Of a DNA stretch of 64,000 nucleotides, positions 1-64,000 are shown in pieces (position 1 is the first letter of the stretch; each line of letters begins with the position of its first letter). Source of the stretch: Gluconobacter cadivus (lineage in GTDB: Bacteria; Pseudomonadota; Alphaproteobacteria; Acetobacterales; Acetobacteraceae); the NCBI RefSeq assembly GCF_015244745.1, contig NZ_JABCQI010000005.1, positions 124,001-188,000 on the forward strand, written 5' to 3'. Both the position numbers and the translations under genes were made by a program. Under the pieces are notes generated by a model. It had not been told where the DNA came from. It did not search any database and saw only the letters and a program-made list of their open reading frames with translations.

Positions 1-1898
1 CGCTGGATGGTGGTCGCAAGATCGTCCGTTCGCTCGGACTTGGGCTTAAGTGCGATGAACATGTTGGCTGAGTTGGCCGAACGTCCACCGACACCGCCCA
101 TGACGCCTACGACATCCCGGTCGGACGCGACGCTCTTCATGGCCTTGACCACGATTTTCTGAAGCGCCTGAAACGAGATCGACTGATCGGCAACCACACG
201 CCCCATGATCTGTCCGGTGTCTTCGGAAGGGAAGAAACCTTTGGGCATTTTCACATACAGCACACCGGCCAGCACCAGAGTGGCGGGCAGGGACATCGCG
301 ATCAGGAACTGATGCCCCAAGGCCCAGTCCAGCGATTTGCCGTAACCCGACGTGGTGGCGCTGATCATGCGTTCGAGGAAACGGCCGGTTTTCTTCCACA
401 GACCCGGACCGTTATCGTCCGTGTGGGTCAGAAGCTGGGCGCTGATCATAGGCGTCAGCGTCAGGGAAAGGAGCAGCGAAATGCAGAGCGTGATGACCAT
501 GGTCATCGCGAACTCATGGAACAGCCGCCCCGCGATCCCGCCCATGAGCATGATTGGCGCAAACACCACGATCAGCGAGACCGTGATCGAAACGACCGTG
601 AACGCGACTTCGGTCGTGCCTTTGATGGCGGCGTCCTGCCGGTTGTAACCCATCTCCATGTAGCGCGCGATGTTTTCCAGAACGACGATGGCGTCATCGA
701 CCACGAAGCCCGTCGAAATCGTCAGGGCCATCAGCGACATATTGTCGAGCTGGTACCCCATCAGCGCCATGGCCCCGAAGGTCCCGACGATCGAGACCGG
801 CACCACGATGGCAGGAACCATGATGGCAGAGAGGCTGCGCAGGAACAGCAGGACGACCACGACCACGAGTACGACGGCGATGACAAGGGTCTGTTTCGTA
901 TCGTCCAGCGAGGCCCGGATTGTTTTGGAGCGATCGATCAGGATTGAAATATTGGTATTACCGGGCAGGGCGGACTGAAGGGCTGGCAGGCGGCCGCGGA
1001 TGCCGTCGATCGTCTTGATGACGTTTGCGCCACCCTGCGAGAAGACCGTACAGATAATGGCGGCGTTGCCGTTCAGATACCCCGCCTGACGAAGATCTTC
1101 GACACTGTTCTTGACGTCCGCGAGATCCGTCAGGCGGACCGGCTGGTTGTTGCGATAGGCGATGACCAGATCGCGATATTCTTCCGCATCCGTCGCCTGA
1201 TCGTTGGTAGAGAGCATCATGCGCTCGCCATTGGCGTCCAGAAAACCTTTGGGCGTATGGGCATTGGCGGAGGCGAGGGCGGCGCGCAGATCTTCGAAGC
1301 CGATCCCGTAATGGAACAGGCGCAGCGGATTGATTTCAACACGCACGGCGGGAAGGGACGCGCCGCGGATTTCCACATCACCGACGCCCTGGATCTGGCT
1401 GAGCTGCGGGATGAGGATGTTGCTTGCGAAATCGTAGAGTTCCTGCGGCGTCCGGGTGCTGGACGATAGCGTCAAAGCGAGAATGGGCGGACCGTTGGAG
1501 TTCGCCTTCATATAGGTCGGGTTGCTGCGCAGACTGGTGGGCAGATCCTGCCGTGCGCCTTGCAAAGCGGCTTCCACGTCACGCGCAGCGCCGTTGATGT
1601 CTCGTGACAGGTCGAACTGAAGGGTGATGCGCGTCTGGTTGACCATGGATTCCGAGGTCATTTCCGTGACGCCGGAAATCGCCCCCAGATGCCGCTCCAA
1701 AGGCCCTGCGATCGTGCTCGCGATTTCGGACGGAGAGCCTCCGGGCTGGTTTGCGGTCACCATGATGACCGGAAAGTCCACGTCCGGCAGATCGGCGACG
1801 GGCAGGGCGAAATAGCCCATAACGCCGCCGATCACGAGAGCGACCGCCAGCAGCGTCGTGCCAACGGGCCTTAGGACAAAGAGGCGAACCAGATTCAC
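1..1898 (-). CDS. mdtC: RND efflux pump inner-membrane subunit, MdtC-like (3' end beyond window)
   Basis: Resistance-nodulation-division transporter that would use the proton gradient to expel drugs from the periplasm as part of an MdtABC-type tripartite pump. About 632 residues are visible and the frame is still open at base 1, so the C-terminal 400 or so residues lie outside the window. The N-terminus (MNLVRLFVLRPVGTTLLAVA) has the first transmembrane segment of the family, and the TM4 proton-relay pair is seen in GFVVDDAIVVLENI near residue 400. The start is GTG at 1898; it overlaps the stop of the upstream pump gene by four bases (GTGA), so the two pump genes are translationally coupled. 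The segment sequence is closer to MdtC than to AcrB (residues such as DINGAARDVEAAL in the first porter loop). Assignment to the MdtB/MdtC pair rests on gene order and on these motifs. Confidence 0.93.
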   Translation of the reverse strand, partial: MNLVRLFVLRPVGTTLLAVALVIGGVMGYFALPVADLPDVDFPVIMVTANQPGGSPSEIASTIAGPLERHLGAISGVTEMTSESMVNQTRITLQFDLSRDINGAARDVEAALQGARQDLPTSLRSNPTYMKANSNGPPILALTLSSSTRTPQELYDFASNILIPQLSQIQGVGDVEIRGASLPAVRVEINPLRLFHYGIGFEDLRAALASANAHTPKGFLDANGERMMLSTNDQATDAEEYRDLVIAYRNNQPVRLTDLADVKNSVEDLRQAGYLNGNAAIICTVFSQGGANVIKTIDGIRGRLPALQSALPGNTNISILIDRSKTIRASLDDTKQTLVIAVVLVVVVVLLFLRSLSAIMVPAIVVPVSIVGTFGAMALMGYQLDNMSLMALTISTGFVVDDAIVVLENIARYMEMGYNRQDAAIKGTTEVAFTVVSITVSLIVVFAPIMLMGGIAGRLFHEFAMTMVITLCISLLLSLTLTPMISAQLLTHTDDNGPGLWKKTGRFLERMISATTSGYGKSLDWALGHQFLIAMSLPATLVLAGVLYVKMPKGFFPSEDTGQIMGRVVADQSISFQALQKIVVKAMKSVASDRDVVGVMGGVGGRSANSANMFIALKPKSERTDDLATTIQ

Positions 1899-4800
1899 GG
1901 AGCGCCTGTATGGGGGCTTGGAGTCTGGGGCTGCGACGGCGGGTTGTTGCGGCGGTGGCGCTGTATGAAGGCGCGCGTTTTTGTCCCCAACTCATCCATG
2001 AACAGATAGATGACGGGCGTGGTGAAAAGCGTCAGAAGCTGGGACATCATCAGGCCGAAAACGATGGCCACACCCAGCGGTCGGCGCAGTTCGGAACCGA
2101 CACCCGTGCCGATCAGCAGAGGCAGGGCACCGAACAGGGCGGCCAGCGTCGTCATCAGGATCGGACGGAAGCGGAGCATCGCCGCCTGCTTGATGGATTC
2201 AAGCGGCGTATGGCCTTCCAGACGTTCGGCTTCGAGGGCGAAGTCGATCATCATGATGGCGTTTTTCTTCACGATGCCGATCAGCAACACGATGCCGATG
2301 ATGCCCATGATGTCGAGATCCATCCCGAACAGATAGAGCCCGATCAGCGCACCGATGGCGGCGGAAGGCAGGGTGGAGAGGATCGTGATCGGGTGGATAT
2401 AGCTCTCATAGAGAATACCCAGCACGATATAGACCGCGATCACGGCTGCCATGACCAGCCAGACCTCGTTGGACAGCGACGAGCGGAAGGCAGCCGCCGT
2501 ACCTTGGAAGGCGGTCTGGAATTCCGGCGGCAGACCGATCTGCTTTTCCACGCGCTCGATGGCGTTGGTCGCAGCCCCCAGCGAATACCCGCTGGCGACG
2601 TTGAACGACACGGTCGTGGCCGGGAACTGGCCGAAATGGCTGATGAGCAGCGGGGCGAGGACATGCGTCATCGTCGTCACCTGCGACAGCGGGACAAGCC
2701 CCGATGTCGGCTGGCGCGTCGGGCCGGACGTGCTGCCACCGGCCTGCGAGGAAATGCCCGGCAGGTAAAGCTGGCTCAGAGATGTCAGATCGGTCTGGAG
2801 TTTCGGATCGGCTTCCAGAATGACGCGATACTGGTTGGACTGCGTGTAGATCGTCGTGATCTGGCGCTGGCCGTAGCTGTCATACAGGAGATTGTCGACC
2901 GTCTGCGGCGTGATGGAGTATCGCGCGCCGGTCGGGCGGTCGAGCGAAAGCTGGGCGACCAACCCCTCGGCCTGAAGATCGGACGTGACATCCCGCAGCG
3001 ACGGTTCTTTGCGCAGGGCATCCACGAATTTCGGCACCCAGGTCTTGAAGGTGTCGTAATCCGGGTTTTCCAGCATGAACTGGTACTGCGTGGCGGAAAT
3101 CGAGGAATCCAGCGATAGATCCTGAATCGGCTGGACATAAAGCTGCGCCCCGATCACCTGATCCCCAGCAGAAGACAGGCGACGCATGATGGCTTCGAGG
3201 CTGGACGTGCGCTGGTCCCGCGGTTTGAGGTTGATCAGGAAGCGGCCGACATTCAACGTCATGTTCTGACCGTCGATACCCACGAAAGACGAGATGCTGG
3301 CGACATCCGGGTCCTTCAGGATCACGTCTCCAAGAGCGGCCTGACGGCTCTTCATGCCTTCAAAGGAGATGGCCTGCGACATCACGGAGATGCCCTGAAT
3401 AACGCCGGTATCCTGTGTCGGGAAAAAGCCCTTGGGAATGGTCCAGGCCAGAATACCGGTCAGGATGATCGTGCCGAGTGTGACCAGAAGGGTCGTAACA
3501 CGAAAGCGCAGCACGACATCAAGCCAGCGCCCGTAACCCGCGATCAGGGCGTTGATGCCGCGCTCGGTGCTATTGGACAGGCGGCTCCAGACCGTGTTTC
3601 TCGTGGACGGCGCATGTGTGTCGGACAACAGACGGGCGCACATCATCGGCACCAGCGTCAGGGCGACGACGGCGGAAATGATGATGGTGATGGAGAGTGT
3701 CATCGCGAATTCATGGAACAGACGCCCGACGACATCCTTCATGAAGAGCAGGGGGATCAGCACGGCGATCAGCGAGACCGTCAGCGAGATGATGGTGAAG
3801 CCGATCTCTCCCGCGCCTTTGAGCGCAGCGGTGTAGCGGTCTTCACCGGCCTCGACGTAACGGGCAATGTTCTCGATCACGACGATGGCGTCATCGACGA
3901 CGAAGCCAGTCGCAATCGTCAGGGACATTAGCGACAGGTTGTCGAGCGAGAAGCCCAGCAGATACATCGCCGCCAGCGTTCCGATCAGAGACAGCGGAAC
4001 GGACAGGCTGGGAATGATCGTCGCCGGAACATTTCGCAGGAACACGAAGATCACGCCCACCACGAGAAGCATGGCGAGCGCCAGTTCATATTCTACGTCG
4101 CTAACCGAGGCGCGAATGGTCGTGGTGCGGTCCGTCAGAGGCGTAACGTCAATGCCCGGCGGCAGGTCGAGTTTGAGCTGCGGCAGAACGCGCAGAACGT
4201 TGTCCACAACACCAATAACGTTCGCGCCGGGCTGGCGCTGTACGTTCAGGATCAGCGCAGGCGTGCGGTTGGCCCAGGCGGCAAGCTGTGCGTTCTCAGC
4301 CCCTTCAACCACCGTCGCAATGTCGCGCACGCGGATCGGGCCGTTGTTCTGATACGCGATCACCTGATTCATAAGCTGTTCGACGGACTGGATCTGACCG
4401 TCGATGCGCAGGGACGTGGAGCGTTTGGGGCCGTCGAATGTGCCGGTCGGGGAATTGACGTTGACCGTGCTGATGATGGTGCGCAGCGTGTCGATTGCGA
4501 TGCCGTAAGAGGTCAGCTTCGGAATATTGACCTGAATCCGGTACGCCTTGCGATTACCACCCGACAGGGTGACGAGACCGACGCCGGAAATCTGGCTGAT
4601 CTTCTGTTCAAGCCGCGTGTTGACGTAATCTTCGACTTCAGGAAGCGGCAGCGTTTTTGACGTGATGCCGAGCGTCAGGACGGGGGTGTCTGCCGGGTTG
4701 ACCTTCGCATAGATCGGAGGGGCGGGCAGATCGCTTGGCAGCAGGGAGGTGGCGTTGTTGATCGCGGCCTGAACTTCCTGTTCGGCCACGTCCATCGACA

Positions 4801-5095
4801 TGTCCAGCCCGAAGCGCAGCGTGACGACCGAAGCCCCACCAGAAGACTGGGACGTCATCTGGTCCAGCCCGGCCATCTGGCCGAGCTGGGTCTCCAGTGG
4901 CGCGGTGACGGACGTACTCATCACGTCCGGCCCGGCGCCCGGATAGAATGTCGAGACCGTGATCGTCGGATATTCGACCTGCGGCAGGGCTGAGACGGCC
5001 AGAAAATGGTAACCGAGCAGACCGCTCAGCAGGATGGCGAACATCAGAAGGCTGGTGGCAACCGGGCGCTCGATGAACAGGCGGGACGGATTCAC
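1895..5095 (-). CDS. mdtB: RND efflux pump inner-membrane subunit, MdtB-like
   Basis: First of two tandem RND pumps; in the E. coli system MdtB and MdtC form a heteromultimer. The protein is 1066 residues, a normal length for the family (about 1040), with 12 expected membrane segments and two large periplasmic loops. The N-terminus MNPSRLFIERPVATSLLMFA and the motif GFVVDDAIVVIENIARY place the TM4 aspartates at D401 and D402, which in the family carry protons. The C-terminal tail after the last membrane segment is Pro/Thr/Gln-rich. It follows the membrane fusion gene by 38 bases and overlaps mdtC by four bases. No TolC-like outer membrane gene lies in the visible part of the operon; it may be beyond the left edge. 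Confidence 0.95.
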   Translation of the reverse strand: MNPSRLFIERPVATSLLMFAILLSGLLGYHFLAVSALPQVEYPTITVSTFYPGAGPDVMSTSVTAPLETQLGQMAGLDQMTSQSSGGASVVTLRFGLDMSMDVAEQEVQAAINNATSLLPSDLPAPPIYAKVNPADTPVLTLGITSKTLPLPEVEDYVNTRLEQKISQISGVGLVTLSGGNRKAYRIQVNIPKLTSYGIAIDTLRTIISTVNVNSPTGTFDGPKRSTSLRIDGQIQSVEQLMNQVIAYQNNGPIRVRDIATVVEGAENAQLAAWANRTPALILNVQRQPGANVIGVVDNVLRVLPQLKLDLPPGIDVTPLTDRTTTIRASVSDVEYELALAMLLVVGVIFVFLRNVPATIIPSLSVPLSLIGTLAAMYLLGFSLDNLSLMSLTIATGFVVDDAIVVIENIARYVEAGEDRYTAALKGAGEIGFTIISLTVSLIAVLIPLLFMKDVVGRLFHEFAMTLSITIIISAVVALTLVPMMCARLLSDTHAPSTRNTVWSRLSNSTERGINALIAGYGRWLDVVLRFRVTTLLVTLGTIILTGILAWTIPKGFFPTQDTGVIQGISVMSQAISFEGMKSRQAALGDVILKDPDVASISSFVGIDGQNMTLNVGRFLINLKPRDQRTSSLEAIMRRLSSAGDQVIGAQLYVQPIQDLSLDSSISATQYQFMLENPDYDTFKTWVPKFVDALRKEPSLRDVTSDLQAEGLVAQLSLDRPTGARYSITPQTVDNLLYDSYGQRQITTIYTQSNQYRVILEADPKLQTDLTSLSQLYLPGISSQAGGSTSGPTRQPTSGLVPLSQVTTMTHVLAPLLISHFGQFPATTVSFNVASGYSLGAATNAIERVEKQIGLPPEFQTAFQGTAAAFRSSLSNEVWLVMAAVIAVYIVLGILYESYIHPITILSTLPSAAIGALIGLYLFGMDLDIMGIIGIVLLIGIVKKNAIMMIDFALEAERLEGHTPLESIKQAAMLRFRPILMTTLAALFGALPLLIGTGVGSELRRPLGVAIVFGLMMSQLLTLFTTPVIYLFMDELGTKTRAFIQRHRRNNPPSQPQTPSPHTGAP

Positions 5096-5133
5096 GATCT
5101 TGATGTTCCCTGTTTGACTGTTCTGAATGGCGA

Positions 5134-6480
5134 TCAGTGGTTGCCGGTGTCGGCGGACGAGGACGGGTCGTTCTTCTGCTGGGGCGCATCCGAACTCTGC
5201 TGTCCGTCACGATGATGACGGTGCTGGCTGGCGCTCTTGTGCTCGGCTTCCGTCGTCTGCGCTGCTGCGGACGAGGTGTCGGGGATGGAGACCTTCTGGC
5301 CGGGGCGCAGATGGCTGACACCATCCGTCACGATCCGGTCGCCGCTGCTCAGACCCTTTTCGATCACGGCGTTCGTGCCATCGGTCGTGCCGACCGTCAC
5401 GGGCACGACTTCCACGGTCATGTCAGGCTTGACGCGATAGACAAAGCGTCCGTCCGGGCCTGTCTGAAGAGCATTTGCGGGCACAAGCAGGGCGTCATGC
5501 AGCGTCGTGACCAGCAGATGCGGGTTAACGAACTGGTTCGGAAAGAGGTGCTCGTCCTCGTTCGCAAAGATGCCACGCATCCGGACGGTACCCGTTGCGG
5601 TGTCGATCTGACTGTCGAGCGCCTTGACGGTGCCGGTGGCAATTTTGTGGGTGTTGTCGCTGTCCCACGCTTCGACGGACAGCTCGCCGGTCTTGTCCAG
5701 ATATTTCATGACCTCCTGCAGCTGGTTCTGCGGAACCGTGAAGATCACGGAGATGGGCTGCATCATCGTCAGGATGGTCAGACCACCGGACTGGCCAGCC
5801 GTCACATAGTTGCCCACGTCGAGCACACGAATACCGACACGGCCTTCGACAGGCGCAATGATGTGACAGTACATCACGTTCAGTTCGGCATTGCGGACAT
5901 TGGCCCGGTCGAATTCGACCTGACCTTCAAGCTGCTGCACCGTGAACTCCTGATCGCGCGCCGTCATGGCGGAGGTCGAGTTCTGTTTGATCAAGCGCTG
6001 GTAACGGGCGTTGTCCACACGGGCCTTTTCAAGCTGCGCCATATCGGCGGCCAGTGTGCCGCGATACTGGGCGAGCGTGGCCTCATAGGGGCGCGGGTCG
6101 ATCAGTTCGAGTTCGTCACCCTTATGGACGTGCTGGCCTTCCTTGTAATAGACGGCCGAGATATGGCCGTTGACGCGCGGCGTGATCGTCACGTTTGTCA
6201 CGGGGACGACTGTGCCGAGTTCCTGAAAGATCACGGGCATGTCGCCAGTATGGACGGTTGCGACAGCAACGGGCTGCACGCTTCCGTCGGCTGCGGCACC
6301 ACGACCATGTTTGTGTGTCGCGCCATGAGGGCGGAAGATCGCGAACAGGATCAGAAGAGCAATCAGAAGAACAACGCCCCAAAGGATCCAGCGCCGACGG
6401 CGGGACCGCGCAGGAGGGGGAGAAGACTGGGCGGTGCTGTTCGTAAGGCGGTCGCTGGAGCTGGCCGTCTGCTGATCCAT
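5134..6480 (-). CDS. mdtA: RND efflux periplasmic adaptor (membrane fusion protein), MdtA-like
   Basis: HlyD-family adaptor linking the MdtBC pumps to an outer membrane channel. There is an N-terminal membrane anchor (about residues 31-50, WILWGVVLLIALLILFAIF) after an Arg-rich cytoplasmic start, then the barrel-sandwich/lipoyl region with PRVNGHISAVYYKEGQHVHK, an alpha-helical hairpin (about 120-190), and the beta-barrel region with VSIRVLDVGNYV-like and VNPHLLVTTL-like segments. The C-terminal tail is low-complexity, rich in Ser, Gln, His and Asp. I place the start at the ATG at 6480 (MDQQTASSS), which has GGAAAG upstream; an in-frame ATG at 6501 has no ribosome site and would add only seven residues. 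It is the first gene of the mdtABC-type operon. Confidence 0.93.
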   Translation of the reverse strand: MDQQTASSSDRLTNSTAQSSPPPARSRRRRWILWGVVLLIALLILFAIFRPHGATHKHGRGAAADGSVQPVAVATVHTGDMPVIFQELGTVVPVTNVTITPRVNGHISAVYYKEGQHVHKGDELELIDPRPYEATLAQYRGTLAADMAQLEKARVDNARYQRLIKQNSTSAMTARDQEFTVQQLEGQVEFDRANVRNAELNVMYCHIIAPVEGRVGIRVLDVGNYVTAGQSGGLTILTMMQPISVIFTVPQNQLQEVMKYLDKTGELSVEAWDSDNTHKIATGTVKALDSQIDTATGTVRMRGIFANEDEHLFPNQFVNPHLLVTTLHDALLVPANALQTGPDGRFVYRVKPDMTVEVVPVTVGTTDGTNAVIEKGLSSGDRIVTDGVSHLRPGQKVSIPDTSSAAAQTTEAEHKSASQHRHHRDGQQSSDAPQQKNDPSSSADTGNH

Positions 6481-6553
6481 GGTGGTTCTGTCTTTCCGCA
6501 TAGCAGAGCGCAGGGCTCTCAGGCGACGATGTTATGTGTTTTCATGCTTATAC

Positions 6554-6574
6554 GGCAGGAGGCCAGCGCCTGCC
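6554..6574. promoter_or_regulatory. Inverted repeat in the mdtA upstream region, possible repressor operator
   Basis: GGCAGG and CCTGCC arms (6554-6559 and 6569-6574) flank a 9-base centre, about 75 bases upstream of the mdtA start. The position would suit a TetR- or MarR-type operator, but no regulator gene is adjacent in the window and the arms are short. Inference only. Confidence 0.2.
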
Positions 6575-6710
6575 ATGACGCGACCTTAAATCCTGTTCAG
6601 TTTTGGTAATGAAAATCAAAATGACCGAAAATGATACTTTTCGTTACATTTATGCGTATGAGTGTGGGTGCAGGGCTTGTCTCTTTTCAATGCAGCGATC
6701 ATATCGGGTT

Positions 6711-6736
6711 GGAACCGGATGTCTCTGTTATGCGTT
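6711..6736 (+). promoter_or_regulatory. Probable EcfG (general stress response sigma) promoter
   Basis: GGAAC at 6711-6715 and CGTT at 6733-6736 are separated by exactly 17 bases. This matches the alphaproteobacterial EcfG consensus GGAAC-N16/17-CGTT. It lies about 40 bases upstream of the CsbD-like start codon at 6776, which fits a short 5' leader, and CsbD-family genes are common members of this stress regulon. Confidence 0.7.
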
Positions 6737-6775
6737 TGCATTGAGGACAGGTTAATCCGGACAGAGGAGAACAAA

Positions 6776-7066
6776 ATGGCCGATACAACTGAAACGAAGG
6801 TCGAGGGCCTTGTGGATGAAGCCAAGGGCAAGCTCAAGGACGGTTTTGGTGGTTTGACCGGCGATGCGAAGCTTCAGGCCGAAGGCAAGTTCGATCAGCT
6901 TTCCGGCATGGCACAGCAGGAATTCGCCGATCTGTACGACGAAGGCGAAACCAAGCTCGAAGCCGCAACGGCGTTTGTGCAGGATCGTCCGCTGATCTCG
7001 CTGGTGATCGCCACAGTTGTCGGAATGATCGTTGGTGGTCTGCTGTTCGGTCGTAAAAGCGACTGA
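6776..7066 (+). CDS. CsbD-family stress-response protein with C-terminal membrane anchor
   Basis: A 96-residue protein. The N-terminal half (EGLVDEAKGKLKDGFGGLTG and AEGKFDQLSG) has the repeated Lys/Gly/Asp-rich helices typical of CsbD proteins, which are induced by general stress; their biochemical role is not known. Residues about 65-92 (PLISLVIATVVGMIVGGLLF) form one membrane segment ending in GRKSD, as in DUF883/ElaB-type proteins that attach to the inner membrane. The ATG at 6776 is preceded by AGGAGA at good spacing; a longer reading frame upstream (from 6662) is unlikely to be used because it would span the promoter. A stress-sigma promoter motif is at 6711 and a strong terminator follows at 7109. 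Function is inferred from family resemblance. Confidence 0.88.
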   Translation: MADTTETKVEGLVDEAKGKLKDGFGGLTGDAKLQAEGKFDQLSGMAQQEFADLYDEGETKLEAATAFVQDRPLISLVIATVVGMIVGGLLFGRKSD

Positions 7067-7108
7067 GGCCCAACAGGCGTTTCGACCATAGGGACGTCTT
7101 TGTGCTAA

Positions 7109-7141
7109 AAGCCTTCCGGAGTAATCCGGGAGGCTTTTTTT
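7109..7141 (+). terminator. Intrinsic terminator whose 3' arm contains the next gene's ribosome site
   Basis: A 12-bp stem (7109-7120 with 7125-7136, one G-T pair) closes a GTAA loop (GNRA type) and runs into a tract of seven T (7135-7141). It ends the CsbD gene. The GGGAGG sequence in the 3' arm (7128-7133) sits nine bases before the ATG at 7143. Confidence 0.93.
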
Positions 7142-7142
7142 C

Positions 7143-7778
7143 ATGGAATGGTTTTACGACAACAACGGGCAGCAGGCCGGTCCAGTCTCCCGTGAGGAAA
7201 TCCTGCGTCTGATCATGCAGCGGCAGATCAAGCCCGAAACGCTCGTCTGGACACAGGAATTCGGCGCAACATGGCGTCCGGCCAGCGCTGCGGGGCTCGT
7301 CTCTCCGCTGACGGGACTTCTGCGGATGTCTGCGGGGAGTTCGGAGCACTGGGCCTGGGCGCTTCTGGTGGGTCCGTGGCTGATCCAACGCCTGACGCTG
7401 CTGATCCTGGACTGGCGTCAGATTCCGGATAGTGGCCGGGTAGGGCCGCTGTCCGTCGTCGGGATGATGTCGCTGCTCCTGTTCTTCATATCGTTCATGC
7501 TGGACCGTAATTCCCTTCGCGAAAGCGGAAAGACGCCGCCGGGTTTCTGGTGGTGGCTGTTTCTGCCGGGATATTTCTGGAAGCGGCGCCAGATCGTCGG
7601 TCGCGGGCTGTCGCTGCTGATCGTCAGCCTTGTGCTTCTTGCCGTCAATGTGACGGAGAAAATCTATCAGTTCCCTCAGATCGAAAAGGAACTTCAGATG
7701 CAGCATGGACAGACGGCTCAGCCCGCTCCATCGGCTCCATCAGAGCCCGGTCAGGAAAATCAGCAGGAAGAGCTCTGA
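7143..7778 (+). CDS. GYF_2 (DUF4339) domain membrane protein
   Basis: A 211-residue protein. The N-terminus MEWFYDNNGQQAGPVSREEI is the canonical opening of the GYF_2/DUF4339 domain (about residues 2-48, with the WTQEFGATWRPA closing motif), thought to bind proline-rich peptides. After it come three hydrophobic segments (about residues 77-95, 98-120 and 158-174) separated by the Trp-rich stretch GFWWWLFLPGYFW, and a Gln/Pro/Glu-rich C-terminal tail. The start is fixed by the domain at the ATG at 7143, only one base after the T-tract of the preceding terminator; the only ribosome site (GGGAGG, 7128-7133) is inside that hairpin. No specific function is known; it stands alone between the csbD-like gene and rnhB. 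Confidence 0.8.
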   Translation: MEWFYDNNGQQAGPVSREEILRLIMQRQIKPETLVWTQEFGATWRPASAAGLVSPLTGLLRMSAGSSEHWAWALLVGPWLIQRLTLLILDWRQIPDSGRVGPLSVVGMMSLLLFFISFMLDRNSLRESGKTPPGFWWWLFLPGYFWKRRQIVGRGLSLLIVSLVLLAVNVTEKIYQFPQIEKELQMQHGQTAQPAPSAPSEPGQENQQEEL

Positions 7779-7791
7779 CACCGTAGGCAAA

Positions 7792-7881
7792 GAGTCTTTC
7801 CCACCACACTTGACATATTAAACTTAGAACTCCTGCATTTTTGGGCTTCCCTTTCGAGTCGCCATGATTCAAAACCGATTC
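7792..7881. promoter_or_regulatory. GANTC cluster upstream of rnhB-ccrM (probable methylation-sensitive control region)
   Basis: Four GANTC sites fall in 90 bases: 7792-7796, 7856-7860, 7866-7870 and 7877-7881. The last three start 10 and 11 bases apart, so they lie on one face of the helix. The downstream operon encodes the enzyme that methylates GANTC. A TTGACA hexamer at 7810 could be a -35 element, but its -10 partner is weak. In Caulobacter, GANTC sites in the ccrM leader mediate feedback; the same role here is inference. Confidence 0.6.
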
Positions 7882-7924
7882 GGTCACCTGATTTCGCGGT
7901 GATCTGTCGGGGAGACACTCAGAA

Positions 7925-8548
7925 ATGCCGGATTACGCCCTTGAAGCTGCCCATGGGGGGCTGGTCGTCGGGATCGACGAAGTCGGGCGTGGTCCTCTGG
8001 CAGGGCCGGTCGTGGCCTCCGCCGTGGCTTTTACAGCCCGGCCGTCTGACACTCTGTCTGCCCTTCTCGATGATTCCAAGAAGCTGACGGCCCGACGCCG
8101 GATGCTCGCCTATGAGGCCTTGATGGCCGACGAACAGGCGTTGATCGGCATTGGTGCGGCATCGGTTCTGGAAATCGAGCAGATCAATATCGCCCAGGCC
8201 TGCTATCTGGCCATGCGCCGAGCGCTGTCCCGGCTCGGCCGAACGCCGGACCTTGCCCTCGTGGACGGCAAACACGCCCCGAAACTGCCCTGTCCCATCA
8301 AGATGGTGATCGGTGGCGACGGGATCAGCCTGTCCATTGCTGCAGCCTCCATCATCGCCAAGGTGACGCGGGACCGCCTGATGGCGCGTCTGGCCATGCG
8401 CCACGATGCTTATGGCTGGGAGCGCAATGCGGGTTACGGCACGGCTGCACACATGCAGGGTTTGAAGCTCCGTGGGGTGACACCTCATCACAGGCGCGGG
8501 TTCGCGCCGATACGAAACATGATTGAAGCAGAGGCACACGCAGCATGA
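7925..8548 (+). CDS. rnhB: Ribonuclease HII
   Basis: Cleaves the RNA strand of RNA-DNA hybrids, including single ribonucleotides misincorporated into DNA. At 207 residues it has normal length. The catalytic acidic residues are visible: D18 and E19 in [13 protein letters not shown]114 in [10 protein letters not shown], and D150 in AKVTRDR; the C-terminal HHRRGFAPI segment is also characteristic. The ATG at 7925 follows GGGGAGA by about ten bases. The stop overlaps the ccrM start by four bases (ATGA), so the two genes form a translationally coupled operon; rnhB next to ccrM is a frequent pairing in alphaproteobacteria. Confidence 0.97.
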
Positions 8549-9630
8549 GCGGTGAATTTCCCGTCGACCAGATCCTGCGTGGAGAATGCATCGAAACGAT
8601 GAAGACGCTGCCCGATGGGAGCGTGGACTGCATTTTCGCCGATCCGCCATACAACCTCCAGTTGCGCGGCGAGCTTCGTCGTCCGGACGAGACTGTCGTG
8701 GACGGCGTGGATGACGATTGGGACAAGTTCGCGGATTACGCGACCTATGATAATTTCACGCGCGAATGGCTCAGAGAAGCACGCCGGATTTTGCACAAGG
8801 ACGGCACGATCTGGGTCATTGGCTCCTATCACAATGTCTTCCGTCTGGGCGCTATTATGCAGGATCTGGGATTCTGGATCCTCAACGACATCGTCTGGCG
8901 CAAATCCAACCCGATGCCGAATTTCCGCGGGCGGCGTTTTACGAACGCGCATGAGACGCTGATCTGGGCGGCACGTGGTCCGCAGAGCAAATATCGATTC
9001 AACTATCAGGCTATGAAGGCCCTGAACGACGACCTTCAGATGCGCTCTGACTGGTATTTGCCGCTCTGCACGGGCAATGAGCGTCTGAAGAACGAACATG
9101 GCCTGAAGCTACATCCGACGCAGAAACCGGAAAGTCTGCTGCATCGTGTTCTGGTGGCGTCGACCAATGCCAATGATGTGGTGCTGGACCCGTTCTGCGG
9201 TAGCGGCACGACCCCGGCAATGGCCAAGCGTCTGGGGCGTCATTACATCGCCATCGAACGGCACCCGGATTACGTCAAGGCCGCGCGGGAGCGTGTGGCA
9301 CGGGAAGAGCGCCTGACCTCCGAGCAACTGGCGACGACGCCAGCACGGCGTGAAATGCCGCGTATCCCGTTCGGAAGTTTCGTGGAAACGGGCGTGCTTC
9401 CGGCAGGGACCGTGCTCTACGACCGGCAGAAGCGTCTGAAAGCGACCGTGACACCCGACGGCACGCTCGTATCGGGCAACCAGCGTGGCTCTATTCACAA
9501 GCTCGGCGCAGGTCTGACGGGCGCTCCGTCCTGCAATGGCTGGACGTTCTGGTATTTCGAGCGCGACGATCAGTTCGTTCAGATCGACGTCCTGCGTCAG
9601 GAAAGTCAGGCGCTGCGCAACGTCGGTTGA
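8545..9630 (+). CDS. ccrM: Cell-cycle DNA adenine methyltransferase (GANTC), CcrM
   Basis: Orphan beta-class N6-adenine methyltransferase expected to modify GANTC. The catalytic ADPPY motif is at residues 32-36 and the S-adenosylmethionine-binding DPFCGSGTT follows near residue 215; this DPPY-before-FxGxG order defines the beta class. After about residue 265 there is the extra C-terminal domain typical of CcrM (GSIHKLGAG and NGWTFWYFE), needed in the Caulobacter enzyme for DNA recognition. The 361-residue length equals that of CcrM. No cognate restriction enzyme is nearby, which fits a regulatory role. It shares an operon with rnhB and ends at a bidirectional terminator. Confidence 0.95.
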
Positions 9631-9648
9631 CGGAAAACCAGCGCCCAT

Positions 9649-9682
9649 AAAAAAAGCCGGAGAATGTTCTCCGGCTTTTTTT
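9649..9682. terminator. Bidirectional intrinsic terminator between ccrM and the ankyrin gene
   Basis: A long perfect inverted repeat of the form A7-GCCGGAGAA-TG-TTCTCCGGC-T7 gives a T-tract in both directions, serving the two convergent genes. Confidence 0.93.
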
Positions 9683-9701
9683 GCGTCTGGATCAGGAGCG
9701 T

Positions 9702-10319
9702 TTAGTGCCCTGCAAAGCCGAGGAAGCCGATTGAAGGATCGGCCTTGCCGCCGCTTGCGTCGAAATGCGAGGAAGCTGCGACGGCGGCGCGTTTGGGGGT
9801 GACGGATTTCCCGCCGATCGTCAGATGACCGCTGCCGTTCTTCATCTCCACACCCTGATCGGATACGCTGTTCTCGATCTTTCCGTCCGGATTATAGGTC
9901 CGCATCGACAGCAGCAGGAACATGATGTCCTTGCGGTTCAGGTCGATGGCCATGTCCAGCGGCGTCTGGTCCAGAACATTGTGCCCACCCATATCGGCGC
10001 CGCGGTTGAGCGCTTCTTTTGCCGCGTTGAGCGAGCCACGATTGATGGCATCGAACAGGGCGACGGTCGGGTTTACGTCGGCCCGGGCATGACCGGCATC
10101 GTCGTCGGAAGATTCTGCTCCCGGAAGGGCGGAAGGCGGCGCGGCGCGCTGGGCAGCCTTGCGGGCTTCGGCTTTCTTCTGGTTGGCCTCGGCTTCCTGT
10201 TCAGCCTCGGCGTCGTCGGCATCCTGAGCCTGGGCGTGATGCCAGGGTACGAGAATCGTCGGCGTCATTGCCAGAGCGGCAACGAGCAGCAGGCGGGGCA
10301 GGGTGGGGAGCAGTCGCAT
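9702..10319 (-). CDS. Exported ankyrin-repeat protein
   Basis: A 205-residue protein starting at the ATG at 10319 with a signal peptide (MRLLPTLPRLLLVAALAMTP, cleavage likely after the AQA near residue 32). A charged Ala/Glu/Lys-rich stretch (about 35-60) precedes an ankyrin-like region of about two repeats (about 85-140: NPTVALFDAINRGSLNAAKE and GADMGGHNVLDQTPLDMAID). The C-terminus (MKNGSGHLTIGGKSV, SIGFLGFAGH) has no known match to me. Ankyrin repeats mediate protein contacts, so a periplasmic binding role is plausible but not shown. It lies 77 bases downstream of the MoxR-type operon on the same strand and could be its last member. Confidence 0.75.
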   Translation of the reverse strand: MRLLPTLPRLLLVAALAMTPTILVPWHHAQAQDADDAEAEQEAEANQKKAEARKAAQRAAPPSALPGAESSDDDAGHARADVNPTVALFDAINRGSLNAAKEALNRGADMGGHNVLDQTPLDMAIDLNRKDIMFLLLSMRTYNPDGKIENSVSDQGVEMKNGSGHLTIGGKSVTPKRAAVAASSHFDASGGKADPSIGFLGFAGH

Positions 10320-10396
10320 AAAACCAATATACTGTGATCGTTCGTCCTGCGCGAGTCTGCAGATGCCTCTCGGAGGTGCCGGATTGTGACATTTTT

Positions 10397-12436
10397 TCAA
10401 TGACCTTCCCGCCACCAGCCGATTGCGAGGAAAATCAGCGCTGCAAGGAGGGCCGCCCATGCCGGAACGAGGTCCGTCGTCCGCGTCTCACCTGCGACGG
10501 CCGCCGTGGTGACGGGAAGCCCCATCCAGTCCGAGCCGCTCATGGCCGAGCCGATGGGAACCTGTTTCAGATGGGGCGTATGATCCGCAACCCACGCCAC
10601 GGTTCCTCCCGATGCCTGAGCACTGGCGCCCATGATGGTCGCGGTGGCGCGCAGGTCCTGCCGCTCGATCGGGTCGTGAGAAACGGGGCTGGCGAAAGCA
10701 ACCAGACCATCCTGCCGGACGCTCCAGATGCCGGGCGTCGTGGCGGCCAGCGTGGCGTGCCAAACGCCATCGGTCTGTTTTAGGGTAACGGGCGTGCGCT
10801 TCCCGTCCGGCGCGGTGACGAAAGCCTCAGGCGAGACAGCCTGTCCCGCGGCGTGGCGCTCGATGTCGAGTTGACCGTTTTCGATCCGGGCCGTCAGGCG
10901 GTTTTCTTCAAGGTCCGGCTCTTTCATGAGCCAGTGTGACAGCCGCCGCAGAAGTTCGGCCTGCGGACCGCCACCGCCTTCGCCACGAGACCACAGCCAG
11001 AGCTGGTCCGACATGAGCATGGCCACGCGCCCCCGCTCAACACGGTCCAGCAGCAGAAGCGGCGCGCCATCCGGACCATGCATCAGGTCTTCGCCATGCG
11101 ACTGGTCCGGCCGGAGGGCACGATACCAGGGGCCCCAGTCTTCCGTTAGGCCCGCCGTGACGGGATGTGTCTTGCCCAGAGCAGTCAGGGACGGACGGAA
11201 AGCCTGTGTGACGACCCCGTCCGTCCCGACATGGGCCGGAAGAATCTGTGCGAGGCTCGTATCCTGAAGGGTGCCCTCCTGCGTGAATTCAGGTCCTGCC
11301 GTTACCAGCAGGCCGCCGCCGTTGCGGACATAATCGGCGATATTGGTCAGGTATTCGTCTGGCAGGATGTTGCTGTTGCGAAAGCCGTCCAGAATGATGA
11401 GATCGAAACTGCGGATTTTTTCCTGAAACAGTTCGCGGATCGGAAACGGGATCAGCGCCAGATCCGACAGCGGAGTGCCATCATCGGTGTTGGGGGAGCG
11501 CAGAATGGTGAAGTGCACGAGATCCACGGACGGATCGGCCTTCAACAACCTGCGCCAGACGCGCTCTCCCTGATTGGGAACGCCGGACACCAGCAGCACC
11601 CGCAGCCGGTCGCGCACGCCCCGGATTCGCACGACGTCGCTATTGTTTTCCGTGGATGCTTCCCCGGCCAGCGGAGAGACGGACAGGCCGACAAGTGTTT
11701 CGCCGGGATGCTGCACGGGGACCGTGATGTCCTGTGGCGTGCCGGTCCGGATCGGGCGGGTCTGTGGCGGAGCATCGCCTGAGCGGATCGTGAGAACGGC
11801 GTCGGCCGAACCCGGAGCGCCCAGATCGTCGACCTGAACGCGGATTGTGGCGTTCTGTCCGACGATGGCATAGGGCGGCGTGCTCAGGATACGCAGGCGA
11901 CGGTCCTGTTCCTCGCCCCGCGCCGTCAGCAGAAGGTGCAGTGGAAGTTTCTGTCCGTCCGGTCCCTGAAAGCGCGCCGGAAGATGGGCCGGAACGTCAT
12001 GATCCATGCCGTCCGTCACGACGATGGCGCCTGCGAACCGGCCCTGCGGCAGATCCGCATGATCCAGCGCCTCGAACAGGCGGGTGCCGTGGCCTGTGCC
12101 ACCCGGAACATCGACGCGATGCAGGGTCAGGCCCGGAAGACGAGCCGCGTCCTGCATGATCTGCCGTGCGACCTGATCCGCGATGGCAGTGCGGGGACCG
12201 ACCTGCATCGAGGCTGAACGATCCACGACGAGCAGCGCATCCTGCGGCACCGGGCGGAGCACCGGGTGAAGCGCGCGCGGTCCAGACAGCCATCCCAGCA
12301 GAGCGAGAACGGCCAGAGCCCGCCAGAGCATTCCGCGCGCGCCACGCAGGGCACCGTAAATCGCTCCTGCAACACTCAGTGCGGCCAGCGTCGCCAGCAG
12401 CCAGACGGGCAGCATCGGAGAAAGATCGAACATCAT
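10397..12436 (-). CDS. Membrane-anchored VWA / glutamine-amidotransferase-like protein
   Basis: A 679-residue protein. Two N-terminal membrane segments (about 10-30 and 36-52) precede a von Willebrand A-like region in which D72-R-S74-A-S76 resembles the MIDAS metal-binding motif DxSxS. A class I glutamine-amidotransferase-like fold is suggested near residues 350-390 (DLIILDGFRNSNILP and YVRNGGGLLVTAGPEF), without an evident catalytic Cys-His pair, as in other proteins of this type. A last membrane segment (LVPAWAALLAALIFLAIGWW) ends the protein. The ATG at 12436 overlaps the stop of the preceding gene by four bases. It is the fourth gene of the MoxR-DUF58-BatA/DUF4159 operon, whose biological role is not established; surface or periplasmic assembly checked by a MoxR chaperone is an inference. 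Confidence 0.8.
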   Translation of the reverse strand: MMFDLSPMLPVWLLATLAALSVAGAIYGALRGARGMLWRALAVLALLGWLSGPRALHPVLRPVPQDALLVVDRSASMQVGPRTAIADQVARQIMQDAARLPGLTLHRVDVPGGTGHGTRLFEALDHADLPQGRFAGAIVVTDGMDHDVPAHLPARFQGPDGQKLPLHLLLTARGEEQDRRLRILSTPPYAIVGQNATIRVQVDDLGAPGSADAVLTIRSGDAPPQTRPIRTGTPQDITVPVQHPGETLVGLSVSPLAGEASTENNSDVVRIRGVRDRLRVLLVSGVPNQGERVWRRLLKADPSVDLVHFTILRSPNTDDGTPLSDLALIPFPIRELFQEKIRSFDLIILDGFRNSNILPDEYLTNIADYVRNGGGLLVTAGPEFTQEGTLQDTSLAQILPAHVGTDGVVTQAFRPSLTALGKTHPVTAGLTEDWGPWYRALRPDQSHGEDLMHGPDGAPLLLLDRVERGRVAMLMSDQLWLWSRGEGGGGPQAELLRRLSHWLMKEPDLEENRLTARIENGQLDIERHAAGQAVSPEAFVTAPDGKRTPVTLKQTDGVWHATLAATTPGIWSVRQDGLVAFASPVSHDPIERQDLRATATIMGASAQASGGTVAWVADHTPHLKQVPIGSAMSGSDWMGLPVTTAAVAGETRTTDLVPAWAALLAALIFLAIGWWREGH

Positions 12437-15165
12437 GGCGCGTCCTCCTCGTCGGCGGTGTCGGGACTGGTCGTGGCGGATGCTGCATCCGGGCTGCCGA
12501 GGCGGCGGAGCATTTCGGGGTACTGGGCCTGATCGTTCTTGTAGTTTCCGGTCAGGGCGTAGAGCACCATGTTCACGCCGAAACGATAGGCCTGCGTGCG
12601 CTGGTCTTCGCCCCCGGGAATGACGGCGAAGGGATGGTTGCCCGAGCCGTCTACGGCCCAGGCATGCGCCCAGTCGCCATTACCGATGATGACGGGGCTG
12701 ACGTCATCATTCGCCTCGTCCCCGTTGCGCGCGACATAAACTGGCTGACCGGCAACGCGACCGGGAAAGCCGCTGTGCAGCAGATAGAAAGTGTGGGCCA
12801 GAACGTGTTTGTCCGTCAGCTTGGCGAGTGGGGGCACGACAAGGCCATCGGTCACGCGCTGCAACGCAGCTCGGGCGGCGGCGCTGGTGCCGGAATCCGT
12901 GTCGGTGCCCGCGCCCTGTTCGTCGATCAGCAGGATCCCACCGTGTTCCATGAACGTATTGAGTGCTTTCGTGCGTTCGGGATCGGGCTGCATATCTGGC
13001 GTGATCGGCCAGTACAGGAGCGGATAGAACGCCAGATCGTCCTTGCCCGGAACAACGCCATCGGGATGGCCGAGCGTCGCGGAACTGCGAGCGCTCGTAT
13101 AGTCGGAGAGCCCTTGAAGCCCCTCGCGGGAGACGGCATCGATATCGTCATGGCCCGTAAGAACATAGGCCAGCCGCGTTTCGAGCGCGGCCTGCGGCAT
13201 GTTTGCCGGAAGGGGAGCGGGTGTCTGGGCCTGAGCATGGGCAATCGGCAGAAGCAGAAAGCCTGCGACTGCCAGAGCGCCAAGCAGACCGCGCCGCCGT
13301 AGGGACAGGATCAGATCCAGCAGCAGCAGTAGCAGACCCGCCGCCATCAGCGCAGGGCCAATCGGACGATCCGCATGCGCGCCATCAGGCAAAATCCGCG
13401 TGCCGAGCAAAGGCTCCTCCACCATCGGCGAAGCAGCATCGCCGAGATTGAGTGCGCGCGTTCCACGGGCTGGGCCATAAAGCCCGGCAGGATGCGTGGC
13501 GGAAACATCCGTATGCGCCAGATCCGAAGCGCGAATGGAGCGCGCAGCCTGTGGCGGCATGACGAGCCCGCCGTCGCTCCCGATGATACGCCATGGCGCC
13601 AGTTCCGCCGGACCGCCGCCTGCCACGCCAGCGGACCGTTCGATCAGGCGCTCCAGCATGTCGGGAAACAGCCCGGAAAGCGGCACATTCGACCAGTCGG
13701 GTGAGGGCGTGACATGGAACAGGACGATCTCGCCATTGCCTTCGGCGCGCGCGGTTACGAGCGGGGTGCCATCGCTCAGAGCCGCCCAGACATGATCCGT
13801 CAGCCCCGTCTCGGGCTTGGCCAGAACCTGTCGCGAAACGGTGACATCGGGCGGAATCGTCAAGTCCGAAAACGGCGAAGTTTCGGGGAACGGTGCCAGC
13901 GTCTGGGGTTTCCCCCACGACATCGGGCCACCCAGCTGACGCATTCCGCTCATGAGATGGACTGGGAGAAGCGCATCGGAGGTCGCGTCGGACGTGGCGG
14001 TCTGATCGGCCGCGAGACCGGGGCCTGCGAAGCGGACGAGCATTCCGCCATGACGCACCCAGTCCAGAACGCGATTGCGCGTCTGCTCGCCCGAAAGCGC
14101 ACCATCCGTGGCGATCAGAACTGACAGGGGCGCGCCCAGCAGGGCTGTGGCATCGCCGCTATGCAGGTCCGCAATCGGTTGCAGGGCGCGATTGAGAAAG
14201 AACGCCGATCCGACAAGAGGCGTCGCGTCTCCGGGCGTCTGAAGGATACCGACCGGGCGGCGATGATCGGCCTGTCCCATCAGATGCACAGCAGCAGGAC
14301 CGGTCGCACCTTCAAGTGTCAGACGATCAAGCTGGTTCCGCAGCAGGGCCGGGAGGGAGAGCGTCTGGTCTTTTCCCGTCGTGAGGGGATAGGCCGCGAG
14401 TGTGCCACCATTGGCGTTGACGGCATGCAGCGTCACGGTCCGGGTCGGGCAGGGCAGCGTGTCGACTGTCGCATGAAGCGCGCCGTCCTGACCTGTCGCA
14501 GCGTCAAGGCGCAGGATGTCACAGCCGTTCCAGCGCATGTCCTGAACGGACCGTGCCTTTGCGAGCGCGCCCCGCAGCGCGTCGTCTCCTTTCGCAGCCA
14601 GACCGTCCGAGAGTACCATCACGCGCTGGTCCGATAGATCCCGCCCCCCGAGCAAGACGGCCAACGCTTGACGGTCCGTTGGCCAGGGCTGCGGACGCAA
14701 ATGTGAGAGATGTTCGGATAGGGCATGGGAATCGTGGGTCGTAAACGCTTCGGGCATTGCGCCGTCCGGTGCGCGTGCAGCGTGCAGGAACGTGACGTCC
14801 TGACCGTTGCGGATCGCGGTTTCGCCAAGCGCGAGCGCTGCGGAAATACGGTCGGTCCAGTGCGGAATGGCGGCCCAGCCATCATCGAGGATGAGGGTCA
14901 GCGGTCCATTGCCGGTTTCGGTTTGATGCGGCGTCAGGACAGGACGGGCCAGCCCGAAAATGACGAGGGCCACCGCCACCATGCGCAGAATCAGAAGCCA
15001 GAGCGGGGAACGGGCGGCGTCCTCCCGCCGGGCCGTGAGCCGGTTCAGGATGAGCAAGGACGGAAAGGACTGTTCCTGCGGCGCGGGTGGAGTTGCCCGC
15101 ACCAGCCACCACAGCGCAGGCAGTGCGAGCAGACCAAGCAACAGGAACGGAGCAAGAAGGATCAT
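12433..15165 (-). CDS. BatA-like N-terminal and DUF4159 C-terminal membrane protein
   Basis: A 910-residue protein. The N-terminus (MILLAPFLLLGLLALPALWW, then LILRMVAVALVIFGLARPVL) is the aerotolerance-regulator/BatA N-terminal region with two membrane segments. A VWA-like central region has LILDDGWA rather than a complete MIDAS motif. Another membrane pair lies near residues 615-655, and the last 210 residues form a DUF4159 domain (TRLAYVLTGHDDIDAVSREG, GKDDLAFYPLLYWPI, and GGILLIDEQGAG). The fusion of BatA-type and DUF4159 parts is known in alphaproteobacteria. It overlaps genes on both sides by four bases, so the whole operon is tightly coupled. Confidence 0.85.
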   Translation of the reverse strand: MILLAPFLLLGLLALPALWWLVRATPPAPQEQSFPSLLILNRLTARREDAARSPLWLLILRMVAVALVIFGLARPVLTPHQTETGNGPLTLILDDGWAAIPHWTDRISAALALGETAIRNGQDVTFLHAARAPDGAMPEAFTTHDSHALSEHLSHLRPQPWPTDRQALAVLLGGRDLSDQRVMVLSDGLAAKGDDALRGALAKARSVQDMRWNGCDILRLDAATGQDGALHATVDTLPCPTRTVTLHAVNANGGTLAAYPLTTGKDQTLSLPALLRNQLDRLTLEGATGPAAVHLMGQADHRRPVGILQTPGDATPLVGSAFFLNRALQPIADLHSGDATALLGAPLSVLIATDGALSGEQTRNRVLDWVRHGGMLVRFAGPGLAADQTATSDATSDALLPVHLMSGMRQLGGPMSWGKPQTLAPFPETSPFSDLTIPPDVTVSRQVLAKPETGLTDHVWAALSDGTPLVTARAEGNGEIVLFHVTPSPDWSNVPLSGLFPDMLERLIERSAGVAGGGPAELAPWRIIGSDGGLVMPPQAARSIRASDLAHTDVSATHPAGLYGPARGTRALNLGDAASPMVEEPLLGTRILPDGAHADRPIGPALMAAGLLLLLLDLILSLRRRGLLGALAVAGFLLLPIAHAQAQTPAPLPANMPQAALETRLAYVLTGHDDIDAVSREGLQGLSDYTSARSSATLGHPDGVVPGKDDLAFYPLLYWPITPDMQPDPERTKALNTFMEHGGILLIDEQGAGTDTDSGTSAAARAALQRVTDGLVVPPLAKLTDKHVLAHTFYLLHSGFPGRVAGQPVYVARNGDEANDDVSPVIIGNGDWAHAWAVDGSGNHPFAVIPGGEDQRTQAYRFGVNMVLYALTGNYKNDQAQYPEMLRRLGSPDAASATTSPDTADEEDAP

Positions 15166-16088
15166 CGGCCGCCTCCAAGCGCCATGTGCAACGCTAGAAG
15201 GGCCGGAAGCGGGTTCTGCGACGTATCATGCACGATGCAGTCGGCATGGAGCGACGCCGCACTCTGTTTGAGGGCCGCGAGATGCGCGTTCATCGCCTGC
15301 TCATAGGCCGGACCGAGACTTTCCATGGCGGGAAGAGTCAGAACACCCCCCTCAAGTCCTTCAAACCGGATTCGTCCTGTGCGTTTCAGTTCGCGTTCCG
15401 CCGGGTCGAGAATGCAGAGGAGATGGGTTCGTACCGGGCGGCTGGCGCAGGTCTTGAGAAACGTATCGATCCGGTCTTCGTCCCACAGGAAATCGCTGAT
15501 CACCACCAGATCGGACCGTGGAGGAACCAGAGACATGCGGGGAAATTCTGGCTCATCCGCATCCTGACGCAGAAGGGATGCCGCCAGTCGCGGGAGAACC
15601 TGACGTCCGGCAAGGGCGCGTCCAGCCTCGATTCCGGTCAGCAGACCCGCGCGTTCGCCGCCGCGCAGGGACGCGGACGCCAGCGCCAACGTGCAGAGCT
15701 GCGCGCGTTCAGCTTTGGTGGGCAGGGTATCGGACGAGCGCCATCGCATGGAAGGCGAGGGGTCACACCACAGCATCAAGGACTGGGCGTTTTCGCGCTC
15801 GCGTTCCCGAACCCAGAACGTGTCTTCGACCGGCGAGCGGGCAGACTGCCGCCAGTCGATGGATGTTGCGGGCTCGCCGGCATGATAGGGCCGGAACTGC
15901 CAGAAATCCTCGCCCGGCCCTGAACGTCTGCGGCCATGAACGCCGCTTTGCAGGCTTGCGGCAATCTTTTCGGCTTCAAGAACGAGCGCGGGCAGGGGCA
16001 GGCTTTCCGCCTGCGCAGTCGGAGCGCCGGAACTGGCGCCCCGGTTGCGGCGGAAGAAACTGCGCAGGGTATCGGACGGACTTTTCAC
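15162..16088 (-). CDS. DUF58 domain protein
   Basis: A 308-residue protein with the DUF58 hallmark near residues 62-95 (EDFWQFRPYHAGEPATSIDW, followed by RQSARSPVEDTFWVRERE). DUF58 proteins nearly always follow a MoxR ATPase, and the pair is thought to act as a chaperone system for maturing partner complexes. No membrane segment is evident, suggesting a cytoplasmic protein. It starts five bases after the moxR stop and overlaps the following gene by four bases. Confidence 0.92.
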   Translation of the reverse strand: MKSPSDTLRSFFRRNRGASSGAPTAQAESLPLPALVLEAEKIAASLQSGVHGRRRSGPGEDFWQFRPYHAGEPATSIDWRQSARSPVEDTFWVRERERENAQSLMLWCDPSPSMRWRSSDTLPTKAERAQLCTLALASASLRGGERAGLLTGIEAGRALAGRQVLPRLAASLLRQDADEPEFPRMSLVPPRSDLVVISDFLWDEDRIDTFLKTCASRPVRTHLLCILDPAERELKRTGRIRFEGLEGGVLTLPAMESLGPAYEQAMNAHLAALKQSAASLHADCIVHDTSQNPLPALLALHMALGGGR

Positions 16089-16093
16089 GGCGA

Positions 16094-17122
16094 TCAGAGG
16101 AGAGCCTGAGCCTGCTTGCGGATCAGGGCTTCGCTGTCCGTCCCGGCGGCACGGGCGCCAAAGCCCAGCCCGATACGATGGGACAGGACCGGGCTTGCAA
16201 GGGTCACAACGTCATCAAGGCTCGGTGCCAGACGGCCATCCAGTAGGGCGCGGGCACGGGTGGCGATCATCAGCGCCTGAGCCGCACGCGGACCGGGTCC
16301 GAATGACACGGCCTCCCGGACTTCCGGCGCAGCGGACGGATCTTCCGGGCGCAGCGAACGCGTCAGGCTCAGGATGGCATCCACGATCTGGTCGCCAACC
16401 GGCAGACGCCGGACGAGGTTCTGGGCTGTGAGAAGACTTTCCGCATTCATCAGGGCCGAAACCGTCGGCGTCGTGGCGCCTGTCGTCTGAAGCAGCATCT
16501 GCCGTTCCGCGTCCCGGTTCGGAAAGCCGAGGCTGATCTGAAGCATGAACCGGTCGAGCTGGGCTTCGGGCAGAGGATAGGTGCCTTCCTGCTCGATCGG
16601 ATTCTGGGTCGCGAGAACATGGAAGGGGCGCGGCAGGGCATAATCCTTGCCCCCCTGTGTGACCCGACGTTCCGCCATGGCCTGCAACAGCGCGGACTGG
16701 GTGCGGGGGCTGGCGCGGTTGATTTCGTCGGCAAGCACAAGCTGGCCAAAGATCGGGCCGGGCAGGAAGCGGAAGGCGCGTCGTCCGTCAGCATCCTGAT
16801 CGAGAATTTCCGCCCCTGTAATGTCCGACGGCATCAGGTCGGGCGTGAACTGGATGCGCGTTGCCTCCAGACCCAGGACCTGCGACGCCGTGTTGACCAG
16901 CAGGGTCTTGCCCAGACCGGGCGCGCCCATCAGAAGTGCGTGACCACCGGACAGGATCGTGACAAGGACCTGTTCGATGACACTGTCCTGGCCCAGAACA
17001 ATGCTGCCGATGGCCTGACGGACATGATGGAGAACCGGAGCCAGACGATCGGCTTCAGCCACGTCCGCCTCGCCCCGCAGGGTGCCGGCGGAGACGCCGG
17101 AAGAATATTGCTGCTCGCTCAT
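16094..17122 (-). CDS. MoxR-family AAA+ ATPase
   Basis: A 342-residue ATPase. Walker A is GAPGLGKT (residues 66-73) and Walker B ends in LVLADE (about 128-133), followed by the MoxR-specific INRASPRTQSALLQAM. Members of this family act as chaperones that insert cofactors or assemble complexes containing VWA-domain proteins, which matches the VWA-like genes downstream. It is first in the operon; the ATG at 17122 has only a weak ribosome site. Divergent from the DUF1285 gene with about 75 bases between, so both promoters must lie there. Confidence 0.94.
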   Translation of the reverse strand: MSEQQYSSGVSAGTLRGEADVAEADRLAPVLHHVRQAIGSIVLGQDSVIEQVLVTILSGGHALLMGAPGLGKTLLVNTASQVLGLEATRIQFTPDLMPSDITGAEILDQDADGRRAFRFLPGPIFGQLVLADEINRASPRTQSALLQAMAERRVTQGGKDYALPRPFHVLATQNPIEQEGTYPLPEAQLDRFMLQISLGFPNRDAERQMLLQTTGATTPTVSALMNAESLLTAQNLVRRLPVGDQIVDAILSLTRSLRPEDPSAAPEVREAVSFGPGPRAAQALMIATRARALLDGRLAPSLDDVVTLASPVLSHRIGLGFGARAAGTDSEALIRKQAQALL

Positions 17123-17196
17123 AGTGCCAGTCTGACAGGTGTGGGGGTTTCATCAAGGCTCGATTGCACCCAAGTTGGTGTGAGAAGAGAGTTTTT

Positions 17197-17814
17197 ATGC
17201 AGTTGGAGGGAAAATTGAGCGATCATCAGCTCCGGCAGGCGGTCCGGCCTGACGTCTTCGCGGCTCCAGATCCGCTGGTGGCACCGTCCTCCTTTCCCGA
17301 CTGCTCGTCCACGGGTCCTCGAAAGCTGCCCTTTCTGATCCAGCGCGACGGGACATGGCTGTATCGGGGCTCTGCGGTGAAGCGCAAAGCCATGCTGTGC
17401 ATGTTCTCGTCCATGCTGACCCGCGACCCCGAAGGCATCTACTGGCTGAAAACGCCGATGGAACAGGGGATCATTCAGGTCGAGGACGCCCCGTTCGTGG
17501 CGGTCGAACTGGATTTTCGCGGAACTTGCGGTCGCCAGCAGAATCTCTGTTTCCGCACCAATATGGACGAACTGATCTGCATCGGCCCCGAACATCCGTT
17601 GTCCTGTGATTGGGACCGGCCTTCGGAAGAGTGTGCGGGGGTGCCTTACATCCATGTGCGGGATGGCGAAGGCGCCTTGCCAATCCAGGCACGGGTGACG
17701 CGCGCGGTTCATTATGAACTCGCGGCTCTCGCCGTTCCCGGTCATGTAAAAGGAAAGCCCTGTCTCGGTGTCTGGAGTCAGGACTGCTTTTTCCCGCTTT
17801 CGCGGCCTGCATGA
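17197..17814 (+). CDS. DUF1285 domain protein
   Basis: A 205-residue protein of the DUF1285 family, function unknown. Typical features are LPFLIQRDGTWLYRGSAVKR near residues 44-63, and the ending YHVKGKP-like segment that here reads PGHVKGKPCLGVWSQDCFFP. I choose the ATG at 17197, preceded by AGAAGAGAG; a TTG 33 bases upstream is less likely. The stop overlaps the start of cca by four bases, a gene pair seen in many alphaproteobacteria. Confidence 0.85.
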   Translation: MQLEGKLSDHQLRQAVRPDVFAAPDPLVAPSSFPDCSSTGPRKLPFLIQRDGTWLYRGSAVKRKAMLCMFSSMLTRDPEGIYWLKTPMEQGIIQVEDAPFVAVELDFRGTCGRQQNLCFRTNMDELICIGPEHPLSCDWDRPSEECAGVPYIHVRDGEGALPIQARVTRAVHYELAALAVPGHVKGKPCLGVWSQDCFFPLSRPA

Positions 17815-19001
17815 CACAGAGCTCTGGTCTGCTGGAGCGGCTGCCGGATCGGAAAGGTCTGGACCGGATCTGGAGTGTCCTGCCTGAGGCCCGTCTTGTT
17901 GGCGGTTCCGTTCGTGATTTGCTCGCAGACGTTCCTGTCCATGATCTGGACCTTGCGACTCCAGAGCCTCCGGAGGACGTTCAGCATCGGCTGAAAGATG
18001 TGGGAATCCGGGTGATCGCGACCGGCTTGTCCCATGGAACGGTAACAGCGGTGCTGGATGGTGTTCCGTATGAGATCACGACCCTGCGTCGTGACGAAGA
18101 AACGGATGGACGTCACGCAGTTGTGGTCTGGACGCAGGACTGGACGGAAGATGCGGCCCGGCGCGATTTCACGATCAATGCCATGTCGCTGGATCGTCAT
18201 GATCGTCTCCATGACTATTTCGGAGGACAAGAGGATCTGAAGAATCGTCAGGTCCGTTTCGTGGGGGACGCATCGCGCCGGATTGCAGAAGACGCCTTGA
18301 GAGCACTGCGTTTCTTTCGGTTCGACGCGCGTTATGGAAACGGCAATCCTGACCGCGCTGCCTGTAAAGCCGTGTCAGAGCAACTCGGACTGATTGGGAC
18401 GCTTTCTGCCGAAAGGGTCGCGTCTGAACTTTTGAGAATACTGTCGGGTCCGCGCCTTGCGGAAACAATCGCAGCAATGGCAGCGGTCGGCCTCTTGCCG
18501 GTGATCCTGCCGAACCCGGACCCGGTGGATTTGAATCGTTTGCTGAACTGCGGTGCTCCGGAAAATCCTTTGCTCAGGTTATTCGCCCTTTGCCATAAAA
18601 GCAGCCGGGAGTTGTCTGGACGACTGAAACTTTCCAACGCAGATGCGGCAAGAATTGAAGTTTGGGCTTCAGACAGACCGGTTTTGTCTCTGAGCATGTC
18701 TGACGATGACCTGAGACGGCTACGCGCGGAGCAGGAGTTGGATCCGCTTGTGGAGCGGAACTGGCTACAACAGGCCCGTCTCGTGGGCGGACCTGACAGC
18801 ACCTGGGATCGGTTTCGCTCCAGATTGCAGGCGCTGCCACAGCCGCAGTTCCCGTTATCGGGCAAGGATGCTCTTGCTCAGGGGATCCTGCCGGGGCCGG
18901 GAATGGGGCAGTGGCTGAAAAAAGGCCGGGACTGGTGGATGGCGCAGGGATGTCTGCCGGATCGGGCGCAGTGTCTGGCCTATCTTGCCGGATATCCGTG
19001 A
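17811..19001 (+). CDS. cca: CCA tRNA nucleotidyltransferase / poly(A) polymerase family
   Basis: Adds or repairs the 3' CCA end of tRNAs. The nucleotidyltransferase signature is complete: GGSVRD at residues 31-36, the metal-binding DLD at 45-47 in VHDLDLAT, and the following RRDFTINAM near residues 115-123. The FVGDASRRIAEDALRALRFF stretch is the neck-domain signature. The 396-residue length is normal for alphaproteobacterial enzymes without an HD domain. The ATG overlaps the DUF1285 stop. Confidence 0.95.
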   Translation: MTQSSGLLERLPDRKGLDRIWSVLPEARLVGGSVRDLLADVPVHDLDLATPEPPEDVQHRLKDVGIRVIATGLSHGTVTAVLDGVPYEITTLRRDEETDGRHAVVVWTQDWTEDAARRDFTINAMSLDRHDRLHDYFGGQEDLKNRQVRFVGDASRRIAEDALRALRFFRFDARYGNGNPDRAACKAVSEQLGLIGTLSAERVASELLRILSGPRLAETIAAMAAVGLLPVILPNPDPVDLNRLLNCGAPENPLLRLFALCHKSSRELSGRLKLSNADAARIEVWASDRPVLSLSMSDDDLRRLRAEQELDPLVERNWLQQARLVGGPDSTWDRFRSRLQALPQPQFPLSGKDALAQGILPGPGMGQWLKKGRDWWMAQGCLPDRAQCLAYLAGYP

Positions 19002-19046
19002 GATCGCGGTTTCGTCCTTTTCGCAAGGTTTGCTACACCCCCGGAC

Positions 19047-20801
19047 ATGACGAAAACCACAGCCCTTGATACGGACAGCCGCGTCCTGATGAAACGCATC
19101 TGGCGCGAGGAAATGCGCCAGCATGTGGGACGGATCATTTCCGTCGTTGTTCTGACCGTTCTGATGGCCGCGCTGACCGCGCTTTATCCCGCCGTCATCA
19201 AGCGGGCCGTGGACATGTTTGCGGCGCATGATTCCCGGATCCTGTATCAGGTCCCGGCTCTTGTCGTGCTTGTGACCGGACTCAAGGCCGCGTCTCAGTA
19301 TGGGCAGACGATTGCCGTGCAGGGGCTGGTTCTGGCGGTGATCCGGGGATTGCAGTCCCGCATGTTTGCTCATTCGCTCCAGGCAGATGTCTCGACGATT
19401 GAAAAGGACGCGCCTGCCAAATGGGCCGCCCGCTTTACGACCGATGCCATCTCGATCCGCGAGGCTATGATCCGTGTGGTCAACGCGCTCGGAGACGCTG
19501 TGACGGTGGTGGGGCTGGTGATTTCCATGATCGTGACGGACTGGGAACTGAGTCTGATCGCACTCGTGCTGTATCCGGTTGCGGCTGTCCCCATCCAGAA
19601 GCTGGGCAAAAAAGTGCGCCGTGCTTCGGGCGGCATGCAGGAGCAGATTGGCGAAACCTCGGCGCTGTTGAACGAAAGTTTCGCTCTGGCCCGGCAGATC
19701 CGTATCTACCGTATGGAAGACCGGGAAAGCACGCGGGTCGATCATTCCCTTGATCTGCTGCATTCCGCATTTCTGCGCATTGCCAAAGGCCGTGCCCGCG
19801 TCGATCCGGTGCTTGAAGTTTTGGGTGGTGCAGCCGTGGCTGCCGTGCTGGGGTTTGCGGGCTGGCGGGCGGCGCAGGGCGGTGCGACGCTCGGAGATTT
19901 TACTGCGTTTATTGCAGCTCTTCTGACTGCGTCTCGGCCCATCCGGGCGCTGGGCTCGCTCAACACCGCTCTTCAGGAAGGTTTGGCCGGACTGTCGCGT
20001 GTTTTCGCGGTGATTGATGAACCTCCTGCCGTGATGGAGCGGGCCGGTGCAAAACCTTTGCCAGCTGGTAAGGGACATCTGGTGTTCGAGCAGGCCGGTT
20101 ATCGTTATGAAGATGGTCGGGTCGCGTTGCGGGGCCTGACTTTCGACGTGCAGCCCGGAAAAACCGTGGCGCTTGTCGGGCCTAGCGGGGCCGGAAAATC
20201 CACGGCTCTGTCCCTGATCCCGCGTCTGCATGATGTGAGTGAAGGGAGTATTCAACTGGAAGGCGTGGATCTGCGTGATCTGACGCTCTCATCCCTTCGT
20301 GATGCCATCGCCTATGTCAGTCAGGACACAACCCTGTTTGACATGTCCCTGATCGAGAATATCTGGATCGGGCGACCGTCAGCGTCGCGGGATGAGGTTG
20401 AAAAGGCATGCGCCATGGCGGCGGTCGATTTTCTCGATAATCTGCCAGCGGGACTGGAAACGCGGGTGGGGCCGGGCGGACGTCGACTATCGGGCGGTCA
20501 GCGTCAGCGCGTGGCACTGGCCCGCGCTCTGCTTCGCAACCCGCGGGTGCTTCTGCTTGATGAGGCGACGAGCGCGCTGGATTCCGAAAGTGAAGCGCGA
20601 GTTCAGAAAGCCTTGGCCAATCTGCGCTCGGGCCGCACGACCGTAATTGTGGCGCACCGGCTTTCAACGGTTCAGGCGGCGGATCTCATCGTCGTTATGG
20701 ATCATGGTGCCGTCGTCGAAGCGGGCACGCATGCGGAACTTCTCAGACAGGACGGTCTTTATGCGCGGCTGGTACGAACCCAGTCTTTGGCGGCGGCCTG
20801 A
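19047..20801 (+). CDS. ABC exporter, MsbA/LmrA type (fused permease and ATPase)
   Basis: A 584-residue half-transporter. Residues 1-325 hold six expected membrane helices (starting near 28-50), residues 345-584 the ATPase: Walker A GPSGAGKST (378-386), the signature LSGGQRQRVALARALL near 483, Walker B VLLLDEATSALDSE, and the H-loop VAHRLSTV. It would work as a homodimer. Lipid A flippase MsbA is the nearest well-known relative, but drug or lipid substrates cannot be told apart from sequence. It follows cca by 45 bases and its last 43 coding bases overlap the 3' end of rppH on the opposite strand. Confidence 0.93.
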   Translation: MTKTTALDTDSRVLMKRIWREEMRQHVGRIISVVVLTVLMAALTALYPAVIKRAVDMFAAHDSRILYQVPALVVLVTGLKAASQYGQTIAVQGLVLAVIRGLQSRMFAHSLQADVSTIEKDAPAKWAARFTTDAISIREAMIRVVNALGDAVTVVGLVISMIVTDWELSLIALVLYPVAAVPIQKLGKKVRRASGGMQEQIGETSALLNESFALARQIRIYRMEDRESTRVDHSLDLLHSAFLRIAKGRARVDPVLEVLGGAAVAAVLGFAGWRAAQGGATLGDFTAFIAALLTASRPIRALGSLNTALQEGLAGLSRVFAVIDEPPAVMERAGAKPLPAGKGHLVFEQAGYRYEDGRVALRGLTFDVQPGKTVALVGPSGAGKSTALSLIPRLHDVSEGSIQLEGVDLRDLTLSSLRDAIAYVSQDTTLFDMSLIENIWIGRPSASRDEVEKACAMAAVDFLDNLPAGLETRVGPGGRRLSGGQRQRVALARALLRNPRVLLLDEATSALDSESEARVQKALANLRSGRTTVIVAHRLSTVQAADLIVVMDHGAVVEAGTHAELLRQDGLYARLVRTQSLAAA

Positions 20802-21271
20802 AACAGGGCCGCCAGTTCTGGGATTAATGCGACATACAGGTCTTTCTTGAAGCCCAGATCGCGTTCCAGAACGTCGTTCGGTGCAACCCATTCCCAGCAG
20901 TCGAATTCCGCTGGCTCATGAAGGTCCAGCCGAATATCGGAGTCCTGTCCTTCATACCCCATCACGAACCACTTCTGGGTCTGCCCCCGGAAGCGGCCAC
21001 CCAGCGCTTTGCCGATCAGGGCAGATGGCAGATCATAGGACAGCCACCCCTCACGTTCGGCAAGAATGCGGGCGTTGCTTGTGCCGATTTCTTCGCCCAT
21101 CTCTCTTATGGCGGCTGTTTCGGGCGTCTCGCCCTCATCGATCCCACCTTGCGGGCACTGCCAGACGCGCCCCGGAAGATCTGTCCGGCAGGCGATGAAC
21201 AGCTTGCCCTCCCGATTAAAGAGCGCAATTCCGACATTCGGACGATAGGGCAGGGTCATGCAATCGCTCAT
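20759..21271 (-). CDS. rppH: RNA pyrophosphohydrolase
   Basis: Nudix hydrolase that removes pyrophosphate from the 5' end of mRNA and so starts decay. The full Nudix box spans residues 42-63 (GGIDEGETPETAAIREMGEE and IG). YRPNVGIALFNREGKLF at the start and GQTQKWFVM in the middle are typical of RppH. The 170-residue length is usual. The ATG overlaps the stop of the preceding deacetylase gene (ATGA). Convergent with the ABC exporter. Confidence 0.95.
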   Translation of the reverse strand: MSDCMTLPYRPNVGIALFNREGKLFIACRTDLPGRVWQCPQGGIDEGETPETAAIREMGEEIGTSNARILAEREGWLSYDLPSALIGKALGGRFRGQTQKWFVMGYEGQDSDIRLDLHEPAEFDCWEWVAPNDVLERDLGFKKDLYVALIPELAALFQAAAKDWVRTSRA

Positions 21272-22428
21272 AAAGGGGCAACCGGACTGGAAGATAGCAG
21301 ATTGGCGGCCTGATCGTTTGCAATGCCGCTATCGACGAAACTGGACGGCGGCACCAGAACAAAGCGGCCTGCCGCCGGGCCTTTGAGCCAGTTTGCAAGA
21401 CGGTCGATCATGACGGGGGTGACAGGACCGACCATCAACAGAATTTTCGTGGGCTTTCCGTCCTGGGGCAGTAGAGCGGCAAGACGGCTGTCCAGAGTGG
21501 CCGCGTCCGTGTCGCCATCAATCCAGGCCGTCGCGGTCATGCCGCGTGTACGGCGACCATCCTGTGCAGAGCCAGCCAGATAAAAAAGCCCTTTACTGCT
21601 GATGAAACTGGCAATCGGAGCAAAATCCGGCGAGGTCGCATATCCGCCACCCGGCTGATCGTCTCCGTTTTCAGAAGCGTCCGTCAAGCCTTCTGCGCCT
21701 GTTGCTCTGGACAGACACCATTCCAGTTCACGTTGATCATCGGCGGCGGAGTTGCCATATCCCAGTGCGTGCGGGCCTTCATCGACGCGTTCGGGGTGTG
21801 CGCTCTGCATCGGAAGCGTGACATAGACTTCACGATGGCTGGCATGGGCGCGGGCAATAATGTCGCCGATATTGCTTACATAAGGCGAAATCCCGACCGC
21901 GACCGGGGCTGGAATGCGCGAAAGGACGTCGTAGGTCAGCGCGTCGGAATAGCCAAAACCCTGAAGCACGATTGCAATGGCGGTTTGGTCCGCCGGAACT
22001 GTGGGTGGAGGCGGTCTGACGACGGCTGCTGGACTGGCGGCGGCAGGCGACGGCACCGACGGCAGGGCCTGCTGCATCACGGCGGTTGAGGGTGCTGCCA
22101 ATGTGGGCGGAACGGCTTTGGCGGGAATGACTGTCGGTGCAGCAACCGGCGTTGCAGGTTGCTGCACCTCAGATGGACTGACAGAACGGACTGCCTCTTT
22201 CGGCACCGGTGTGGAGACGATTGAGGAAGCGTTCTGTGCAGGTGGAGCTTCCGGTCGTGCCGGGGGAGTAGTTTTTGCCAGAACGACGGGTTTCTGTTGA
22301 TGGAACAGGAGCGCCGCCGCTCCTGCCCCTCCTGCGAGAAGGACGGCCCAGAACGCGATCAGAAGGCGTCCGATAACGGGAAGTCGTTGCCAGAGCCCTG
22401 CACGGCTGGAGGCGGGACGGTTCTGCAC
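21268..22428 (-). CDS. Divergent polysaccharide deacetylase family protein (DUF610/YibQ type)
   Basis: A 386-residue protein. One N-terminal membrane segment (about 18-42), then a Pro/Ala/Val-rich linker to about residue 145, then the YibQ-like NodB-fold domain (TAIAIVLQGFGYSDALTYDV onward; VYVTLPMQ and the closing LPPSSFVDSGI). Catalytic metal-binding residues of true deacetylases are not obvious. GTG start at 22428, with AAGGA upstream. It lies in the conserved gene block behind envC and ctpA, suggesting a role in cell-envelope remodelling, which remains inference. Confidence 0.87.
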   Translation of the reverse strand: MQNRPASSRAGLWQRLPVIGRLLIAFWAVLLAGGAGAAALLFHQQKPVVLAKTTPPARPEAPPAQNASSIVSTPVPKEAVRSVSPSEVQQPATPVAAPTVIPAKAVPPTLAAPSTAVMQQALPSVPSPAAASPAAVVRPPPPTVPADQTAIAIVLQGFGYSDALTYDVLSRIPAPVAVGISPYVSNIGDIIARAHASHREVYVTLPMQSAHPERVDEGPHALGYGNSAADDQRELEWCLSRATGAEGLTDASENGDDQPGGGYATSPDFAPIASFISSKGLFYLAGSAQDGRRTRGMTATAWIDGDTDAATLDSRLAALLPQDGKPTKILLMVGPVTPVMIDRLANWLKGPAAGRFVLVPPSSFVDSGIANDQAANLLSSSPVAPL

Positions 22429-22446
22429 GATCCGGGATGTCCTTAG

Positions 22447-23904
22447 TTAGTGATGTGCTTCGGGCGGTTTGGGGGCAGCAGGAGCGGCAGCTTTGACCTC
22501 GGTTGCCGGGGCTGTCGCAGGAGCCGGATTTGAAATGCCTGCCATAGCGTTGACGACCTTGATCGCTTGCTGAAGCTGGAAATCCGTCGCGGGCTTCGTC
22601 GCGTCAAATGCGGGCCAGTTGGCATCCGGCATTTTGGGAATGGATTTCGCAATCGGCGGAATATCCGTGCGTGGTGTTTCGGTCGTCCGGTTGCCACCGA
22701 TATTCGTCAGGATGTGAGACAGATCCGCTTCACGATATCCGTAAGAATCGTCGTCCTTCGTTTCGGAGACAGGGATATCGGGGGTGATCCCAAGGCCCTG
22801 AATGGAACGGCCGGATGGCGTATAGTAGCGGGCTGTTGTCAGGCGGACTGCGCCCTGATCTCCGATTGGGATCAGGGTCTGGACCGAGCCTTTACCGAAA
22901 GTCTTTTCGCCGAGGATGATGGCGCGGTGATGGTCCTTCAGCGCGCCAGCCACGATTTCACTGGCCGAGGCCGAACCGCCATTCGTCAGAACGACGATCG
23001 GCAGGCCATTGGTGATGTCCGTGCCTTTCGCATCCCAGCGCTGGTTGTTTTCCGCATGACGACCGCGAATGGAGACGATTTCTCCGTCCTTGATGAAATC
23101 GTCCGCGACCGCGATGGCCTGGTCGAGCTTGCCGCCCGGATTGGAACGCAGGTCGAGGATGATCCCGGTCAGCTTGCCACCGGGAGTTTTGGCCGCTTCT
23201 GCCTTGAGTTTGTCGAACGCGGCATGCATGGCGCCTTCAAGATCGTCATCGAATTCGGTCAGACGGATATAGCCCGTGCTGCCGTAGAGAGCAGATTTTA
23301 CGATCTGGACATGGACGATTTCGCGCGTCATGTCGAAGGTCAGGGTCTTGCCGGTCTTGGGGCGCACGACTGTCAGGCTGATTTTGGTACCCGGATCGCC
23401 GCGCATCTTGCGGACGGCCTGATCGAGCGTCAGGTCATCAATGCTCTTGTGGTCGACCATCGTGATGAAATCGCCTGGCTGGATGCCAGCGCGTGCGGCA
23501 GGGGTGCCGTCGATCGGGGAGACGACACGGACATGGCCGGATTCACCCTGAACCTGCAGGCCCAGACCGCCAAACTTGCCCGAAATCTCGGTCTGCATGT
23601 CGTGGAACTGGGCTGCGGTCATGTAGGAGGAATGGGGGTCGAGATTGCCGACCATGCCATCCAGCGCGTTGTTGATGAGGTCCTTGTCGGACACGGGGTG
23701 GACGTATTCCGCCTTCACCACGTCCATGACCGTTCCCAGCAGCGTCAGCAGGCGGACGGTTTCCGCGCTGTTGTCATGAGAAATCTCACGGGCGAAGGCT
23801 GCGCCCGGAAAGTCGCTGGAGCCAGCAAGACGCAGGGCGCCCGGTCCGACAGCCAGTCCGGCCAGAAAGGCGGTGCCCAGCAACAGGCCACTGCGAAACT
23901 TCAT
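22447..23904 (-). CDS. ctpA: Carboxyl-terminal processing protease, S41 family
   Basis: Periplasmic serine protease of the CtpA/Prc type, often acting on cell-wall hydrolases. The chosen ATG at 23904 has GGAG upstream and opens a signal peptide (KFRSGLLLGTAFLAGLAVGP). A PDZ domain lies near residues 90-180 (GIQPGDFITMVDHKSIDDLT). The Ser-Lys dyad is visible: serine in NGGSASASEIVAGALKD and lysine in LGEKTFGKGSVQT. The C-terminal tail is Ala/Pro-rich. The neighbours (EnvC-like upstream, deacetylase downstream) match the usual alphaproteobacterial order. Confidence 0.95.
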   Translation of the reverse strand: MKFRSGLLLGTAFLAGLAVGPGALRLAGSSDFPGAAFAREISHDNSAETVRLLTLLGTVMDVVKAEYVHPVSDKDLINNALDGMVGNLDPHSSYMTAAQFHDMQTEISGKFGGLGLQVQGESGHVRVVSPIDGTPAARAGIQPGDFITMVDHKSIDDLTLDQAVRKMRGDPGTKISLTVVRPKTGKTLTFDMTREIVHVQIVKSALYGSTGYIRLTEFDDDLEGAMHAAFDKLKAEAAKTPGGKLTGIILDLRSNPGGKLDQAIAVADDFIKDGEIVSIRGRHAENNQRWDAKGTDITNGLPIVVLTNGGSASASEIVAGALKDHHRAIILGEKTFGKGSVQTLIPIGDQGAVRLTTARYYTPSGRSIQGLGITPDIPVSETKDDDSYGYREADLSHILTNIGGNRTTETPRTDIPPIAKSIPKMPDANWPAFDATKPATDFQLQQAIKVVNAMAGISNPAPATAPATEVKAAAPAAPKPPEAHH

Positions 23905-24032
23905 GTGATCTCCATCCTCGGGCACGAAGGAACCTGCTGGCCGACGGTGCTCCGCAGGGAGACTAGGCCGGTTCAGGTTGCCAAATTACTAAGATACGAT
24001 CCTACAAGGTCAGACGCTCTCGGCAAACCGGC

Positions 24033-25325
24033 TCAGAGGAAAGGTGCCGGGCTGACCACCTGTGCGCCGTGGCGGAGCTGGACGAACAGCATCCCTTCCG
24101 CCGCAGGCATCTGGCCGAGTGTGGCAGCTTTCCTGATGCTTTGGCCACCCGAAACAGTGAGTTGGCCCAGTCCTGACAGCACGAAACGATAGTTGCGTCC
24201 GCAATCGAGGATCAGCATTTGCCCAAAAGAGCGGAAAGGACCGGCAAATTCGACTCGGCCCGTACAGGGAGCCTGTACGGGGGCAGAAGAGAGGGCGGCA
24301 TAGGTAATACCGGTGGCCGGACCGGCTTCTGTTGCCTGCCCCCAGCGGATCGCCACATGGCCCGGAACCGGGGCGTGGCCGCCGGTGCTGGAAACGCCCT
24401 GTCCGGCGGAGGAGAGTGACTGGGCCTGTGAGCGCGCATGACGGGCACGTTCGAATTCGTGCTGGCGGGCGAGAGCTGCGGCTTCTTTTTCAAGTTCGGC
24501 GCGGGCCTGTGCTTCCTGTTGTACCAGACTGGTAATTTCCGAAGAAAGTTCCGCTGCGGCCTGCATGGCGTCGGCAACGGCTTTGCGGGCTTTTTGCGCG
24601 CCCTGATCTGCGACGGCTTCCTGATGTGCGGCAATTCGGGTCCGGGTGGCAGCGGTATTGCGTTCATGCGTCTGCTGCGTCAGCAGGTCCGAAAGTTTTT
24701 TCTGTTGCTGTTCCAGATCGCTGCCGATGGCATGGAGTTCGTCTTCGCGGGACTGAAGGGTCTGGGCGCGCTGTTGGGTGAGTTGGGAAAAGCCGCCGAG
24801 AATGGACAGGGCGGTGACGCTTTCAGATGCTGTTTCCGGAGATGCCAGCAATGCTGCGTCAGGCGCGATGGACAGGCGCGCTGCGATGGGGAGCAGGGGG
24901 TGCAGGGCGGCGTTCTGTTGCCGGATGTCGGCCTGTACGGCTGTCCGTTTTTTTTTCAGCTCTGAGATGTTGGCCTGTAGAGTCTGGATGCGGCTTTGGG
25001 TGCTGTCCATGGCGGACTGCGCCGTATGGGTCTGGGCGGTGTAGGCGAGCGTCCGGGCTGTGTCCTGCCTGGCTTTTGCCTCGGCCTGCGCCGATGCGAT
25101 CTGTTTGGCGCGCAGGGTTGCGGCTTCTGCGGCCTGTTGTTGTTCCAGCGCGCGACGTGCGGCCTGCGCGCGGGCGAGGGCTTTCTGCCCCGCGCTCGGC
25201 GCTGTTGCCGTTGATTTGGCAGGATGGTGGTGTGCCGCATGATGCGCTGTCGCCCAGTGGGGCGACAGGAGCAGGGCAAGCGGCAGGATGTGTCGTGGAT
25301 CAGGGGCTTTCAAGCAGGGAGACAC
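24033..25325 (-). CDS. EnvC-like murein hydrolase activator with degenerate LytM domain
   Basis: A 430-residue periplasmic protein. A short hydrophobic N-terminus (ILPLALLLSPHWA) acts as export signal; residues about 40-290 are long Ala/Gln/Glu-rich coiled coils, and the last 110 residues resemble a LytM (M23) domain (VQAPCTGRVEFAGPFRSFGQ, then MLILDCGRNYRFVLSGLGQL). The zinc-binding HxxxD and HxH motifs of active peptidases are missing (the last reads FVQLRHG), as expected for an EnvC-type activator of amidases. The start is uncertain: GTG at 25325 lies inside the end of gpmI; a TTG at 25313 is an alternative. Confidence 0.85.
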   Translation of the reverse strand: MSPCLKAPDPRHILPLALLLSPHWATAHHAAHHHPAKSTATAPSAGQKALARAQAARRALEQQQAAEAATLRAKQIASAQAEAKARQDTARTLAYTAQTHTAQSAMDSTQSRIQTLQANISELKKKRTAVQADIRQQNAALHPLLPIAARLSIAPDAALLASPETASESVTALSILGGFSQLTQQRAQTLQSREDELHAIGSDLEQQQKKLSDLLTQQTHERNTAATRTRIAAHQEAVADQGAQKARKAVADAMQAAAELSSEITSLVQQEAQARAELEKEAAALARQHEFERARHARSQAQSLSSAGQGVSSTGGHAPVPGHVAIRWGQATEAGPATGITYAALSSAPVQAPCTGRVEFAGPFRSFGQMLILDCGRNYRFVLSGLGQLTVSGGQSIRKAATLGQMPAAEGMLFVQLRHGAQVVSPAPFL

Positions 25326-26832
25326 CCGTCATTGCGTCAGGCTGCCTGATATTCATGAGAGCCAACATGGTCGGGGCGAGATCCGCCAGACGGCCGTCAT
25401 GAATGGTTTTGCCGTCTGCATGGGCCAGAATGACGGGCACGACATTCAGGGTGTGGGACGTATGGGCACCGCCCGTTACGGGGTCCCGCATGGTTTCGCA
25501 ATTGCCGTGATCCGCTGTTACGAGCAGGGCTCCGCCTGCTTTGACAATGGCGTCATTGATGCGGCCCAGCCCCTGATCGACCGTTTCGCAGGCCTTGATG
25601 GCGGCGGGCAGGGAGCCTGTGTGGCCGACCATGTCCGGATTGGCGAAATTCAGGACGATCATGTCGAACTTGCCGCTCTCGATGGCGGCAACAGCCTTGT
25701 CCGTCAGTTCAGGTGCGGACATTTCGGGCTGAAGGTCATAGGTCGCGACCTTGGGGGACGGGACCAGAATACGCTCCTCACCCTCGAACTGGACTTCGCG
25801 GCCACCGTTGAGGAAGTAGGTGACGTGCGGATATTTTTCCGTCTCCGCCATGCGGAGCTGCGTTTTGCCCGCTTTGGCCACCACATCTCCCAGCAGATCG
25901 TCGAGCGGCACCTTGGAGAACAGGACGCTCATGTAAGGGGCAAGATGGTCGGAGTATCGGGACATGCCGCAGACGGACGCGAATTTTATCTTCCGTCCGC
26001 TGTCATATTCCGCAAAATCCGGAAGAACCAGAACGTCCAGAAGCTGGCGGATACGGTCTGCGCGGAAATTGCAGGAGAGGATGCCGTCTCCGTCCTTCAT
26101 TCCAGCGTAATCGCCCAGAACGGTGGGAAGAACGAATTCATCGCCTTTGTCGCTGTCGTAACTGGCCCGAAGAGCGGAGAGCGCATCCGGAGCGTGAGGC
26201 CCCTTCGCATCTCGGATGGCCGCGACGGCTAGGTCAACACGCTCCCAGCGGCGATCGCGGTCCATGGCGTAGTAGCGGCCGCTGAGTGTGGCAACTTTTA
26301 CGGTGTCTGGCAGGTCTGTCAGGAATTTACCGATGAACTCCTCACCGGAACGCGGCGCGGTATCACGACCATCGCTGAAGATGTGAACAGCGACGGGAAC
26401 GCCTGCTGCGCTGACGATTTTGGCCAGTGCCACAACATGATCCTGATGGGCATGGACGCCGCCGGGCGAGATCAGGCCCATGAGGTGGCAGGTTCCGCCC
26501 GAGGCTTTTAGCGCCGCAATATGATCCAGAAGGACGGGGTTCTGGGCCAGCGATCCATCCCGGGCGCTGCGGGAAATGCGGGGCAGTTCCTGCATCACGA
26601 CGCGACCGGCGCCGATATTCAGATGGCCGACTTCGGAATTGCCCATCTGGCCGTCCGGAAGGCCAACATCCTCGCCGGATGTTTTCAGAAACGCATGCGG
26701 GCTGGTGGCCCAGAGCGTGTCGAATGTCGGGGTATTGGCGAGGCGGACTGCGTTGTCGGAGTCATCTTCACGCCAGCCGAAGCCGTCGAGAATGACCAGC
26801 ATGACGGGGCGGGGCGTTGAGGATGCAGACAT
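25300..26832 (-). CDS. gpmI: 2,3-bisphosphoglycerate-independent phosphoglycerate mutase
   Basis: Interconverts 3- and 2-phosphoglycerate using manganese. The metal- and phosphate-binding residues are seen: D16 in VILDGFGWRE, the nucleophile S66 in GQMGNSEVGH, and the second metal site in VTADHGNCE near residue 450. The 510-residue length is normal. The ATG at 26832 follows a purine-rich CCTTCAGGAGACTGTC-type leader (AGGAG on the minus strand). It heads the gpmI-envC-ctpA-deacetylase-rppH block and overlaps the envC-like gene by 26 bases. Confidence 0.96.
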   Translation of the reverse strand: MSASSTPRPVMLVILDGFGWREDDSDNAVRLANTPTFDTLWATSPHAFLKTSGEDVGLPDGQMGNSEVGHLNIGAGRVVMQELPRISRSARDGSLAQNPVLLDHIAALKASGGTCHLMGLISPGGVHAHQDHVVALAKIVSAAGVPVAVHIFSDGRDTAPRSGEEFIGKFLTDLPDTVKVATLSGRYYAMDRDRRWERVDLAVAAIRDAKGPHAPDALSALRASYDSDKGDEFVLPTVLGDYAGMKDGDGILSCNFRADRIRQLLDVLVLPDFAEYDSGRKIKFASVCGMSRYSDHLAPYMSVLFSKVPLDDLLGDVVAKAGKTQLRMAETEKYPHVTYFLNGGREVQFEGEERILVPSPKVATYDLQPEMSAPELTDKAVAAIESGKFDMIVLNFANPDMVGHTGSLPAAIKACETVDQGLGRINDAIVKAGGALLVTADHGNCETMRDPVTGGAHTSHTLNVVPVILAHADGKTIHDGRLADLAPTMLALMNIRQPDAMTGVSLLESP

Positions 26833-26901
26833 GACAGTCTCCTGAAGGGAAAGAAGGAGGGAACTGCCGTCCATCATGCCACCATTCCCCGCAAATGCGA
26901 A

Positions 26902-26922
26902 CGCCCGCCATGAAGGCGGGCG
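26902..26922 (-). terminator. Hairpin downstream of csbD, weak terminator candidate
   Basis: CGCCCGCC (26902-26909) pairs with GGCGGGCG (26915-26922) around a five-base loop. No T-tract follows on the minus strand, so termination would be inefficient or factor-assisted. Confidence 0.4.
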
Positions 26923-26946
26923 CTGCATTGTGATCGGAGGCAGGGC

Positions 26947-27138
26947 TCAGAGTTTGTCGATACCGCTTTTGACAGTATCCTTGGCGTCACCGACGCCCTT
27001 CTGGACCTTTCCCTTGAGGTTTTGGGCGATACCCTCAGCCTCAAGCTTCTCATCGTTCGTCACGTGGCCGACTTCTTCCTTGATCTTGCCCGTCACCTGA
27101 TTGGCAACGCCTTTGATCTTGTCTTCGATGGAACTCAT
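26947..27138 (-). CDS. CsbD-family general stress protein
   Basis: A 63-residue hydrophilic protein, close to the classic soluble CsbD size: MSSIEDKIKGVANQVTGKIK followed by a second helix GIAQNLKGKVQKGVGDAKDT. The ATG at 27138 has AAGGATCC upstream; 16 extra in-frame residues upstream are unlikely because they lack a ribosome site. This is the second CsbD gene in the window. A near-match to the EcfG promoter lies just upstream. Confidence 0.88.
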   Translation of the reverse strand: MSSIEDKIKGVANQVTGKIKEEVGHVTNDEKLEAEGIAQNLKGKVQKGVGDAKDTVKSGIDKL

Positions 27139-27174
27139 GACCGGATCCTTCCGTCTTGATGTTGTGCAGATATT

Positions 27175-27199
27175 AACGGGTTTCATCGTGCCGGGTTGC
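27175..27199 (-). promoter_or_regulatory. Imperfect EcfG-type promoter of the second csbD gene
   Basis: Read on the minus strand, GCAAC (27199-27195) and CGTT (27178-27175) are 16 bases apart. This is one mismatch from GGAAC-N16-CGTT. It is about 37 bases upstream of the ATG. Confidence 0.4.
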
Positions 27200-27301
27200 G
27201 TTCTGACAGTTTAAGATGCGTGACAAAATACGGCCGCGCTTTCATACATCCTCAAAGATCCATCCCCAGAAGACGTCCCTCAGAGTTTCCGGAGAACCAG
27301 C

Positions 27302-27718
27302 ATGACCCAGAGTTGCGGCCCGAACGGGCAGACCGACAGTGGTTGCGGCGTTGGTCTGACACCCGAGCAGCGGCGCATCCTGCACGAGCATGGCACGGAA
27401 CGTCCCGGTTCCAGCCCGCTTAATGATGAGAAGCGTGCGGGAACCTATGCCTGTGCAGCCTGTGGACGCCCGCTGTTCTCCTCGGAGGCTAAATATGACA
27501 GCGGCAGCGGCTGGCCGTCATTTTTCCAGCCTCTGGCTGGAGGCGTCGAAACCACGCAGGACAGCCGCTATGGCATGGTCCGCACGGAAGTTCACTGTGC
27601 GAACTGCAAGGGTCATCTGGGGCATGTCTTTCCCGATGGGCCGCCGCCCACGGGGCTGCGTTATTGTATGAATGGTCTGGCGCTCGATTTCCGCCCGGCC
27701 GAAGGAGAAAAAGCATGA
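27302..27718 (+). CDS. msrB: Peptide-methionine (R)-S-oxide reductase
   Basis: Repairs R-methionine sulfoxide in proteins. The two zinc-binding CxxC pairs are CAAC (near residue 50) and CANC (near residue 99); the catalytic cysteine is in [11 protein letters not shown]. The usual resolving-cysteine position in the GCGWPSF motif reads GSGWPSF here, so the recycling cysteine may be elsewhere or thioredoxin may act directly. The short N-terminal extension ([16 protein letters not shown]) contains two more cysteines. ATG preceded by CCGGAGAA. The stop overlaps the upp start. Confidence 0.94.
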
Positions 27719-28353
27719 GCAAGGCGCTGCCGCCTATCGTCCTCGACCATCCGCTGGTGCGCCACAAGCTGACCCGTCTGCGTGACCACAACACATCCAC
27801 GGCCGGTTTCCGGCGCCTGACGCGCGAACTCAGCCTGCTGCTGGCCTATGAAGCCACGCGAAACCTTTCGCTGGCGCCGCGTCATATCGAAGCGCCGAGC
27901 GGGCCGATGGAAGGCGAGGAACTGGACGGCAAGAAGCTGTGTTTCGTTTCCATCTTGCGGGCTGGCAATGGTCTTCTGGACGGGATGCTGGATCTGGTGC
28001 CGTCCGCGCGCGTGGGGCATATCGGTCTGCGCCGGGATCATGAGACGCTTGAGGTCAGCGAATATTATTTCAACATGCCGAGCGATGTTCCGGGTCGCAC
28101 CTGCATCGTTCTGGATCCGATGCTTGCCACGGGTCATTCGGCTGCGGCTGCGCTGACCCGCGTGAAGGCGGCTGGGGCGACGAACCCGATTTTCGCCTGC
28201 CTGCTGGCCGTTCCGGAAGGCATTGCCCATATGGCGGAACTGCATCCTGATGTGCAGATCGTGACCTGTTCGATCGACAGCCATCTGGACGAGCATGGCT
28301 ATATCGTTCCGGGCCTTGGAGATGCGGGCGACCGTCTGTTCGGGACGCGCTAA
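27715..28353 (+). CDS. upp: Uracil phosphoribosyltransferase
   Basis: Salvages uracil with PRPP to give UMP. The PRPP-binding loop is seen in [18 protein letters not shown] (near residue 125-142) and the uracil-binding [17 protein letters not shown] at the C-terminus; [13 protein letters not shown] is also diagnostic. The 212-residue length is normal. The ATG at 27715 overlaps the msrB stop by four bases, with GGAGAAA upstream, so msrB and upp are coupled although functionally unrelated. Confidence 0.96.
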
Positions 28354-28434
28354 AGCACGGACACACGGTCTTGTGTGCTGAAATGTCAGGCATTTTGTGG
28401 CGGGTATGGAGGCTCATCCTGAGGAGAGCTTTTC

Positions 28435-28722
28435 ATGCCTGCCTATGCCCTGTTCATTCGTGAAAAACTGGCCGATCCGGCTGAATTCAAGAAATATTCG
28501 GAAGTCGTGGCTGAAACCTTCAAAGGGTTTCCGGCCAAAATCCTTGCCGCTTATGGCAGGCAGGAAAAACTCGAAGGCACCGAGCCTGATGGTGTGGTGA
28601 TTATCGAGTTCCCGGATGCTGCCTCGGCCCGCGCCTGGTACGAAAGCCCGGCCTACCAGAAGGCTGCAGAGCATCGCTGGAAGGCCGGGCCGTATAATGT
28701 TGTGATCGTGGACGGGGTCTGA
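28435..28722 (+). CDS. DUF1330 family protein
   Basis: A 95-residue ferredoxin-like-fold protein of the DUF1330 family (dimeric alpha-beta barrel), function unknown. Typical features are FPAKILAAYG, GVVIIEFPDAASARAWYESP and YQKAAEHRW. ATG at 28435 preceded by GAGGAGAG at ideal spacing. Stands alone between upp and the convergent ilvA. Confidence 0.9.
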   Translation: MPAYALFIREKLADPAEFKKYSEVVAETFKGFPAKILAAYGRQEKLEGTEPDGVVIIEFPDAASARAWYESPAYQKAAEHRWKAGPYNVVIVDGV

Positions 28723-28725
28723 GGA

Positions 28726-29952
28726 TCAGTCCCGCCGGACGATGTAATGCCGCGCCAGATCGGTCTCGATCTGGTGGGCATGTTCGGTATCGCGGGCTTC
28801 CACCATCACCAGAAGTTCGGCGGTCTGAACAGACGGGGAGGCGAACAGGCGGTGATGGGAAACTTCGATGATGTTTCCGCCGTAATTGCCGATGCGGGTG
28901 GAGATATCTGCCAGTGTGCCCGGACGATCGGGGATCTGGAAGATCAGCCGCAGGATCCGTCCATCCCGGAGCAGGGAGCGCAGGATCGTATTGGCGAGAA
29001 TGCGCGCGTTGATGTTGCCGCCCGAAAGCGGCAGGGCGACGCGGCGTCCTTTGAATAATTCAGGATAGGCAAGAACGGCGGCAAGGCCCGTCGCGCCCGC
29101 ACCTTCGCAGACCTGCTTGGCTTTTTCGGCCAGTGTCGTGACGGCGCTCTCGACCTGAAGCTCGCTGACAACGAGAACTTTGGAAATCCGGTTACGAAAC
29201 GCGCTCAGGCAGTGATCGCCGAGTCTGGTAACGGCGATGCCTTCCGCAATGGTCGATCCGCCCAGTGTCGGGCCGTCTTCCTTGGGATAGCTGGACAGTG
29301 AGGCATAGGCCTCGACCTGTACGCCGATCACCTCAGCGTCCGGGCGCAAGGCTGCCATGACGGTGGCAAACCCGCCAATCAGCCCGCCACCACCAATCGG
29401 CACGACGACCGTGTCGATATCCGGGGCGTCCTGCAGAAGCTCAAGTGCGGCCGTGCCCTGACCGGCGATAACGGCCGGATCATTGAACGGATGAACGAGA
29501 ACGCGTCCGTCCTGCTTTTGAAGCTCTGCGGCTGTTTCACTGGCCTGCGCGAAGTCGTCGCCCGCGAGCACCACGTTCGCGCCCCAAGCCTGCGTTGCCG
29601 CGACCTTGGTGGCGGGCGTGAAGCGCGGCATGACGATGGTGGCATCAATGCCGAGAAGACTGGCCTGACGGGCCACACCCTGAGCGTGATTGCCTGCCGA
29701 GACGGTAATCACGCCACGGGACCGCTCTTCCGGCGTCAGAAGGGCCATTTTGTTGGCCGCTCCGCGCTCCTTGAAGGAGCCGATCGCCTGAAGGTTCTCG
29801 AGCTTGAGCGTAATCTCCGCGCCTGTCAGTTTGGACAGGGCAGGACAGGAAATCGTCGGCGTGCGGACCACCGTGGATGCGATGCGCTCATGGGCGCTTT
29901 CGATATCCGCAATGGTCACAACAGGGGCGGTGGACGTCAGGACGTCAGACAT
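28726..29952 (-). CDS. ilvA: Threonine ammonia-lyase with ACT domain
   Basis: PLP enzyme that converts threonine to 2-oxobutanoate and ammonia, the first step of isoleucine synthesis. The PLP lysine is K61 in SFKERGAANK; the glycine-rich phosphate loop is VPIGGGGLIGG near residue 186. The C-terminal 75 residues form a single ACT-like domain (IFQIPDRPGTLADISTRIG). The 408-residue length with one ACT domain matches the shorter form that resembles catabolic enzymes. Its ATG shares a base with the greA stop (TAATG), so it is translated with greA. Confidence 0.94.
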   Translation of the reverse strand: MSDVLTSTAPVVTIADIESAHERIASTVVRTPTISCPALSKLTGAEITLKLENLQAIGSFKERGAANKMALLTPEERSRGVITVSAGNHAQGVARQASLLGIDATIVMPRFTPATKVAATQAWGANVVLAGDDFAQASETAAELQKQDGRVLVHPFNDPAVIAGQGTAALELLQDAPDIDTVVVPIGGGGLIGGFATVMAALRPDAEVIGVQVEAYASLSSYPKEDGPTLGGSTIAEGIAVTRLGDHCLSAFRNRISKVLVVSELQVESAVTTLAEKAKQVCEGAGATGLAAVLAYPELFKGRRVALPLSGGNINARILANTILRSLLRDGRILRLIFQIPDRPGTLADISTRIGNYGGNIIEVSHHRLFASPSVQTAELLVMVEARDTEHAHQIETDLARHYIVRRD

Positions 29953-30425
29953 TAGCGATATGCGACCTTGAGGATTTCATAAGTCCGGTCTCCGCCGGGA
30001 GCGGGGACCGACACGGTATCACCGACATCCTTGCCGATCAGCGCCTTGGCCAGCGGTGAGGAAATCGAAATCAGGCCCTGCTTGATGTCAGCCTCATGGA
30101 CGCCGACGATCTGGTACAGGGCTTCCTTGTCGGTTTCTTCGTCAACCAGTTCGATGTGTGCGCCAAAGCGGACACGCGTTCCGGTCAGGGTCGAAGGATC
30201 GATAACTTCTGCGTTGGAAATGATGCTTTCCAGCTCCAAAACACGGCCTTCGATGAAGGACTGACGGTCACGGGCGGCGTGGTATTCGGCGTTTTCGGAC
30301 AGGTCCCCATGTTCGCGGGCTTCTGCGATAGCGCGGATGACGGCCGGGCGGTCGACGCTCTTGAGGGTCCGCAGTTCGTCTTCGAGACGCTGTTGTCCCT
30401 TCGCGGTCATGGGGATCTTCTGCAC
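29952..30425 (-). CDS. greA: Transcription elongation factor GreA
   Basis: Rescues backtracked RNA polymerase by stimulating transcript cleavage. It has 157 residues, the standard size. The N-terminal coiled coil (MTAKGQQRLEDELRTLKSVD) carries the acidic tip residues in the DLSENAEYHAARDRQ motif; the C-terminal FKBP-like domain ends in VSVPAPGGDRTYEILKVAY. A good promoter lies about 50 bases upstream. Cotranscribed with ilvA. Confidence 0.97.
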   Translation of the reverse strand: MQKIPMTAKGQQRLEDELRTLKSVDRPAVIRAIAEAREHGDLSENAEYHAARDRQSFIEGRVLELESIISNAEVIDPSTLTGTRVRFGAHIELVDEETDKEALYQIVGVHEADIKQGLISISSPLAKALIGKDVGDTVSVPAPGGDRTYEILKVAYR

Positions 30426-30473
30426 TCTGAAATCCTCGAAAAAGCGTGACTGAAACTTGATAAACAGCCTGAC

Positions 30474-30502
30474 AATATAGGATTTCGGCGAGTTTTTTGC
30501 AA
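30474..30502 (-). promoter_or_regulatory. Sigma-70 promoter of greA-ilvA
   Basis: On the minus strand TTGCAA (30502-30497) and TATATT (30479-30474) are separated by exactly 17 bases. Transcription would start near 30467, giving a leader of about 40 bases. Confidence 0.75.
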
Positions 30503-30517
30503 GATGGCGTATTTTTA

Positions 30518-30582
30518 TTTATCGAAAAGCAATAAAAATCTTGTTGGATCATGAGTGTATGTGCTTATCGTTTTTCGATAAG
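30518..30582. promoter_or_regulatory. Palindromic operator candidate of the DUF2975/XRE module
   Basis: A palindrome CTTATCG-TTTTT-CGATAAG occupies 30564-30582, and an inverted copy of its right half (TTATCGAAAA) lies at 30519-30528, so TTATCGAAAA occurs in two orientations 53 bases apart. The right arm runs directly into the AAGGAG ribosome site of the DUF2975 gene. Autorepression by the XRE regulator encoded two genes down is inference. Confidence 0.5.
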
Positions 30583-30590
30583 GAGAAGTC

Positions 30591-31115
30591 ATGATGAAAA
30601 CAGTTGATGCCCTTCATCGCGTTCGTCAGGTTCTGCGTTTTCTTTTCGCTACTTCAGCGGTTTTGTTCTGGAGCGAACTGCTCCTGTTGGTGGGCTCTCT
30701 TGTTCTCATGCCGGTACTGTATATGTTTTGGAACAGACAGTCCTACTCTCTGGCGCACGATGGCAATGACATGGCTGGCCTGATCGTGGGAGTTATTATT
30801 TTTTATATTTTGAAGAGCATCTTGGGGAATTCAATCTCGATTGTTGACAATGCTCTCTCGGGGAAAATTTTTTCTCGAAATAATTCCGATATTGTTTGGA
30901 TTATTTTCAGAAAAATCTTTTGTTTTTCTGGAATTGTCTTTTTCGCAGGAGTGTTTTCAAGTTTCCTAGATCCTGCCGCATACGGTCCATTTTCCTGGAT
31001 TGAGCTTCTTTCGGATCTTGCTGATTCCGCACTGTGTTTGGGGCTGCTTTATCTTATCGCCTTACTTTTCGAGATGGGTGTTCAGCTTCAGTCCGAAATG
31101 GATGAGGTCATCTGA
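30591..31115 (+). CDS. DUF2975 family membrane protein
   Basis: A 174-residue protein with four expected membrane segments (about 18-45, 62-80, 103-122 and 138-160), the DUF2975 (YoaS-like) pattern. The segment GNSISIVDNALSGKIFSRNN between the second and third segments is a loop typical of the family. The coding sequence is visibly richer in A and T than its neighbours, suggesting transfer or weaker codon selection. ATG at 30591 (or 30594) preceded by AAGGAG. It shares one base with the next start (TGATG). Such genes are nearly always paired with a small XRE regulator; function unknown. Confidence 0.83.
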   Translation: MMKTVDALHRVRQVLRFLFATSAVLFWSELLLLVGSLVLMPVLYMFWNRQSYSLAHDGNDMAGLIVGVIIFYILKSILGNSISIVDNALSGKIFSRNNSDIVWIIFRKIFCFSGIVFFAGVFSSFLDPAAYGPFSWIELLSDLADSALCLGLLYLIALLFEMGVQLQSEMDEVI

Positions 31116-31321
31116 TGCCGGTGCAGGTCAATCTGGATGAGTTGCTGAAGGCGCGGGGGATGTCTTTGACGGAACTGTCGGAGAAAGTGGGGCTGACGCT
31201 GGCCAATCTCTCCATTCTCAAGACAGGCAAAGCAAAGGCGATCCGGTTTTCAACCCTTGAGGCTTTATGCCGGGTTCTCGACTGTCAACCGGGCGATCTT
31301 CTTCGATATTCAGGCGACTGA
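31115..31321 (+). CDS. Small XRE/Cro-type transcriptional regulator (YozG-like)
   Basis: A 68-residue protein consisting only of a helix-turn-helix domain: MSLTELSEKVGLTLANLSIL, then KAIRFSTLEALCRVLDCQPG. The DLLRYSGD ending is typical of this family. Pairs with the DUF2975 gene, to which it is translationally coupled. Likely binds the TTATCG palindromes upstream of that gene. Confidence 0.92.
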   Translation: MPVQVNLDELLKARGMSLTELSEKVGLTLANLSILKTGKAKAIRFSTLEALCRVLDCQPGDLLRYSGD

Positions 31322-31325
31322 AACG

Positions 31326-31359
31326 AAAAACCCCGCCAGAGTGCTCCGGCGGGGTTTTT
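31326..31359. terminator. Bidirectional terminator between the XRE gene and carB
   Basis: A perfect 12-bp stem (AAAAACCCCGCC at 31326-31337 with GGCGGGGTTTTT at 31348-31359) around a ten-base loop gives T-tracts on both strands. Confidence 0.93.
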
Positions 31360-31375
31360 CAGGGTCAGGAAGGGT

Positions 31376-34630
<3,255 letters not shown>

Positions 34631-34633
34631 GGC

Positions 34634-36028
34634 TCAGGCTCCTGCTTTAGCGCGACGGTCCATGACCGCGACGAAACGCTCGAAAAGATAGAAACTGTCG
34701 GACGGGCCAGGGCTCGCCTCGGGATGGTACTGGACGGAGAAGGCGTCCTTTGTGGTGGAGGCGATGCCTTCGTTGGAGCCGTCGAACAGGCTCACATGCG
34801 TCACCTTCACGTCGGCGGGCAGGGACTTTTCGTCCACTGCGAAGCCATGATTCTGGCTGGTGATTTCCACGCGGCCGGTCTCGATGTCCTTGACCGGCTG
34901 GTTTGCGCCGCGATGGCCGCGGTCCAGCTTGTAGGTCTTGCCGCCCAGCGCCTGTGCCAGAAGCTGATGGCCGAGGCAGATGCCGAAGACGGGGACGTTC
35001 GCGTCCAGCACCGTGCGGATCGCGGGGACGGCATAGGTGCCGGTTGCGGCCGGATCGCCGGGGCCGTTGGAGAGGAACACGCCTTCAGGCTTGAGTTCCA
35101 GAATCTCTTCGGCAGTGGCCGTGGCGGGCAGGACGGTAACGTCACAGCCGGCGGTCACGAGGCAGCGCAGGATGTTGTCCTTGGCGCCGTAATCCATGGC
35201 GACAACGCGGCGGCGGTTTTCGGTCCGGGCCGGGCGGGTGGTTTCCCACACGCCCTGTGTCCAGACGCGCTTGGGCTGCGTCACCTCTTTGGCGAGGTCC
35301 ATGCCTTCGAGGCCGGGCCACTGGCGGGCGCGGTTCAGCAGGCTGTCCGTGTCGATGCGGCCATTTTCCGGAAATGCGAGGATGGCGGTCTGCGGGCCGT
35401 TGTCGCGCAGGGTACGGGTGATGGCGCGGGTATCGACGCCGCTGATACCCGCACGGTTGTGCTGCTTCAGCCATGCCGCGAGGGGTTCATGCGAACGCCA
35501 GCTTGCGGGGGCGGTGATGTCTTCCTTCACGACGGCACCGAGGGCAGCCATTTTCGGGGCCTCGTTGTCATCGGCGTTCGTGCCGACATTGCCGATATGC
35601 GGGAAGGTGAAGGTCACGATCTGTCCGGCGAAGGATGGGTCGGTCAAGGTTTCCTGATAGCCGGTCATACCGGTGGAGAAGCACAGTTCACCGACGGCGC
35701 CATCGGTGTGGGCGCCGAAGCCACGGCCCCACAGGACTGTCCCGTCTGCAAGGACAAGGGCGGCGTTGGCGCCGGGAGGGCAGGGATTGGACACGTCCGT
35801 CTCTCTTTCTTGTTCTTGCGGGGCTTGTTCTTGTGGGGATTGAGGTGCGGTGAGATCCGCTGTCAGATCCTGAAGGGCGATTCCCGGCACGCGCAGCAGG
35901 GCTGGCCAGTGTTTGGTAGGGACCATGCGGGACTGGCGCCATTTGCGCACGGCCTCAAGCCCGACGCCCGCAAGAGCGGCGATTTCGTCCGCGCCTCCGG
36001 CTTTTTCAATGATTCTGTCGATGTCCAT
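34634..36028 (-). CDS. carA: Carbamoyl-phosphate synthase small subunit with N-terminal helix-turn-helix domain
   Basis: Glutamine amidotransferase that feeds ammonia to CarB. From the ATG at 36028 it has 464 residues, about 80 longer than usual. Residues about 2-55 look like a Cro/YdaS-type helix-turn-helix (DRIIEKAGGADEIAALAGVG, then LEAVRKWRQS); residues 56-79 are a Gln/Glu/Pro-rich linker (PQSPQEQAPQEQERETD); CarA proper starts near residue 80 (NAALVLADGTVLWGRGFGAH). The catalytic cysteine is in FGICLGHQLLAQ and the His-Glu pair in VQYHPEASPGP. A GTG at 35794, preceded by AGAAAGAGAGACGGAC, could start an HTH-less form. The reading frame is continuous, so the fusion is not a frameshift artefact. 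An ATG at 36124 is less likely because it lies in the repeat-containing promoter region. Confidence 0.93.
   Translation of the reverse strand: MDIDRIIEKAGGADEIAALAGVGLEAVRKWRQSRMVPTKHWPALLRVPGIALQDLTADLTAPQSPQEQAPQEQERETDVSNPCPPGANAALVLADGTVLWGRGFGAHTDGAVGELCFSTGMTGYQETLTDPSFAGQIVTFTFPHIGNVGTNADDNEAPKMAALGAVVKEDITAPASWRSHEPLAAWLKQHNRAGISGVDTRAITRTLRDNGPQTAILAFPENGRIDTDSLLNRARQWPGLEGMDLAKEVTQPKRVWTQGVWETTRPARTENRRRVVAMDYGAKDNILRCLVTAGCDVTVLPATATAEEILELKPEGVFLSNGPGDPAATGTYAVPAIRTVLDANVPVFGICLGHQLLAQALGGKTYKLDRGHRGANQPVKDIETGRVEITSQNHGFAVDEKSLPADVKVTHVSLFDGSNEGIASTTKDAFSVQYHPEASPGPSDSFYLFERFVAVMDRRAKAGA
35979..36028 (-). other. Segment encoding the start of the HTH domain fused to CarA
   Basis: Encodes the first helices of the CarA N-terminal helix-turn-helix (MDIDRIIEKAGGADEI). 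Listed so that the non-standard N-terminus is not lost when CarA starts are trimmed by homology. Confidence 0.5.
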
Positions 36029-36092
36029 GGTCGCCCCGTTGCTGGCTGCCGGATAGGCTCTGGAGCCTCTGAATACGGGATCGGAAACGGAA

Positions 36093-36151
36093 TGGGAAGT
36101 TTTTTCCCACTGTGTGTTGTGCATGCCGGGAGGGGGTGGGAAGTTTTTTCC
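36093..36151. repeat. Two 15-bp direct repeats in the carA-yqeY divergent promoter region
   Basis: TGGGAAGTTTTTTCC occurs identically at 36093-36107 and 36137-36151, 44 bases apart, i.e. about four helical turns. Each copy is itself a partial inverted repeat (GGAA and TTCC), and the first copy extends to TGGGAA-GTTTT-TTCCCA. They lie 65-125 bases upstream of carA and 140-195 upstream of yqeY. They look like binding sites for a dimeric regulator. Confidence 0.65.
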
Positions 36152-36288
36152 GAATGGCTCGTTTCGTGCGTTGGGAGGCTGTCGGATTGTTGCAATCCGG
36201 CTTTTGTGCGATTTTGCCGCGATTCAAGGAATGAGGGACAGTTCGCCAAGGGAGTTTCCTGCGGGCTGTCCGATGAAGGAGAACGGCG

Positions 36289-36744
36289 ATGTCGCTTCGC
36301 AAGCAGATCATGGATGACCTCAAGACGGCGATGAAGGCCGGTCAGTCCGAGACGGTGGCGCAGATCCGCGGGATCACGGCCAAGATCAAGGATCTGGATG
36401 TCGCTGCCCGTGCCAAGAGCGCCGAGGTGACGGATACGGACATCATTTCTGCCCTGCGCTCCATGATCAAGTCCCGCACGGAATCCGCCACGATGTATCG
36501 CGAGGGTGGTCGTCCGGAACTGGCGGAAAAGGAAGAGGGCGAGATCGCCACGATCAAGTCTTACCTGCCGCCGGAACTCGATGAATCTGCGCTGAAGGCC
36601 GGGATTGCCGAAGCGGTGCAGAAGACTGAAGCGACGGGCATGAAGGATATGGGCAAGGTCATGGCGGCTCTGAAAGAGCGCTTCGGCGCAGATTTGGACC
36701 CGGCGAAGGCCAGTGCGTTGGTGAAGGCGCATCTTTCGGCCTGA
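36289..36744 (+). CDS. yqeY: GatB/YqeY domain protein
   Basis: A 151-residue protein of the YqeY family, related to the tail of the GatB amidotransferase subunit. Typical features: MSLRKQIMDDLKTAMKAGQS at the start, AEKEEGEIATIKSYLPPELD in the middle, and the closing DLDPAKASALVKAHLS. Its place next to carA and before dnaG-rpoD is a conserved alphaproteobacterial order; a role in tRNA-dependent amidation has been suggested but is unproven. ATG preceded by GAAGGAGAA. Confidence 0.93.
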   Translation: MSLRKQIMDDLKTAMKAGQSETVAQIRGITAKIKDLDVAARAKSAEVTDTDIISALRSMIKSRTESATMYREGGRPELAEKEEGEIATIKSYLPPELDESALKAGIAEAVQKTEATGMKDMGKVMAALKERFGADLDPAKASALVKAHLSA

Positions 36745-36771
36745 TCGACCGTTCAGAAGCCTATGATGCAG

Positions 36772-36800
36772 AAAGCCGCTCCTTCGGGGGCGGCTTTTTT
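36772..36800 (+). terminator. Terminator after yqeY
   Basis: An 11-bp stem (36772-36782 with 36787-36797) capped by a TTCG tetraloop is followed by T6. Confidence 0.93.
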
Positions 36801-36873
36801 GTTGGGACGGACGTTTGACAGACGCGCGTCGCGGTCATCACTTTGATGTCCGGATTTTACGAATGAGGCCAGA

Positions 36874-37824
36874 ATGTCCGCAGGTGGTTCAACGAAGGTC
36901 GTTTTCATTGCCCTGGGGGTCAATTTCGGAATTGCCTGCGTGAAGGGGGCCGCTGCGCTGCTGACCGGTTCGGCGGCTATGCTGGCGGAGACGGTTCATT
37001 CGTTTGTCGACTGCGGCAACCAGATCCTTCTGCTGGTGGGGATGAAGCGGGCGGCGGCTCCGGCGACGAAAGAGCATCCTCTGGGTCATCACCGGGAGCT
37101 TTATTTCTGGACGCTGGTTGTGGCGGGCGCGCTGTTTGTCGGCGGTGGTGTCGCGTCTCTGCATGAAGGCTGGGAGAAGGTCTGGCATCCGTCGGCGATG
37201 GAGCCTGTTCACATTCTGGGACACGTCCTGTCCGGCTGGTGGCTGAACGTGGCCATTCTCGGGATTTCGGGAAGCATGGAGGGCTATGGTTTTCTGGTGG
37301 CCATGAAGTCCATGCCAGCGGGTAAGGGATCTTTGTGGACCATGATCCGTCGCAGTACCGATCCGGGGCTGTTTGTCGTGCTATTTGAGGACGGGGCGGC
37401 GCTGGTCAGTCTGATGATTGCGCTGGTCTTTACTGTGCTGTCCGTGGTGACGGGGTGGCATGTGCTGGATGGTGTTGCATCGCTGCTGATCGGGGTGGTT
37501 CTGGTGATCGTGGCGGTGCTGCTGACGAACGAGACGCGCTCTTTGCTGGTCGGGGAGAGCAATCCGGAAATTGACGCCTATGTGCGCAAGGAGGCGATGA
37601 AGCTGCCAGGCGTGGTTGGGGTGAATGAGGTTGTGACCGAAACGCGGGGCCCGGGGAGCATTATCGTGCTGCTGTCGCTGGACTGGGAGGATACGCTGAC
37701 GGCCGGTCAGGTCGAGCAGGGCGTGTCAGCGCTGGAGCGGATAACACGGGCGCGGTATCCGTCGGTCATGCGAATGTATGTCGAGGCACAGGACCACAGG
37801 GATGGTGTGCCGGTTCCGATCTGA
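36874..37824 (+). CDS. Cation diffusion facilitator (zinc transporter family)
   Basis: A 316-residue transporter with six expected membrane segments. Segment 2 carries the metal-site pattern TVHSFVDCGNQ (H and D positions), and the fifth carries LFEDGAALVSL, matching the family's HxxxD/DxxxD transport site only partly. A His-containing motif KEHPLGHHRELYFW lies between segments 2 and 3. The C-terminal cytoplasmic domain (EIDAYVRKEAMKLPGVVGVN) is the CDF dimerisation domain. Closest in character to the SLC30A9-type subgroup. Metal specificity cannot be told. It is inserted between yqeY and dnaG. Confidence 0.9.
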   Translation: MSAGGSTKVVFIALGVNFGIACVKGAAALLTGSAAMLAETVHSFVDCGNQILLLVGMKRAAAPATKEHPLGHHRELYFWTLVVAGALFVGGGVASLHEGWEKVWHPSAMEPVHILGHVLSGWWLNVAILGISGSMEGYGFLVAMKSMPAGKGSLWTMIRRSTDPGLFVVLFEDGAALVSLMIALVFTVLSVVTGWHVLDGVASLLIGVVLVIVAVLLTNETRSLLVGESNPEIDAYVRKEAMKLPGVVGVNEVVTETRGPGSIIVLLSLDWEDTLTAGQVEQGVSALERITRARYPSVMRMYVEAQDHRDGVPVPI

Positions 37825-37826
37825 AA

Positions 37827-37872
37827 CGGGCTTTCTTCAATGGAACCGGGCTTCCGTTGAAAGAAGCCCGGT
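37827..37872. terminator. Competing hairpins between the convergent CDF and glycine-zipper genes
   Basis: A perfect 10-bp stem (ACCGGGCTTC at 37845-37854 with GAAGCCCGGT at 37863-37872, eight-base loop) overlaps a second possible pairing of CGGGCTTTCTTCAA (37827-37840) with the same right arm. No T-tract follows on either strand, so it may act as a transcript-end stabiliser rather than a classic terminator. Confidence 0.55.
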
Positions 37873-37881
37873 GTGGTGTGC

Positions 37882-38253
37882 TTACTGGGGCTGTGCCGGA
37901 GCCGTTGCGGCAGGTGCGTTGGTTGCAGGGGCGGTGCCAGTCATCTGGCCGGGCTTTGTGGAGTGTTCCACGTCATAAGCCGTAGCCTTCTCTTCATAAG
38001 AGCCTTTGGCGCCCGGGTGTTCCTGATCGTACAGGGCCGCCTTGGCGCGGGCTTCCTTGCGGTAGCGGTGACGCACATACATGCCGGTCACGCAGCCGCC
38101 CATGGCGCCCAGAACACCGTGGTGGTTGGCAACATGGCCGCCAACGGCGCCAGCGGCGCCATATTTGAGGCATCCGCCCGGTTCGGCCTGTGCTGTCGTG
38201 AGCGACGTTGCCAGCAGGCCGGTTGCGGCTGCAAGCATCAGGGACTTTTTCAT
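37882..38253 (-). CDS. Small exported glycine-zipper protein
   Basis: A 123-residue protein. Signal peptide MKKSLMLAAATGLLATSLTTAQA, then a Gly/Ala-rich hydrophobic stretch (YGAAGAVGGHVANHHGVLGA) of the glycine-zipper type seen in envelope proteins, a basic region (YVRHRYRKEARAK) and an Ala/Pro/Thr-rich tail. Two cysteines (C28 and C54) could form a disulfide; neither is at a lipobox. Function unknown. ATG preceded by AGGAAACG. Confidence 0.8.
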   Translation of the reverse strand: MKKSLMLAAATGLLATSLTTAQAEPGGCLKYGAAGAVGGHVANHHGVLGAMGGCVTGMYVRHRYRKEARAKAALYDQEHPGAKGSYEEKATAYDVEHSTKPGQMTGTAPATNAPAATAPAQPQ

Positions 38254-38370
38254 GAACGTTTCCTGTTTTTCAAAGCTGTCGGAAGACCCGGCAGCAGAGA
38301 GATAGCTTTAATCATGCCTTAACCTTGTATCCTGAACAACGGGCGGTGCGATGTGACGGATATGGATTTC

Positions 38371-38434
38371 GGTGGAAAGTTTCCTTTAAACAGGAGCGCT
38401 GGCGCTGTATGCGCTCGGGAAACTTTTCTCCAAC
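38371..38434 (+). promoter_or_regulatory. GGAAA/TTTCC motif pair upstream of dnaG
   Basis: GGTGGAAAGTTTCC (38371-38384) and CGGGAAACTTTTCTCC (38416-38431) lie 45 bases apart, 30-90 bases before the dnaG start. Both resemble, imperfectly, the 15-bp repeats in the carA-yqeY region. Low-confidence regulatory site. Confidence 0.3.
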
Positions 38435-38458
38435 GCTCATGAAAGGCTCTTTCTGCCC

Positions 38459-40306
38459 ATGGCAATTGATCCGGCCTTTCTGGATGAATTACGGAACCGG
38501 ACGCCGCTTCCGTCGCTGATCGGGCGGCGCAACAAGCTGGTGAGGTCCGGGCGTAACTGGAAAACCTGCTGCCCGTTTCACGGCGAAAAAACGCCGTCCT
38601 TCTATATTTATGACGACCATTTCCATTGTTTCGGCTGCGGTGTGCATGGAGATGCGATCTCTTATGTGATGCAGAGCGAAGGGCGCAGCTTTCCCGAAGC
38701 TGTCGAACAGCTTGCTTCTGAAACCGGGCTTGAGGTTCCGAAAGCGGATCCGCGAACCGAGGGGCGTGCGCGGGAAGCGCAATCGCTGGGCGATGTTCTG
38801 AAGCTCGTGCAGGAGAGCTATCGGCGGCGTCTGTATCGTCCGGAAGGGCGGGAGGGACTGACCTATTTGCGTGGACGTGGGCTGACGGATCAGACGATTG
38901 AGCGGTTTGGTCTGGGTTGGTCCGGTGATGGGCGGCAGTTGCTGGACGAACTGCGACCACATGGTGTGAACGTTGAGATGCTGATCCGTGCGGGTGTCAT
39001 GCGCGTGGACGAGCAGGGCGCGCCGAAGGGGGAACTGTTCTTCAACCGTGTGACGTTTCCGATCCGGGACCGGCGCGGGCGGATGATGTCCTTTGGTGCT
39101 CGGACGCTGGGAGACGGGCAGCCCAAATATCTCAATGGTCCAGAGACGGCGCTGTTCTCCAAGCGCCGGACGCTTTTCAATCTCGATCTGGCGCGGGAAG
39201 GCGTGCATCGCGGGGCGGATCTCGTGGTGGTCGAGGGGTATATGGACGTGATTGCCCTCGATCAGGCCGGGTTTGGGGGGGCGGTCGCGCCTCTGGGCAC
39301 GGCGATGGGCGAGGAGCAGCTTGAACTGCTGTGGCGCATGTCGCCGTCGCCGATCCTGTGTCTGGATGGCGATGCGGCGGGCGCGAGAGCAGCGCTGCGG
39401 GTGTGTGAGGTTTCGCTGCCGCTTCTTTCGCCGGAACGGACGATCCGCTTCTGTCGGCTGGATGCGAAGGACGATCCGGACAGTCTGATCCGCAGTCGTG
39501 GACCGCGAGCCATGAAGGAGGCGCTGGCAGGCGCGACGTCCATGGCGGAGGAACTGTTCGGGCTTCTGACGGCGGGGCTGGTCGATCCAGGGCCGGACCA
39601 GCGGGCGGCGCTGCGGGAGAAGCTGGTGACGTTATCGAAGCTGATCCCGGACCGCTCTCTGGCGTCGGAATATCGCAGTACCCTGCTGGACATGTTCTTC
39701 GAGCGTTTCAGGCGGAAGAAAACTTTCCAGCGTAAAGCTGGAGAGAGTCTGAAGCTGTCCACGCAGGCCCCCGGTGCGATGCGCGATGTGGAGTCGGGCA
39801 ATGTGGAGCGGCTCAACATCATGACGACGATGCTGCTGCAGCATCCCGATATCCTTCCGGAAGTGGAACAGGCCTATGCAGGGCTTTCTCTCCCGTCGGA
39901 TCTGGATCGTTTGCGCTCTGCGCTTCTGGACTGGTCCTGTCAGGAAGAGGGGCGCGATGCCCTGACGGAAGAAAGCTGCATGGCGTGGCTTGAAGAGCAT
40001 GGGCTGGCGGATCTGGCTGGGGCGCTGAAAAGTGGACCGCTGCCGCGCGGTGTGGGGGACGGGAAGGTCCGGGATGAGATCCTGAAGGTGGATGTCATTG
40101 AAAGCTGGTGGCATTTTTATGCCTTGGTCAATTTCCAGACTTTCGAGCGCACTCTTGAAGAAGACGTGACCAAAGCTGTTGTGAATGGTGACATGGAGTC
40201 TTTTGTGGATGAGACTGGTCAGAGTGGGTTGCGCTTTCCCAGTGCGCTCATGACCCGGCTGCGGGTGCGCGATGCTCTCAAAAGCGGAGAGAGAGTCGGA
40301 GAGTGA
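38459..40306 (+). CDS. dnaG: DNA primase
   Basis: Synthesises RNA primers at replication forks. The CHC2 zinc ribbon is complete (C38, H41, C57, C60). The TOPRIM catalytic core shows VVVEGYMDVIAL (acidic residue near 262) and LDGDAAGARAAL near residue 301. The C-terminal third binds DnaB helicase and is poorly conserved. At 615 residues it is normal for alphaproteobacteria. The ATG at 38459 lacks a strong ribosome site. It precedes rpoD by 166 bases, the usual macromolecular-synthesis order. Confidence 0.96.
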   Translation: MAIDPAFLDELRNRTPLPSLIGRRNKLVRSGRNWKTCCPFHGEKTPSFYIYDDHFHCFGCGVHGDAISYVMQSEGRSFPEAVEQLASETGLEVPKADPRTEGRAREAQSLGDVLKLVQESYRRRLYRPEGREGLTYLRGRGLTDQTIERFGLGWSGDGRQLLDELRPHGVNVEMLIRAGVMRVDEQGAPKGELFFNRVTFPIRDRRGRMMSFGARTLGDGQPKYLNGPETALFSKRRTLFNLDLAREGVHRGADLVVVEGYMDVIALDQAGFGGAVAPLGTAMGEEQLELLWRMSPSPILCLDGDAAGARAALRVCEVSLPLLSPERTIRFCRLDAKDDPDSLIRSRGPRAMKEALAGATSMAEELFGLLTAGLVDPGPDQRAALREKLVTLSKLIPDRSLASEYRSTLLDMFFERFRRKKTFQRKAGESLKLSTQAPGAMRDVESGNVERLNIMTTMLLQHPDILPEVEQAYAGLSLPSDLDRLRSALLDWSCQEEGRDALTEESCMAWLEEHGLADLAGALKSGPLPRGVGDGKVRDEILKVDVIESWWHFYALVNFQTFERTLEEDVTKAVVNGDMESFVDETGQSGLRFPSALMTRLRVRDALKSGERVGE

Positions 40307-40472
40307 GCGCCCTGATGTGGTGTTGGGATCACTTGCGAAGAAACGGATACGAAACGATTTTTATTCCCGAAAGGTTGCATTCTTTGGGGCTGCAATCTTG
40401 ACTTCGGGCGAAGGATCGACCACCTGCACGCTGCCGGATTGCTAACTCGCGGCGGAGTTGACGGAGAGACGA

Positions 40473-42431
40473 ATGGCGACGAAAACAGCCTCTGGAACGG
40501 ATCGGAACGCGCAGGAACAGGAGGGGGATGCCACTCTCCTTGATACGCAGTCCGCTGCCGTCAAGCGGCTGATCGCCAAAGGGCGTGAACGCGGGCATAT
40601 CACTTTTGATGAACTGAATGCGGTCCTGCCGCAGGACCAGATGTCTTCCGAGCAAATCGAAGACGTCATGGCGGCCCTGTCGGAAATGGGCATTCAGGTT
40701 CTTGAAAACGAGGATCAGGACGAAGGCGAAGGCGCTTCCGAGAAGGAAAGCGAAGCCGAGACCGAGGAGGCCGAAGGCCCTCAGGGCGGTAACGTTGATG
40801 CCGAGGCCGCCAGCCGCACGGATGATCCGGTCCGGATGTACCTGCGTGAGATGGGTTCGGTTGAACTGCTGTCCCGCGAAGGCGAAATCGCGATCGCCAA
40901 GCGGATCGAGGCGGGTCGCGATGAGATGATCGGCGGCCTGTGCGAGAGCCCGCTGACGATTCGCGCCATCATTTCCTGGCATGAGCGCCTCAAGGACGGC
41001 GAGATGCTCCTGCGCGACATCGTCGATCTGGAGGCCAGTCAGGGCGGTGGTCCCGATCCGGACGCGGTTGAGGGCGAAGAAGGCGATGAGGCGTCCGAAG
41101 AGGACGACAAGGCCGAGGACGAGAACGAAGAGGGCGACGGCGAGCAGCAGGAAGGCAGTGGCCTGTCCCTGTCCGCGCTGGAAGAGAAGCTGAAGCCGGA
41201 AATTCTGGCCCGTTTCGAAGCCATCGAGCCGCTGTATCACAAACTGCGCAAGATCCAGATCAAACGTATTGAGGCCTTGACGGGCGGCGAGGATCACTCG
41301 GACAAGTCCGAGCAGACCTACGAGAAGCTGCGTCATGAACTGGTCAGTCTGGTTGAGCAGGTGCATCTGCACAACAACCGGATTGAGGAACTGGTCGCGC
41401 AGATCAAGATGCAGGTTCAGAAGCTGAACGGCGTTGAAGGCCGGATGATGCGTCTGGCTGAGAGCTGCAAGATTTCGCGTGACGACTTCCTCATCAAATA
41501 TCGCAGCCGCGAACTGGACCCGACCTGGCTGGACAGCATTTCCGCGCTGCCCGGCAAGGGCTGGAAAAACCTGACGACCAAGCACATGGACCAGCTGCGC
41601 AACCTGCGTGGCGAGATTGCGGCCCTGTCGCATGAAACGGGTCTGCCGGTTGGTGAATTCCGTCGCGTTTATGCGACCGTTTCCCGAGGCGAGCGTGATT
41701 CCACGCGTGCCAAGAAGGAAATGATCGAGGCGAACCTGCGTCTGGTGATCTCGATCGCCAAGAAATATACGAACCGCGGCTTGCAGTTTCTGGATCTGAT
41801 TCAGGAAGGCAACATCGGCCTGATGAAGGCTGTGGACAAGTTCGAGTACCGTCGCGGCTACAAGTTCTCGACCTATGCGACCTGGTGGATCCGTCAGGCG
41901 ATCACACGCTCCATCGCGGATCAGGCCAAGACGATCCGTATTCCGGTCCACATGATCGAGACGATCAACAAGCTGGTCCGGACGTCGCGTCAGATGCTGC
42001 ATGAGATCGGGCGTGAGCCGGCTCCGGAAGAGCTGGCTGAGAAGCTCGGTATGCCGCTGGAGAAGGTCCGCAAAGTCCTGAAAATCGCCAAGGAGCCGAT
42101 CTCGCTTGAGACGCCGATCGGTGATGAGGAAGACAGCCATCTCGGTGACTTCATCGAGGACAAGACGGCCGTTATTCCTCTGGATGCCGCGATCCAGACG
42201 AATCTGCGTGAAGCCACGACCCGCGTTCTGGCGTCTCTGACGCCGCGTGAAGAGCGTGTGTTGCGGATGCGCTTCGGCATTGGCATGAACACGGACCACA
42301 CCCTTGAGGAAGTGGGCCAGCAGTTCAACGTCACGCGTGAACGTATCCGTCAGATCGAGGCAAAGGCGCTGCGTAAGCTCAAGCATCCGAGCCGTTCGCG
42401 CAAGCTGCGCTCCTTCCTCGACGACAACTGA
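40473..42431 (+). CDS. rpoD: Primary sigma factor RpoD (sigma-70)
   Basis: Housekeeping sigma factor. From the ATG at 40473 (ACGGAGAGACGA upstream) it has 652 residues. Region 1.1 is near residues 25-80; region 1.2 is [17 protein letters not shown] (117-133); residues 195-230 hold a strongly acidic insertion ([20 protein letters not shown]); region 2 carries the core- and -10-recognition segment [20 protein letters not shown]; region 4 ends with [20 protein letters not shown]. The in-frame TTG at 40458 is an alternative start. Confidence 0.97.
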
Positions 42432-42452
42432 GCCGTCTGAGAGCGCGCGGCA

Positions 42453-43028
42453 ATGTTGCCGGACTGGCTCAGGCCGAAAGGGGCATCCACCCGTCTTGCG
42501 GTGGATGTCACTTTTCTGGAGACGTGTTCTTCCCGACCCTCTCCGGTTCTGCCTGAAGGGTTTTCCCTGTCGCGCACGACGGGGAACGAAGCTCTTCCGC
42601 TTTACCGTTTCCTGTATTCGACAGTCGGGCAGGAATACTGCTGGTGGATGCGCCGGTCGATGCCGGATGCGGAACTGGGAGAAATCCTCCATGATCCTGC
42701 TGTTCATTTCATGGTTCTGCGTGACAGCAGCGGCGAACCGGCTGGTTTCTATGAGCTGGATCTGCGACAGGGTGGGGATGCCAATCTGGCCTATTTCGGC
42801 CTTCTGCCACAAGCGATGGGGCGTGGGCTGGGTCGGGCACTTCTGGACCATGCCATTGCGCGGGCGTTCGGGGCAGGGAGCTGGCGGCTGCGGGTCAATA
42901 CCTGCACGCTGGACCATCCCAATGCGCTTCCGAATTATCGTCGGGCGGGATTTGCGGTCCGGCATGTCGTGTCTGAAACATGGGACGTTCCAGACGAATA
43001 TGTGCCGGAAAGACTGAGGCGACTCTGA
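42453..43028 (+). CDS. GNAT-family N-acetyltransferase
   Basis: A 191-residue acetyltransferase. The acetyl-CoA pyrophosphate-binding loop is LPQAMGRGLGRALLDHAI near residues 117-134 (Q/RxxGxG/A pattern); NYRRAGFAV is the usual last helix-strand. The N-terminal 35 residues are extra. Substrate unknown. It starts 21 bases after rpoD without a clear terminator between, so it may be cotranscribed from the rpoD promoter. Confidence 0.9.
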   Translation: MLPDWLRPKGASTRLAVDVTFLETCSSRPSPVLPEGFSLSRTTGNEALPLYRFLYSTVGQEYCWWMRRSMPDAELGEILHDPAVHFMVLRDSSGEPAGFYELDLRQGGDANLAYFGLLPQAMGRGLGRALLDHAIARAFGAGSWRLRVNTCTLDHPNALPNYRRAGFAVRHVVSETWDVPDEYVPERLRRL

Positions 43029-43036
43029 GTTAAGAC

Positions 43037-43064
43037 TTGCTTTTGGGGGCTGTGCGTGATTAAT
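43037..43064 (+). promoter_or_regulatory. Possible promoter of the rpsF-rpsR-rplI operon
   Basis: TTGCTT (43037-43042) and ATTAAT (43059-43064) are 16 bases apart, about 124 bases upstream of rpsF. Moderate match to sigma-70. Confidence 0.4.
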
Positions 43065-43145
43065 GCCGCCTTTCCCTGCCGGGCGATGTGGCATCGCGCC
43101 GGCTATACCCGCGCCCTGTAACATGGGCCCTGTTTCCGGCATGGG

Positions 43146-43176
43146 TCGGAGCCAGTTGCGGGTTGACCCAATCCGA
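43146..43176 (+). ncRNA. Candidate S6:S18 autoregulatory leader of rpsF
   Basis: A two-part hairpin (outer TCGGA/TCCGA, inner GGG-TTGA-CCC) lies 12 bases before the rpsF start. A CCG is present in the outer 3' arm. rpsF leaders in many bacteria carry a CCG-containing S6:S18-binding stem; I cannot confirm the exact consensus. Confidence 0.3.
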
Positions 43177-43187
43177 AGGGAGTCTTC

Positions 43188-43670
43188 ATGCCATTGTATG
43201 AAAGCGTGCTCATTGCACGTAATGATGTGTCGCAGGCTCAGGTGGAAACCCTGGTCGAGACCATCGAAACCCTGCTCACGGACAACGGCGGTTCCATCCA
43301 GAAGCGCGAGTTCTGGGGCCTGCGTTCCCTCGCATACCGCATCAAGAAGAACCGCAAGGGCCATTACGTCCTGCTGGGCCTTGACTGCACCCCCGACACG
43401 CTGCGCGAAGTTGAGCGTCAGCTCGGCCTGAACGAAGACGTGCTGCGCGTCCTCACGCTGCGCGTCGACGAGATCGACGAGAACCCCTCTCCGGTTCTGG
43501 CTCGCAAGAGCGACGATCGTGGCGATCGCGGTAACTTCCGTGGCGGCTCCAAGCCGGCTGGTCGTTTCGAGAGCGGCCGTGGCGGTCCCCGTCGCAGCAG
43601 CGAAGACCGTGAAGAATATCGTGCACGCGGCGAGCATGACGATGTTCGCGAGACGGCTGGAGCGGAGTAA
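43188..43670 (+). CDS. rpsF: 30S ribosomal protein S6
   Basis: Platform protein of the small subunit, binds with S18. 160 residues: the S6 fold at residues 1-100 ([35 protein letters not shown]) then an Arg/Gly/Asp-rich tail ([20 protein letters not shown]) that is longer than in E. coli but common in alphaproteobacteria. ATG preceded by GAAGGGAG. First in the rpsF-rpsR-rplI operon. Confidence 0.98.
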
Positions 43671-43675
43671 GAATC

Positions 43676-43966
43676 ATGTCTGACACCATCACGCCTGACG
43701 CAAACGAAGTGAACCCCGCTGCCCGTCGCACGGCAGTTGGCGCACGTCGTCCGTTCTACCGTCGTCGCAAGTCCTGCCCGTTCTCTGGTGCCAATGCCCC
43801 GAAGATCGACTACAAGGACGTGCGTCTGCTGAGCCGCTTCCTTTCCGAGCGCGGCAAGATCGTGCCGAGCCGCATCACGGCCGTTTCGGCCAAGAAGCAG
43901 CGTGAGCTGGCACAGGCGATCAAGCGCGCCCGCTTCCTCGCCCTGCTCCCCTACGTTGTGAACTGA
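43676..43966 (+). CDS. rpsR: 30S ribosomal protein S18
   Basis: 96 residues, with the diagnostic [19 protein letters not shown] and [20 protein letters not shown] segments. The N-terminal 20-25 residues are an extension typical of alphaproteobacteria. Five bases after rpsF. Confidence 0.98.
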
Positions 43967-43976
43967 GGAGAGCATC

Positions 43977-44567
43977 ATGTCCCAGACCGCACTGATCCTG
44001 CTGCAGCGGGTCGAGCATCTCGGCCAGATGGGCGACCTGGTGCACGTGAAGCCGGGCTATGCCCGTAACTTCCTGCTGCCCCAGGCCAAGGCCATGCGCG
44101 CCACGGTTGCCAACAAGAAGCGTTTCGAGACCGAGCGCGCCCAGCTTGAGGCCCAGAACCTCAAGAAGCGCGAAGAGGCCGAGCGCCTTGCCGAGCGCAT
44201 GCACGAACTGTCCGTTGTTGTCATCCGTCAGGCTGGCGACAGTGGCAGCCTGTATGGTTCCGTCAGCACCCGCGACATCGCGGTTGCCGCTACGGATGCC
44301 GGCCTGACGATTTCGCGTCAGCAGGTTGTTCTGGCACACCCGATCAAGCAGCTTGGTCTGACGGAAGCACGCGTTGTGCTGCATCCGGAAGTGTCCATTC
44401 CGCTGACGGTCAACGTTGCCCGTTCCGCTGAAGAAGCCGAGCGTCAGGCTCGTGGCGAAGAGATCGGCGTGCAGGAAGAGGATGAAAACATCCTTGGTGA
44501 CCTGCAGGCTGAGAACGCCGCCGAAGAGGCTGCTGCCGAAGCTGCCGAGGCCTCGGAAGAAGCGTAA
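43977..44567 (+). CDS. rplI: 50S ribosomal protein L9
   Basis: 196 residues. N-terminal domain [20 protein letters not shown] and FLLPQAKAM, central connecting helix, and C-terminal RNA-binding domain ([20 protein letters not shown]). The acidic Ala/Glu tail after about residue 150 is longer than in E. coli. Preceded by TGAGGAGAG. Ends the operon; a strong terminator follows. Confidence 0.98.
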
Positions 44568-44596
44568 GGCTTTTACCGCTGATCTTGGTTTTAAAG

Positions 44597-44632
44597 AACC
44601 CGGCCGGGAATATTCCCGAGCCGGGTTTTTTT
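44597..44632 (+). terminator. Terminator of the ribosomal protein operon
   Basis: AACCCGGC (44597-44604) pairs with GCCGGGTT (44620-44627), with an inner GGGAA/TTCCC stem, followed by a T-tract to 44632. Confidence 0.93.
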
Positions 44633-44707
44633 ATGTCCATTTGACTGGCAGGATACAACTAGAGGCCCGCTGAGGCTTTTTCCCGGTATTGGAATCAGGA
44701 GATCGGA

Positions 44708-45925
44708 ATGAAGCGAATTCTGGATTTTGTCTTGCGGAAATTCATTCAGACGGGACGCCTGCGGGTCACATTCAGCGATGGTATTGTCCGGACCTATTGC
44801 GGATCAAAGCCGGGACTTGAGGCGGGTCTGCATCTTCGGACCAAGCAGGCCGAGCGGGCCCTCATCGTCAATTCCGGTCTCGCCTTTGGTGAGGAATACA
44901 TGGCGGGCAGCATCGTTCCCGACGGATGTACACTTGAGACGCTGCTGACGGTGCTGATGGAAAACATCAACAGTCATGGGCATGTTTTCGAGGAAATCGA
45001 GGACCGTCTGCGGTACGTCACCCGGGCCTGGAAGACGCTGAATTCTCTCAAGACGTCCCGAAGCAATGTGGCGCATCATTATGATCTGAACGGCACGCTA
45101 TACGATCTGTTTCTCGACAAGGACCGGCAGTATTCCTGCGCGTATTTCGAGCGTGAGGACATGACGCTGGAGGAGGCGCAGAGTGCCAAGAAGCGCCATA
45201 TCGCGGCCAAGCTCAATCTGGATCGTCCGGGGTTGGAGGTGCTGGATATCGGCTGTGGCTGGGGCGGAATGGCCCTGACGCTGGCGAAGGATTACGGCGC
45301 ACGGGTTCTGGGGATCACGCTGTCACGCGAGCAACTTGCTGTGGCGCGGCAGCGGGCGAAGGATGAAGGGCTCGACGGGCAGGTCCGGTTTGAACTGATT
45401 GATTACCGCAACCTGCACCAGCAGTTTGATCGGATTGTTTCGGTGGGCATGTTCGAGCATGTGGGGCCGCCGCAGTTCGAGGCTTTTTTCCAGAAAGTGA
45501 AGGCCTGTCTGAAGCCGGATGGCGTGGCGCTGATCCATTCGATTGGACGGATGGACGGGCCGGGAACGACCAATCCCTGGATTCAGAAATATATTTTTCC
45601 GGGCGGGTACTCGCCTGCTCTGAGCGAGACACTGGCAGCGATTGAACGGTCAGGTCTGTGGATGACGGATTGTGAGGTGCTGCGTCTGCATTATGCGCGT
45701 ACGCTGGCGGAATGGCGCAAGCGCTTCGATGCCAACCGTGAGAAGATCCGGGCGTTGTATGACGAGCGCTTTGTCCGGATGTTCGAGTTCTATCTGGTCG
45801 GGGCTGAGCTGTCGTTCCGGGTGCAGGGGCACATGAACTTTCAGCTTCAGCTGGCCCGGTCGATTGATGCGGTGCCGTTCACGCGCGATTACATGTTCGA
45901 GCGTGAACGGGAAAGCGCAGGCTAG
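44708..45925 (+). CDS. cfa: Cyclopropane-fatty-acyl-phospholipid synthase
   Basis: Transfers a methylene group from S-adenosylmethionine to unsaturated phospholipid acyl chains, hardening membranes against acid and solvents. 405 residues. The SAM-binding motif is LEVLDIGCGWGGMALTLA near residues 177-194; SCAYFEREDMTLEEAQ is the typical preceding segment; VGMFEHVG and HSIGRMDGPG follow. ATG with AGGAGATCGG upstream. Ends nine bases before the convergent ksgA stop with no terminator between. Confidence 0.96.
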   Translation: MKRILDFVLRKFIQTGRLRVTFSDGIVRTYCGSKPGLEAGLHLRTKQAERALIVNSGLAFGEEYMAGSIVPDGCTLETLLTVLMENINSHGHVFEEIEDRLRYVTRAWKTLNSLKTSRSNVAHHYDLNGTLYDLFLDKDRQYSCAYFEREDMTLEEAQSAKKRHIAAKLNLDRPGLEVLDIGCGWGGMALTLAKDYGARVLGITLSREQLAVARQRAKDEGLDGQVRFELIDYRNLHQQFDRIVSVGMFEHVGPPQFEAFFQKVKACLKPDGVALIHSIGRMDGPGTTNPWIQKYIFPGGYSPALSETLAAIERSGLWMTDCEVLRLHYARTLAEWRKRFDANREKIRALYDERFVRMFEFYLVGAELSFRVQGHMNFQLQLARSIDAVPFTRDYMFERERESAG

Positions 45926-45934
45926 TAAGGAGTT

Positions 45935-46753
45935 TTAGCGGCTGGCGAGATTGAGTTCCGCCAGCCGTGCGAATTCAGCGACCGAGAGGGTTTCGGCGCG
46001 GCGGGTGGGCTCGATTTCGGCTTTTTCCAGAAGGCGTTCGCCCCCGATGGATTTCAGCGAGGAGCGCAGCATCTTGCGGCGTTGTCCGAAGGCGGCCGCC
46101 GTAACCTGCTCCATGGCGCGGAACAACTGTGGGGAGGGCTGCTCGGCGTGTGGGATGATGACGGCCACTGCGGAATGGACCTTGGGTGGCGGTGAGAAGG
46201 CTCCGGGCGGGATGCGCAGGGCGACCGAGCATGTGGCGCACCACTGGGCCAGAACTGCGAGGCGCCCGTAAGCCGAACTGCCCGGTTCCGCGCAGATCCG
46301 CTCGGCGACTTCGAGCTGGAACATCAGGGAGAGCCGTTCCCACTGCGATGCCTGTCGCAGCCATCCCACGAGGAGAGGGGTGGCGACGTTATAGGGCAGG
46401 TTGGCGATGATCTGGCGGGGTGCGGGGGCAAGGGTGGCCGCGTCCAGCTTCAGAGCATCTTCGCGGACGACGTGAAGACGGTCCGGATAGTAGGTCGCCA
46501 GTTCGTCAAGCAGGGGCCAGGCGCGTTCGTCGATTTCCACGACATCGACGCGGGTGGCGGGCGTGTCCAGCAAAGCGCGGGTCAGGCCGCCAGGACCGGG
46601 ACCGATTTCAACGACACTGCGCCCGGTCAGGTCGCCGCCAAGGGCTGCGATCCGGGCGCAGATGCCCGGATCAAGAAGGAAGTGCTGGCCGAGGGATTTC
46701 TTGGCATCCAGACCATGGATCTGGATGGTGTCGCGCAGTGAGGGAAGGGACAC
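45935..46753 (-). CDS. rsmA: 16S rRNA dimethyladenosine transferase (KsgA/RsmA)
   Basis: Dimethylates two adenines near the 3' end of 16S rRNA during 30S assembly. From the GTG at 46753 it has 272 residues, the standard size; the GTG lies one base after the surA stop with AAGG upstream in surA. Motifs: KKSLGQHFLLDPGICARI, VEIGPGPGGLTRALL (SAM site), and the catalytic IIANLPYNVATPLLVGW. C-terminal domain RRKMLRSSLKSI. Confidence 0.95.
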   Translation of the reverse strand: MSLPSLRDTIQIHGLDAKKSLGQHFLLDPGICARIAALGGDLTGRSVVEIGPGPGGLTRALLDTPATRVDVVEIDERAWPLLDELATYYPDRLHVVREDALKLDAATLAPAPRQIIANLPYNVATPLLVGWLRQASQWERLSLMFQLEVAERICAEPGSSAYGRLAVLAQWCATCSVALRIPPGAFSPPPKVHSAVAVIIPHAEQPSPQLFRAMEQVTAAAFGQRRKMLRSSLKSIGGERLLEKAEIEPTRRAETLSVAEFARLAELNLASR

Positions 46754-46754
46754 G

Positions 46755-48119
46755 TCAGTTGGTGGCCTTGGCAGCAGGACGCATCTCGATGATGGCGCGG
46801 CGCTGAAGATCACGCTGAAGCTGGCGCGACGCCTGCTCGACATGCTCGTTCATAAGCTGGTCGGCGATTTCGCTCGGGCTCTGTTGCGCCAGATTTTTCT
46901 GCTGCCGGTTGCAGACCATGAGCAGGGCGATACCGTCCATCGAGACCAGCGGACGGCTGACCTTGTTGGGGGGGAGCGATTCGAGGACGGATTTCATCTG
47001 CGGCATCAGACGTTCCAGAATCTGAGAACCGGGATTACCGGGGCGCTTTTCACCCAGAGACTTGTTGAGCGCTTCCATGGCATCGCAGCTATGGATCGTC
47101 TGAACGGCGGTCGTGGCTTTTTGTAGGGCTGCACGCTGCTGTTCGGTCGGGTTCTGCGGGTTCAGGGGCGCATCGAACGGGAAAAAGGCCTGTCTCAGAT
47201 CAAGCTGGGTGCCCATTTGTTTGCCGACCACGCGTTTGGCCTGAACGGTGGCGATGACGAAGCCGCCCGCGACCTGAATGGGGTTAGAGATGGCGCCGAT
47301 CGGCATCTGGCGGACGATGTTGACGACTTGCGGATCGAGGTTGTCTTCCTGCACCCAGCCCATGGAGCCGCCGTCGAGAGCAGACTGGGCCTGAGAGAAC
47401 TGCGCGGCCACAATCGGGAACGGCGCGCCCTCGCGGAGCTGGGAGATGATGGTTTTGGTGAAGGCGAGTTCGGCTTCGTCATGGCGCGGGTCGGCGACGG
47501 GAACGAAGATTTCGCTCATGAAATACTGCGGGCGTCCCTGTTCCGCCTGAAGCGCCTGTTCGCGCTGGCTGATCTGGGTTGCCGTGATGCGGCCTTCCTC
47601 GCCAAGCTTTTCACGCAGCACCTGCATCCAGCCGATCTGGACGCGGATCTGGTCGATCAGGGTCGTGAGCGAGACGCCGTCCGAAGCCAGGCGGTTGCGG
47701 AGGGCGTTTTTGGGCATCCCGTTGCGCTGTTCGATATTGGCGATGGCACCTGCGATCTGATCCGGCTCCACGTTGATGTGGCGCTTGAGGATTTCCTGCG
47801 TTTTCAGGCGTTCGTCGATCAGCTGATGGATGATCTGGCCACGCATGCGCCCCATGATTTCCGGGCTGATGGGCAGGCCGGTCGAGAGCACGAACAGCTT
47901 TGCGCGGTTGTCCACGTCACGCTGCGTGAGAACCTGTCCGTTGATGACGGCCAGAATCTGGTCCTCAGGAGGCTTGACCGGGGCTGCGGCCTCTTTGGTG
48001 GCAGCAGGTTTCGTGGCCGCCTTGTGGTGCGGGGCGGCCATGGCCGGGAGAGTGGCCGAGAAAGCCAGAAGGACAGCCAGGGCCGTGGATGCGGTGCAAT
48101 GGGTCTTGGACATGCTCAA
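46755..48119 (-). CDS. surA: Periplasmic peptidyl-prolyl isomerase / chaperone SurA
   Basis: Chaperone for outer membrane proteins, including LptD encoded just upstream. 454 residues: signal peptide (TASTALAVLLAFSATLPAMA), N-terminal SurA domain (ILAVINGQVLTQRDVDNRAK), parvulin-type isomerase domains (YFMSEIFVPVADPRHDEAEL; GGSMGWVQEDNLDPQV), and C-terminal helix. The ATG overlaps the lptD stop (ATGA). Confidence 0.94.
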   Translation of the reverse strand: MSMSKTHCTASTALAVLLAFSATLPAMAAPHHKAATKPAATKEAAAPVKPPEDQILAVINGQVLTQRDVDNRAKLFVLSTGLPISPEIMGRMRGQIIHQLIDERLKTQEILKRHINVEPDQIAGAIANIEQRNGMPKNALRNRLASDGVSLTTLIDQIRVQIGWMQVLREKLGEEGRITATQISQREQALQAEQGRPQYFMSEIFVPVADPRHDEAELAFTKTIISQLREGAPFPIVAAQFSQAQSALDGGSMGWVQEDNLDPQVVNIVRQMPIGAISNPIQVAGGFVIATVQAKRVVGKQMGTQLDLRQAFFPFDAPLNPQNPTEQQRAALQKATTAVQTIHSCDAMEALNKSLGEKRPGNPGSQILERLMPQMKSVLESLPPNKVSRPLVSMDGIALLMVCNRQQKNLAQQSPSEIADQLMNEHVEQASRQLQRDLQRRAIIEMRPAAKATN

Positions 48120-50440
48120 CCGTTGATTCCGAAGGTGCCGATCGTCTTGAACGTGAAGTTGAAGAGGATCGTCTCGTTACGCTGTTCGCCGCCGATACGG
48201 GTGTATTGTTTGATATACATGATATCCAGCCCGAAACAGTCATTGGAATAGCCGATTGTGCCGCCATTGGCGACGAACTGTTTCCGGGACAGGCTGCGGC
48301 GGAAGAAACCCGACGCATGGTAATTGCGCCAGTGGGTGGAGAAACCGCCTGTCACTTCGCTGGTTTTGACCAGATAGGGGGCGTTGGGGCCGTTTTGGCG
48401 GAAATCTGTTGCGTAATAATAATATGGCGTGACGGGAGCATAGACGTAGCCGCCTGTCAGGCGGAACATCGGAACGCCTGTGCTGATCAGGCCTTCGCCG
48501 TAATCGAACTGGCGGGTCCAGGGGTTATAGCGACCGCGGGCTGTCACATCGACATACTGGTTCGGGCTGACACGCAGGCGGGCCACCGGGTCAGACAGGT
48601 GATGGTCGAGGCCGGAATAGGGCAGGCGGTTATGGTCGATATGCTGCTGGAAGCTTTCGCCGACGAGCATGTCGATCGCATGGCCGTTCCATGACCAGTT
48701 CTGATGGATGCCCACATTGGCGCGCAGGCCACCATCGAGGCGGTCGGTCCCGAGATAGCGGTTAAGGGAAAACAGCGTCGTGTCCGTAAACTCGTAGGAC
48801 AGGCTGTCTTCATTAGGCAGGTGGCGGTTCTGCGAATTGCCGGTGTTGGGCGCGGCGATGATCTGGGCAATGGGTTCCAGGATCTGCGAGCCATGGCCTT
48901 TGGCAAAGCTGCGCAGGAACGGCCAGTTCATCCGCAGGGCGATGGTCGGCTGGACCTGTCCCACGAGATGGTTGCCGCCTGCGTTCATGTAATAGGTCGG
49001 CTGCTGGTAGGCCTGCGTGGCGTGATAGACCATCGAATCGATCCGCGCCGTCAGCAGGAACTGCTGGCCAAGTTTGTTGTGGAACGGACGATCCCACTGG
49101 ATGGCGGCCTGACCACGCTGATCGTTGATGCCGTTCTTTCGGTACAGATTGAAGTCGGTCGTCTGCACACTGAGGCGACCGCCGAACATGTCCGGCTGTC
49201 CCTGAAACGCATAGGTCAGTCGCGGGAGAGCCCAGGGCAGATCGGAGTTGCGGATGACGCCCTGGTTCAGGCCCTGATAGGCCTGTCCGTCAAAGCGCAG
49301 GTAGGAGCCGACGCCATACCCTTCGAGGAACAGGTTGGAGTTCAGCATTTCCTGACCGTAGCCGGGAACGCGGTAGTCGCGCATGTAATTGGCGGAACTG
49401 GCGACGTTGATGTTGGCGCCGAGCTGCCAGTTGCGGTTGAGGGCGAAATTGCCCCGACCGAACACATAACCCTGAATGCCGTATTCGTTGGAGGAACCGA
49501 CATTGTTGCCGAAGGTGTTTGTGTAGCGGTTCTCGTCATGGGTGTCGTAGGCGACACCACCGGTGACGTCGATGGAACCGAAGTTGAGGCGGTTGCGGTA
49601 CTGCGCGGTCAGTTCCGGGCCGGTCTTGGTGGAGACGAGGCCTCGGACCGTCAGATCCTGCTGTTCGTCGATCGCCCAGAAATAGGGGAGGGTGAAATAG
49701 GTGCCGAGATAGCGGTCATGCGGGCTGATGCCCGGCATCAGGAAGCCGCTTTGACGTTTCACGGACGGATCGGTCATGGAGAAGAACGGGAAATAGAAGA
49801 CTGGCAGACCGAGCATTTTAAGCCAGGCATGATCGAATTCGAGCCGCTTGTGCTGCACGTCCTGCGTCGCGTCGAAAGCCTGAAACTGCCAGAACGGCGG
49901 TAGATCTGGGTTCTTCTCGCAGATCTTGCAGGCCGTATAGACGGCATGCGTCAGGTCGTTGAGCATCCCGTTCGTACGGCGCATGCCGTTGCCGGCCAGC
50001 TTGGCGTTGTCTTCCATGCGGATATAGATGCCGCTGCCGATGCCATCGTGCATGCCGTGGCTGAACTCGACATAATCGGCATAGGTCGTGCTGCCGTCGG
50101 GTTCCACGACCGCGACATGGCCCTTTGCCGACAGGATGCCGGTGTTGCGGTCATAGGTCACGCGGTCCGCGCGCAGGGCATGGTCGCCCTGCCAGACGCG
50201 GACATTGCCGTCCCATGTGATCAGGCCGTTCTTCGCATAGCTTTCGCTATCGGCGAGATAGGTCAGGGGATCGGTCTGGGACGTGGGCTTTCCGATGACG
50301 ATGACATGGGAGTTGTCGCGCTGCATCGTGTTGGCAGACATTTTCTGCGGCGCTACGAGCGCGGTTCCAGCCATCAGTGTGGCACCGACGAACGAAGCGC
50401 GTCTGCGGGCGCGTGCTGGGAGCCACAGGGGCACCGTCAT
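48116..50440 (-). CDS. lptD: LPS-assembly outer membrane protein LptD
   Basis: Beta-barrel that inserts lipopolysaccharide into the outer leaflet. From the ATG at 50440 (sharing a base with the lptG stop, TGATG) it has 774 residues: signal region (about 1-36), OstA/jelly-roll domain (about 40-180; ADRVTYDRNTGILSAKGHVA), then the barrel with aromatic-rich strands. A CKIC pair lies near residue 150 and another cysteine near the C-terminus (SNDCFGLDI), positions that may form the disulfides the family needs. Confidence 0.94.
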   Translation of the reverse strand: MTVPLWLPARARRRASFVGATLMAGTALVAPQKMSANTMQRDNSHVIVIGKPTSQTDPLTYLADSESYAKNGLITWDGNVRVWQGDHALRADRVTYDRNTGILSAKGHVAVVEPDGSTTYADYVEFSHGMHDGIGSGIYIRMEDNAKLAGNGMRRTNGMLNDLTHAVYTACKICEKNPDLPPFWQFQAFDATQDVQHKRLEFDHAWLKMLGLPVFYFPFFSMTDPSVKRQSGFLMPGISPHDRYLGTYFTLPYFWAIDEQQDLTVRGLVSTKTGPELTAQYRNRLNFGSIDVTGGVAYDTHDENRYTNTFGNNVGSSNEYGIQGYVFGRGNFALNRNWQLGANINVASSANYMRDYRVPGYGQEMLNSNLFLEGYGVGSYLRFDGQAYQGLNQGVIRNSDLPWALPRLTYAFQGQPDMFGGRLSVQTTDFNLYRKNGINDQRGQAAIQWDRPFHNKLGQQFLLTARIDSMVYHATQAYQQPTYYMNAGGNHLVGQVQPTIALRMNWPFLRSFAKGHGSQILEPIAQIIAAPNTGNSQNRHLPNEDSLSYEFTDTTLFSLNRYLGTDRLDGGLRANVGIHQNWSWNGHAIDMLVGESFQQHIDHNRLPYSGLDHHLSDPVARLRVSPNQYVDVTARGRYNPWTRQFDYGEGLISTGVPMFRLTGGYVYAPVTPYYYYATDFRQNGPNAPYLVKTSEVTGGFSTHWRNYHASGFFRRSLSRKQFVANGGTIGYSNDCFGLDIMYIKQYTRIGGEQRNETILFNFTFKTIGTFGING

Positions 50441-51630
50441 CAACCATCCTCCATGTGCAGCAAAAGTGCCACGGCGAGGCAGAGCCCCGCACCCGTCGGC
50501 GCCCATGCCGCAAGAACCGGTGGCAAGGCACCGGATTCACCAAACTGTTCGGCCACTTTCGAGATGGTGAACAGCGCAAAGCCTGCGGCAATTCCCGATC
50601 CCAGCATCCGGGCTACGCCGCCGCGTCGTGTCGGACGCATCGAGAAGCCTGCGGATACCAATGCCATGGTCCCGGCCAGAATGGGAAGGGCCAGCAGCGA
50701 CTGGAAATGAAGTCTGTGCCGGATTGAGGGGAATCCCGAGCGTTCCAGAAGGCTGATGAACCCCGGAAGCGCGAAGACTGACAGCGTGTCGGGGGAGGCG
50801 AAACTTTCCTGCACGCGACCGACTGTCAGGTCGGAGGGGAGGGTCATGTCGCCGATCTTCTGGGGCAGGTGATCGGGATGCAGCACGGAAGTATCGTGCA
50901 GGAGCCACTGATGATCGCCCAGAGCGCCATTGGGGGATTCGACGCGCAGGATCAGGCGATCCCGGTCGTCGAGGCGGAAGATGGAAACACCGGAAACGTT
51001 CAATGCGCCGTTGACGAGATGGACATCCTGCGCGTGCAGGATGGCAACGCCGTGGGGGACCAGTCCGTCATCGGACTGTCTGAGCCACAGGGCGCCTCCG
51101 TTGAGAGTCAGGGGGCCTCCGCCGGTGCGGAGATAGGTCTGATCCAGCATTTCGGCGCTGCGGAACATGCTCGACGACAGAGCGGAAATACCGGTTGTGG
51201 TCAGCAGGCCGGTCAGAATCGCGCAGGCCAGCGGGCTGGCGAGGAACTGCCAGGCGGAAATGCCTGCGGCGCGGGCGACGATGAGTTCGGACGAGCGGGT
51301 CAGGCGCGAAAAGCAGACGATCCCGCCCAGAAGGATGCCGAAGGGCAGGACGTAGATGATGTAGTACGGCACATGCAGCGCTGCGATCTTGACGACGAGG
51401 CTGGCCGGAACGTTGGGGCGCGTGGCTGCGCGTCGTAGCAGGTCGATGAAATCGAACAGCGAGACCAGTCCGGTCAGAGCCAGCACCATGGACAGGGTGC
51501 TGAGCATGAACTGACGGGCAATATAGATGGCCAGTGTTGTGGAGAAACCGGCGTGGTCGTCTCGGGTACTGAAGGCCTGAAACAGTGAGGTCAGCCACGA
51601 GCCTAGTCGCGGGGAGGCGATACTTCTCAT
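50440..51630 (-). CDS. lptG: LPS export permease LptG
   Basis: Six-helix inner-membrane subunit of the LptB2FG ABC transporter that extracts LPS. 396 residues from the ATG at 51630, which overlaps the lptF stop (ATGA). N-terminal helix TLAIYIARQFMLSTLSMVLA, the coupling region RLTRSSELIVARAAGIS, a periplasmic jelly-roll (about 140-290), and C-terminal helices (SLLALPILAGTMALVSAGFS). Confidence 0.95.
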   Translation of the reverse strand: MRSIASPRLGSWLTSLFQAFSTRDDHAGFSTTLAIYIARQFMLSTLSMVLALTGLVSLFDFIDLLRRAATRPNVPASLVVKIAALHVPYYIIYVLPFGILLGGIVCFSRLTRSSELIVARAAGISAWQFLASPLACAILTGLLTTTGISALSSSMFRSAEMLDQTYLRTGGGPLTLNGGALWLRQSDDGLVPHGVAILHAQDVHLVNGALNVSGVSIFRLDDRDRLILRVESPNGALGDHQWLLHDTSVLHPDHLPQKIGDMTLPSDLTVGRVQESFASPDTLSVFALPGFISLLERSGFPSIRHRLHFQSLLALPILAGTMALVSAGFSMRPTRRGGVARMLGSGIAAGFALFTISKVAEQFGESGALPPVLAAWAPTGAGLCLAVALLLHMEDG

Positions 51631-52796
51631 CTGGAGGCCTCCGGCGAGGGTGTCATGGGAACGGGCTGCTTCACGCTTCCTGTCCATTGTTCGAGGAACA
51701 GCAGGGCGGCGCAAACGACTGCGGGCAGGAGGGCTTCGAGCCAGATGAGTGGGACCAGCGCAAGATGCCGGCCGGCGAGGTTCTGGAGCATGAGCGAGAG
51801 GGCCAGCAGCCCGACGACGGTGAGGATTGCCGTCAGGGGGCGGGTGATGTTGCCATGACGGGAGAAGGCGCCGCGCAGCACTGTCACCAGCCCGATCATG
51901 GCAAAGGACAGAGCGGTCAGGGGAGAGGTAAGCCGTCGCCAGCCCACCACGATGTTCTTGCCGCGATCGCGTTCGGACACTTCATGAGGGTCGGGATGGA
52001 ACAGTTCGTGGAGCGACATCTCGTCCGGGTCGCGGTCTTCGTGGCTGTTCCGGCGCCCTGAGGTCAGGTCAATGGTGTTGCGCCCGAAGGTCAGGACGTT
52101 CAGCCGCCCGGTATGGCGGTCGATTTCCTCGCGCGAGCCATCATAGAGGACGACGCGGGGCTGATCGTTCACCACGACCATGGTGCCGCGCTCCGCGAGG
52201 ATCGTGGTGTGGGAATCGGGGTTTCGGTCGTCTTCGACCAGAACGCCATGAAGCTGGCCGTCACTGGTCCGTCCGCGGACATAGACGGTCATGTCTCCGG
52301 AAAGGCTGGTGAAGACACCGTCCTGAAGCAGGAAGGCCGCCATGCGGTTGCGGATCTGGAATTCGTAGCGGTGAAACGCATGATAGGATACGGGCGCAAG
52401 CCACAATGTCAGAGTATAGCACAGCGCCACGGAGAAAAACGCGCAGAGCAGTCCCGGTCGGGCCAGTTCCAGCGGGGAGCGCCCGGCGGCGCGCATGACC
52501 GTCAGTTCCCGGTCTCCGACCATCCGCTGATAGGTGAACAGCACGACGAGGAAGGTTGTGATGGGAAGGATGACGGCGATGAACGTCGGGAGCATCAGCG
52601 AGGTGAGCTGGATGAACACGCGCAGGGACAGGCCGTGCTGGACCACCATCGAGACGAAATGCAGCGACTGGGTCAGCCAGATCAGGGCTGTGGCACCTCC
52701 GGTCAGCGCCAGCAGGGCGATGAGGAGCTGACGGAGGATGTAGCGGTCGAGCAGAGGCAGGATCTGCCGCCCGGAAGTACCGGAGGATGAGGCCAT
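51627..52796 (-). CDS. lptF: LPS export permease LptF
   Basis: Partner of LptG in the same transporter. 389 residues: LPLLDRYILRQLLIALLALT at the start, coupling helix VGDRELTVMRAAGRSPLELA, a periplasmic domain in the middle, and three C-terminal helices (LTSPLTALSFAMIGLVTVLR). First gene of the lptF-lptG-lptD-surA-rsmA operon. The lptB, lptC and lptA genes are not in the window. Confidence 0.95.
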   Translation of the reverse strand: MASSSGTSGRQILPLLDRYILRQLLIALLALTGGATALIWLTQSLHFVSMVVQHGLSLRVFIQLTSLMLPTFIAVILPITTFLVVLFTYQRMVGDRELTVMRAAGRSPLELARPGLLCAFFSVALCYTLTLWLAPVSYHAFHRYEFQIRNRMAAFLLQDGVFTSLSGDMTVYVRGRTSDGQLHGVLVEDDRNPDSHTTILAERGTMVVVNDQPRVVLYDGSREEIDRHTGRLNVLTFGRNTIDLTSGRRNSHEDRDPDEMSLHELFHPDPHEVSERDRGKNIVVGWRRLTSPLTALSFAMIGLVTVLRGAFSRHGNITRPLTAILTVVGLLALSLMLQNLAGRHLALVPLIWLEALLPAVVCAALLFLEQWTGSVKQPVPMTPSPEASR

Positions 52797-52853
52797 GGTC
52801 CTTCATCTATCCCTAGCGCGTGGCGGGAGGAAGGCGAAAAAACGAAACAGTTT

Positions 52854-53351
52854 TTATCGCAGATAGGCAGCCCGGTCGATGGGCGCCTTTGTGTCCGTCA
52901 AGCTGTGGTAGAATTGGGTCCCGGCGATACCGACCAGAAGACCTGCACCCGCTGCGAAGGTCATGGCAATATAGCGCCAGGGTTTCTGCATCCGGAATGT
53001 GGCCACTTCCACCTGAAGCAGCCCCATGTCCATCTGGCAGCGCCCGAGCCGCAACTGGGCGGTGCGGGTATCGGTCTCGCTCTGGCTAAGGCGGTGTTCC
53101 AGATCCTGAACGCGCTCACGCAGGCCTCTTTCCCGCGTTGCAGTGTCTCGCTGGGGGACAGTGCCGATGCGCGTGATGAACAGGTTTTTCAGCGCGCCGC
53201 CGGTGACGCCATCGCGGCGGGCCATCTGTCGGATGCGTTCCAGTGCCGTGGCGGCATGGCCGGGCTGTTCGTCCAGCACGAGCGCCAGAATGTCGGACAG
53301 GATCTTGATTTCCCGCGGGTCGATGTCTTTGGAATCAGGCGCACGGGCCAT
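52854..53351 (-). CDS. Hypothetical single-span membrane protein with coiled coil
   Basis: 165 residues, unrecognised. Residues about 12-60 form an all-helical domain (REIKILSDILALVLDEQPGH; the pattern is somewhat like DUF2786, not certain). A coiled coil lies about 72-115 (RGLRERVQDLEHRLSQSETD), and a membrane segment about 128-150 (IAMTFAAGAGLLVGIAGTQF). Next to lptF in the same orientation with a 57-base gap; it starts just before tsaC ends (two bases apart). Confidence 0.72.
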   Translation of the reverse strand: MARAPDSKDIDPREIKILSDILALVLDEQPGHAATALERIRQMARRDGVTGGALKNLFITRIGTVPQRDTATRERGLRERVQDLEHRLSQSETDTRTAQLRLGRCQMDMGLLQVEVATFRMQKPWRYIAMTFAAGAGLLVGIAGTQFYHSLTDTKAPIDRAAYLR

Positions 53352-53353
53352 GT

Positions 53354-54379
53354 TCAGGACGGTGCCATGGTATCTGCTTGGGTGTCAGTGCGGGGTTCGG
53401 CCGCGCGGCGCAGGCGGTCACGGATCGCGAGGCCCAGTCCGTGACGGGGGATTGTCTGGGCTGCAATGGTTTTCAGGCCGCGTCGGCTGCCTTCCGCATC
53501 CAGAAAGCGCAGTCCGGCGAAGAGGCGGGCCGCTGCTTCTTCAAGATTGCCGCTTTCGCTTAGATTCCATGTCAGGCCCGCACCGGGAAACGGGCGACCA
53601 AAAGCAAGCTGCGCCTCGTCGGGCGCAATAGAGGTCACGTCCAGCCTGACGGGCAGGCTGGGGGCATAATGCGAGGCCAGTCTGCCGGGGGAGGCGGGGG
53701 CGATTTCAGCGAAATCGTCCGGATGGCGGATCGGACCGCAGAGATCGTTCAGCTCTTCGAGCGTGACCCCACCCGGACGCAAAAGGACCGGCACGTTCCG
53801 GGTCAGGTCCAGAACCGTGCTTTCCACGCCGATGGAGCAGGGGCCGGAATCCAGAACTGCGTCGATCCGGCCGTCAAGCGAGCGCAGGACGTGGAACGCA
53901 TCGGAAGGACTGACGGTGCCTGAGACATTGGCAGACGGTGCAGCAACTGGTGCGCCCACTTCGCGCAGGAGGGCCAGTGCCGTCCGTCCACGGGGGACAC
54001 GCAAGGCGAGCGTGGAGAGCCCGGCGGCGGCGAGATCCGAGACGGTCGAGTCAGGAGAGCGGGGGAGCACCATCGTCAGCGGGCCGGGCCAGAACCGCTC
54101 GGCCAGCGTATGGGCGACTTCCTTCATCCTGCCGCTGAGGGATGCCTGCGCGAAAGCACTTTCGGCATCGGGGAGATGGCTGATGAGGGGATTAAAACGC
54201 GGGCGCCCCTTGGCGGCGAAAATCCGGGCGACAGCCGTATCGGACGAGGCGATGGCCCCAAGCCCGTAAACGGTCTCGGTACCGAAGGCGACCAGCTTTC
54301 CGGCTTTCAGAAACTCCGCCGCGCGGCGGATGCCCTCGGGCGTGGCTGTCAGGCGTTCGGTATACGGCGTGTCGCTCAA
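53354..54379 (-). CDS. tsaC: Threonylcarbamoyl-AMP synthase (Sua5/YwlC type)
   Basis: Makes threonylcarbamoyl-AMP for the t6A modification of tRNAs. 341 residues, the long Sua5 form: YrdC domain (about 15-200; AFGTETVYGLGAIASSDTAV, KGRPRFNPLISHL, SANVSGTVSPSDA) plus the C-terminal Sua5 domain (SPGRLASHYAPSLPV). The start is TTG at 54379, overlapping the cysQ stop as TTGA, with GGGAGGTG at ideal spacing; no ATG fits. Confidence 0.93.
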   Translation of the reverse strand: MSDTPYTERLTATPEGIRRAAEFLKAGKLVAFGTETVYGLGAIASSDTAVARIFAAKGRPRFNPLISHLPDAESAFAQASLSGRMKEVAHTLAERFWPGPLTMVLPRSPDSTVSDLAAAGLSTLALRVPRGRTALALLREVGAPVAAPSANVSGTVSPSDAFHVLRSLDGRIDAVLDSGPCSIGVESTVLDLTRNVPVLLRPGGVTLEELNDLCGPIRHPDDFAEIAPASPGRLASHYAPSLPVRLDVTSIAPDEAQLAFGRPFPGAGLTWNLSESGNLEEAAARLFAGLRFLDAEGSRRGLKTIAAQTIPRHGLGLAIRDRLRRAAEPRTDTQADTMAPS

Positions 54380-55173
54380 GATGCACCTCCCGTGCAGTAA
54401 AAGGACGAATTCAGTCGGCCGGGCTTGCCGTAACGCAGGGGCTCTCCGTTCGCATCCAGAAGGGCGCCCCCTGCCGCTTCGAGAATGGCCTGTGGGGCGG
54501 CCGTATCCCATTCCATGGTGGGACCAAAGCGCGGATAGAAATCCGCCGATCCCTCTGCGACGCGCATGAATTTGACCGACGAAGAGAGCTTGTCGATGGA
54601 CGCGACTTTCCGTCCTGCCAGCCAGCGGTCCAGCAGTTCCGGGTCGCCATGATGGCTGGAGGCCAGCACGCGCAGGCCCTCGACAGACGGGGTGGCGGTC
54701 TGGATCGGGGAGTTGTGGGTGCCGTCCCAGCGATGGGCCCCAAGGCCCTGACCGCCGCTATAGATCAGTCCGTAACCGGGAAGCGCCACAACGCCCAGAA
54801 CTGGACGATCATGGCGGACGAGGCCAATATTGACCGTGAAATCCCTGCCGCCGGATGCAAAGCCCCGCGTGCCGTCCAGCGGATCGACCAGCCAGTAGGC
54901 GTCTCCTGCGGCGATACGGATCCCGGCCGACATTTCTTCCTCACCGATTGCAGGAATGGACGGGCAGGCCGCTCGCAGGCCCGACAGGATGTGATGTTCG
55001 GATGCGTGGTCCGCTTCCGTGACGGGGGAAGCATCGTCCTTGATATCCGTGCGAAAGCCGCGTTCGCGGATGGCGTTGATGATGTCTGAGGCTTCGGAAG
55101 CGAGCCTGAATGCCAGATCCAGCAGGGCGCGGTCATCGTTTGCGGGGACGATAAAGGGGGAAGCGGAAGTCAT
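54376..55173 (-). CDS. cysQ: 3'(2'),5'-bisphosphate nucleotidase CysQ
   Basis: Dephosphorylates PAP/PAPS from sulfate assimilation. 265 residues. Metal-site motifs of the FIG/IMP superfamily: PAIGEEEMS (near 75), VDPLDGTRGFASG (near 95), and WDTAAPQAILEAAGG at the C-terminal site. Overlaps tsaC by four bases. Confidence 0.94.
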   Translation of the reverse strand: MTSASPFIVPANDDRALLDLAFRLASEASDIINAIRERGFRTDIKDDASPVTEADHASEHHILSGLRAACPSIPAIGEEEMSAGIRIAAGDAYWLVDPLDGTRGFASGGRDFTVNIGLVRHDRPVLGVVALPGYGLIYSGGQGLGAHRWDGTHNSPIQTATPSVEGLRVLASSHHGDPELLDRWLAGRKVASIDKLSSSVKFMRVAEGSADFYPRFGPTMEWDTAAPQAILEAAGGALLDANGEPLRYGKPGRLNSSFYCTGGAS

Positions 55174-55226
55174 TCTGCCAGACTACTCCAAGATGGCTTT
55201 TGCGTCATGTGTTGATGCGGGTGGTG

Positions 55227-55865
55227 TCACTGCGGACAGGTCGGCACGGGCTCCTGAGGGCCGTTCCATGTTGTGAACGGAATTTTTGTTGCGGCGCTGA
55301 GCGCGATGTCCGCATGGCAGGTCGTGACGGGGGAGGCGATTGTGGACAGGGGCCTGAAGGTGAATGCCGTGGTACCGGGTTCGCCGTCTTCGCGTGTCAG
55401 TTGATAGATCCGGACATGCGCCGGGCTAGGCTGCGGGACGGGGTAAAGGCCCATGTCACGCGTTGTGACGAACAGCAGAAGGCCGGGTTTTCCGTTCACG
55501 CGGGCCTTAGCGAAATGGACGGTCTGGATTGCGTCTTCGCCGGTGTGGGGACTGTCCGCAAGCATGTCGGTGAGCGGAGCGGAAGGGTTCGCGTCCTGTT
55601 TGTCCACGAGGTCGGCCTGATCGGGTTGTTCGGCGTCGGGGATGGTGACGGCATAGAGATGATAACCCCATGCGTTTCCGTTCCCGCGCCAGAATGGCGT
55701 GATCGTTACAGCCGGAAAGTCGGTCGGGTGCAGGGTGACTGGGGTATTGCCGATCCGGATGGGCGCGATGTCGGTGATGCAAGGCACTGTGGGAGCGGCG
55801 TGTCCTTTCGGGAGGCCGAGCATAACGGCGGAGCAGAGCAGGATCTTCAGGGCGGTGCGGCGCAT
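55227..55865 (-). CDS. Hypothetical secreted protein
   Basis: 212 residues with a clear signal peptide (RRTALKILLCSAVMLGLPKG, cleavage near AHA). Mature part has three cysteines (in VPCITDIAP, TTCHADIAL and VPTCPQ). A beta-rich pattern is suggested (VTLHPTDFPAVTITPFWRG; GNAWGYHLYAVTIPD). I do not recognise the family. Divergent from pepA. Confidence 0.75.
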   Translation of the reverse strand: MRRTALKILLCSAVMLGLPKGHAAPTVPCITDIAPIRIGNTPVTLHPTDFPAVTITPFWRGNGNAWGYHLYAVTIPDAEQPDQADLVDKQDANPSAPLTDMLADSPHTGEDAIQTVHFAKARVNGKPGLLLFVTTRDMGLYPVPQPSPAHVRIYQLTREDGEPGTTAFTFRPLSTIASPVTTCHADIALSAATKIPFTTWNGPQEPVPTCPQ

Positions 55866-55956
55866 GGAAGGTCTTTCTCGGGGGAGGGCTTGTATGCCGG
55901 GGCGGTGTTTCCGATAACGGAGATGACGATTTCATGTTCCAGACGACAGGGCCATC

Positions 55957-57429
55957 ATGCTTTCAGTGATTTTCGATTCCTTTCCTGCTTTTTCCGCGGA
56001 TGCGCCCAAGGCGGTCGTGCTGCTGTGCGAGACTGCGGCTGGCGAGACGTTCTCGGCGCTGGACAAGGCGACGGCGGGGGCAGTGTCGCGCGCTGTTGCT
56101 CTGAAGGGGTTCAAAGGAGAGGCCGGACAGAGCGTGGTGCTGCCCGCTCCGGCTGAGGGGCTGTCGCAGATTGTTCTCGCAGGGGTGACGCCGAAGGGCG
56201 GCGCCGCTGTGGATGCTGTGGCGGTTGAAAATGCTGCGGGTCGGGCGGTGCGGTTGCTTGATGGCGTTGAAAGCGCGGTTCTGGTCGTGTCCGGGGCACT
56301 GGAGCAGTTTGCTCCGGAAGCGGGGCTGGGCGCGCGTCTGGCGTCTTATGATTTCGATCTGTATCGCAGCAAGAAGCCCGGTGCGCGACCGGTTCTGAAG
56401 TCGCTGACTGTTGCAGTGTCGGACGTGGCAGCGGCTCAGGCACGCTGGACGGCTCTGGATGCGGTGTCCCAAGGTGTGATCCTGACGCGAAACCTCGTGA
56501 GCGAGCCGCCGAATGTGCTTTATCCTCAGAGCTTTACGCAGCGGATCGAAGACCTGCGTGAGCTTGGCCTGACGGTTGAAGTTCTTGACGAAAAAGCCAT
56601 GACGGAGCTTGGGTTCGGTGCGCTTTTGGGGGTGGCGCAGGGCAGCGTTCACAAGCCTCGGACGGTGATTGTTCGTCATGAGGGCGGTGGCAGCGAGGCA
56701 CCTCTGGCGTTCATCGGCAAGGGTGTCACGTTCGATAGTGGTGGCATCTCCATCAAGCCTGCGGCTGGCATGGACGAGATGAAGACTGATATGGGTGGGG
56801 CCGCGACCGTGATTGGTCTCATGAGTGCGCTGGCCCGTCGCAAGGCACCGGTCAATGCGATCGGTGTGGTCGGGCTGGTTGAAAACATGGTGTCCGGTGA
56901 GGCGCAGCGTCCGGGCGATATCGTGCGGGCTTATGACGGACAGACGATCGAAGTCCTCAATACCGATGCGGAAGGGCGTCTCGTTCTGGCGGATGTGCTG
57001 TCTTATACGCGCAAGCGGTTCAGCCCGAAGGTCATGGTCAATCTCGCCACGCTGACGGGCGCGATTGTGGTCAGCCTCGGCTATGAAAATGCCGGTTTGT
57101 TCAGCAACAGCGACGCACTGGCCAAGGGGCTTTCGGAAGCCGGAGCGCAGGTGGGCGAGGGTCTGTGGCGGATGCCGATGGGCGAGGCCTATAACCGCGA
57201 AATCGATTCCGATATTGCCGATATGAAGAATATCGGCGGACGTCCGGGCAGCGCGATCCTTGCGGCTGAGTTCCTCAAGCGCTTCGTGGGCGACACGGAC
57301 TGGGCGCATCTCGATATCGCCGGGACGGCCTGGAAGACCAAGGCGTCCGCCATTGCGCCGAAGGGTGCGACGGGGTTCGGTGTGCGGCTGCTGGATCGTT
57401 TTGTGAAGGCGCATGAATCCAGCGTCTGA
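55957..57429 (+). CDS. pepA: Leucyl aminopeptidase (M17)
   Basis: Removes N-terminal residues from peptides, with two zinc or manganese ions. 490 residues. Metal ligands and catalytic lysine in GKGVTFDSGGISIKPAAGMD and TDMGGAATV; NTDAEGRLVLADVLSY is the family signature. In E. coli PepA also binds DNA and represses carAB; whether this one does is unknown. The last 17 coding bases overlap holC. Confidence 0.96.
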   Translation: MLSVIFDSFPAFSADAPKAVVLLCETAAGETFSALDKATAGAVSRAVALKGFKGEAGQSVVLPAPAEGLSQIVLAGVTPKGGAAVDAVAVENAAGRAVRLLDGVESAVLVVSGALEQFAPEAGLGARLASYDFDLYRSKKPGARPVLKSLTVAVSDVAAAQARWTALDAVSQGVILTRNLVSEPPNVLYPQSFTQRIEDLRELGLTVEVLDEKAMTELGFGALLGVAQGSVHKPRTVIVRHEGGGSEAPLAFIGKGVTFDSGGISIKPAAGMDEMKTDMGGAATVIGLMSALARRKAPVNAIGVVGLVENMVSGEAQRPGDIVRAYDGQTIEVLNTDAEGRLVLADVLSYTRKRFSPKVMVNLATLTGAIVVSLGYENAGLFSNSDALAKGLSEAGAQVGEGLWRMPMGEAYNREIDSDIADMKNIGGRPGSAILAAEFLKRFVGDTDWAHLDIAGTAWKTKASAIAPKGATGFGVRLLDRFVKAHESSV

Positions 57430-57889
57430 GGATCGGGATCACGCTGTGGATGTCGGGTTCTATCATCTGACGCGCACGCCGCTTGAGGAAGCGCTTCCGG
57501 CCCTTCTGGGCCGGACGCTGGATGCGGGGGAGCGCGCGCTTGTGCGGTGTCCTGATGCGGCGGCGGTTATGGCGCTGGATACGGCGCTCTGGGCGTGTCG
57601 GGACCCGGTCTGGCTTCCGCATGGGAGCGCAAAGAATGGTCATGCGGCCCGACAGCCGATCTGGCTGACGGAAGGCGAAGACGTGCCTAACGGGGCGCGT
57701 TTCCTGTTTCGGGTCGATGGGGCGGGGGAGGATGACTTCGCGCCATTCACCCGGATTTTCGATCTGTTCGACGGCGGCAACCCGCAATCCGTGCAGCGGG
57801 CAAGAGACCGCTGGATGGCGATGAAATCTTCAGGTCACAATCTCGTGTATTGGAAACAGGAAGAGCGGGGCTGGAAAAAGGCCGGGTAA
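57413..57889 (+). CDS. holC: DNA polymerase III chi subunit
   Basis: 158 residues; DVGFYHLTRTPLEEALPALL at the start and RDRWMAMKSSGHNLVYWKQE at the end are typical of HolC. Links the clamp loader to SSB. pepA-holC is a frequent alphaproteobacterial pair. Confidence 0.92.
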   Translation: MNPASEDRDHAVDVGFYHLTRTPLEEALPALLGRTLDAGERALVRCPDAAAVMALDTALWACRDPVWLPHGSAKNGHAARQPIWLTEGEDVPNGARFLFRVDGAGEDDFAPFTRIFDLFDGGNPQSVQRARDRWMAMKSSGHNLVYWKQEERGWKKAG

Positions 57890-57921
57890 GGTTTCAAAGT
57901 ATGTCTAAAGCCATTGGTGGA

Positions 57922-57947
57922 AGACGCTCCATAACAGGAGCGTCTTT
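57922..57947 (+). terminator. Terminator after holC
   Basis: GACGCTCC pairs with GGAGCGTC around ATAACA, followed by TTT. Short T-tract. Confidence 0.75.
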
Positions 57948-57973
57948 CATGTCACTGGAGAGGACGCCTGATT

Positions 57974-59062
57974 GTGCCGGACCCCACGAATTCTTCCCCT
58001 GATCCTCTGAAAACCGATCTGCGTCGCGTCGATATCAATCCGGACTTCTGGTATCCGCTGGCGTGGTCGAAGGATCTTAAACGCGGGAAGACGATCGGGC
58101 GTCGGTTTGGGCGGCATCCGATTGCACTGGTCCGGCCTGAGGAAGGCAGCGTGTTTGCGTTGGAAGATCGCTGCGCGCACCGTCAGGTTCCGCTCAGTCT
58201 GGGCAAGGTGAGCGGTGAGGCTGTTCAGTGCTGCTATCACGGCTGGGCGTATGGCCGCTCGGGGCGCTGCATTGATGTGCCCTATCTCGGTAAGGGCAAG
58301 CTTCCGAACGGTGTGGGGACCTATCCCTGCCGTGAAGCGGGCGGGATGATTTTCGTGTTTCCCGGTGATGCGGCGAAAGCGGAGAGCGTTCCTCTGCCGC
58401 CGCTGGCGCAGGTGGACAATCCGGCGTTCAAGACGCGGCATTTCAGCCCTGTCGTGAAATGCCATTACACGTTCATGCATGAGAACCTGATGGACATGAA
58501 CCATCAGTTCCTGCACCGCCGCCAGATGGGGCAGATCAGGGCGCGTTTTCTGGGGCAGGATGCGGGCGAGGGTTTTATTGAGGCGCGCTACAGTTTCGCA
58601 CGCAGTGGCAACCAGCAGCCACTGGCGGAGCGGTTGATTTTCGGCAAGCATCACGATGATCCGGGCCGTGAACAGCCGGTTGAGGAAATCGTGAGTATCC
58701 GCACGACCTATCCGTATCAGAGCCTCAAAATCCACGACAAGGACGGCGACCTGATTATGGAACTGTTCAGTGTTTACGTCCCGAATAGTGCTGATGGTGC
58801 GAGTACGCAGACATTCGGTCTGCTTTCGGTGCTGCGTCCGAAAACGCCATTTCTGATTGATGTGATTTGGCCTGCGCTGGGCATTTTCACGAACCGGATT
58901 TTTGAGGAAGACCGGGAGATCATGGAACTGGAGCAGGCGGCCTGGCGGGACTTGGGGGGCGATCACAACGTCGAAGTTTTCCCGATCGTGCGAAAGTTGC
59001 GCGATCTTCTGAAGGCCGAGGGGATTGTGAGGGAACAGAGCGCGGATCCTGTCGTTGTCTGA
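57974..59062 (+). CDS. Rieske non-haem iron oxygenase, alpha subunit
   Basis: 362 residues. Rieske [2Fe-2S] ligands: CAH (near 65) and CCYH (near 85; C-x2-H). Mononuclear iron site: ENLMDMNHQFLH near residue 168, matching NxxDxxHxxxxH. GTG start at 57974 with GGAGAGG upstream. The family hydroxylates or demethylates aromatic or other small molecules; the substrate is not evident. No ferredoxin or reductase gene is adjacent, so electrons must come from elsewhere. 36 bases before the aldo/keto reductase, likely cotranscribed. Confidence 0.9.
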   Translation: MPDPTNSSPDPLKTDLRRVDINPDFWYPLAWSKDLKRGKTIGRRFGRHPIALVRPEEGSVFALEDRCAHRQVPLSLGKVSGEAVQCCYHGWAYGRSGRCIDVPYLGKGKLPNGVGTYPCREAGGMIFVFPGDAAKAESVPLPPLAQVDNPAFKTRHFSPVVKCHYTFMHENLMDMNHQFLHRRQMGQIRARFLGQDAGEGFIEARYSFARSGNQQPLAERLIFGKHHDDPGREQPVEEIVSIRTTYPYQSLKIHDKDGDLIMELFSVYVPNSADGASTQTFGLLSVLRPKTPFLIDVIWPALGIFTNRIFEEDREIMELEQAAWRDLGGDHNVEVFPIVRKLRDLLKAEGIVREQSADPVVV

Positions 59063-59098
59063 GAACATAGGTCTTGAGGACACGGACAGGAGACGGTC

Positions 59099-59944
59099 AT
59101 GAAAACAGTCACGCTCAGGAATGGTGTCACGGTTCCGGCGCTGGGAATGGGAACCTGGAATGTCGGCGATAGTGCCTCACGTCGCAGCAGCGAGATCGAG
59201 AGCCTGCGAAAGGGGCTGGAGGCCGGTCTGCGGGTTGTTGATACGGCCGAGATGTATGGCAACGGGCGTTCGGAAGATCTGGTGGGCGAGGCCATCGCGG
59301 ATGTGCGTGAAGATGTTTATCTTGTCAGCAAGGTTGTGCCCTCCAATGCATCTTATGACGCAGTTCATAAGGCGTGCAGGCGTTCTTTGAAGCATCTGGG
59401 GACGGACTGGCTGGATCTGTATCTGCTGCATTGGCGTGGGGGAACGCCACTTGAGGAAACGATCCAGGCCTTCGAAGACCTCAGGGACGACGGTCTGATC
59501 CGGGGCTGGGGGGTATCGAACTTCGATGTCGATGACATGGAAGAGATCGAAAGCTTGTCCGAAAACTGTCTGGTCAATCAGGTCCTGTATAATCTGGAGC
59601 ACCGGGGGACGGAGTTCGATCTTCTGGATCATGACCTGAAATCCGAAACGGTGACAATGGCTTATTCGCCGCTCGGGCAGGGTGGGGAGCTTCTGGAGCA
59701 TTCGGCGCTAAGAGAGGTTGCATCACGGCATGAGACGTCGCTCGGGCCTGCCGATCCGGCCCAGATTGCGCTGGCCTGGGTGTTGCGTCGGCCGAATGTT
59801 CTGGCCATTCCGAAGGCGACATCTCCGGAGCATGTGGCAGGAAATCTGGCCAGTCTGGAGATCAGTCTGACGGATGCGGATCTCAAAACGCTTGACAGTG
59901 CTTTCCCTTCTCCGAAACGCAAGCTATCTCTCGCCATGATCTGA
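59099..59944 (+). CDS. Aldo/keto reductase, YeaE-like
   Basis: 281 residues. Catalytic tetrad: D in VVDTAEMYGNG, Y in the same motif, K in LVSKVVPSNAS, and H in LYLLHWRGGTP. The tail ALAWVLRRPNVLAIPKATSP binds NADPH. Close in character to E. coli YeaE (methylglyoxal and other carbonyl reductases). Acetic acid bacteria have many such reductases for sugar metabolism. Confidence 0.92.
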   Translation: MKTVTLRNGVTVPALGMGTWNVGDSASRRSSEIESLRKGLEAGLRVVDTAEMYGNGRSEDLVGEAIADVREDVYLVSKVVPSNASYDAVHKACRRSLKHLGTDWLDLYLLHWRGGTPLEETIQAFEDLRDDGLIRGWGVSNFDVDDMEEIESLSENCLVNQVLYNLEHRGTEFDLLDHDLKSETVTMAYSPLGQGGELLEHSALREVASRHETSLGPADPAQIALAWVLRRPNVLAIPKATSPEHVAGNLASLEISLTDADLKTLDSAFPSPKRKLSLAMI

Positions 59945-60051
59945 CGGTCGTGATGGTTGCGGTCCGTTCTCCCTAACCTGCGGACCGCGCCCTGCATATT
60001 TTCACGTCCCTGTTCCATACTGATCCGGTTTCTCTCTGCTTTGCGGTTCTG

Positions 60052-61293
60052 GTGGTGCCTGCTTGTGTGCTGGTGCTTCAGCCGGGGCGGTTCGGGCAGG
60101 CCGTAACCGTATGTCTGGCGGCTCTGGCTGCGGTATTGGCGCTTTCGCCTGCCGTGCTGGCTGTGGCGCTGGGCGTGATTGCGGCGCAGGAGCGGGATGG
60201 CTGTCCGGCGGTATGGGGTGTTCCGGTTCTGCTGCTGAGCGTTCTGTTTCCAGCCCAGACGCCTGTTCTTCTGGGGTTGCTGCCTCTTCTGTTCTGGACT
60301 GCGCTCGTGCGTCGCAGAGACGGGGGCTGCTCCGCCGTTATGAGCATTCTGGGTGTGTCGCTGGTGTGGCATGCTCCGGGGGCTGTATCGGCGGAGCTGG
60401 TTGCGGGTCTGGGCGTGTGTGTGCTCGGGTTGATCGGCTGGGCTGTTCTGGGAGCGCATCGGCCGGGAAATCTGGGGCTTTTGCGCCCCCTTCTGTTGGT
60501 GGTTCTCGTGGTGGCCGCGCAGGATGAGGGGCTTGCGGTCTGTGCCCGGATTGCGCTGGAAGCCGCGTTTCTTGATCTCGCAACGCTGGTTTTGACGGCG
60601 TCACTGGGGCCTTGGTTTCCGGTGATGGCCGTATTGCGGCTGCCGTTTCCGCCTTTGCCCGGACTGGTTGTGTTGTGGCTTGGGATTCATGCGGCGCTGA
60701 GCATGGCGGCGGGTGTCGAAGGCTGGAGCGTGCTCGGCGTGATGGTGGCATTGCTGCTGGGCGTTCTGGCGCTGTCCGATCTGCTTGTCGTTGGGCGGCA
60801 GATATCTGGAGGGCAGGCTGCCATATCCGGTGTTTCCGTATTGCTGGTGGGTGTTGGGAGCCTATTTTTGCCCGCGCTGGTGTTCGGGCTGACAAGTCCT
60901 GCGCTGCATGGTGTGGGAGGGGAGTGGGTCTGGCCCGTCTGGAGTATTGGTGCGGGTGATGGCTCACATTTCCGGCTGATGGCCTTCGTGATGGTTGGAG
61001 CCCTGATCTGGATTGTTCTCGTGCGTCCCTGGCGCATTATGGGGGGGGTCGTTCAGGCGGCCTCCACGCTGGCTCCGGCATTGATGACACTGCTGGCATC
61101 AGGCGATGCCCTGTTTGAAGAGGCACCGTCTCTGGGCTGGAGCCTGCGCCGTTTTGTCGTGTCAGGGCGAGTCCGCTTGAGGGCGCTGAAGGGGATGAAA
61201 GCACCTGTTCTGCCCGATCTGCGTCAGGGGGCCGTGGGGCTCTGGCTTGTTCTTCTTGGCCTCGTTCTCGCAGTGCTGGGAGTGATGACGTAA
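60052..61293 (+). CDS. HyfB-like antiporter-type membrane subunit (short, lysine-poor)
   Basis: At least 413 residues and about 11-12 hydrophobic segments, similar in pattern to the antiporter-like subunits of hydrogenase-4 and complex I, but about 250 residues shorter than HyfB. The antiporter core motif appears only as a remnant (RLPFPPLPGLVVLWLGIHAA near residue 196). There is no lysine until LKGMK near residue 384, so the conserved TM lysines that move protons are missing. The start is uncertain: the frame has no ATG; GTG at 60052 or CTG at 59992 (LHIFTSLFHTDPV) are the options. Shares one base with the next start (TAATG). Confidence 0.6.
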   Translation: MVPACVLVLQPGRFGQAVTVCLAALAAVLALSPAVLAVALGVIAAQERDGCPAVWGVPVLLLSVLFPAQTPVLLGLLPLLFWTALVRRRDGGCSAVMSILGVSLVWHAPGAVSAELVAGLGVCVLGLIGWAVLGAHRPGNLGLLRPLLLVVLVVAAQDEGLAVCARIALEAAFLDLATLVLTASLGPWFPVMAVLRLPFPPLPGLVVLWLGIHAALSMAAGVEGWSVLGVMVALLLGVLALSDLLVVGRQISGGQAAISGVSVLLVGVGSLFLPALVFGLTSPALHGVGGEWVWPVWSIGAGDGSHFRLMAFVMVGALIWIVLVRPWRIMGGVVQAASTLAPALMTLLASGDALFEEAPSLGWSLRRFVVSGRVRLRALKGMKAPVLPDLRQGAVGLWLVLLGLVLAVLGVMT

Positions 61294-62162
61294 TGGCGCA
61301 TGATGCGGGGCTGATTGCGCTGTCGGTTCTGGAAGCGCTGTTTCAACTGGGGTTGCTGCTCGTTCTGGCGCCTGCGCTGGGGTGGTGTCTGGACGGTCTG
61401 CCGTTCTGGCTGGCGGGCCGCGCGGGTGGTGCGGTGCGGTTTCATCTCTTGGGTGCGGGGCGGTTCTGGAAATCCCTGTTCCAGACACCGCTCACAGGGC
61501 GTCCGGCGCTTGCGTTGACCGTGGGGCTGCTGGCGCTGGTGTGCCTGCCTGCGGTGACAACGGGGTCGGTGCTGTCTTCGCTGGCGGATCCGCTCGTCAT
61601 GGGGCTCATGCTGTTGATGGGGCGTGGATTTCTGGGGCCGGGCGTTTTGTCGGGAGAGGCATCGCGTCTGGTTCCGGCGGTTCTGCTGCTGTGCCTGACG
61701 GAAGCACTGATCGCGCTGGCCGCTCCGGGGACAAATGGCCTTGGGGGCTTGTGTGCGATGTTGCATATCGAGCCTGAGCCGGGTCTAGAGGGTGCACTTG
61801 CGGCCTGTGCGCTGGCTCTGGGAATTGCATGTCCGCCGCTTCGTTCCGAGGACGTGACGGGTATGTTGTCCGGGGTGCGGGACCGGCAGGAGCGTGAGGC
61901 GGCGCGCAGTATTGCGGATGTGCTGAATTGTGGCTGGCTGCTGCTGTTGGCCGATCTGGCATGGCCGGTGAGTGTGGGGCTCGCGCAAGGCGGCGTTCAG
62001 GGCTGGGGGCTCGGACTGGTGGCACTTGCCGCACGGCTGGCGCTGGCTGTGAGCGTGGCGGTCGGGCTGAGGCTGATGGCGCAGGAGCGGAGCGCACGTT
62101 TGACGGCGCTGTTTGCGGGCGTGGCGCTTCTTCTGGCTCTGGCGGGGAGGTTTGGCACATGA
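61293..62162 (+). CDS. HyfC/NuoH-like membrane subunit
   Basis: 289 residues with about eight hydrophobic segments. WLAGRAGGAVRFHLLGAGRF and WKSLFQ match the first loop of HyfC/HycD/NuoH proteins (GRRGP... and RDLWKL-type), which lines the path to the quinone or hydrogenase site. The acidic loop residues of NuoH are only partly present. ATG overlaps the previous stop by one base; its stop overlaps the next start (ATGA). Confidence 0.65.
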   Translation: MAHDAGLIALSVLEALFQLGLLLVLAPALGWCLDGLPFWLAGRAGGAVRFHLLGAGRFWKSLFQTPLTGRPALALTVGLLALVCLPAVTTGSVLSSLADPLVMGLMLLMGRGFLGPGVLSGEASRLVPAVLLLCLTEALIALAAPGTNGLGGLCAMLHIEPEPGLEGALAACALALGIACPPLRSEDVTGMLSGVRDRQEREAARSIADVLNCGWLLLLADLAWPVSVGLAQGGVQGWGLGLVALAARLALAVSVAVGLRLMAQERSARLTALFAGVALLLALAGRFGT

Positions 62163-62680
62163 TTGTAGGGTTCGGACTTCTTCTGTTGCTAGCCCTTGCA
62201 GGGTTGGGGAAAGACGGGCGGGGGCTGCCGCTTTACGGGGCGGTTTGCGCTTTTGCCGGGGCGACGGTCTGTTCGGGGCTGCTGGCGCTGCTGACGTCTG
62301 TGGCGCTGATTGGACTGAACGTTCTGGCATGGGGCTGGCTGCGGCGGTTTGCGCCGGAAGCGCCGGACAAGGCAGCTGTTCTGCCGGTTGTGGGTACGCT
62401 TGTTCTGCTTCTGGCACTTGGTTTGTCGGGGGCTGGTCTGGGACTTGCTCCGGTTCTGGGCGCGGGGGCGGTTCTGGCCGGGTTATGTGGTGCTGCTTGG
62501 GGCACGCCGCTGGTTCAGTTCACCGGGCTGGTCCGGGCGGCGGACGGGCTGGTTGTTGTGGCGTGCGTTCTGAATTCATGGCCGCTTTTTGCTGCTGCTT
62601 TGAGTCTGTGGGGCGTTCTGGCGGCCCTTGGCATCACGCTGCTGCCCCGTCTGGCATGGCGACGGGTGGAGGACGTCTGA
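62159..62680 (+). CDS. HyfE-like small membrane subunit
   Basis: 173 residues with five or six membrane segments; the size and place after the HyfC-like gene match HyfE of hydrogenase-4 (a NuoK-like element). Its ATG at 62159 lies within the stop of the previous gene, which fixes the start. hyfD has no equivalent between. Confidence 0.6.
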   Translation: MIVGFGLLLLLALAGLGKDGRGLPLYGAVCAFAGATVCSGLLALLTSVALIGLNVLAWGWLRRFAPEAPDKAAVLPVVGTLVLLLALGLSGAGLGLAPVLGAGAVLAGLCGAAWGTPLVQFTGLVRAADGLVVVACVLNSWPLFAAALSLWGVLAALGITLLPRLAWRRVEDV

Positions 62681-63768
62681 TGCATCCGCTCGCACCCGTC
62701 GGCACGCTGTTTGCCGTCACTGTCTGGCCGCTTCTGGCAGCGTTCCTGCTGTTCCTGACGCCTGAAAACCGTCAGGCCGCCAGTAGCCGGACGTTCGCTG
62801 TGGCGGGGCTTGTCATCACGCCGCTGGCCGTGTGGCTGATGCCGGGGACGGACGCTCTGGCCGCGGCGTGTTCTTGCATCGTGACGGCCATTCCGCTGCT
62901 TCTCCCGCAGGCGCGGGACCGGACAGGGCGGATACTGCCGTTTCTGGTGACGGGATGTGCGTTGCTGGCGCTGAACGTCCATTCGGCGTTCGCGGTGACG
63001 ATCCTGTGTGGCGCGGGAGCAGTTCTTCTGGCGTGGCGCGAAGGGCGTGCTCCCCGGCAGGCGGCTATTGTGTGGGATATTGCGCGCAGTCGGCTTGGGG
63101 GCGTGGTTCTGGGGCTTCTGGGCGCGTCGCTTCTACCGATGCAGCAGTCATCGCTGGGGGCGGTGCTGCTGACGGTCGGGCTGTGCATGGTGGCGGGTCT
63201 GGGGCCATCACCCGCGCCTGCGCCGGAGGCGGCGCTTCTGGATACGGGGCTGCGGTTTGCGGCGCTGATGCTGATGTTCCGCCTGAGTGCCTATCCGCTG
63301 GTCCATCTGCTCATGCTGATTGCGGGTTTTGGAACACTCCTCATGCTGGTGGTGCCGCGCTCGACGGGGCGGACGATCTCTCTGCCGATGCTGTCGGCGC
63401 TGGGTGCTATTGCGGCCGCGACCGGCGAAGGTCCGGCGATCGTTCTGCTGCTTCTGGCGGCGCTGGGACTGGCTGTTCTGGATTTGTATGAGGCCGAGGG
63501 GGCGGAGGCCATCGGGGCAGGAGTCGCACCGTGGCCGGTGTTCTGTGCGCTGGTCGGGATCGGGCGGTCGCTTGATGTCGGGCAACTTGTTCTGCTGGTG
63601 TTGTGTCTGCTGCCTGCTTTGTGGTCCGTGCGGCCTATGACGTTGCTGCCAGCGTTTGGGCGCGGTGAGCGGGGTATCGTAGCTGTGACGCAGGCTGTTC
63701 TTCTGCTGGGCGGTTTGTGTGGCCCGCTATTTCTTGCATGGCATCCGGTGACGGGGTGGCGACCATGA
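62680..63768 (+). CDS. HyfF-like antiporter-type membrane subunit without lysine
   Basis: 362 residues and about 11 hydrophobic segments, about 160 shorter than HyfF. MHPLAPVGTLFAVTVWPLLA opens the protein. No lysine occurs in the whole sequence, so the proton-pumping lysines of the family are absent; few acidic residues lie in membrane segments. TGATG overlap at the start and ATGA at the end. Confidence 0.6.
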   Translation: MHPLAPVGTLFAVTVWPLLAAFLLFLTPENRQAASSRTFAVAGLVITPLAVWLMPGTDALAAACSCIVTAIPLLLPQARDRTGRILPFLVTGCALLALNVHSAFAVTILCGAGAVLLAWREGRAPRQAAIVWDIARSRLGGVVLGLLGASLLPMQQSSLGAVLLTVGLCMVAGLGPSPAPAPEAALLDTGLRFAALMLMFRLSAYPLVHLLMLIAGFGTLLMLVVPRSTGRTISLPMLSALGAIAAATGEGPAIVLLLLAALGLAVLDLYEAEGAEAIGAGVAPWPVFCALVGIGRSLDVGQLVLLVLCLLPALWSVRPMTLLPAFGRGERGIVAVTQAVLLLGGLCGPLFLAWHPVTGWRP

Positions 63769-64000
63769 GAAGCATGGGACGGATCATCCGCAGTGGCGAA
63801 CGTGTGGCGCTGTCGCATTATCATCTCGATCCCGCACAGTGGAGCGATATGCTCTGTGTTCCGGGCGCGACGTTGCCGCTGATCTCGTGCTGGGCGGATG
63901 ATGCGCGCGCCTATGTTCTGCTGCTGGAGGGGGATCGCCCGATTCTGGCGAGTACGGTTGTGGAAGACCGTCGGTATCTGGCGCCGTCGTCGCGGTTTGC
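63765..64000 (+). CDS. Partial gene, N-terminus of HyfG-like large subunit
   Basis: 78 residues visible and the frame is open at the right edge. ATG at 63765 overlaps the previous stop (ATGA). The sequence (SHYHLDPAQWSDML; LISCWADDARAYVLLLEGDR) resembles the NuoC-like N-terminal domain of HyfG/HycE, ending in a segment like the PSLTxxxPAA motif (YLAPSSRF). Whether the downstream part has the NiFe-binding CxxC pairs cannot be seen here. Confidence 0.5.
   Translation, partial: MRSMGRIIRSGERVALSHYHLDPAQWSDMLCVPGATLPLISCWADDARAYVLLLEGDRPILASTVVEDRRYLAPSSRF

Follow-up and report, generated by a model that had tools for sequence, protein, structure and literature searches.

This locus raises the question of what a membrane operon resembling hydrogenase-4 and complex I could do in a strict aerobe. 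The window, a 64,000-nucleotide stretch of Gluconobacter cadivus DNA, ends inside the fifth gene of this operon (G), and the sixth (I) lies wholly past it. Six overlapping genes follow each other in the order B-C-E-F-G and then I, with B to G at 59992-65204 and I at 65201-65686. A sequence-only reading of the window had described tightly coupled genes, and gene ends and overlaps are as claimed, with TAATG at the B/C junction (61291-61295), ATGA at C/E (at 62159), TGATG at E/F (at 62678) and ATGA at F/G (at 63765); a GTGA overlap at 65201 joins G to I, the stop of G being at 65204 and that of I at 65686. The reading had also anticipated the rest of G, a HyfI-like gene and ferredoxins past position 64000. 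The first two are present, whereas ferredoxin-type genes are not: none of the six operon proteins, nor the next gene on either side, matches a ferredoxin-type family of Pfam or NCBIfam. The gene directly downstream of G is NuoB/HyfI-like, in keeping with the NuoB/C/D-type assignment, and is followed by a ROK kinase gene unrelated to the operon. An equivalent of HyfD is missing from the operon, as are an NADH module, NuoI and NuoA/J/K-type genes. The order B-C-E-F-G recurs in all 22 loci with a shortened B (the short-B set). Of 19 additional Gluconobacter loci, 18 share it, and the contig of the 19th starts at C; chance is ruled out for this arrangement.

Subunit assignments are firmest for the two soluble components. 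G (63765..65204, + strand, with 63765..64000 in the window) encodes a HyfG/HycE/NuoCD-like large subunit of 479 aa, assigned by Pfam/NCBIfam, without NiFe cysteine pairs. It matches Complex1_49kDa (E 7e-13) and, at E 3e-4, too weak for the family's cut-off, the C-terminal part of NiFeSe_Hases; the closest solved chains are FHL subunit 5 (E 1.8e-57) and MBH alpha (2.2e-53). Its 97% identity to G of G. kondonii places the organism in Gluconobacter, so that the premise of a strict aerobe was right. I (65201-65686, + strand; L001:6202-6687) encodes a HyfI/NuoB-like small subunit of 161 aa (Oxidored_q6, E 3e-24), with FHL subunit 7 as the closest solved chain. It keeps CxxC...C...C, a sequence pattern for one [4Fe-4S] cluster that would be present and redox-active, and these four cysteines are kept in all 22 short-B genomes. 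In seven of the 22, the I gene has moved out of the operon; a loss of the sole FeS subunit from these seven operons was considered and rejected, as whole-genome searches located I elsewhere in each of the seven genomes.

Of the HMM searches proposed in the sequence-only reading, those with G and I reached hydrogenase/complex I families, whereas for B, C, E and F no Pfam or NCBIfam family scored above cut-off, and ten membrane proteins of the related operons L032, L064 and L066, full-length B included, had no Pfam match above cut-off either. The HyfB/C/F/G-like calls nevertheless stood, G by Pfam, B and F by predicted fold and C by profile, while E was placed by position and intermediate sequences. 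B (59992..61293, + strand, 433 aa) is a shortened, HyfB/HycC-derived antiporter-like subunit whose predicted fold is closest to HycC (7z0t_C; VIA Z 20.6, rmsd 3.6, 321 aligned), in a tie with chain N of E. coli complex I (Z 20.4). For B, the best match of Foldseek on its own was weak (E 0.025), and a profile link of 96.2% connects short B to full-length B. Translation of B probably starts at the CTG codon at 59992, since the first in-frame ATG/GTG/TTG after the preceding stop is a GTG at 60052, and the CTG is invariant in 18/18 Gluconobacter B loci compared, with conserved coding sequence downstream of it. C (61293..62162, + strand, 289 aa) is HyfC/HycD (ND1/NuoH)-like by profile alignment and residue comparison, and has lost the carboxylate motif PFDxAEAExEL; the profile of the short-B set aligns with canonical C at 97.4% and with HyfC at 80.7%. 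F (62680..63768, + strand, 362 aa) is an antiporter-like protein at the HyfF position, with the TM7 Lys position replaced (GLCMVAGLGP) in the motif column; its AlphaFold2 model (pLDDT 86.6) fits 4he8_I of Thermus complex I (VIA Z 32.4, rmsd 2.8, 334 aligned). E (62159..62680, + strand, 173 aa) is a membrane subunit at the HyfE position. Canonical E matches the HyfE profile at 97.6%, and an E-family HMM, for which canonical loci supplied part of the sequences, matches in 50/50 of them, but direct profile comparison of short-B-set E with canonical E reached only 4.9%. Direct E-HyfE and F-HyfF profile matching failed (4.2% and 0.9%); F was later identified by its fold, E only in part.

Is the complex a hydrogenase? 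Both NiFe CxxC pairs, which the sequence-only reading had suggested looking for, are absent from all 100 G homologs: 99 loci have a G without any CxxC, L214 has a single CVDC, and the 41 aligned G show no CxxC column, while both pairs are evident in the controls, E. coli HyfG and HycE (RVCGIC, DPCYSC). HypD was found in none of 22 genomes, that of G. cadivus included, by a search that matched 4/14 control genomes, E. coli among them. As judged from sequence, a hydrogenase identity is thus excluded for the Gluconobacter complex, and the proposal of an Ehr-like (energy-converting-hydrogenase-related) layout without HyfD, rather than a true formate hydrogenlyase, is borne out. A true group 4 hydrogenase or formate hydrogenlyase, which the close relation of G and I to FHL subunits 5 and 7 might bring to mind, has a negligible probability, as the NiFe ligands, HypD and a ferredoxin-type subunit among the six genes are all missing. 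E. coli Hyc/Hyf has the subunit homology and the relative order B-C-E-F-G-I in common with the Gluconobacter operon, but hyf also has A, D, H and J, all of which are missing here along with the NiFe pairs.

With respiratory complex I, the operon shares NuoB, NuoCD, NuoH and NuoL/N-type proteins, but not its NADH module, NuoI and NuoA/J/K-type genes. A search of the G. cadivus genome for PF00361, PF01058 and PF00346 gave no Proton_antipo_M (PF00361) match and a single match each of Oxidored_q6 and Complex1_49kDa, both in the operon. Twelve of the 22 short-B genomes are likewise without a complex I antiporter match, and G. oxydans lacks a nuo operon according to part of a published comparison (PMC4596401). 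Known Ehr complexes, for example EhrA/C/L/S of Geobacter sulfurreducens, resemble the Gluconobacter complex in having group-4-related large and small subunits without Ni/Fe ligands; excerpts of the literature describe NuoL-like, HyfE-like and other membrane subunits for them and a suspected or unknown function (PMC6349859, PMC10284858, PMC7894505). The Gluconobacter operon combines G and I homologous to group 4 hydrogenases and to NuoD and NuoB, without the Ni/Fe cysteines, with antiporter-like genes (F and B, by predicted fold) and an ND1-like gene (C, by profile), and an Ehr-type member of the complex I superfamily is the best explanation.

The Ehr class itself is already known; new here is that the membrane arm has been stripped in addition to the NiFe loss. 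Unlike known Ehr complexes, the Gluconobacter complex has a B cut to about 430 aa and no donor gene in the operon, and in one Acetobacteraceae clade that includes Gluconobacter, the antiporter Lys/Glu/His residues, the HyfC carboxylates and the G loop histidines are all lost. Canonical Ehr loci of other Alphaproteobacteria and of other Acetobacteraceae (e.g., L165, L168, L186, L202) also miss the NiFe pair and are direct relatives in the G tree, but keep the antiporter motif (KAGLVPLHVWL type), which is present in 51 loci, namely 50 plus L209, a canonical locus whose KVG variant escaped the motif pattern. In the G tree, the rows lacking the motif group together as a single 46-member clade, which has several long branches and contains no canonical row. 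Two loci, L059 and L213, have lost the Lys but kept PLHGW and stand between the canonical and the fully stripped forms, whereas upstream of the G and I homologs of L215 neither a C nor an antiporter gene was found. The B proteins of L057, L070 and L071 retain the HyfB positions E142, K221, H348, K352 and E407, and that of L058 most of them, whereas the stripped rows do not. The carboxylate motif, whose pattern matches HyfC, HycD and NuoH as controls, occurs in C of 43/50 canonical loci, 48 of which have a located C, and in 0/43 loci lacking the antiporter motif, 41 of which have one. The G loop histidines, at frequencies of 1.0 and 0.98 in the 51 canonical loci, are lost in the stripped set, which, as a sequence argument, speaks against quinone reduction in the manner of complex I.

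Columns conserved at 80% point the same way. Canonical loci have 4K4E in B, 4K8E in C and 3K5E in F, although the B and F counts include one Lys and one His from the motif used to pick these loci, whereas no Lys or Glu column is found in B, C, E or F of the 22-locus short-B set. Part of this absence is expected from the lower overall conservation of the short-B set, whose membrane subunits have 25-40 conserved columns each vs 132-151 in the canonical loci; a proportional estimate gives about six such columns for B, C and F combined, against none seen. A reading in which no charges are left in the membrane was rejected in that form, as the D/E/K share of membrane cores, by a crude hydropathy definition, is only modestly lower (B 2.65, F 2.37 vs 3.0-3.2% in canonical antiporters). 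The charges that are kept make other proton paths possible, and the complex might still pump ions in a redox-driven manner through other residues, like FHL with its non-standard proton path. According to excerpts of PMC9474812, HycC itself lacks the TM7 Lys, several HycC antiporter mutants showed no reduced H2 production, and a triple mutation of the HycD carboxylate motif lowered it by 99%; FHL thus demonstrates that other paths exist, and the lost carboxylate motif is a stronger point than the lost antiporter residues. Continued pumping would also account for two antiporter folds and an ND1-like anchor being kept, but with no conserved Lys/Glu column over 22 loci, and with the C motif and the G loop histidines gone, we regard it as improbable. 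Membrane subunits without ion-conducting residues weaken the idea of continued energy conversion, and the loss of proton-conduction residues across the clade makes a complex without pumping most likely.

A stripped complex might simply be on its way to pseudogene status. In one relative (G126), the operon is indeed pseudogenised, with a broken G frame and a TAG in I, and the long branches of the stripped clade would suit decay. However, the 20 Gluconobacter loci have no stop in the matched stretches, median dN/dS in Gluconobacter is.175 for B,.12 for C,.043 for E,.078 for F,.067 for G and.103 for I, and genomes of only 1.9-2.0 Mb (G032, G118, G170, G070) still carry the operon; in Gluconobacter, none of the six genes is disrupted and purifying selection acts on all of them, and a decaying remnant is very unlikely. 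All six genes were found in each of the 22 short-B genomes, and the operon is a conserved trait of Acetobacteraceae beyond one genome, for which vertical inheritance is the best explanation. A G-type search gave 171/200, a count including matches that are probably complex I NuoD, and 153/200 reach E 1e-30; a class-wide search gave 238 matches in 289 genomes, most of them apparently NuoD-like, with at least 23 genomes outside Acetobacteraceae having a match below E 1e-80. G066 gave no match, and G045 and G154 NuoD-like matches only; together with G126, these cases indicate that the function is dispensable in places.

Selection may also act on a complex that is redox-dead and kept to stabilise or assemble another membrane component. 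Acetobacteraceae are described, in the accessible portion of PMC10715153, as retaining a deranged bc1 complex and a ligand-less COX1-like protein with a presumed structural role; these are different enzymes, but likewise respiratory proteins without cofactor ligands that evolution has kept. In that portion, the operon is not described, and a hydrogenase is named once, a type 1 enzyme. We found no paper on the Gluconobacter operon in the open-licence literature searched, and a founding Ehr paper may discuss related cases. Structural retention appears rather unlikely to us, as it does not predict that I keeps its cluster cysteines throughout the short-B genomes, that I is retained in 7/7 genomes where its gene left the operon, or that G and I (118 of about 480 and 61 of about 160 columns conserved, I over 15 sequences) are more conserved than the membrane arm (25-40 of about 170-440 per subunit); moreover, the 12 genomes without a complex I antiporter match have no complex I to be stabilised.

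Our preferred reading, held at about even confidence, is a module for electron transfer or redox response that is anchored in the membrane, has a single cluster and does not pump. The six proteins would form one complex, with G and I as the soluble module, C as the anchor, E at the HyfE position and B and F as two antiporter-fold subunits. A soluble donor encoded outside the operon would reach the single cluster of I, from which electrons would move on to an acceptor bound by G or C, the membrane subunits being retained as anchor and scaffold; our searches identified neither a donor nor an acceptor. More tentatively, the complex may have been disarmed twice, first at the metal site and then at the pump residues, and kept clade-wide for a non-energy-converting FeS job, possibly redox sensing. 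Ehr complexes occur in many bacteria, and one family here offers a natural series, from canonical Ehr through Lys loss with PLHGW kept to the fully stripped form, which lets one ask what such a complex does without pumping or NiFe chemistry, and which of its parts remain under selection. Gluconobacter is an aerobe used in industry, without a complex I that could mask a phenotype. In Asaia-type relatives, the gene of the FeS subunit heads an nrtR-nadABC cluster, a placement that would suit a link with NAD metabolism.

The operon encodes an energy-converting-hydrogenase-related (Ehr) complex that lacks the conserved residues for pumping and has been retained in a single clade of the Acetobacteraceae. 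The sequence-only reading had described Hyf-like genes in the order B-C-E-F-G, without HyfD and in an Ehr layout, perhaps serving non-hydrogenase electron transfer; gene order and operon were confirmed, the Ehr interpretation found support, and reading on past the window (our locus L001) added the rest of G, which ends at 65204, and a sixth gene, I (65201-65686). Family profiles place G in the NuoD/hydrogenase-large type and I in the NuoB type, and the closest solved chains of both are formate hydrogenlyase (FHL) subunits 5 and 7, followed by archaeal MBH. B, C, E and F gave no family match above the cut-off, and likewise none was found for ten counterparts of the membrane subunits from three related operons. 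In profile alignments, C of the short-B set (22 Acetobacteraceae loci with a shortened B of ~430 aa, ours included) matched C of canonical loci, which carry the antiporter motif, at 97.4% and HyfC at 80.7%. Short B matched the full-length B alignment at 96.2%; the latter reaches 100% against HyfB, though four of its sequences are canonical. AlphaFold2 models built from 32-sequence alignments reached a pLDDT of 86.6 for F and 79.8 for B, whose C-terminal part is of low confidence. All 50 matches listed for the F fold were complex I, NDH-1 or Mrp chains, the best by VIA-align being the Thermus complex I chain 4he8_I, the NuoN homolog, with Z 32.4 over 334 residues. B had its best match in HycC (7z0t_C, Z 20.6 over 321 residues), on a par with chain N of E. 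coli complex I (Z 20.4). E is tentatively placed by its position and by an E-family HMM that matches in 50/50 canonical loci but was built partly from them; the canonical E profile matches HyfE at 97.6%, and the direct comparison of short-B-set with canonical E is weak (4.9%).

Judged from its subunits, the complex is not a hydrogenase. The NiFe CxxC pairs, both seen in the controls E. coli HyfG and HycE, are missing from G: no CxxC column exists among 41 aligned G proteins, and CxxC is absent throughout the matched part of G in 99 of 100 loci, L214 having a single one (CVDC). HypD was found in none of the 22 short-B-set genomes, our own included. Proton_antipo_M has no match in our genome (3.29 Mb) and is absent from 12 of 29 Acetobacteraceae genomes tested, all 12 within the short-B set; our genome's sole Oxidored_q6 and Complex1_49kDa matches fall in this operon. 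According to a published comparison, G. oxydans is without a nuo operon (PMC4596401). Ehr complexes have been described in matching terms, their role being termed suspected or unknown (PMC6349859, PMC10284858), and in Geobacter the Ehr subunits are reported to go up on formate (PMC7894505). Canonical Ehr loci keep the antiporter Lys, Glu and His, mostly also the C carboxylate motif, and the G loop histidines, whereas the Gluconobacter clade does not.

In that clade the membrane arm is stripped of conserved residues. When 16 full-length B proteins were aligned with E. coli antiporters, the key HyfB residues (Glu in TM5 and TM12, Lys in TM7 and TM8, and the TM8 His) were kept in loci L057, L070 and L071; L058 retains three of them, has Arg in place of a fourth and carries Leu at the TM12 position, and L052-L056, L059, L060 and L065-L069 do not keep them, save a few Arg. 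The F column aligned with the TM7 Lys (GLCMVAGLGP) holds Lys in 0/32 F proteins. The HyfC carboxylate motif (HyfC form or PVDNPATHLEL), a pattern that as a control matches HyfC, HycD and NuoH, occurs in 43 of 50 canonical loci (C located in 48) but in none of the 43 loci that lack the antiporter motif (C located in 41). Among 22 canonical sequences sampled of 37 (B), 33 (F) and 48 (C), columns at least 80% conserved comprise four Lys and four Glu in B, three and five in F, and four and eight in C, one Lys and one His of the B and F counts stemming from the selecting motif. In the 22 short-B loci no Lys or Glu column reaches 80% in B, C, E or F; in G, 9 Glu, 11 Asp and 18 Arg columns pass that threshold. 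Conservation as a whole is lower in the short-B set (25 columns in B versus 151 in canonical loci, 29 versus 132 in C and 40 versus 144 in F), but proportionally about six Lys/Glu columns would be expected, versus none seen. As the D/E/K share of the membrane cores, by a crude count, differs little (B 2.65%, F 2.37% versus 3.0-3.2%), we limit the claim of stripping to conserved positions. The G histidine pair GPxHAG...GHF, which we take for the β1-β2 loop, has conservation of 1.0 and 0.98 in 51 canonical loci and is lost in stripped G; the four-cysteine pattern of I is present in 22/22 short-B genomes, seven relocated copies included.

What remains is the small subunit with its cluster, the large subunit and a membrane anchor; what has been lost is the catalytic metal, the conserved residues of the proton path and, between metal and path, the histidines of the loop. 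The simplest reading is a one-cluster, non-pumping module, anchored in the membrane, that would relay electrons from a soluble donor or, alternatively, sense redox state. Its main rival is a structural role of the complex, for which the same family offers precedents in a bc1 complex and a COX1-like protein, both ligand-less and presumed to be retained for structure (PMC10715153). As to the missing residues, a paper on the FHL structure reports that several HycC antiporter mutants left H2 production unlowered, whereas changing HycD E138 cut it by 98%, and changing E199/E201/E203 by 99% (PMC9474812). Going by the spacing, we equate this triple site with the AEAEQE stretch of the motif that our operon has lost.

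The stripped loci form one clade. We labelled 100 loci by a KAGLVPLHVWL-type antiporter motif (50 with, 43 without, 7 with too little upstream sequence), and in a quick-method maximum-likelihood tree of G, which has several long branches, 41 of the 43 motif-less and five of the seven short-upstream loci, ours included, fall into one clade of 46 (support 98) that contains no canonical row; its sister is the canonical L058. The motif-less rows outside are L209, in fact canonical, and L215. L059 and L213 keep PLHGW and have lost the Lys, as expected of intermediates. In other alphaproteobacterial families, 19 of 20 operons taken carry the motif, the exception being L177, whose contig ends early. 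L215 (genome G011) has a G homolog and an I gene, but the 11 kb upstream yielded neither a C nor an antiporter gene. L177 (G367:C21) holds an Ehr-type G in a 0.9 Mb genome rated complete, the contig stopping short of the antiporter gene positions.

Within the clade the operon is retained. All six genes are present in 22/22 short-B genomes, and no stops occur in the matched stretches of 20 Gluconobacter loci (B found in 19, one contig starting at C). From 11-12 close pairs, the median dN/dS comes to 0.175 for B, 0.12 for C, 0.043 for E, 0.078 for F, 0.067 for G and 0.103 for I, beside 0.09, 0.073 and 0.017 for three neighbour genes. Some genomes speak against retention. In G126 (L229, L232; one species of genus g47) G is fragmented and an in-frame TAG interrupts I; the operon of its congener G046 is intact. 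Genome G066 gave no match, and G045 and G154 gave NuoD-like matches only. The closest named relatives of our G are from Gluconobacter species (G. kondonii NBRC 3266, 97% identical), which marks our genome as a Gluconobacter.

The operon is largely fixed at one chromosomal site, which speaks for vertical inheritance. Genes for leucyl aminopeptidase, DNA polymerase III chi (HolC), a Rieske-type oxygenase and an aldo/keto reductase lie 5' of it, and a ROK kinase gene is its 3' neighbour; within the fetched stretch, the aminopeptidase occurs in 28 and a HolC homolog in 30 of 41 Acetobacteraceae loci compared, among them L001, which starts 3' of both genes. The oxygenase gene (57974-59062, between holC and the reductase gene) is VanA-like. 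B apparently starts at a CTG codon at 59992, as no ATG, GTG or TTG lies between the in-frame stop and the GTG at 60052; this CTG is invariant in 18/18 Gluconobacter loci listed, and the coding sequence after it is conserved.

In seven of the 22 short-B genomes I lies outside the fetched stretch and was located elsewhere in the genome. Relocated I adjoins matches to NrtR, NadA, FAD-binding NadB-like and NadC genes in 7/9 stretches, the names coming from Pfam on L088 only and the others being assigned by sequence clusters. The operon still lies near I and near an open frame that we read as NrtR-like in L044 and L051, so the link between I and the nad genes may be an accident of rearrangement. 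In Bombella-type genomes (L040:11683-14556, also L041 and L042), a 958-aa open frame and an opposite-strand gene separate G from I. In L084, L085, L087, L088, L090, L091 and L092, I heads an nrtR-nadA-nadB-nadC cluster at ~7400-8400.
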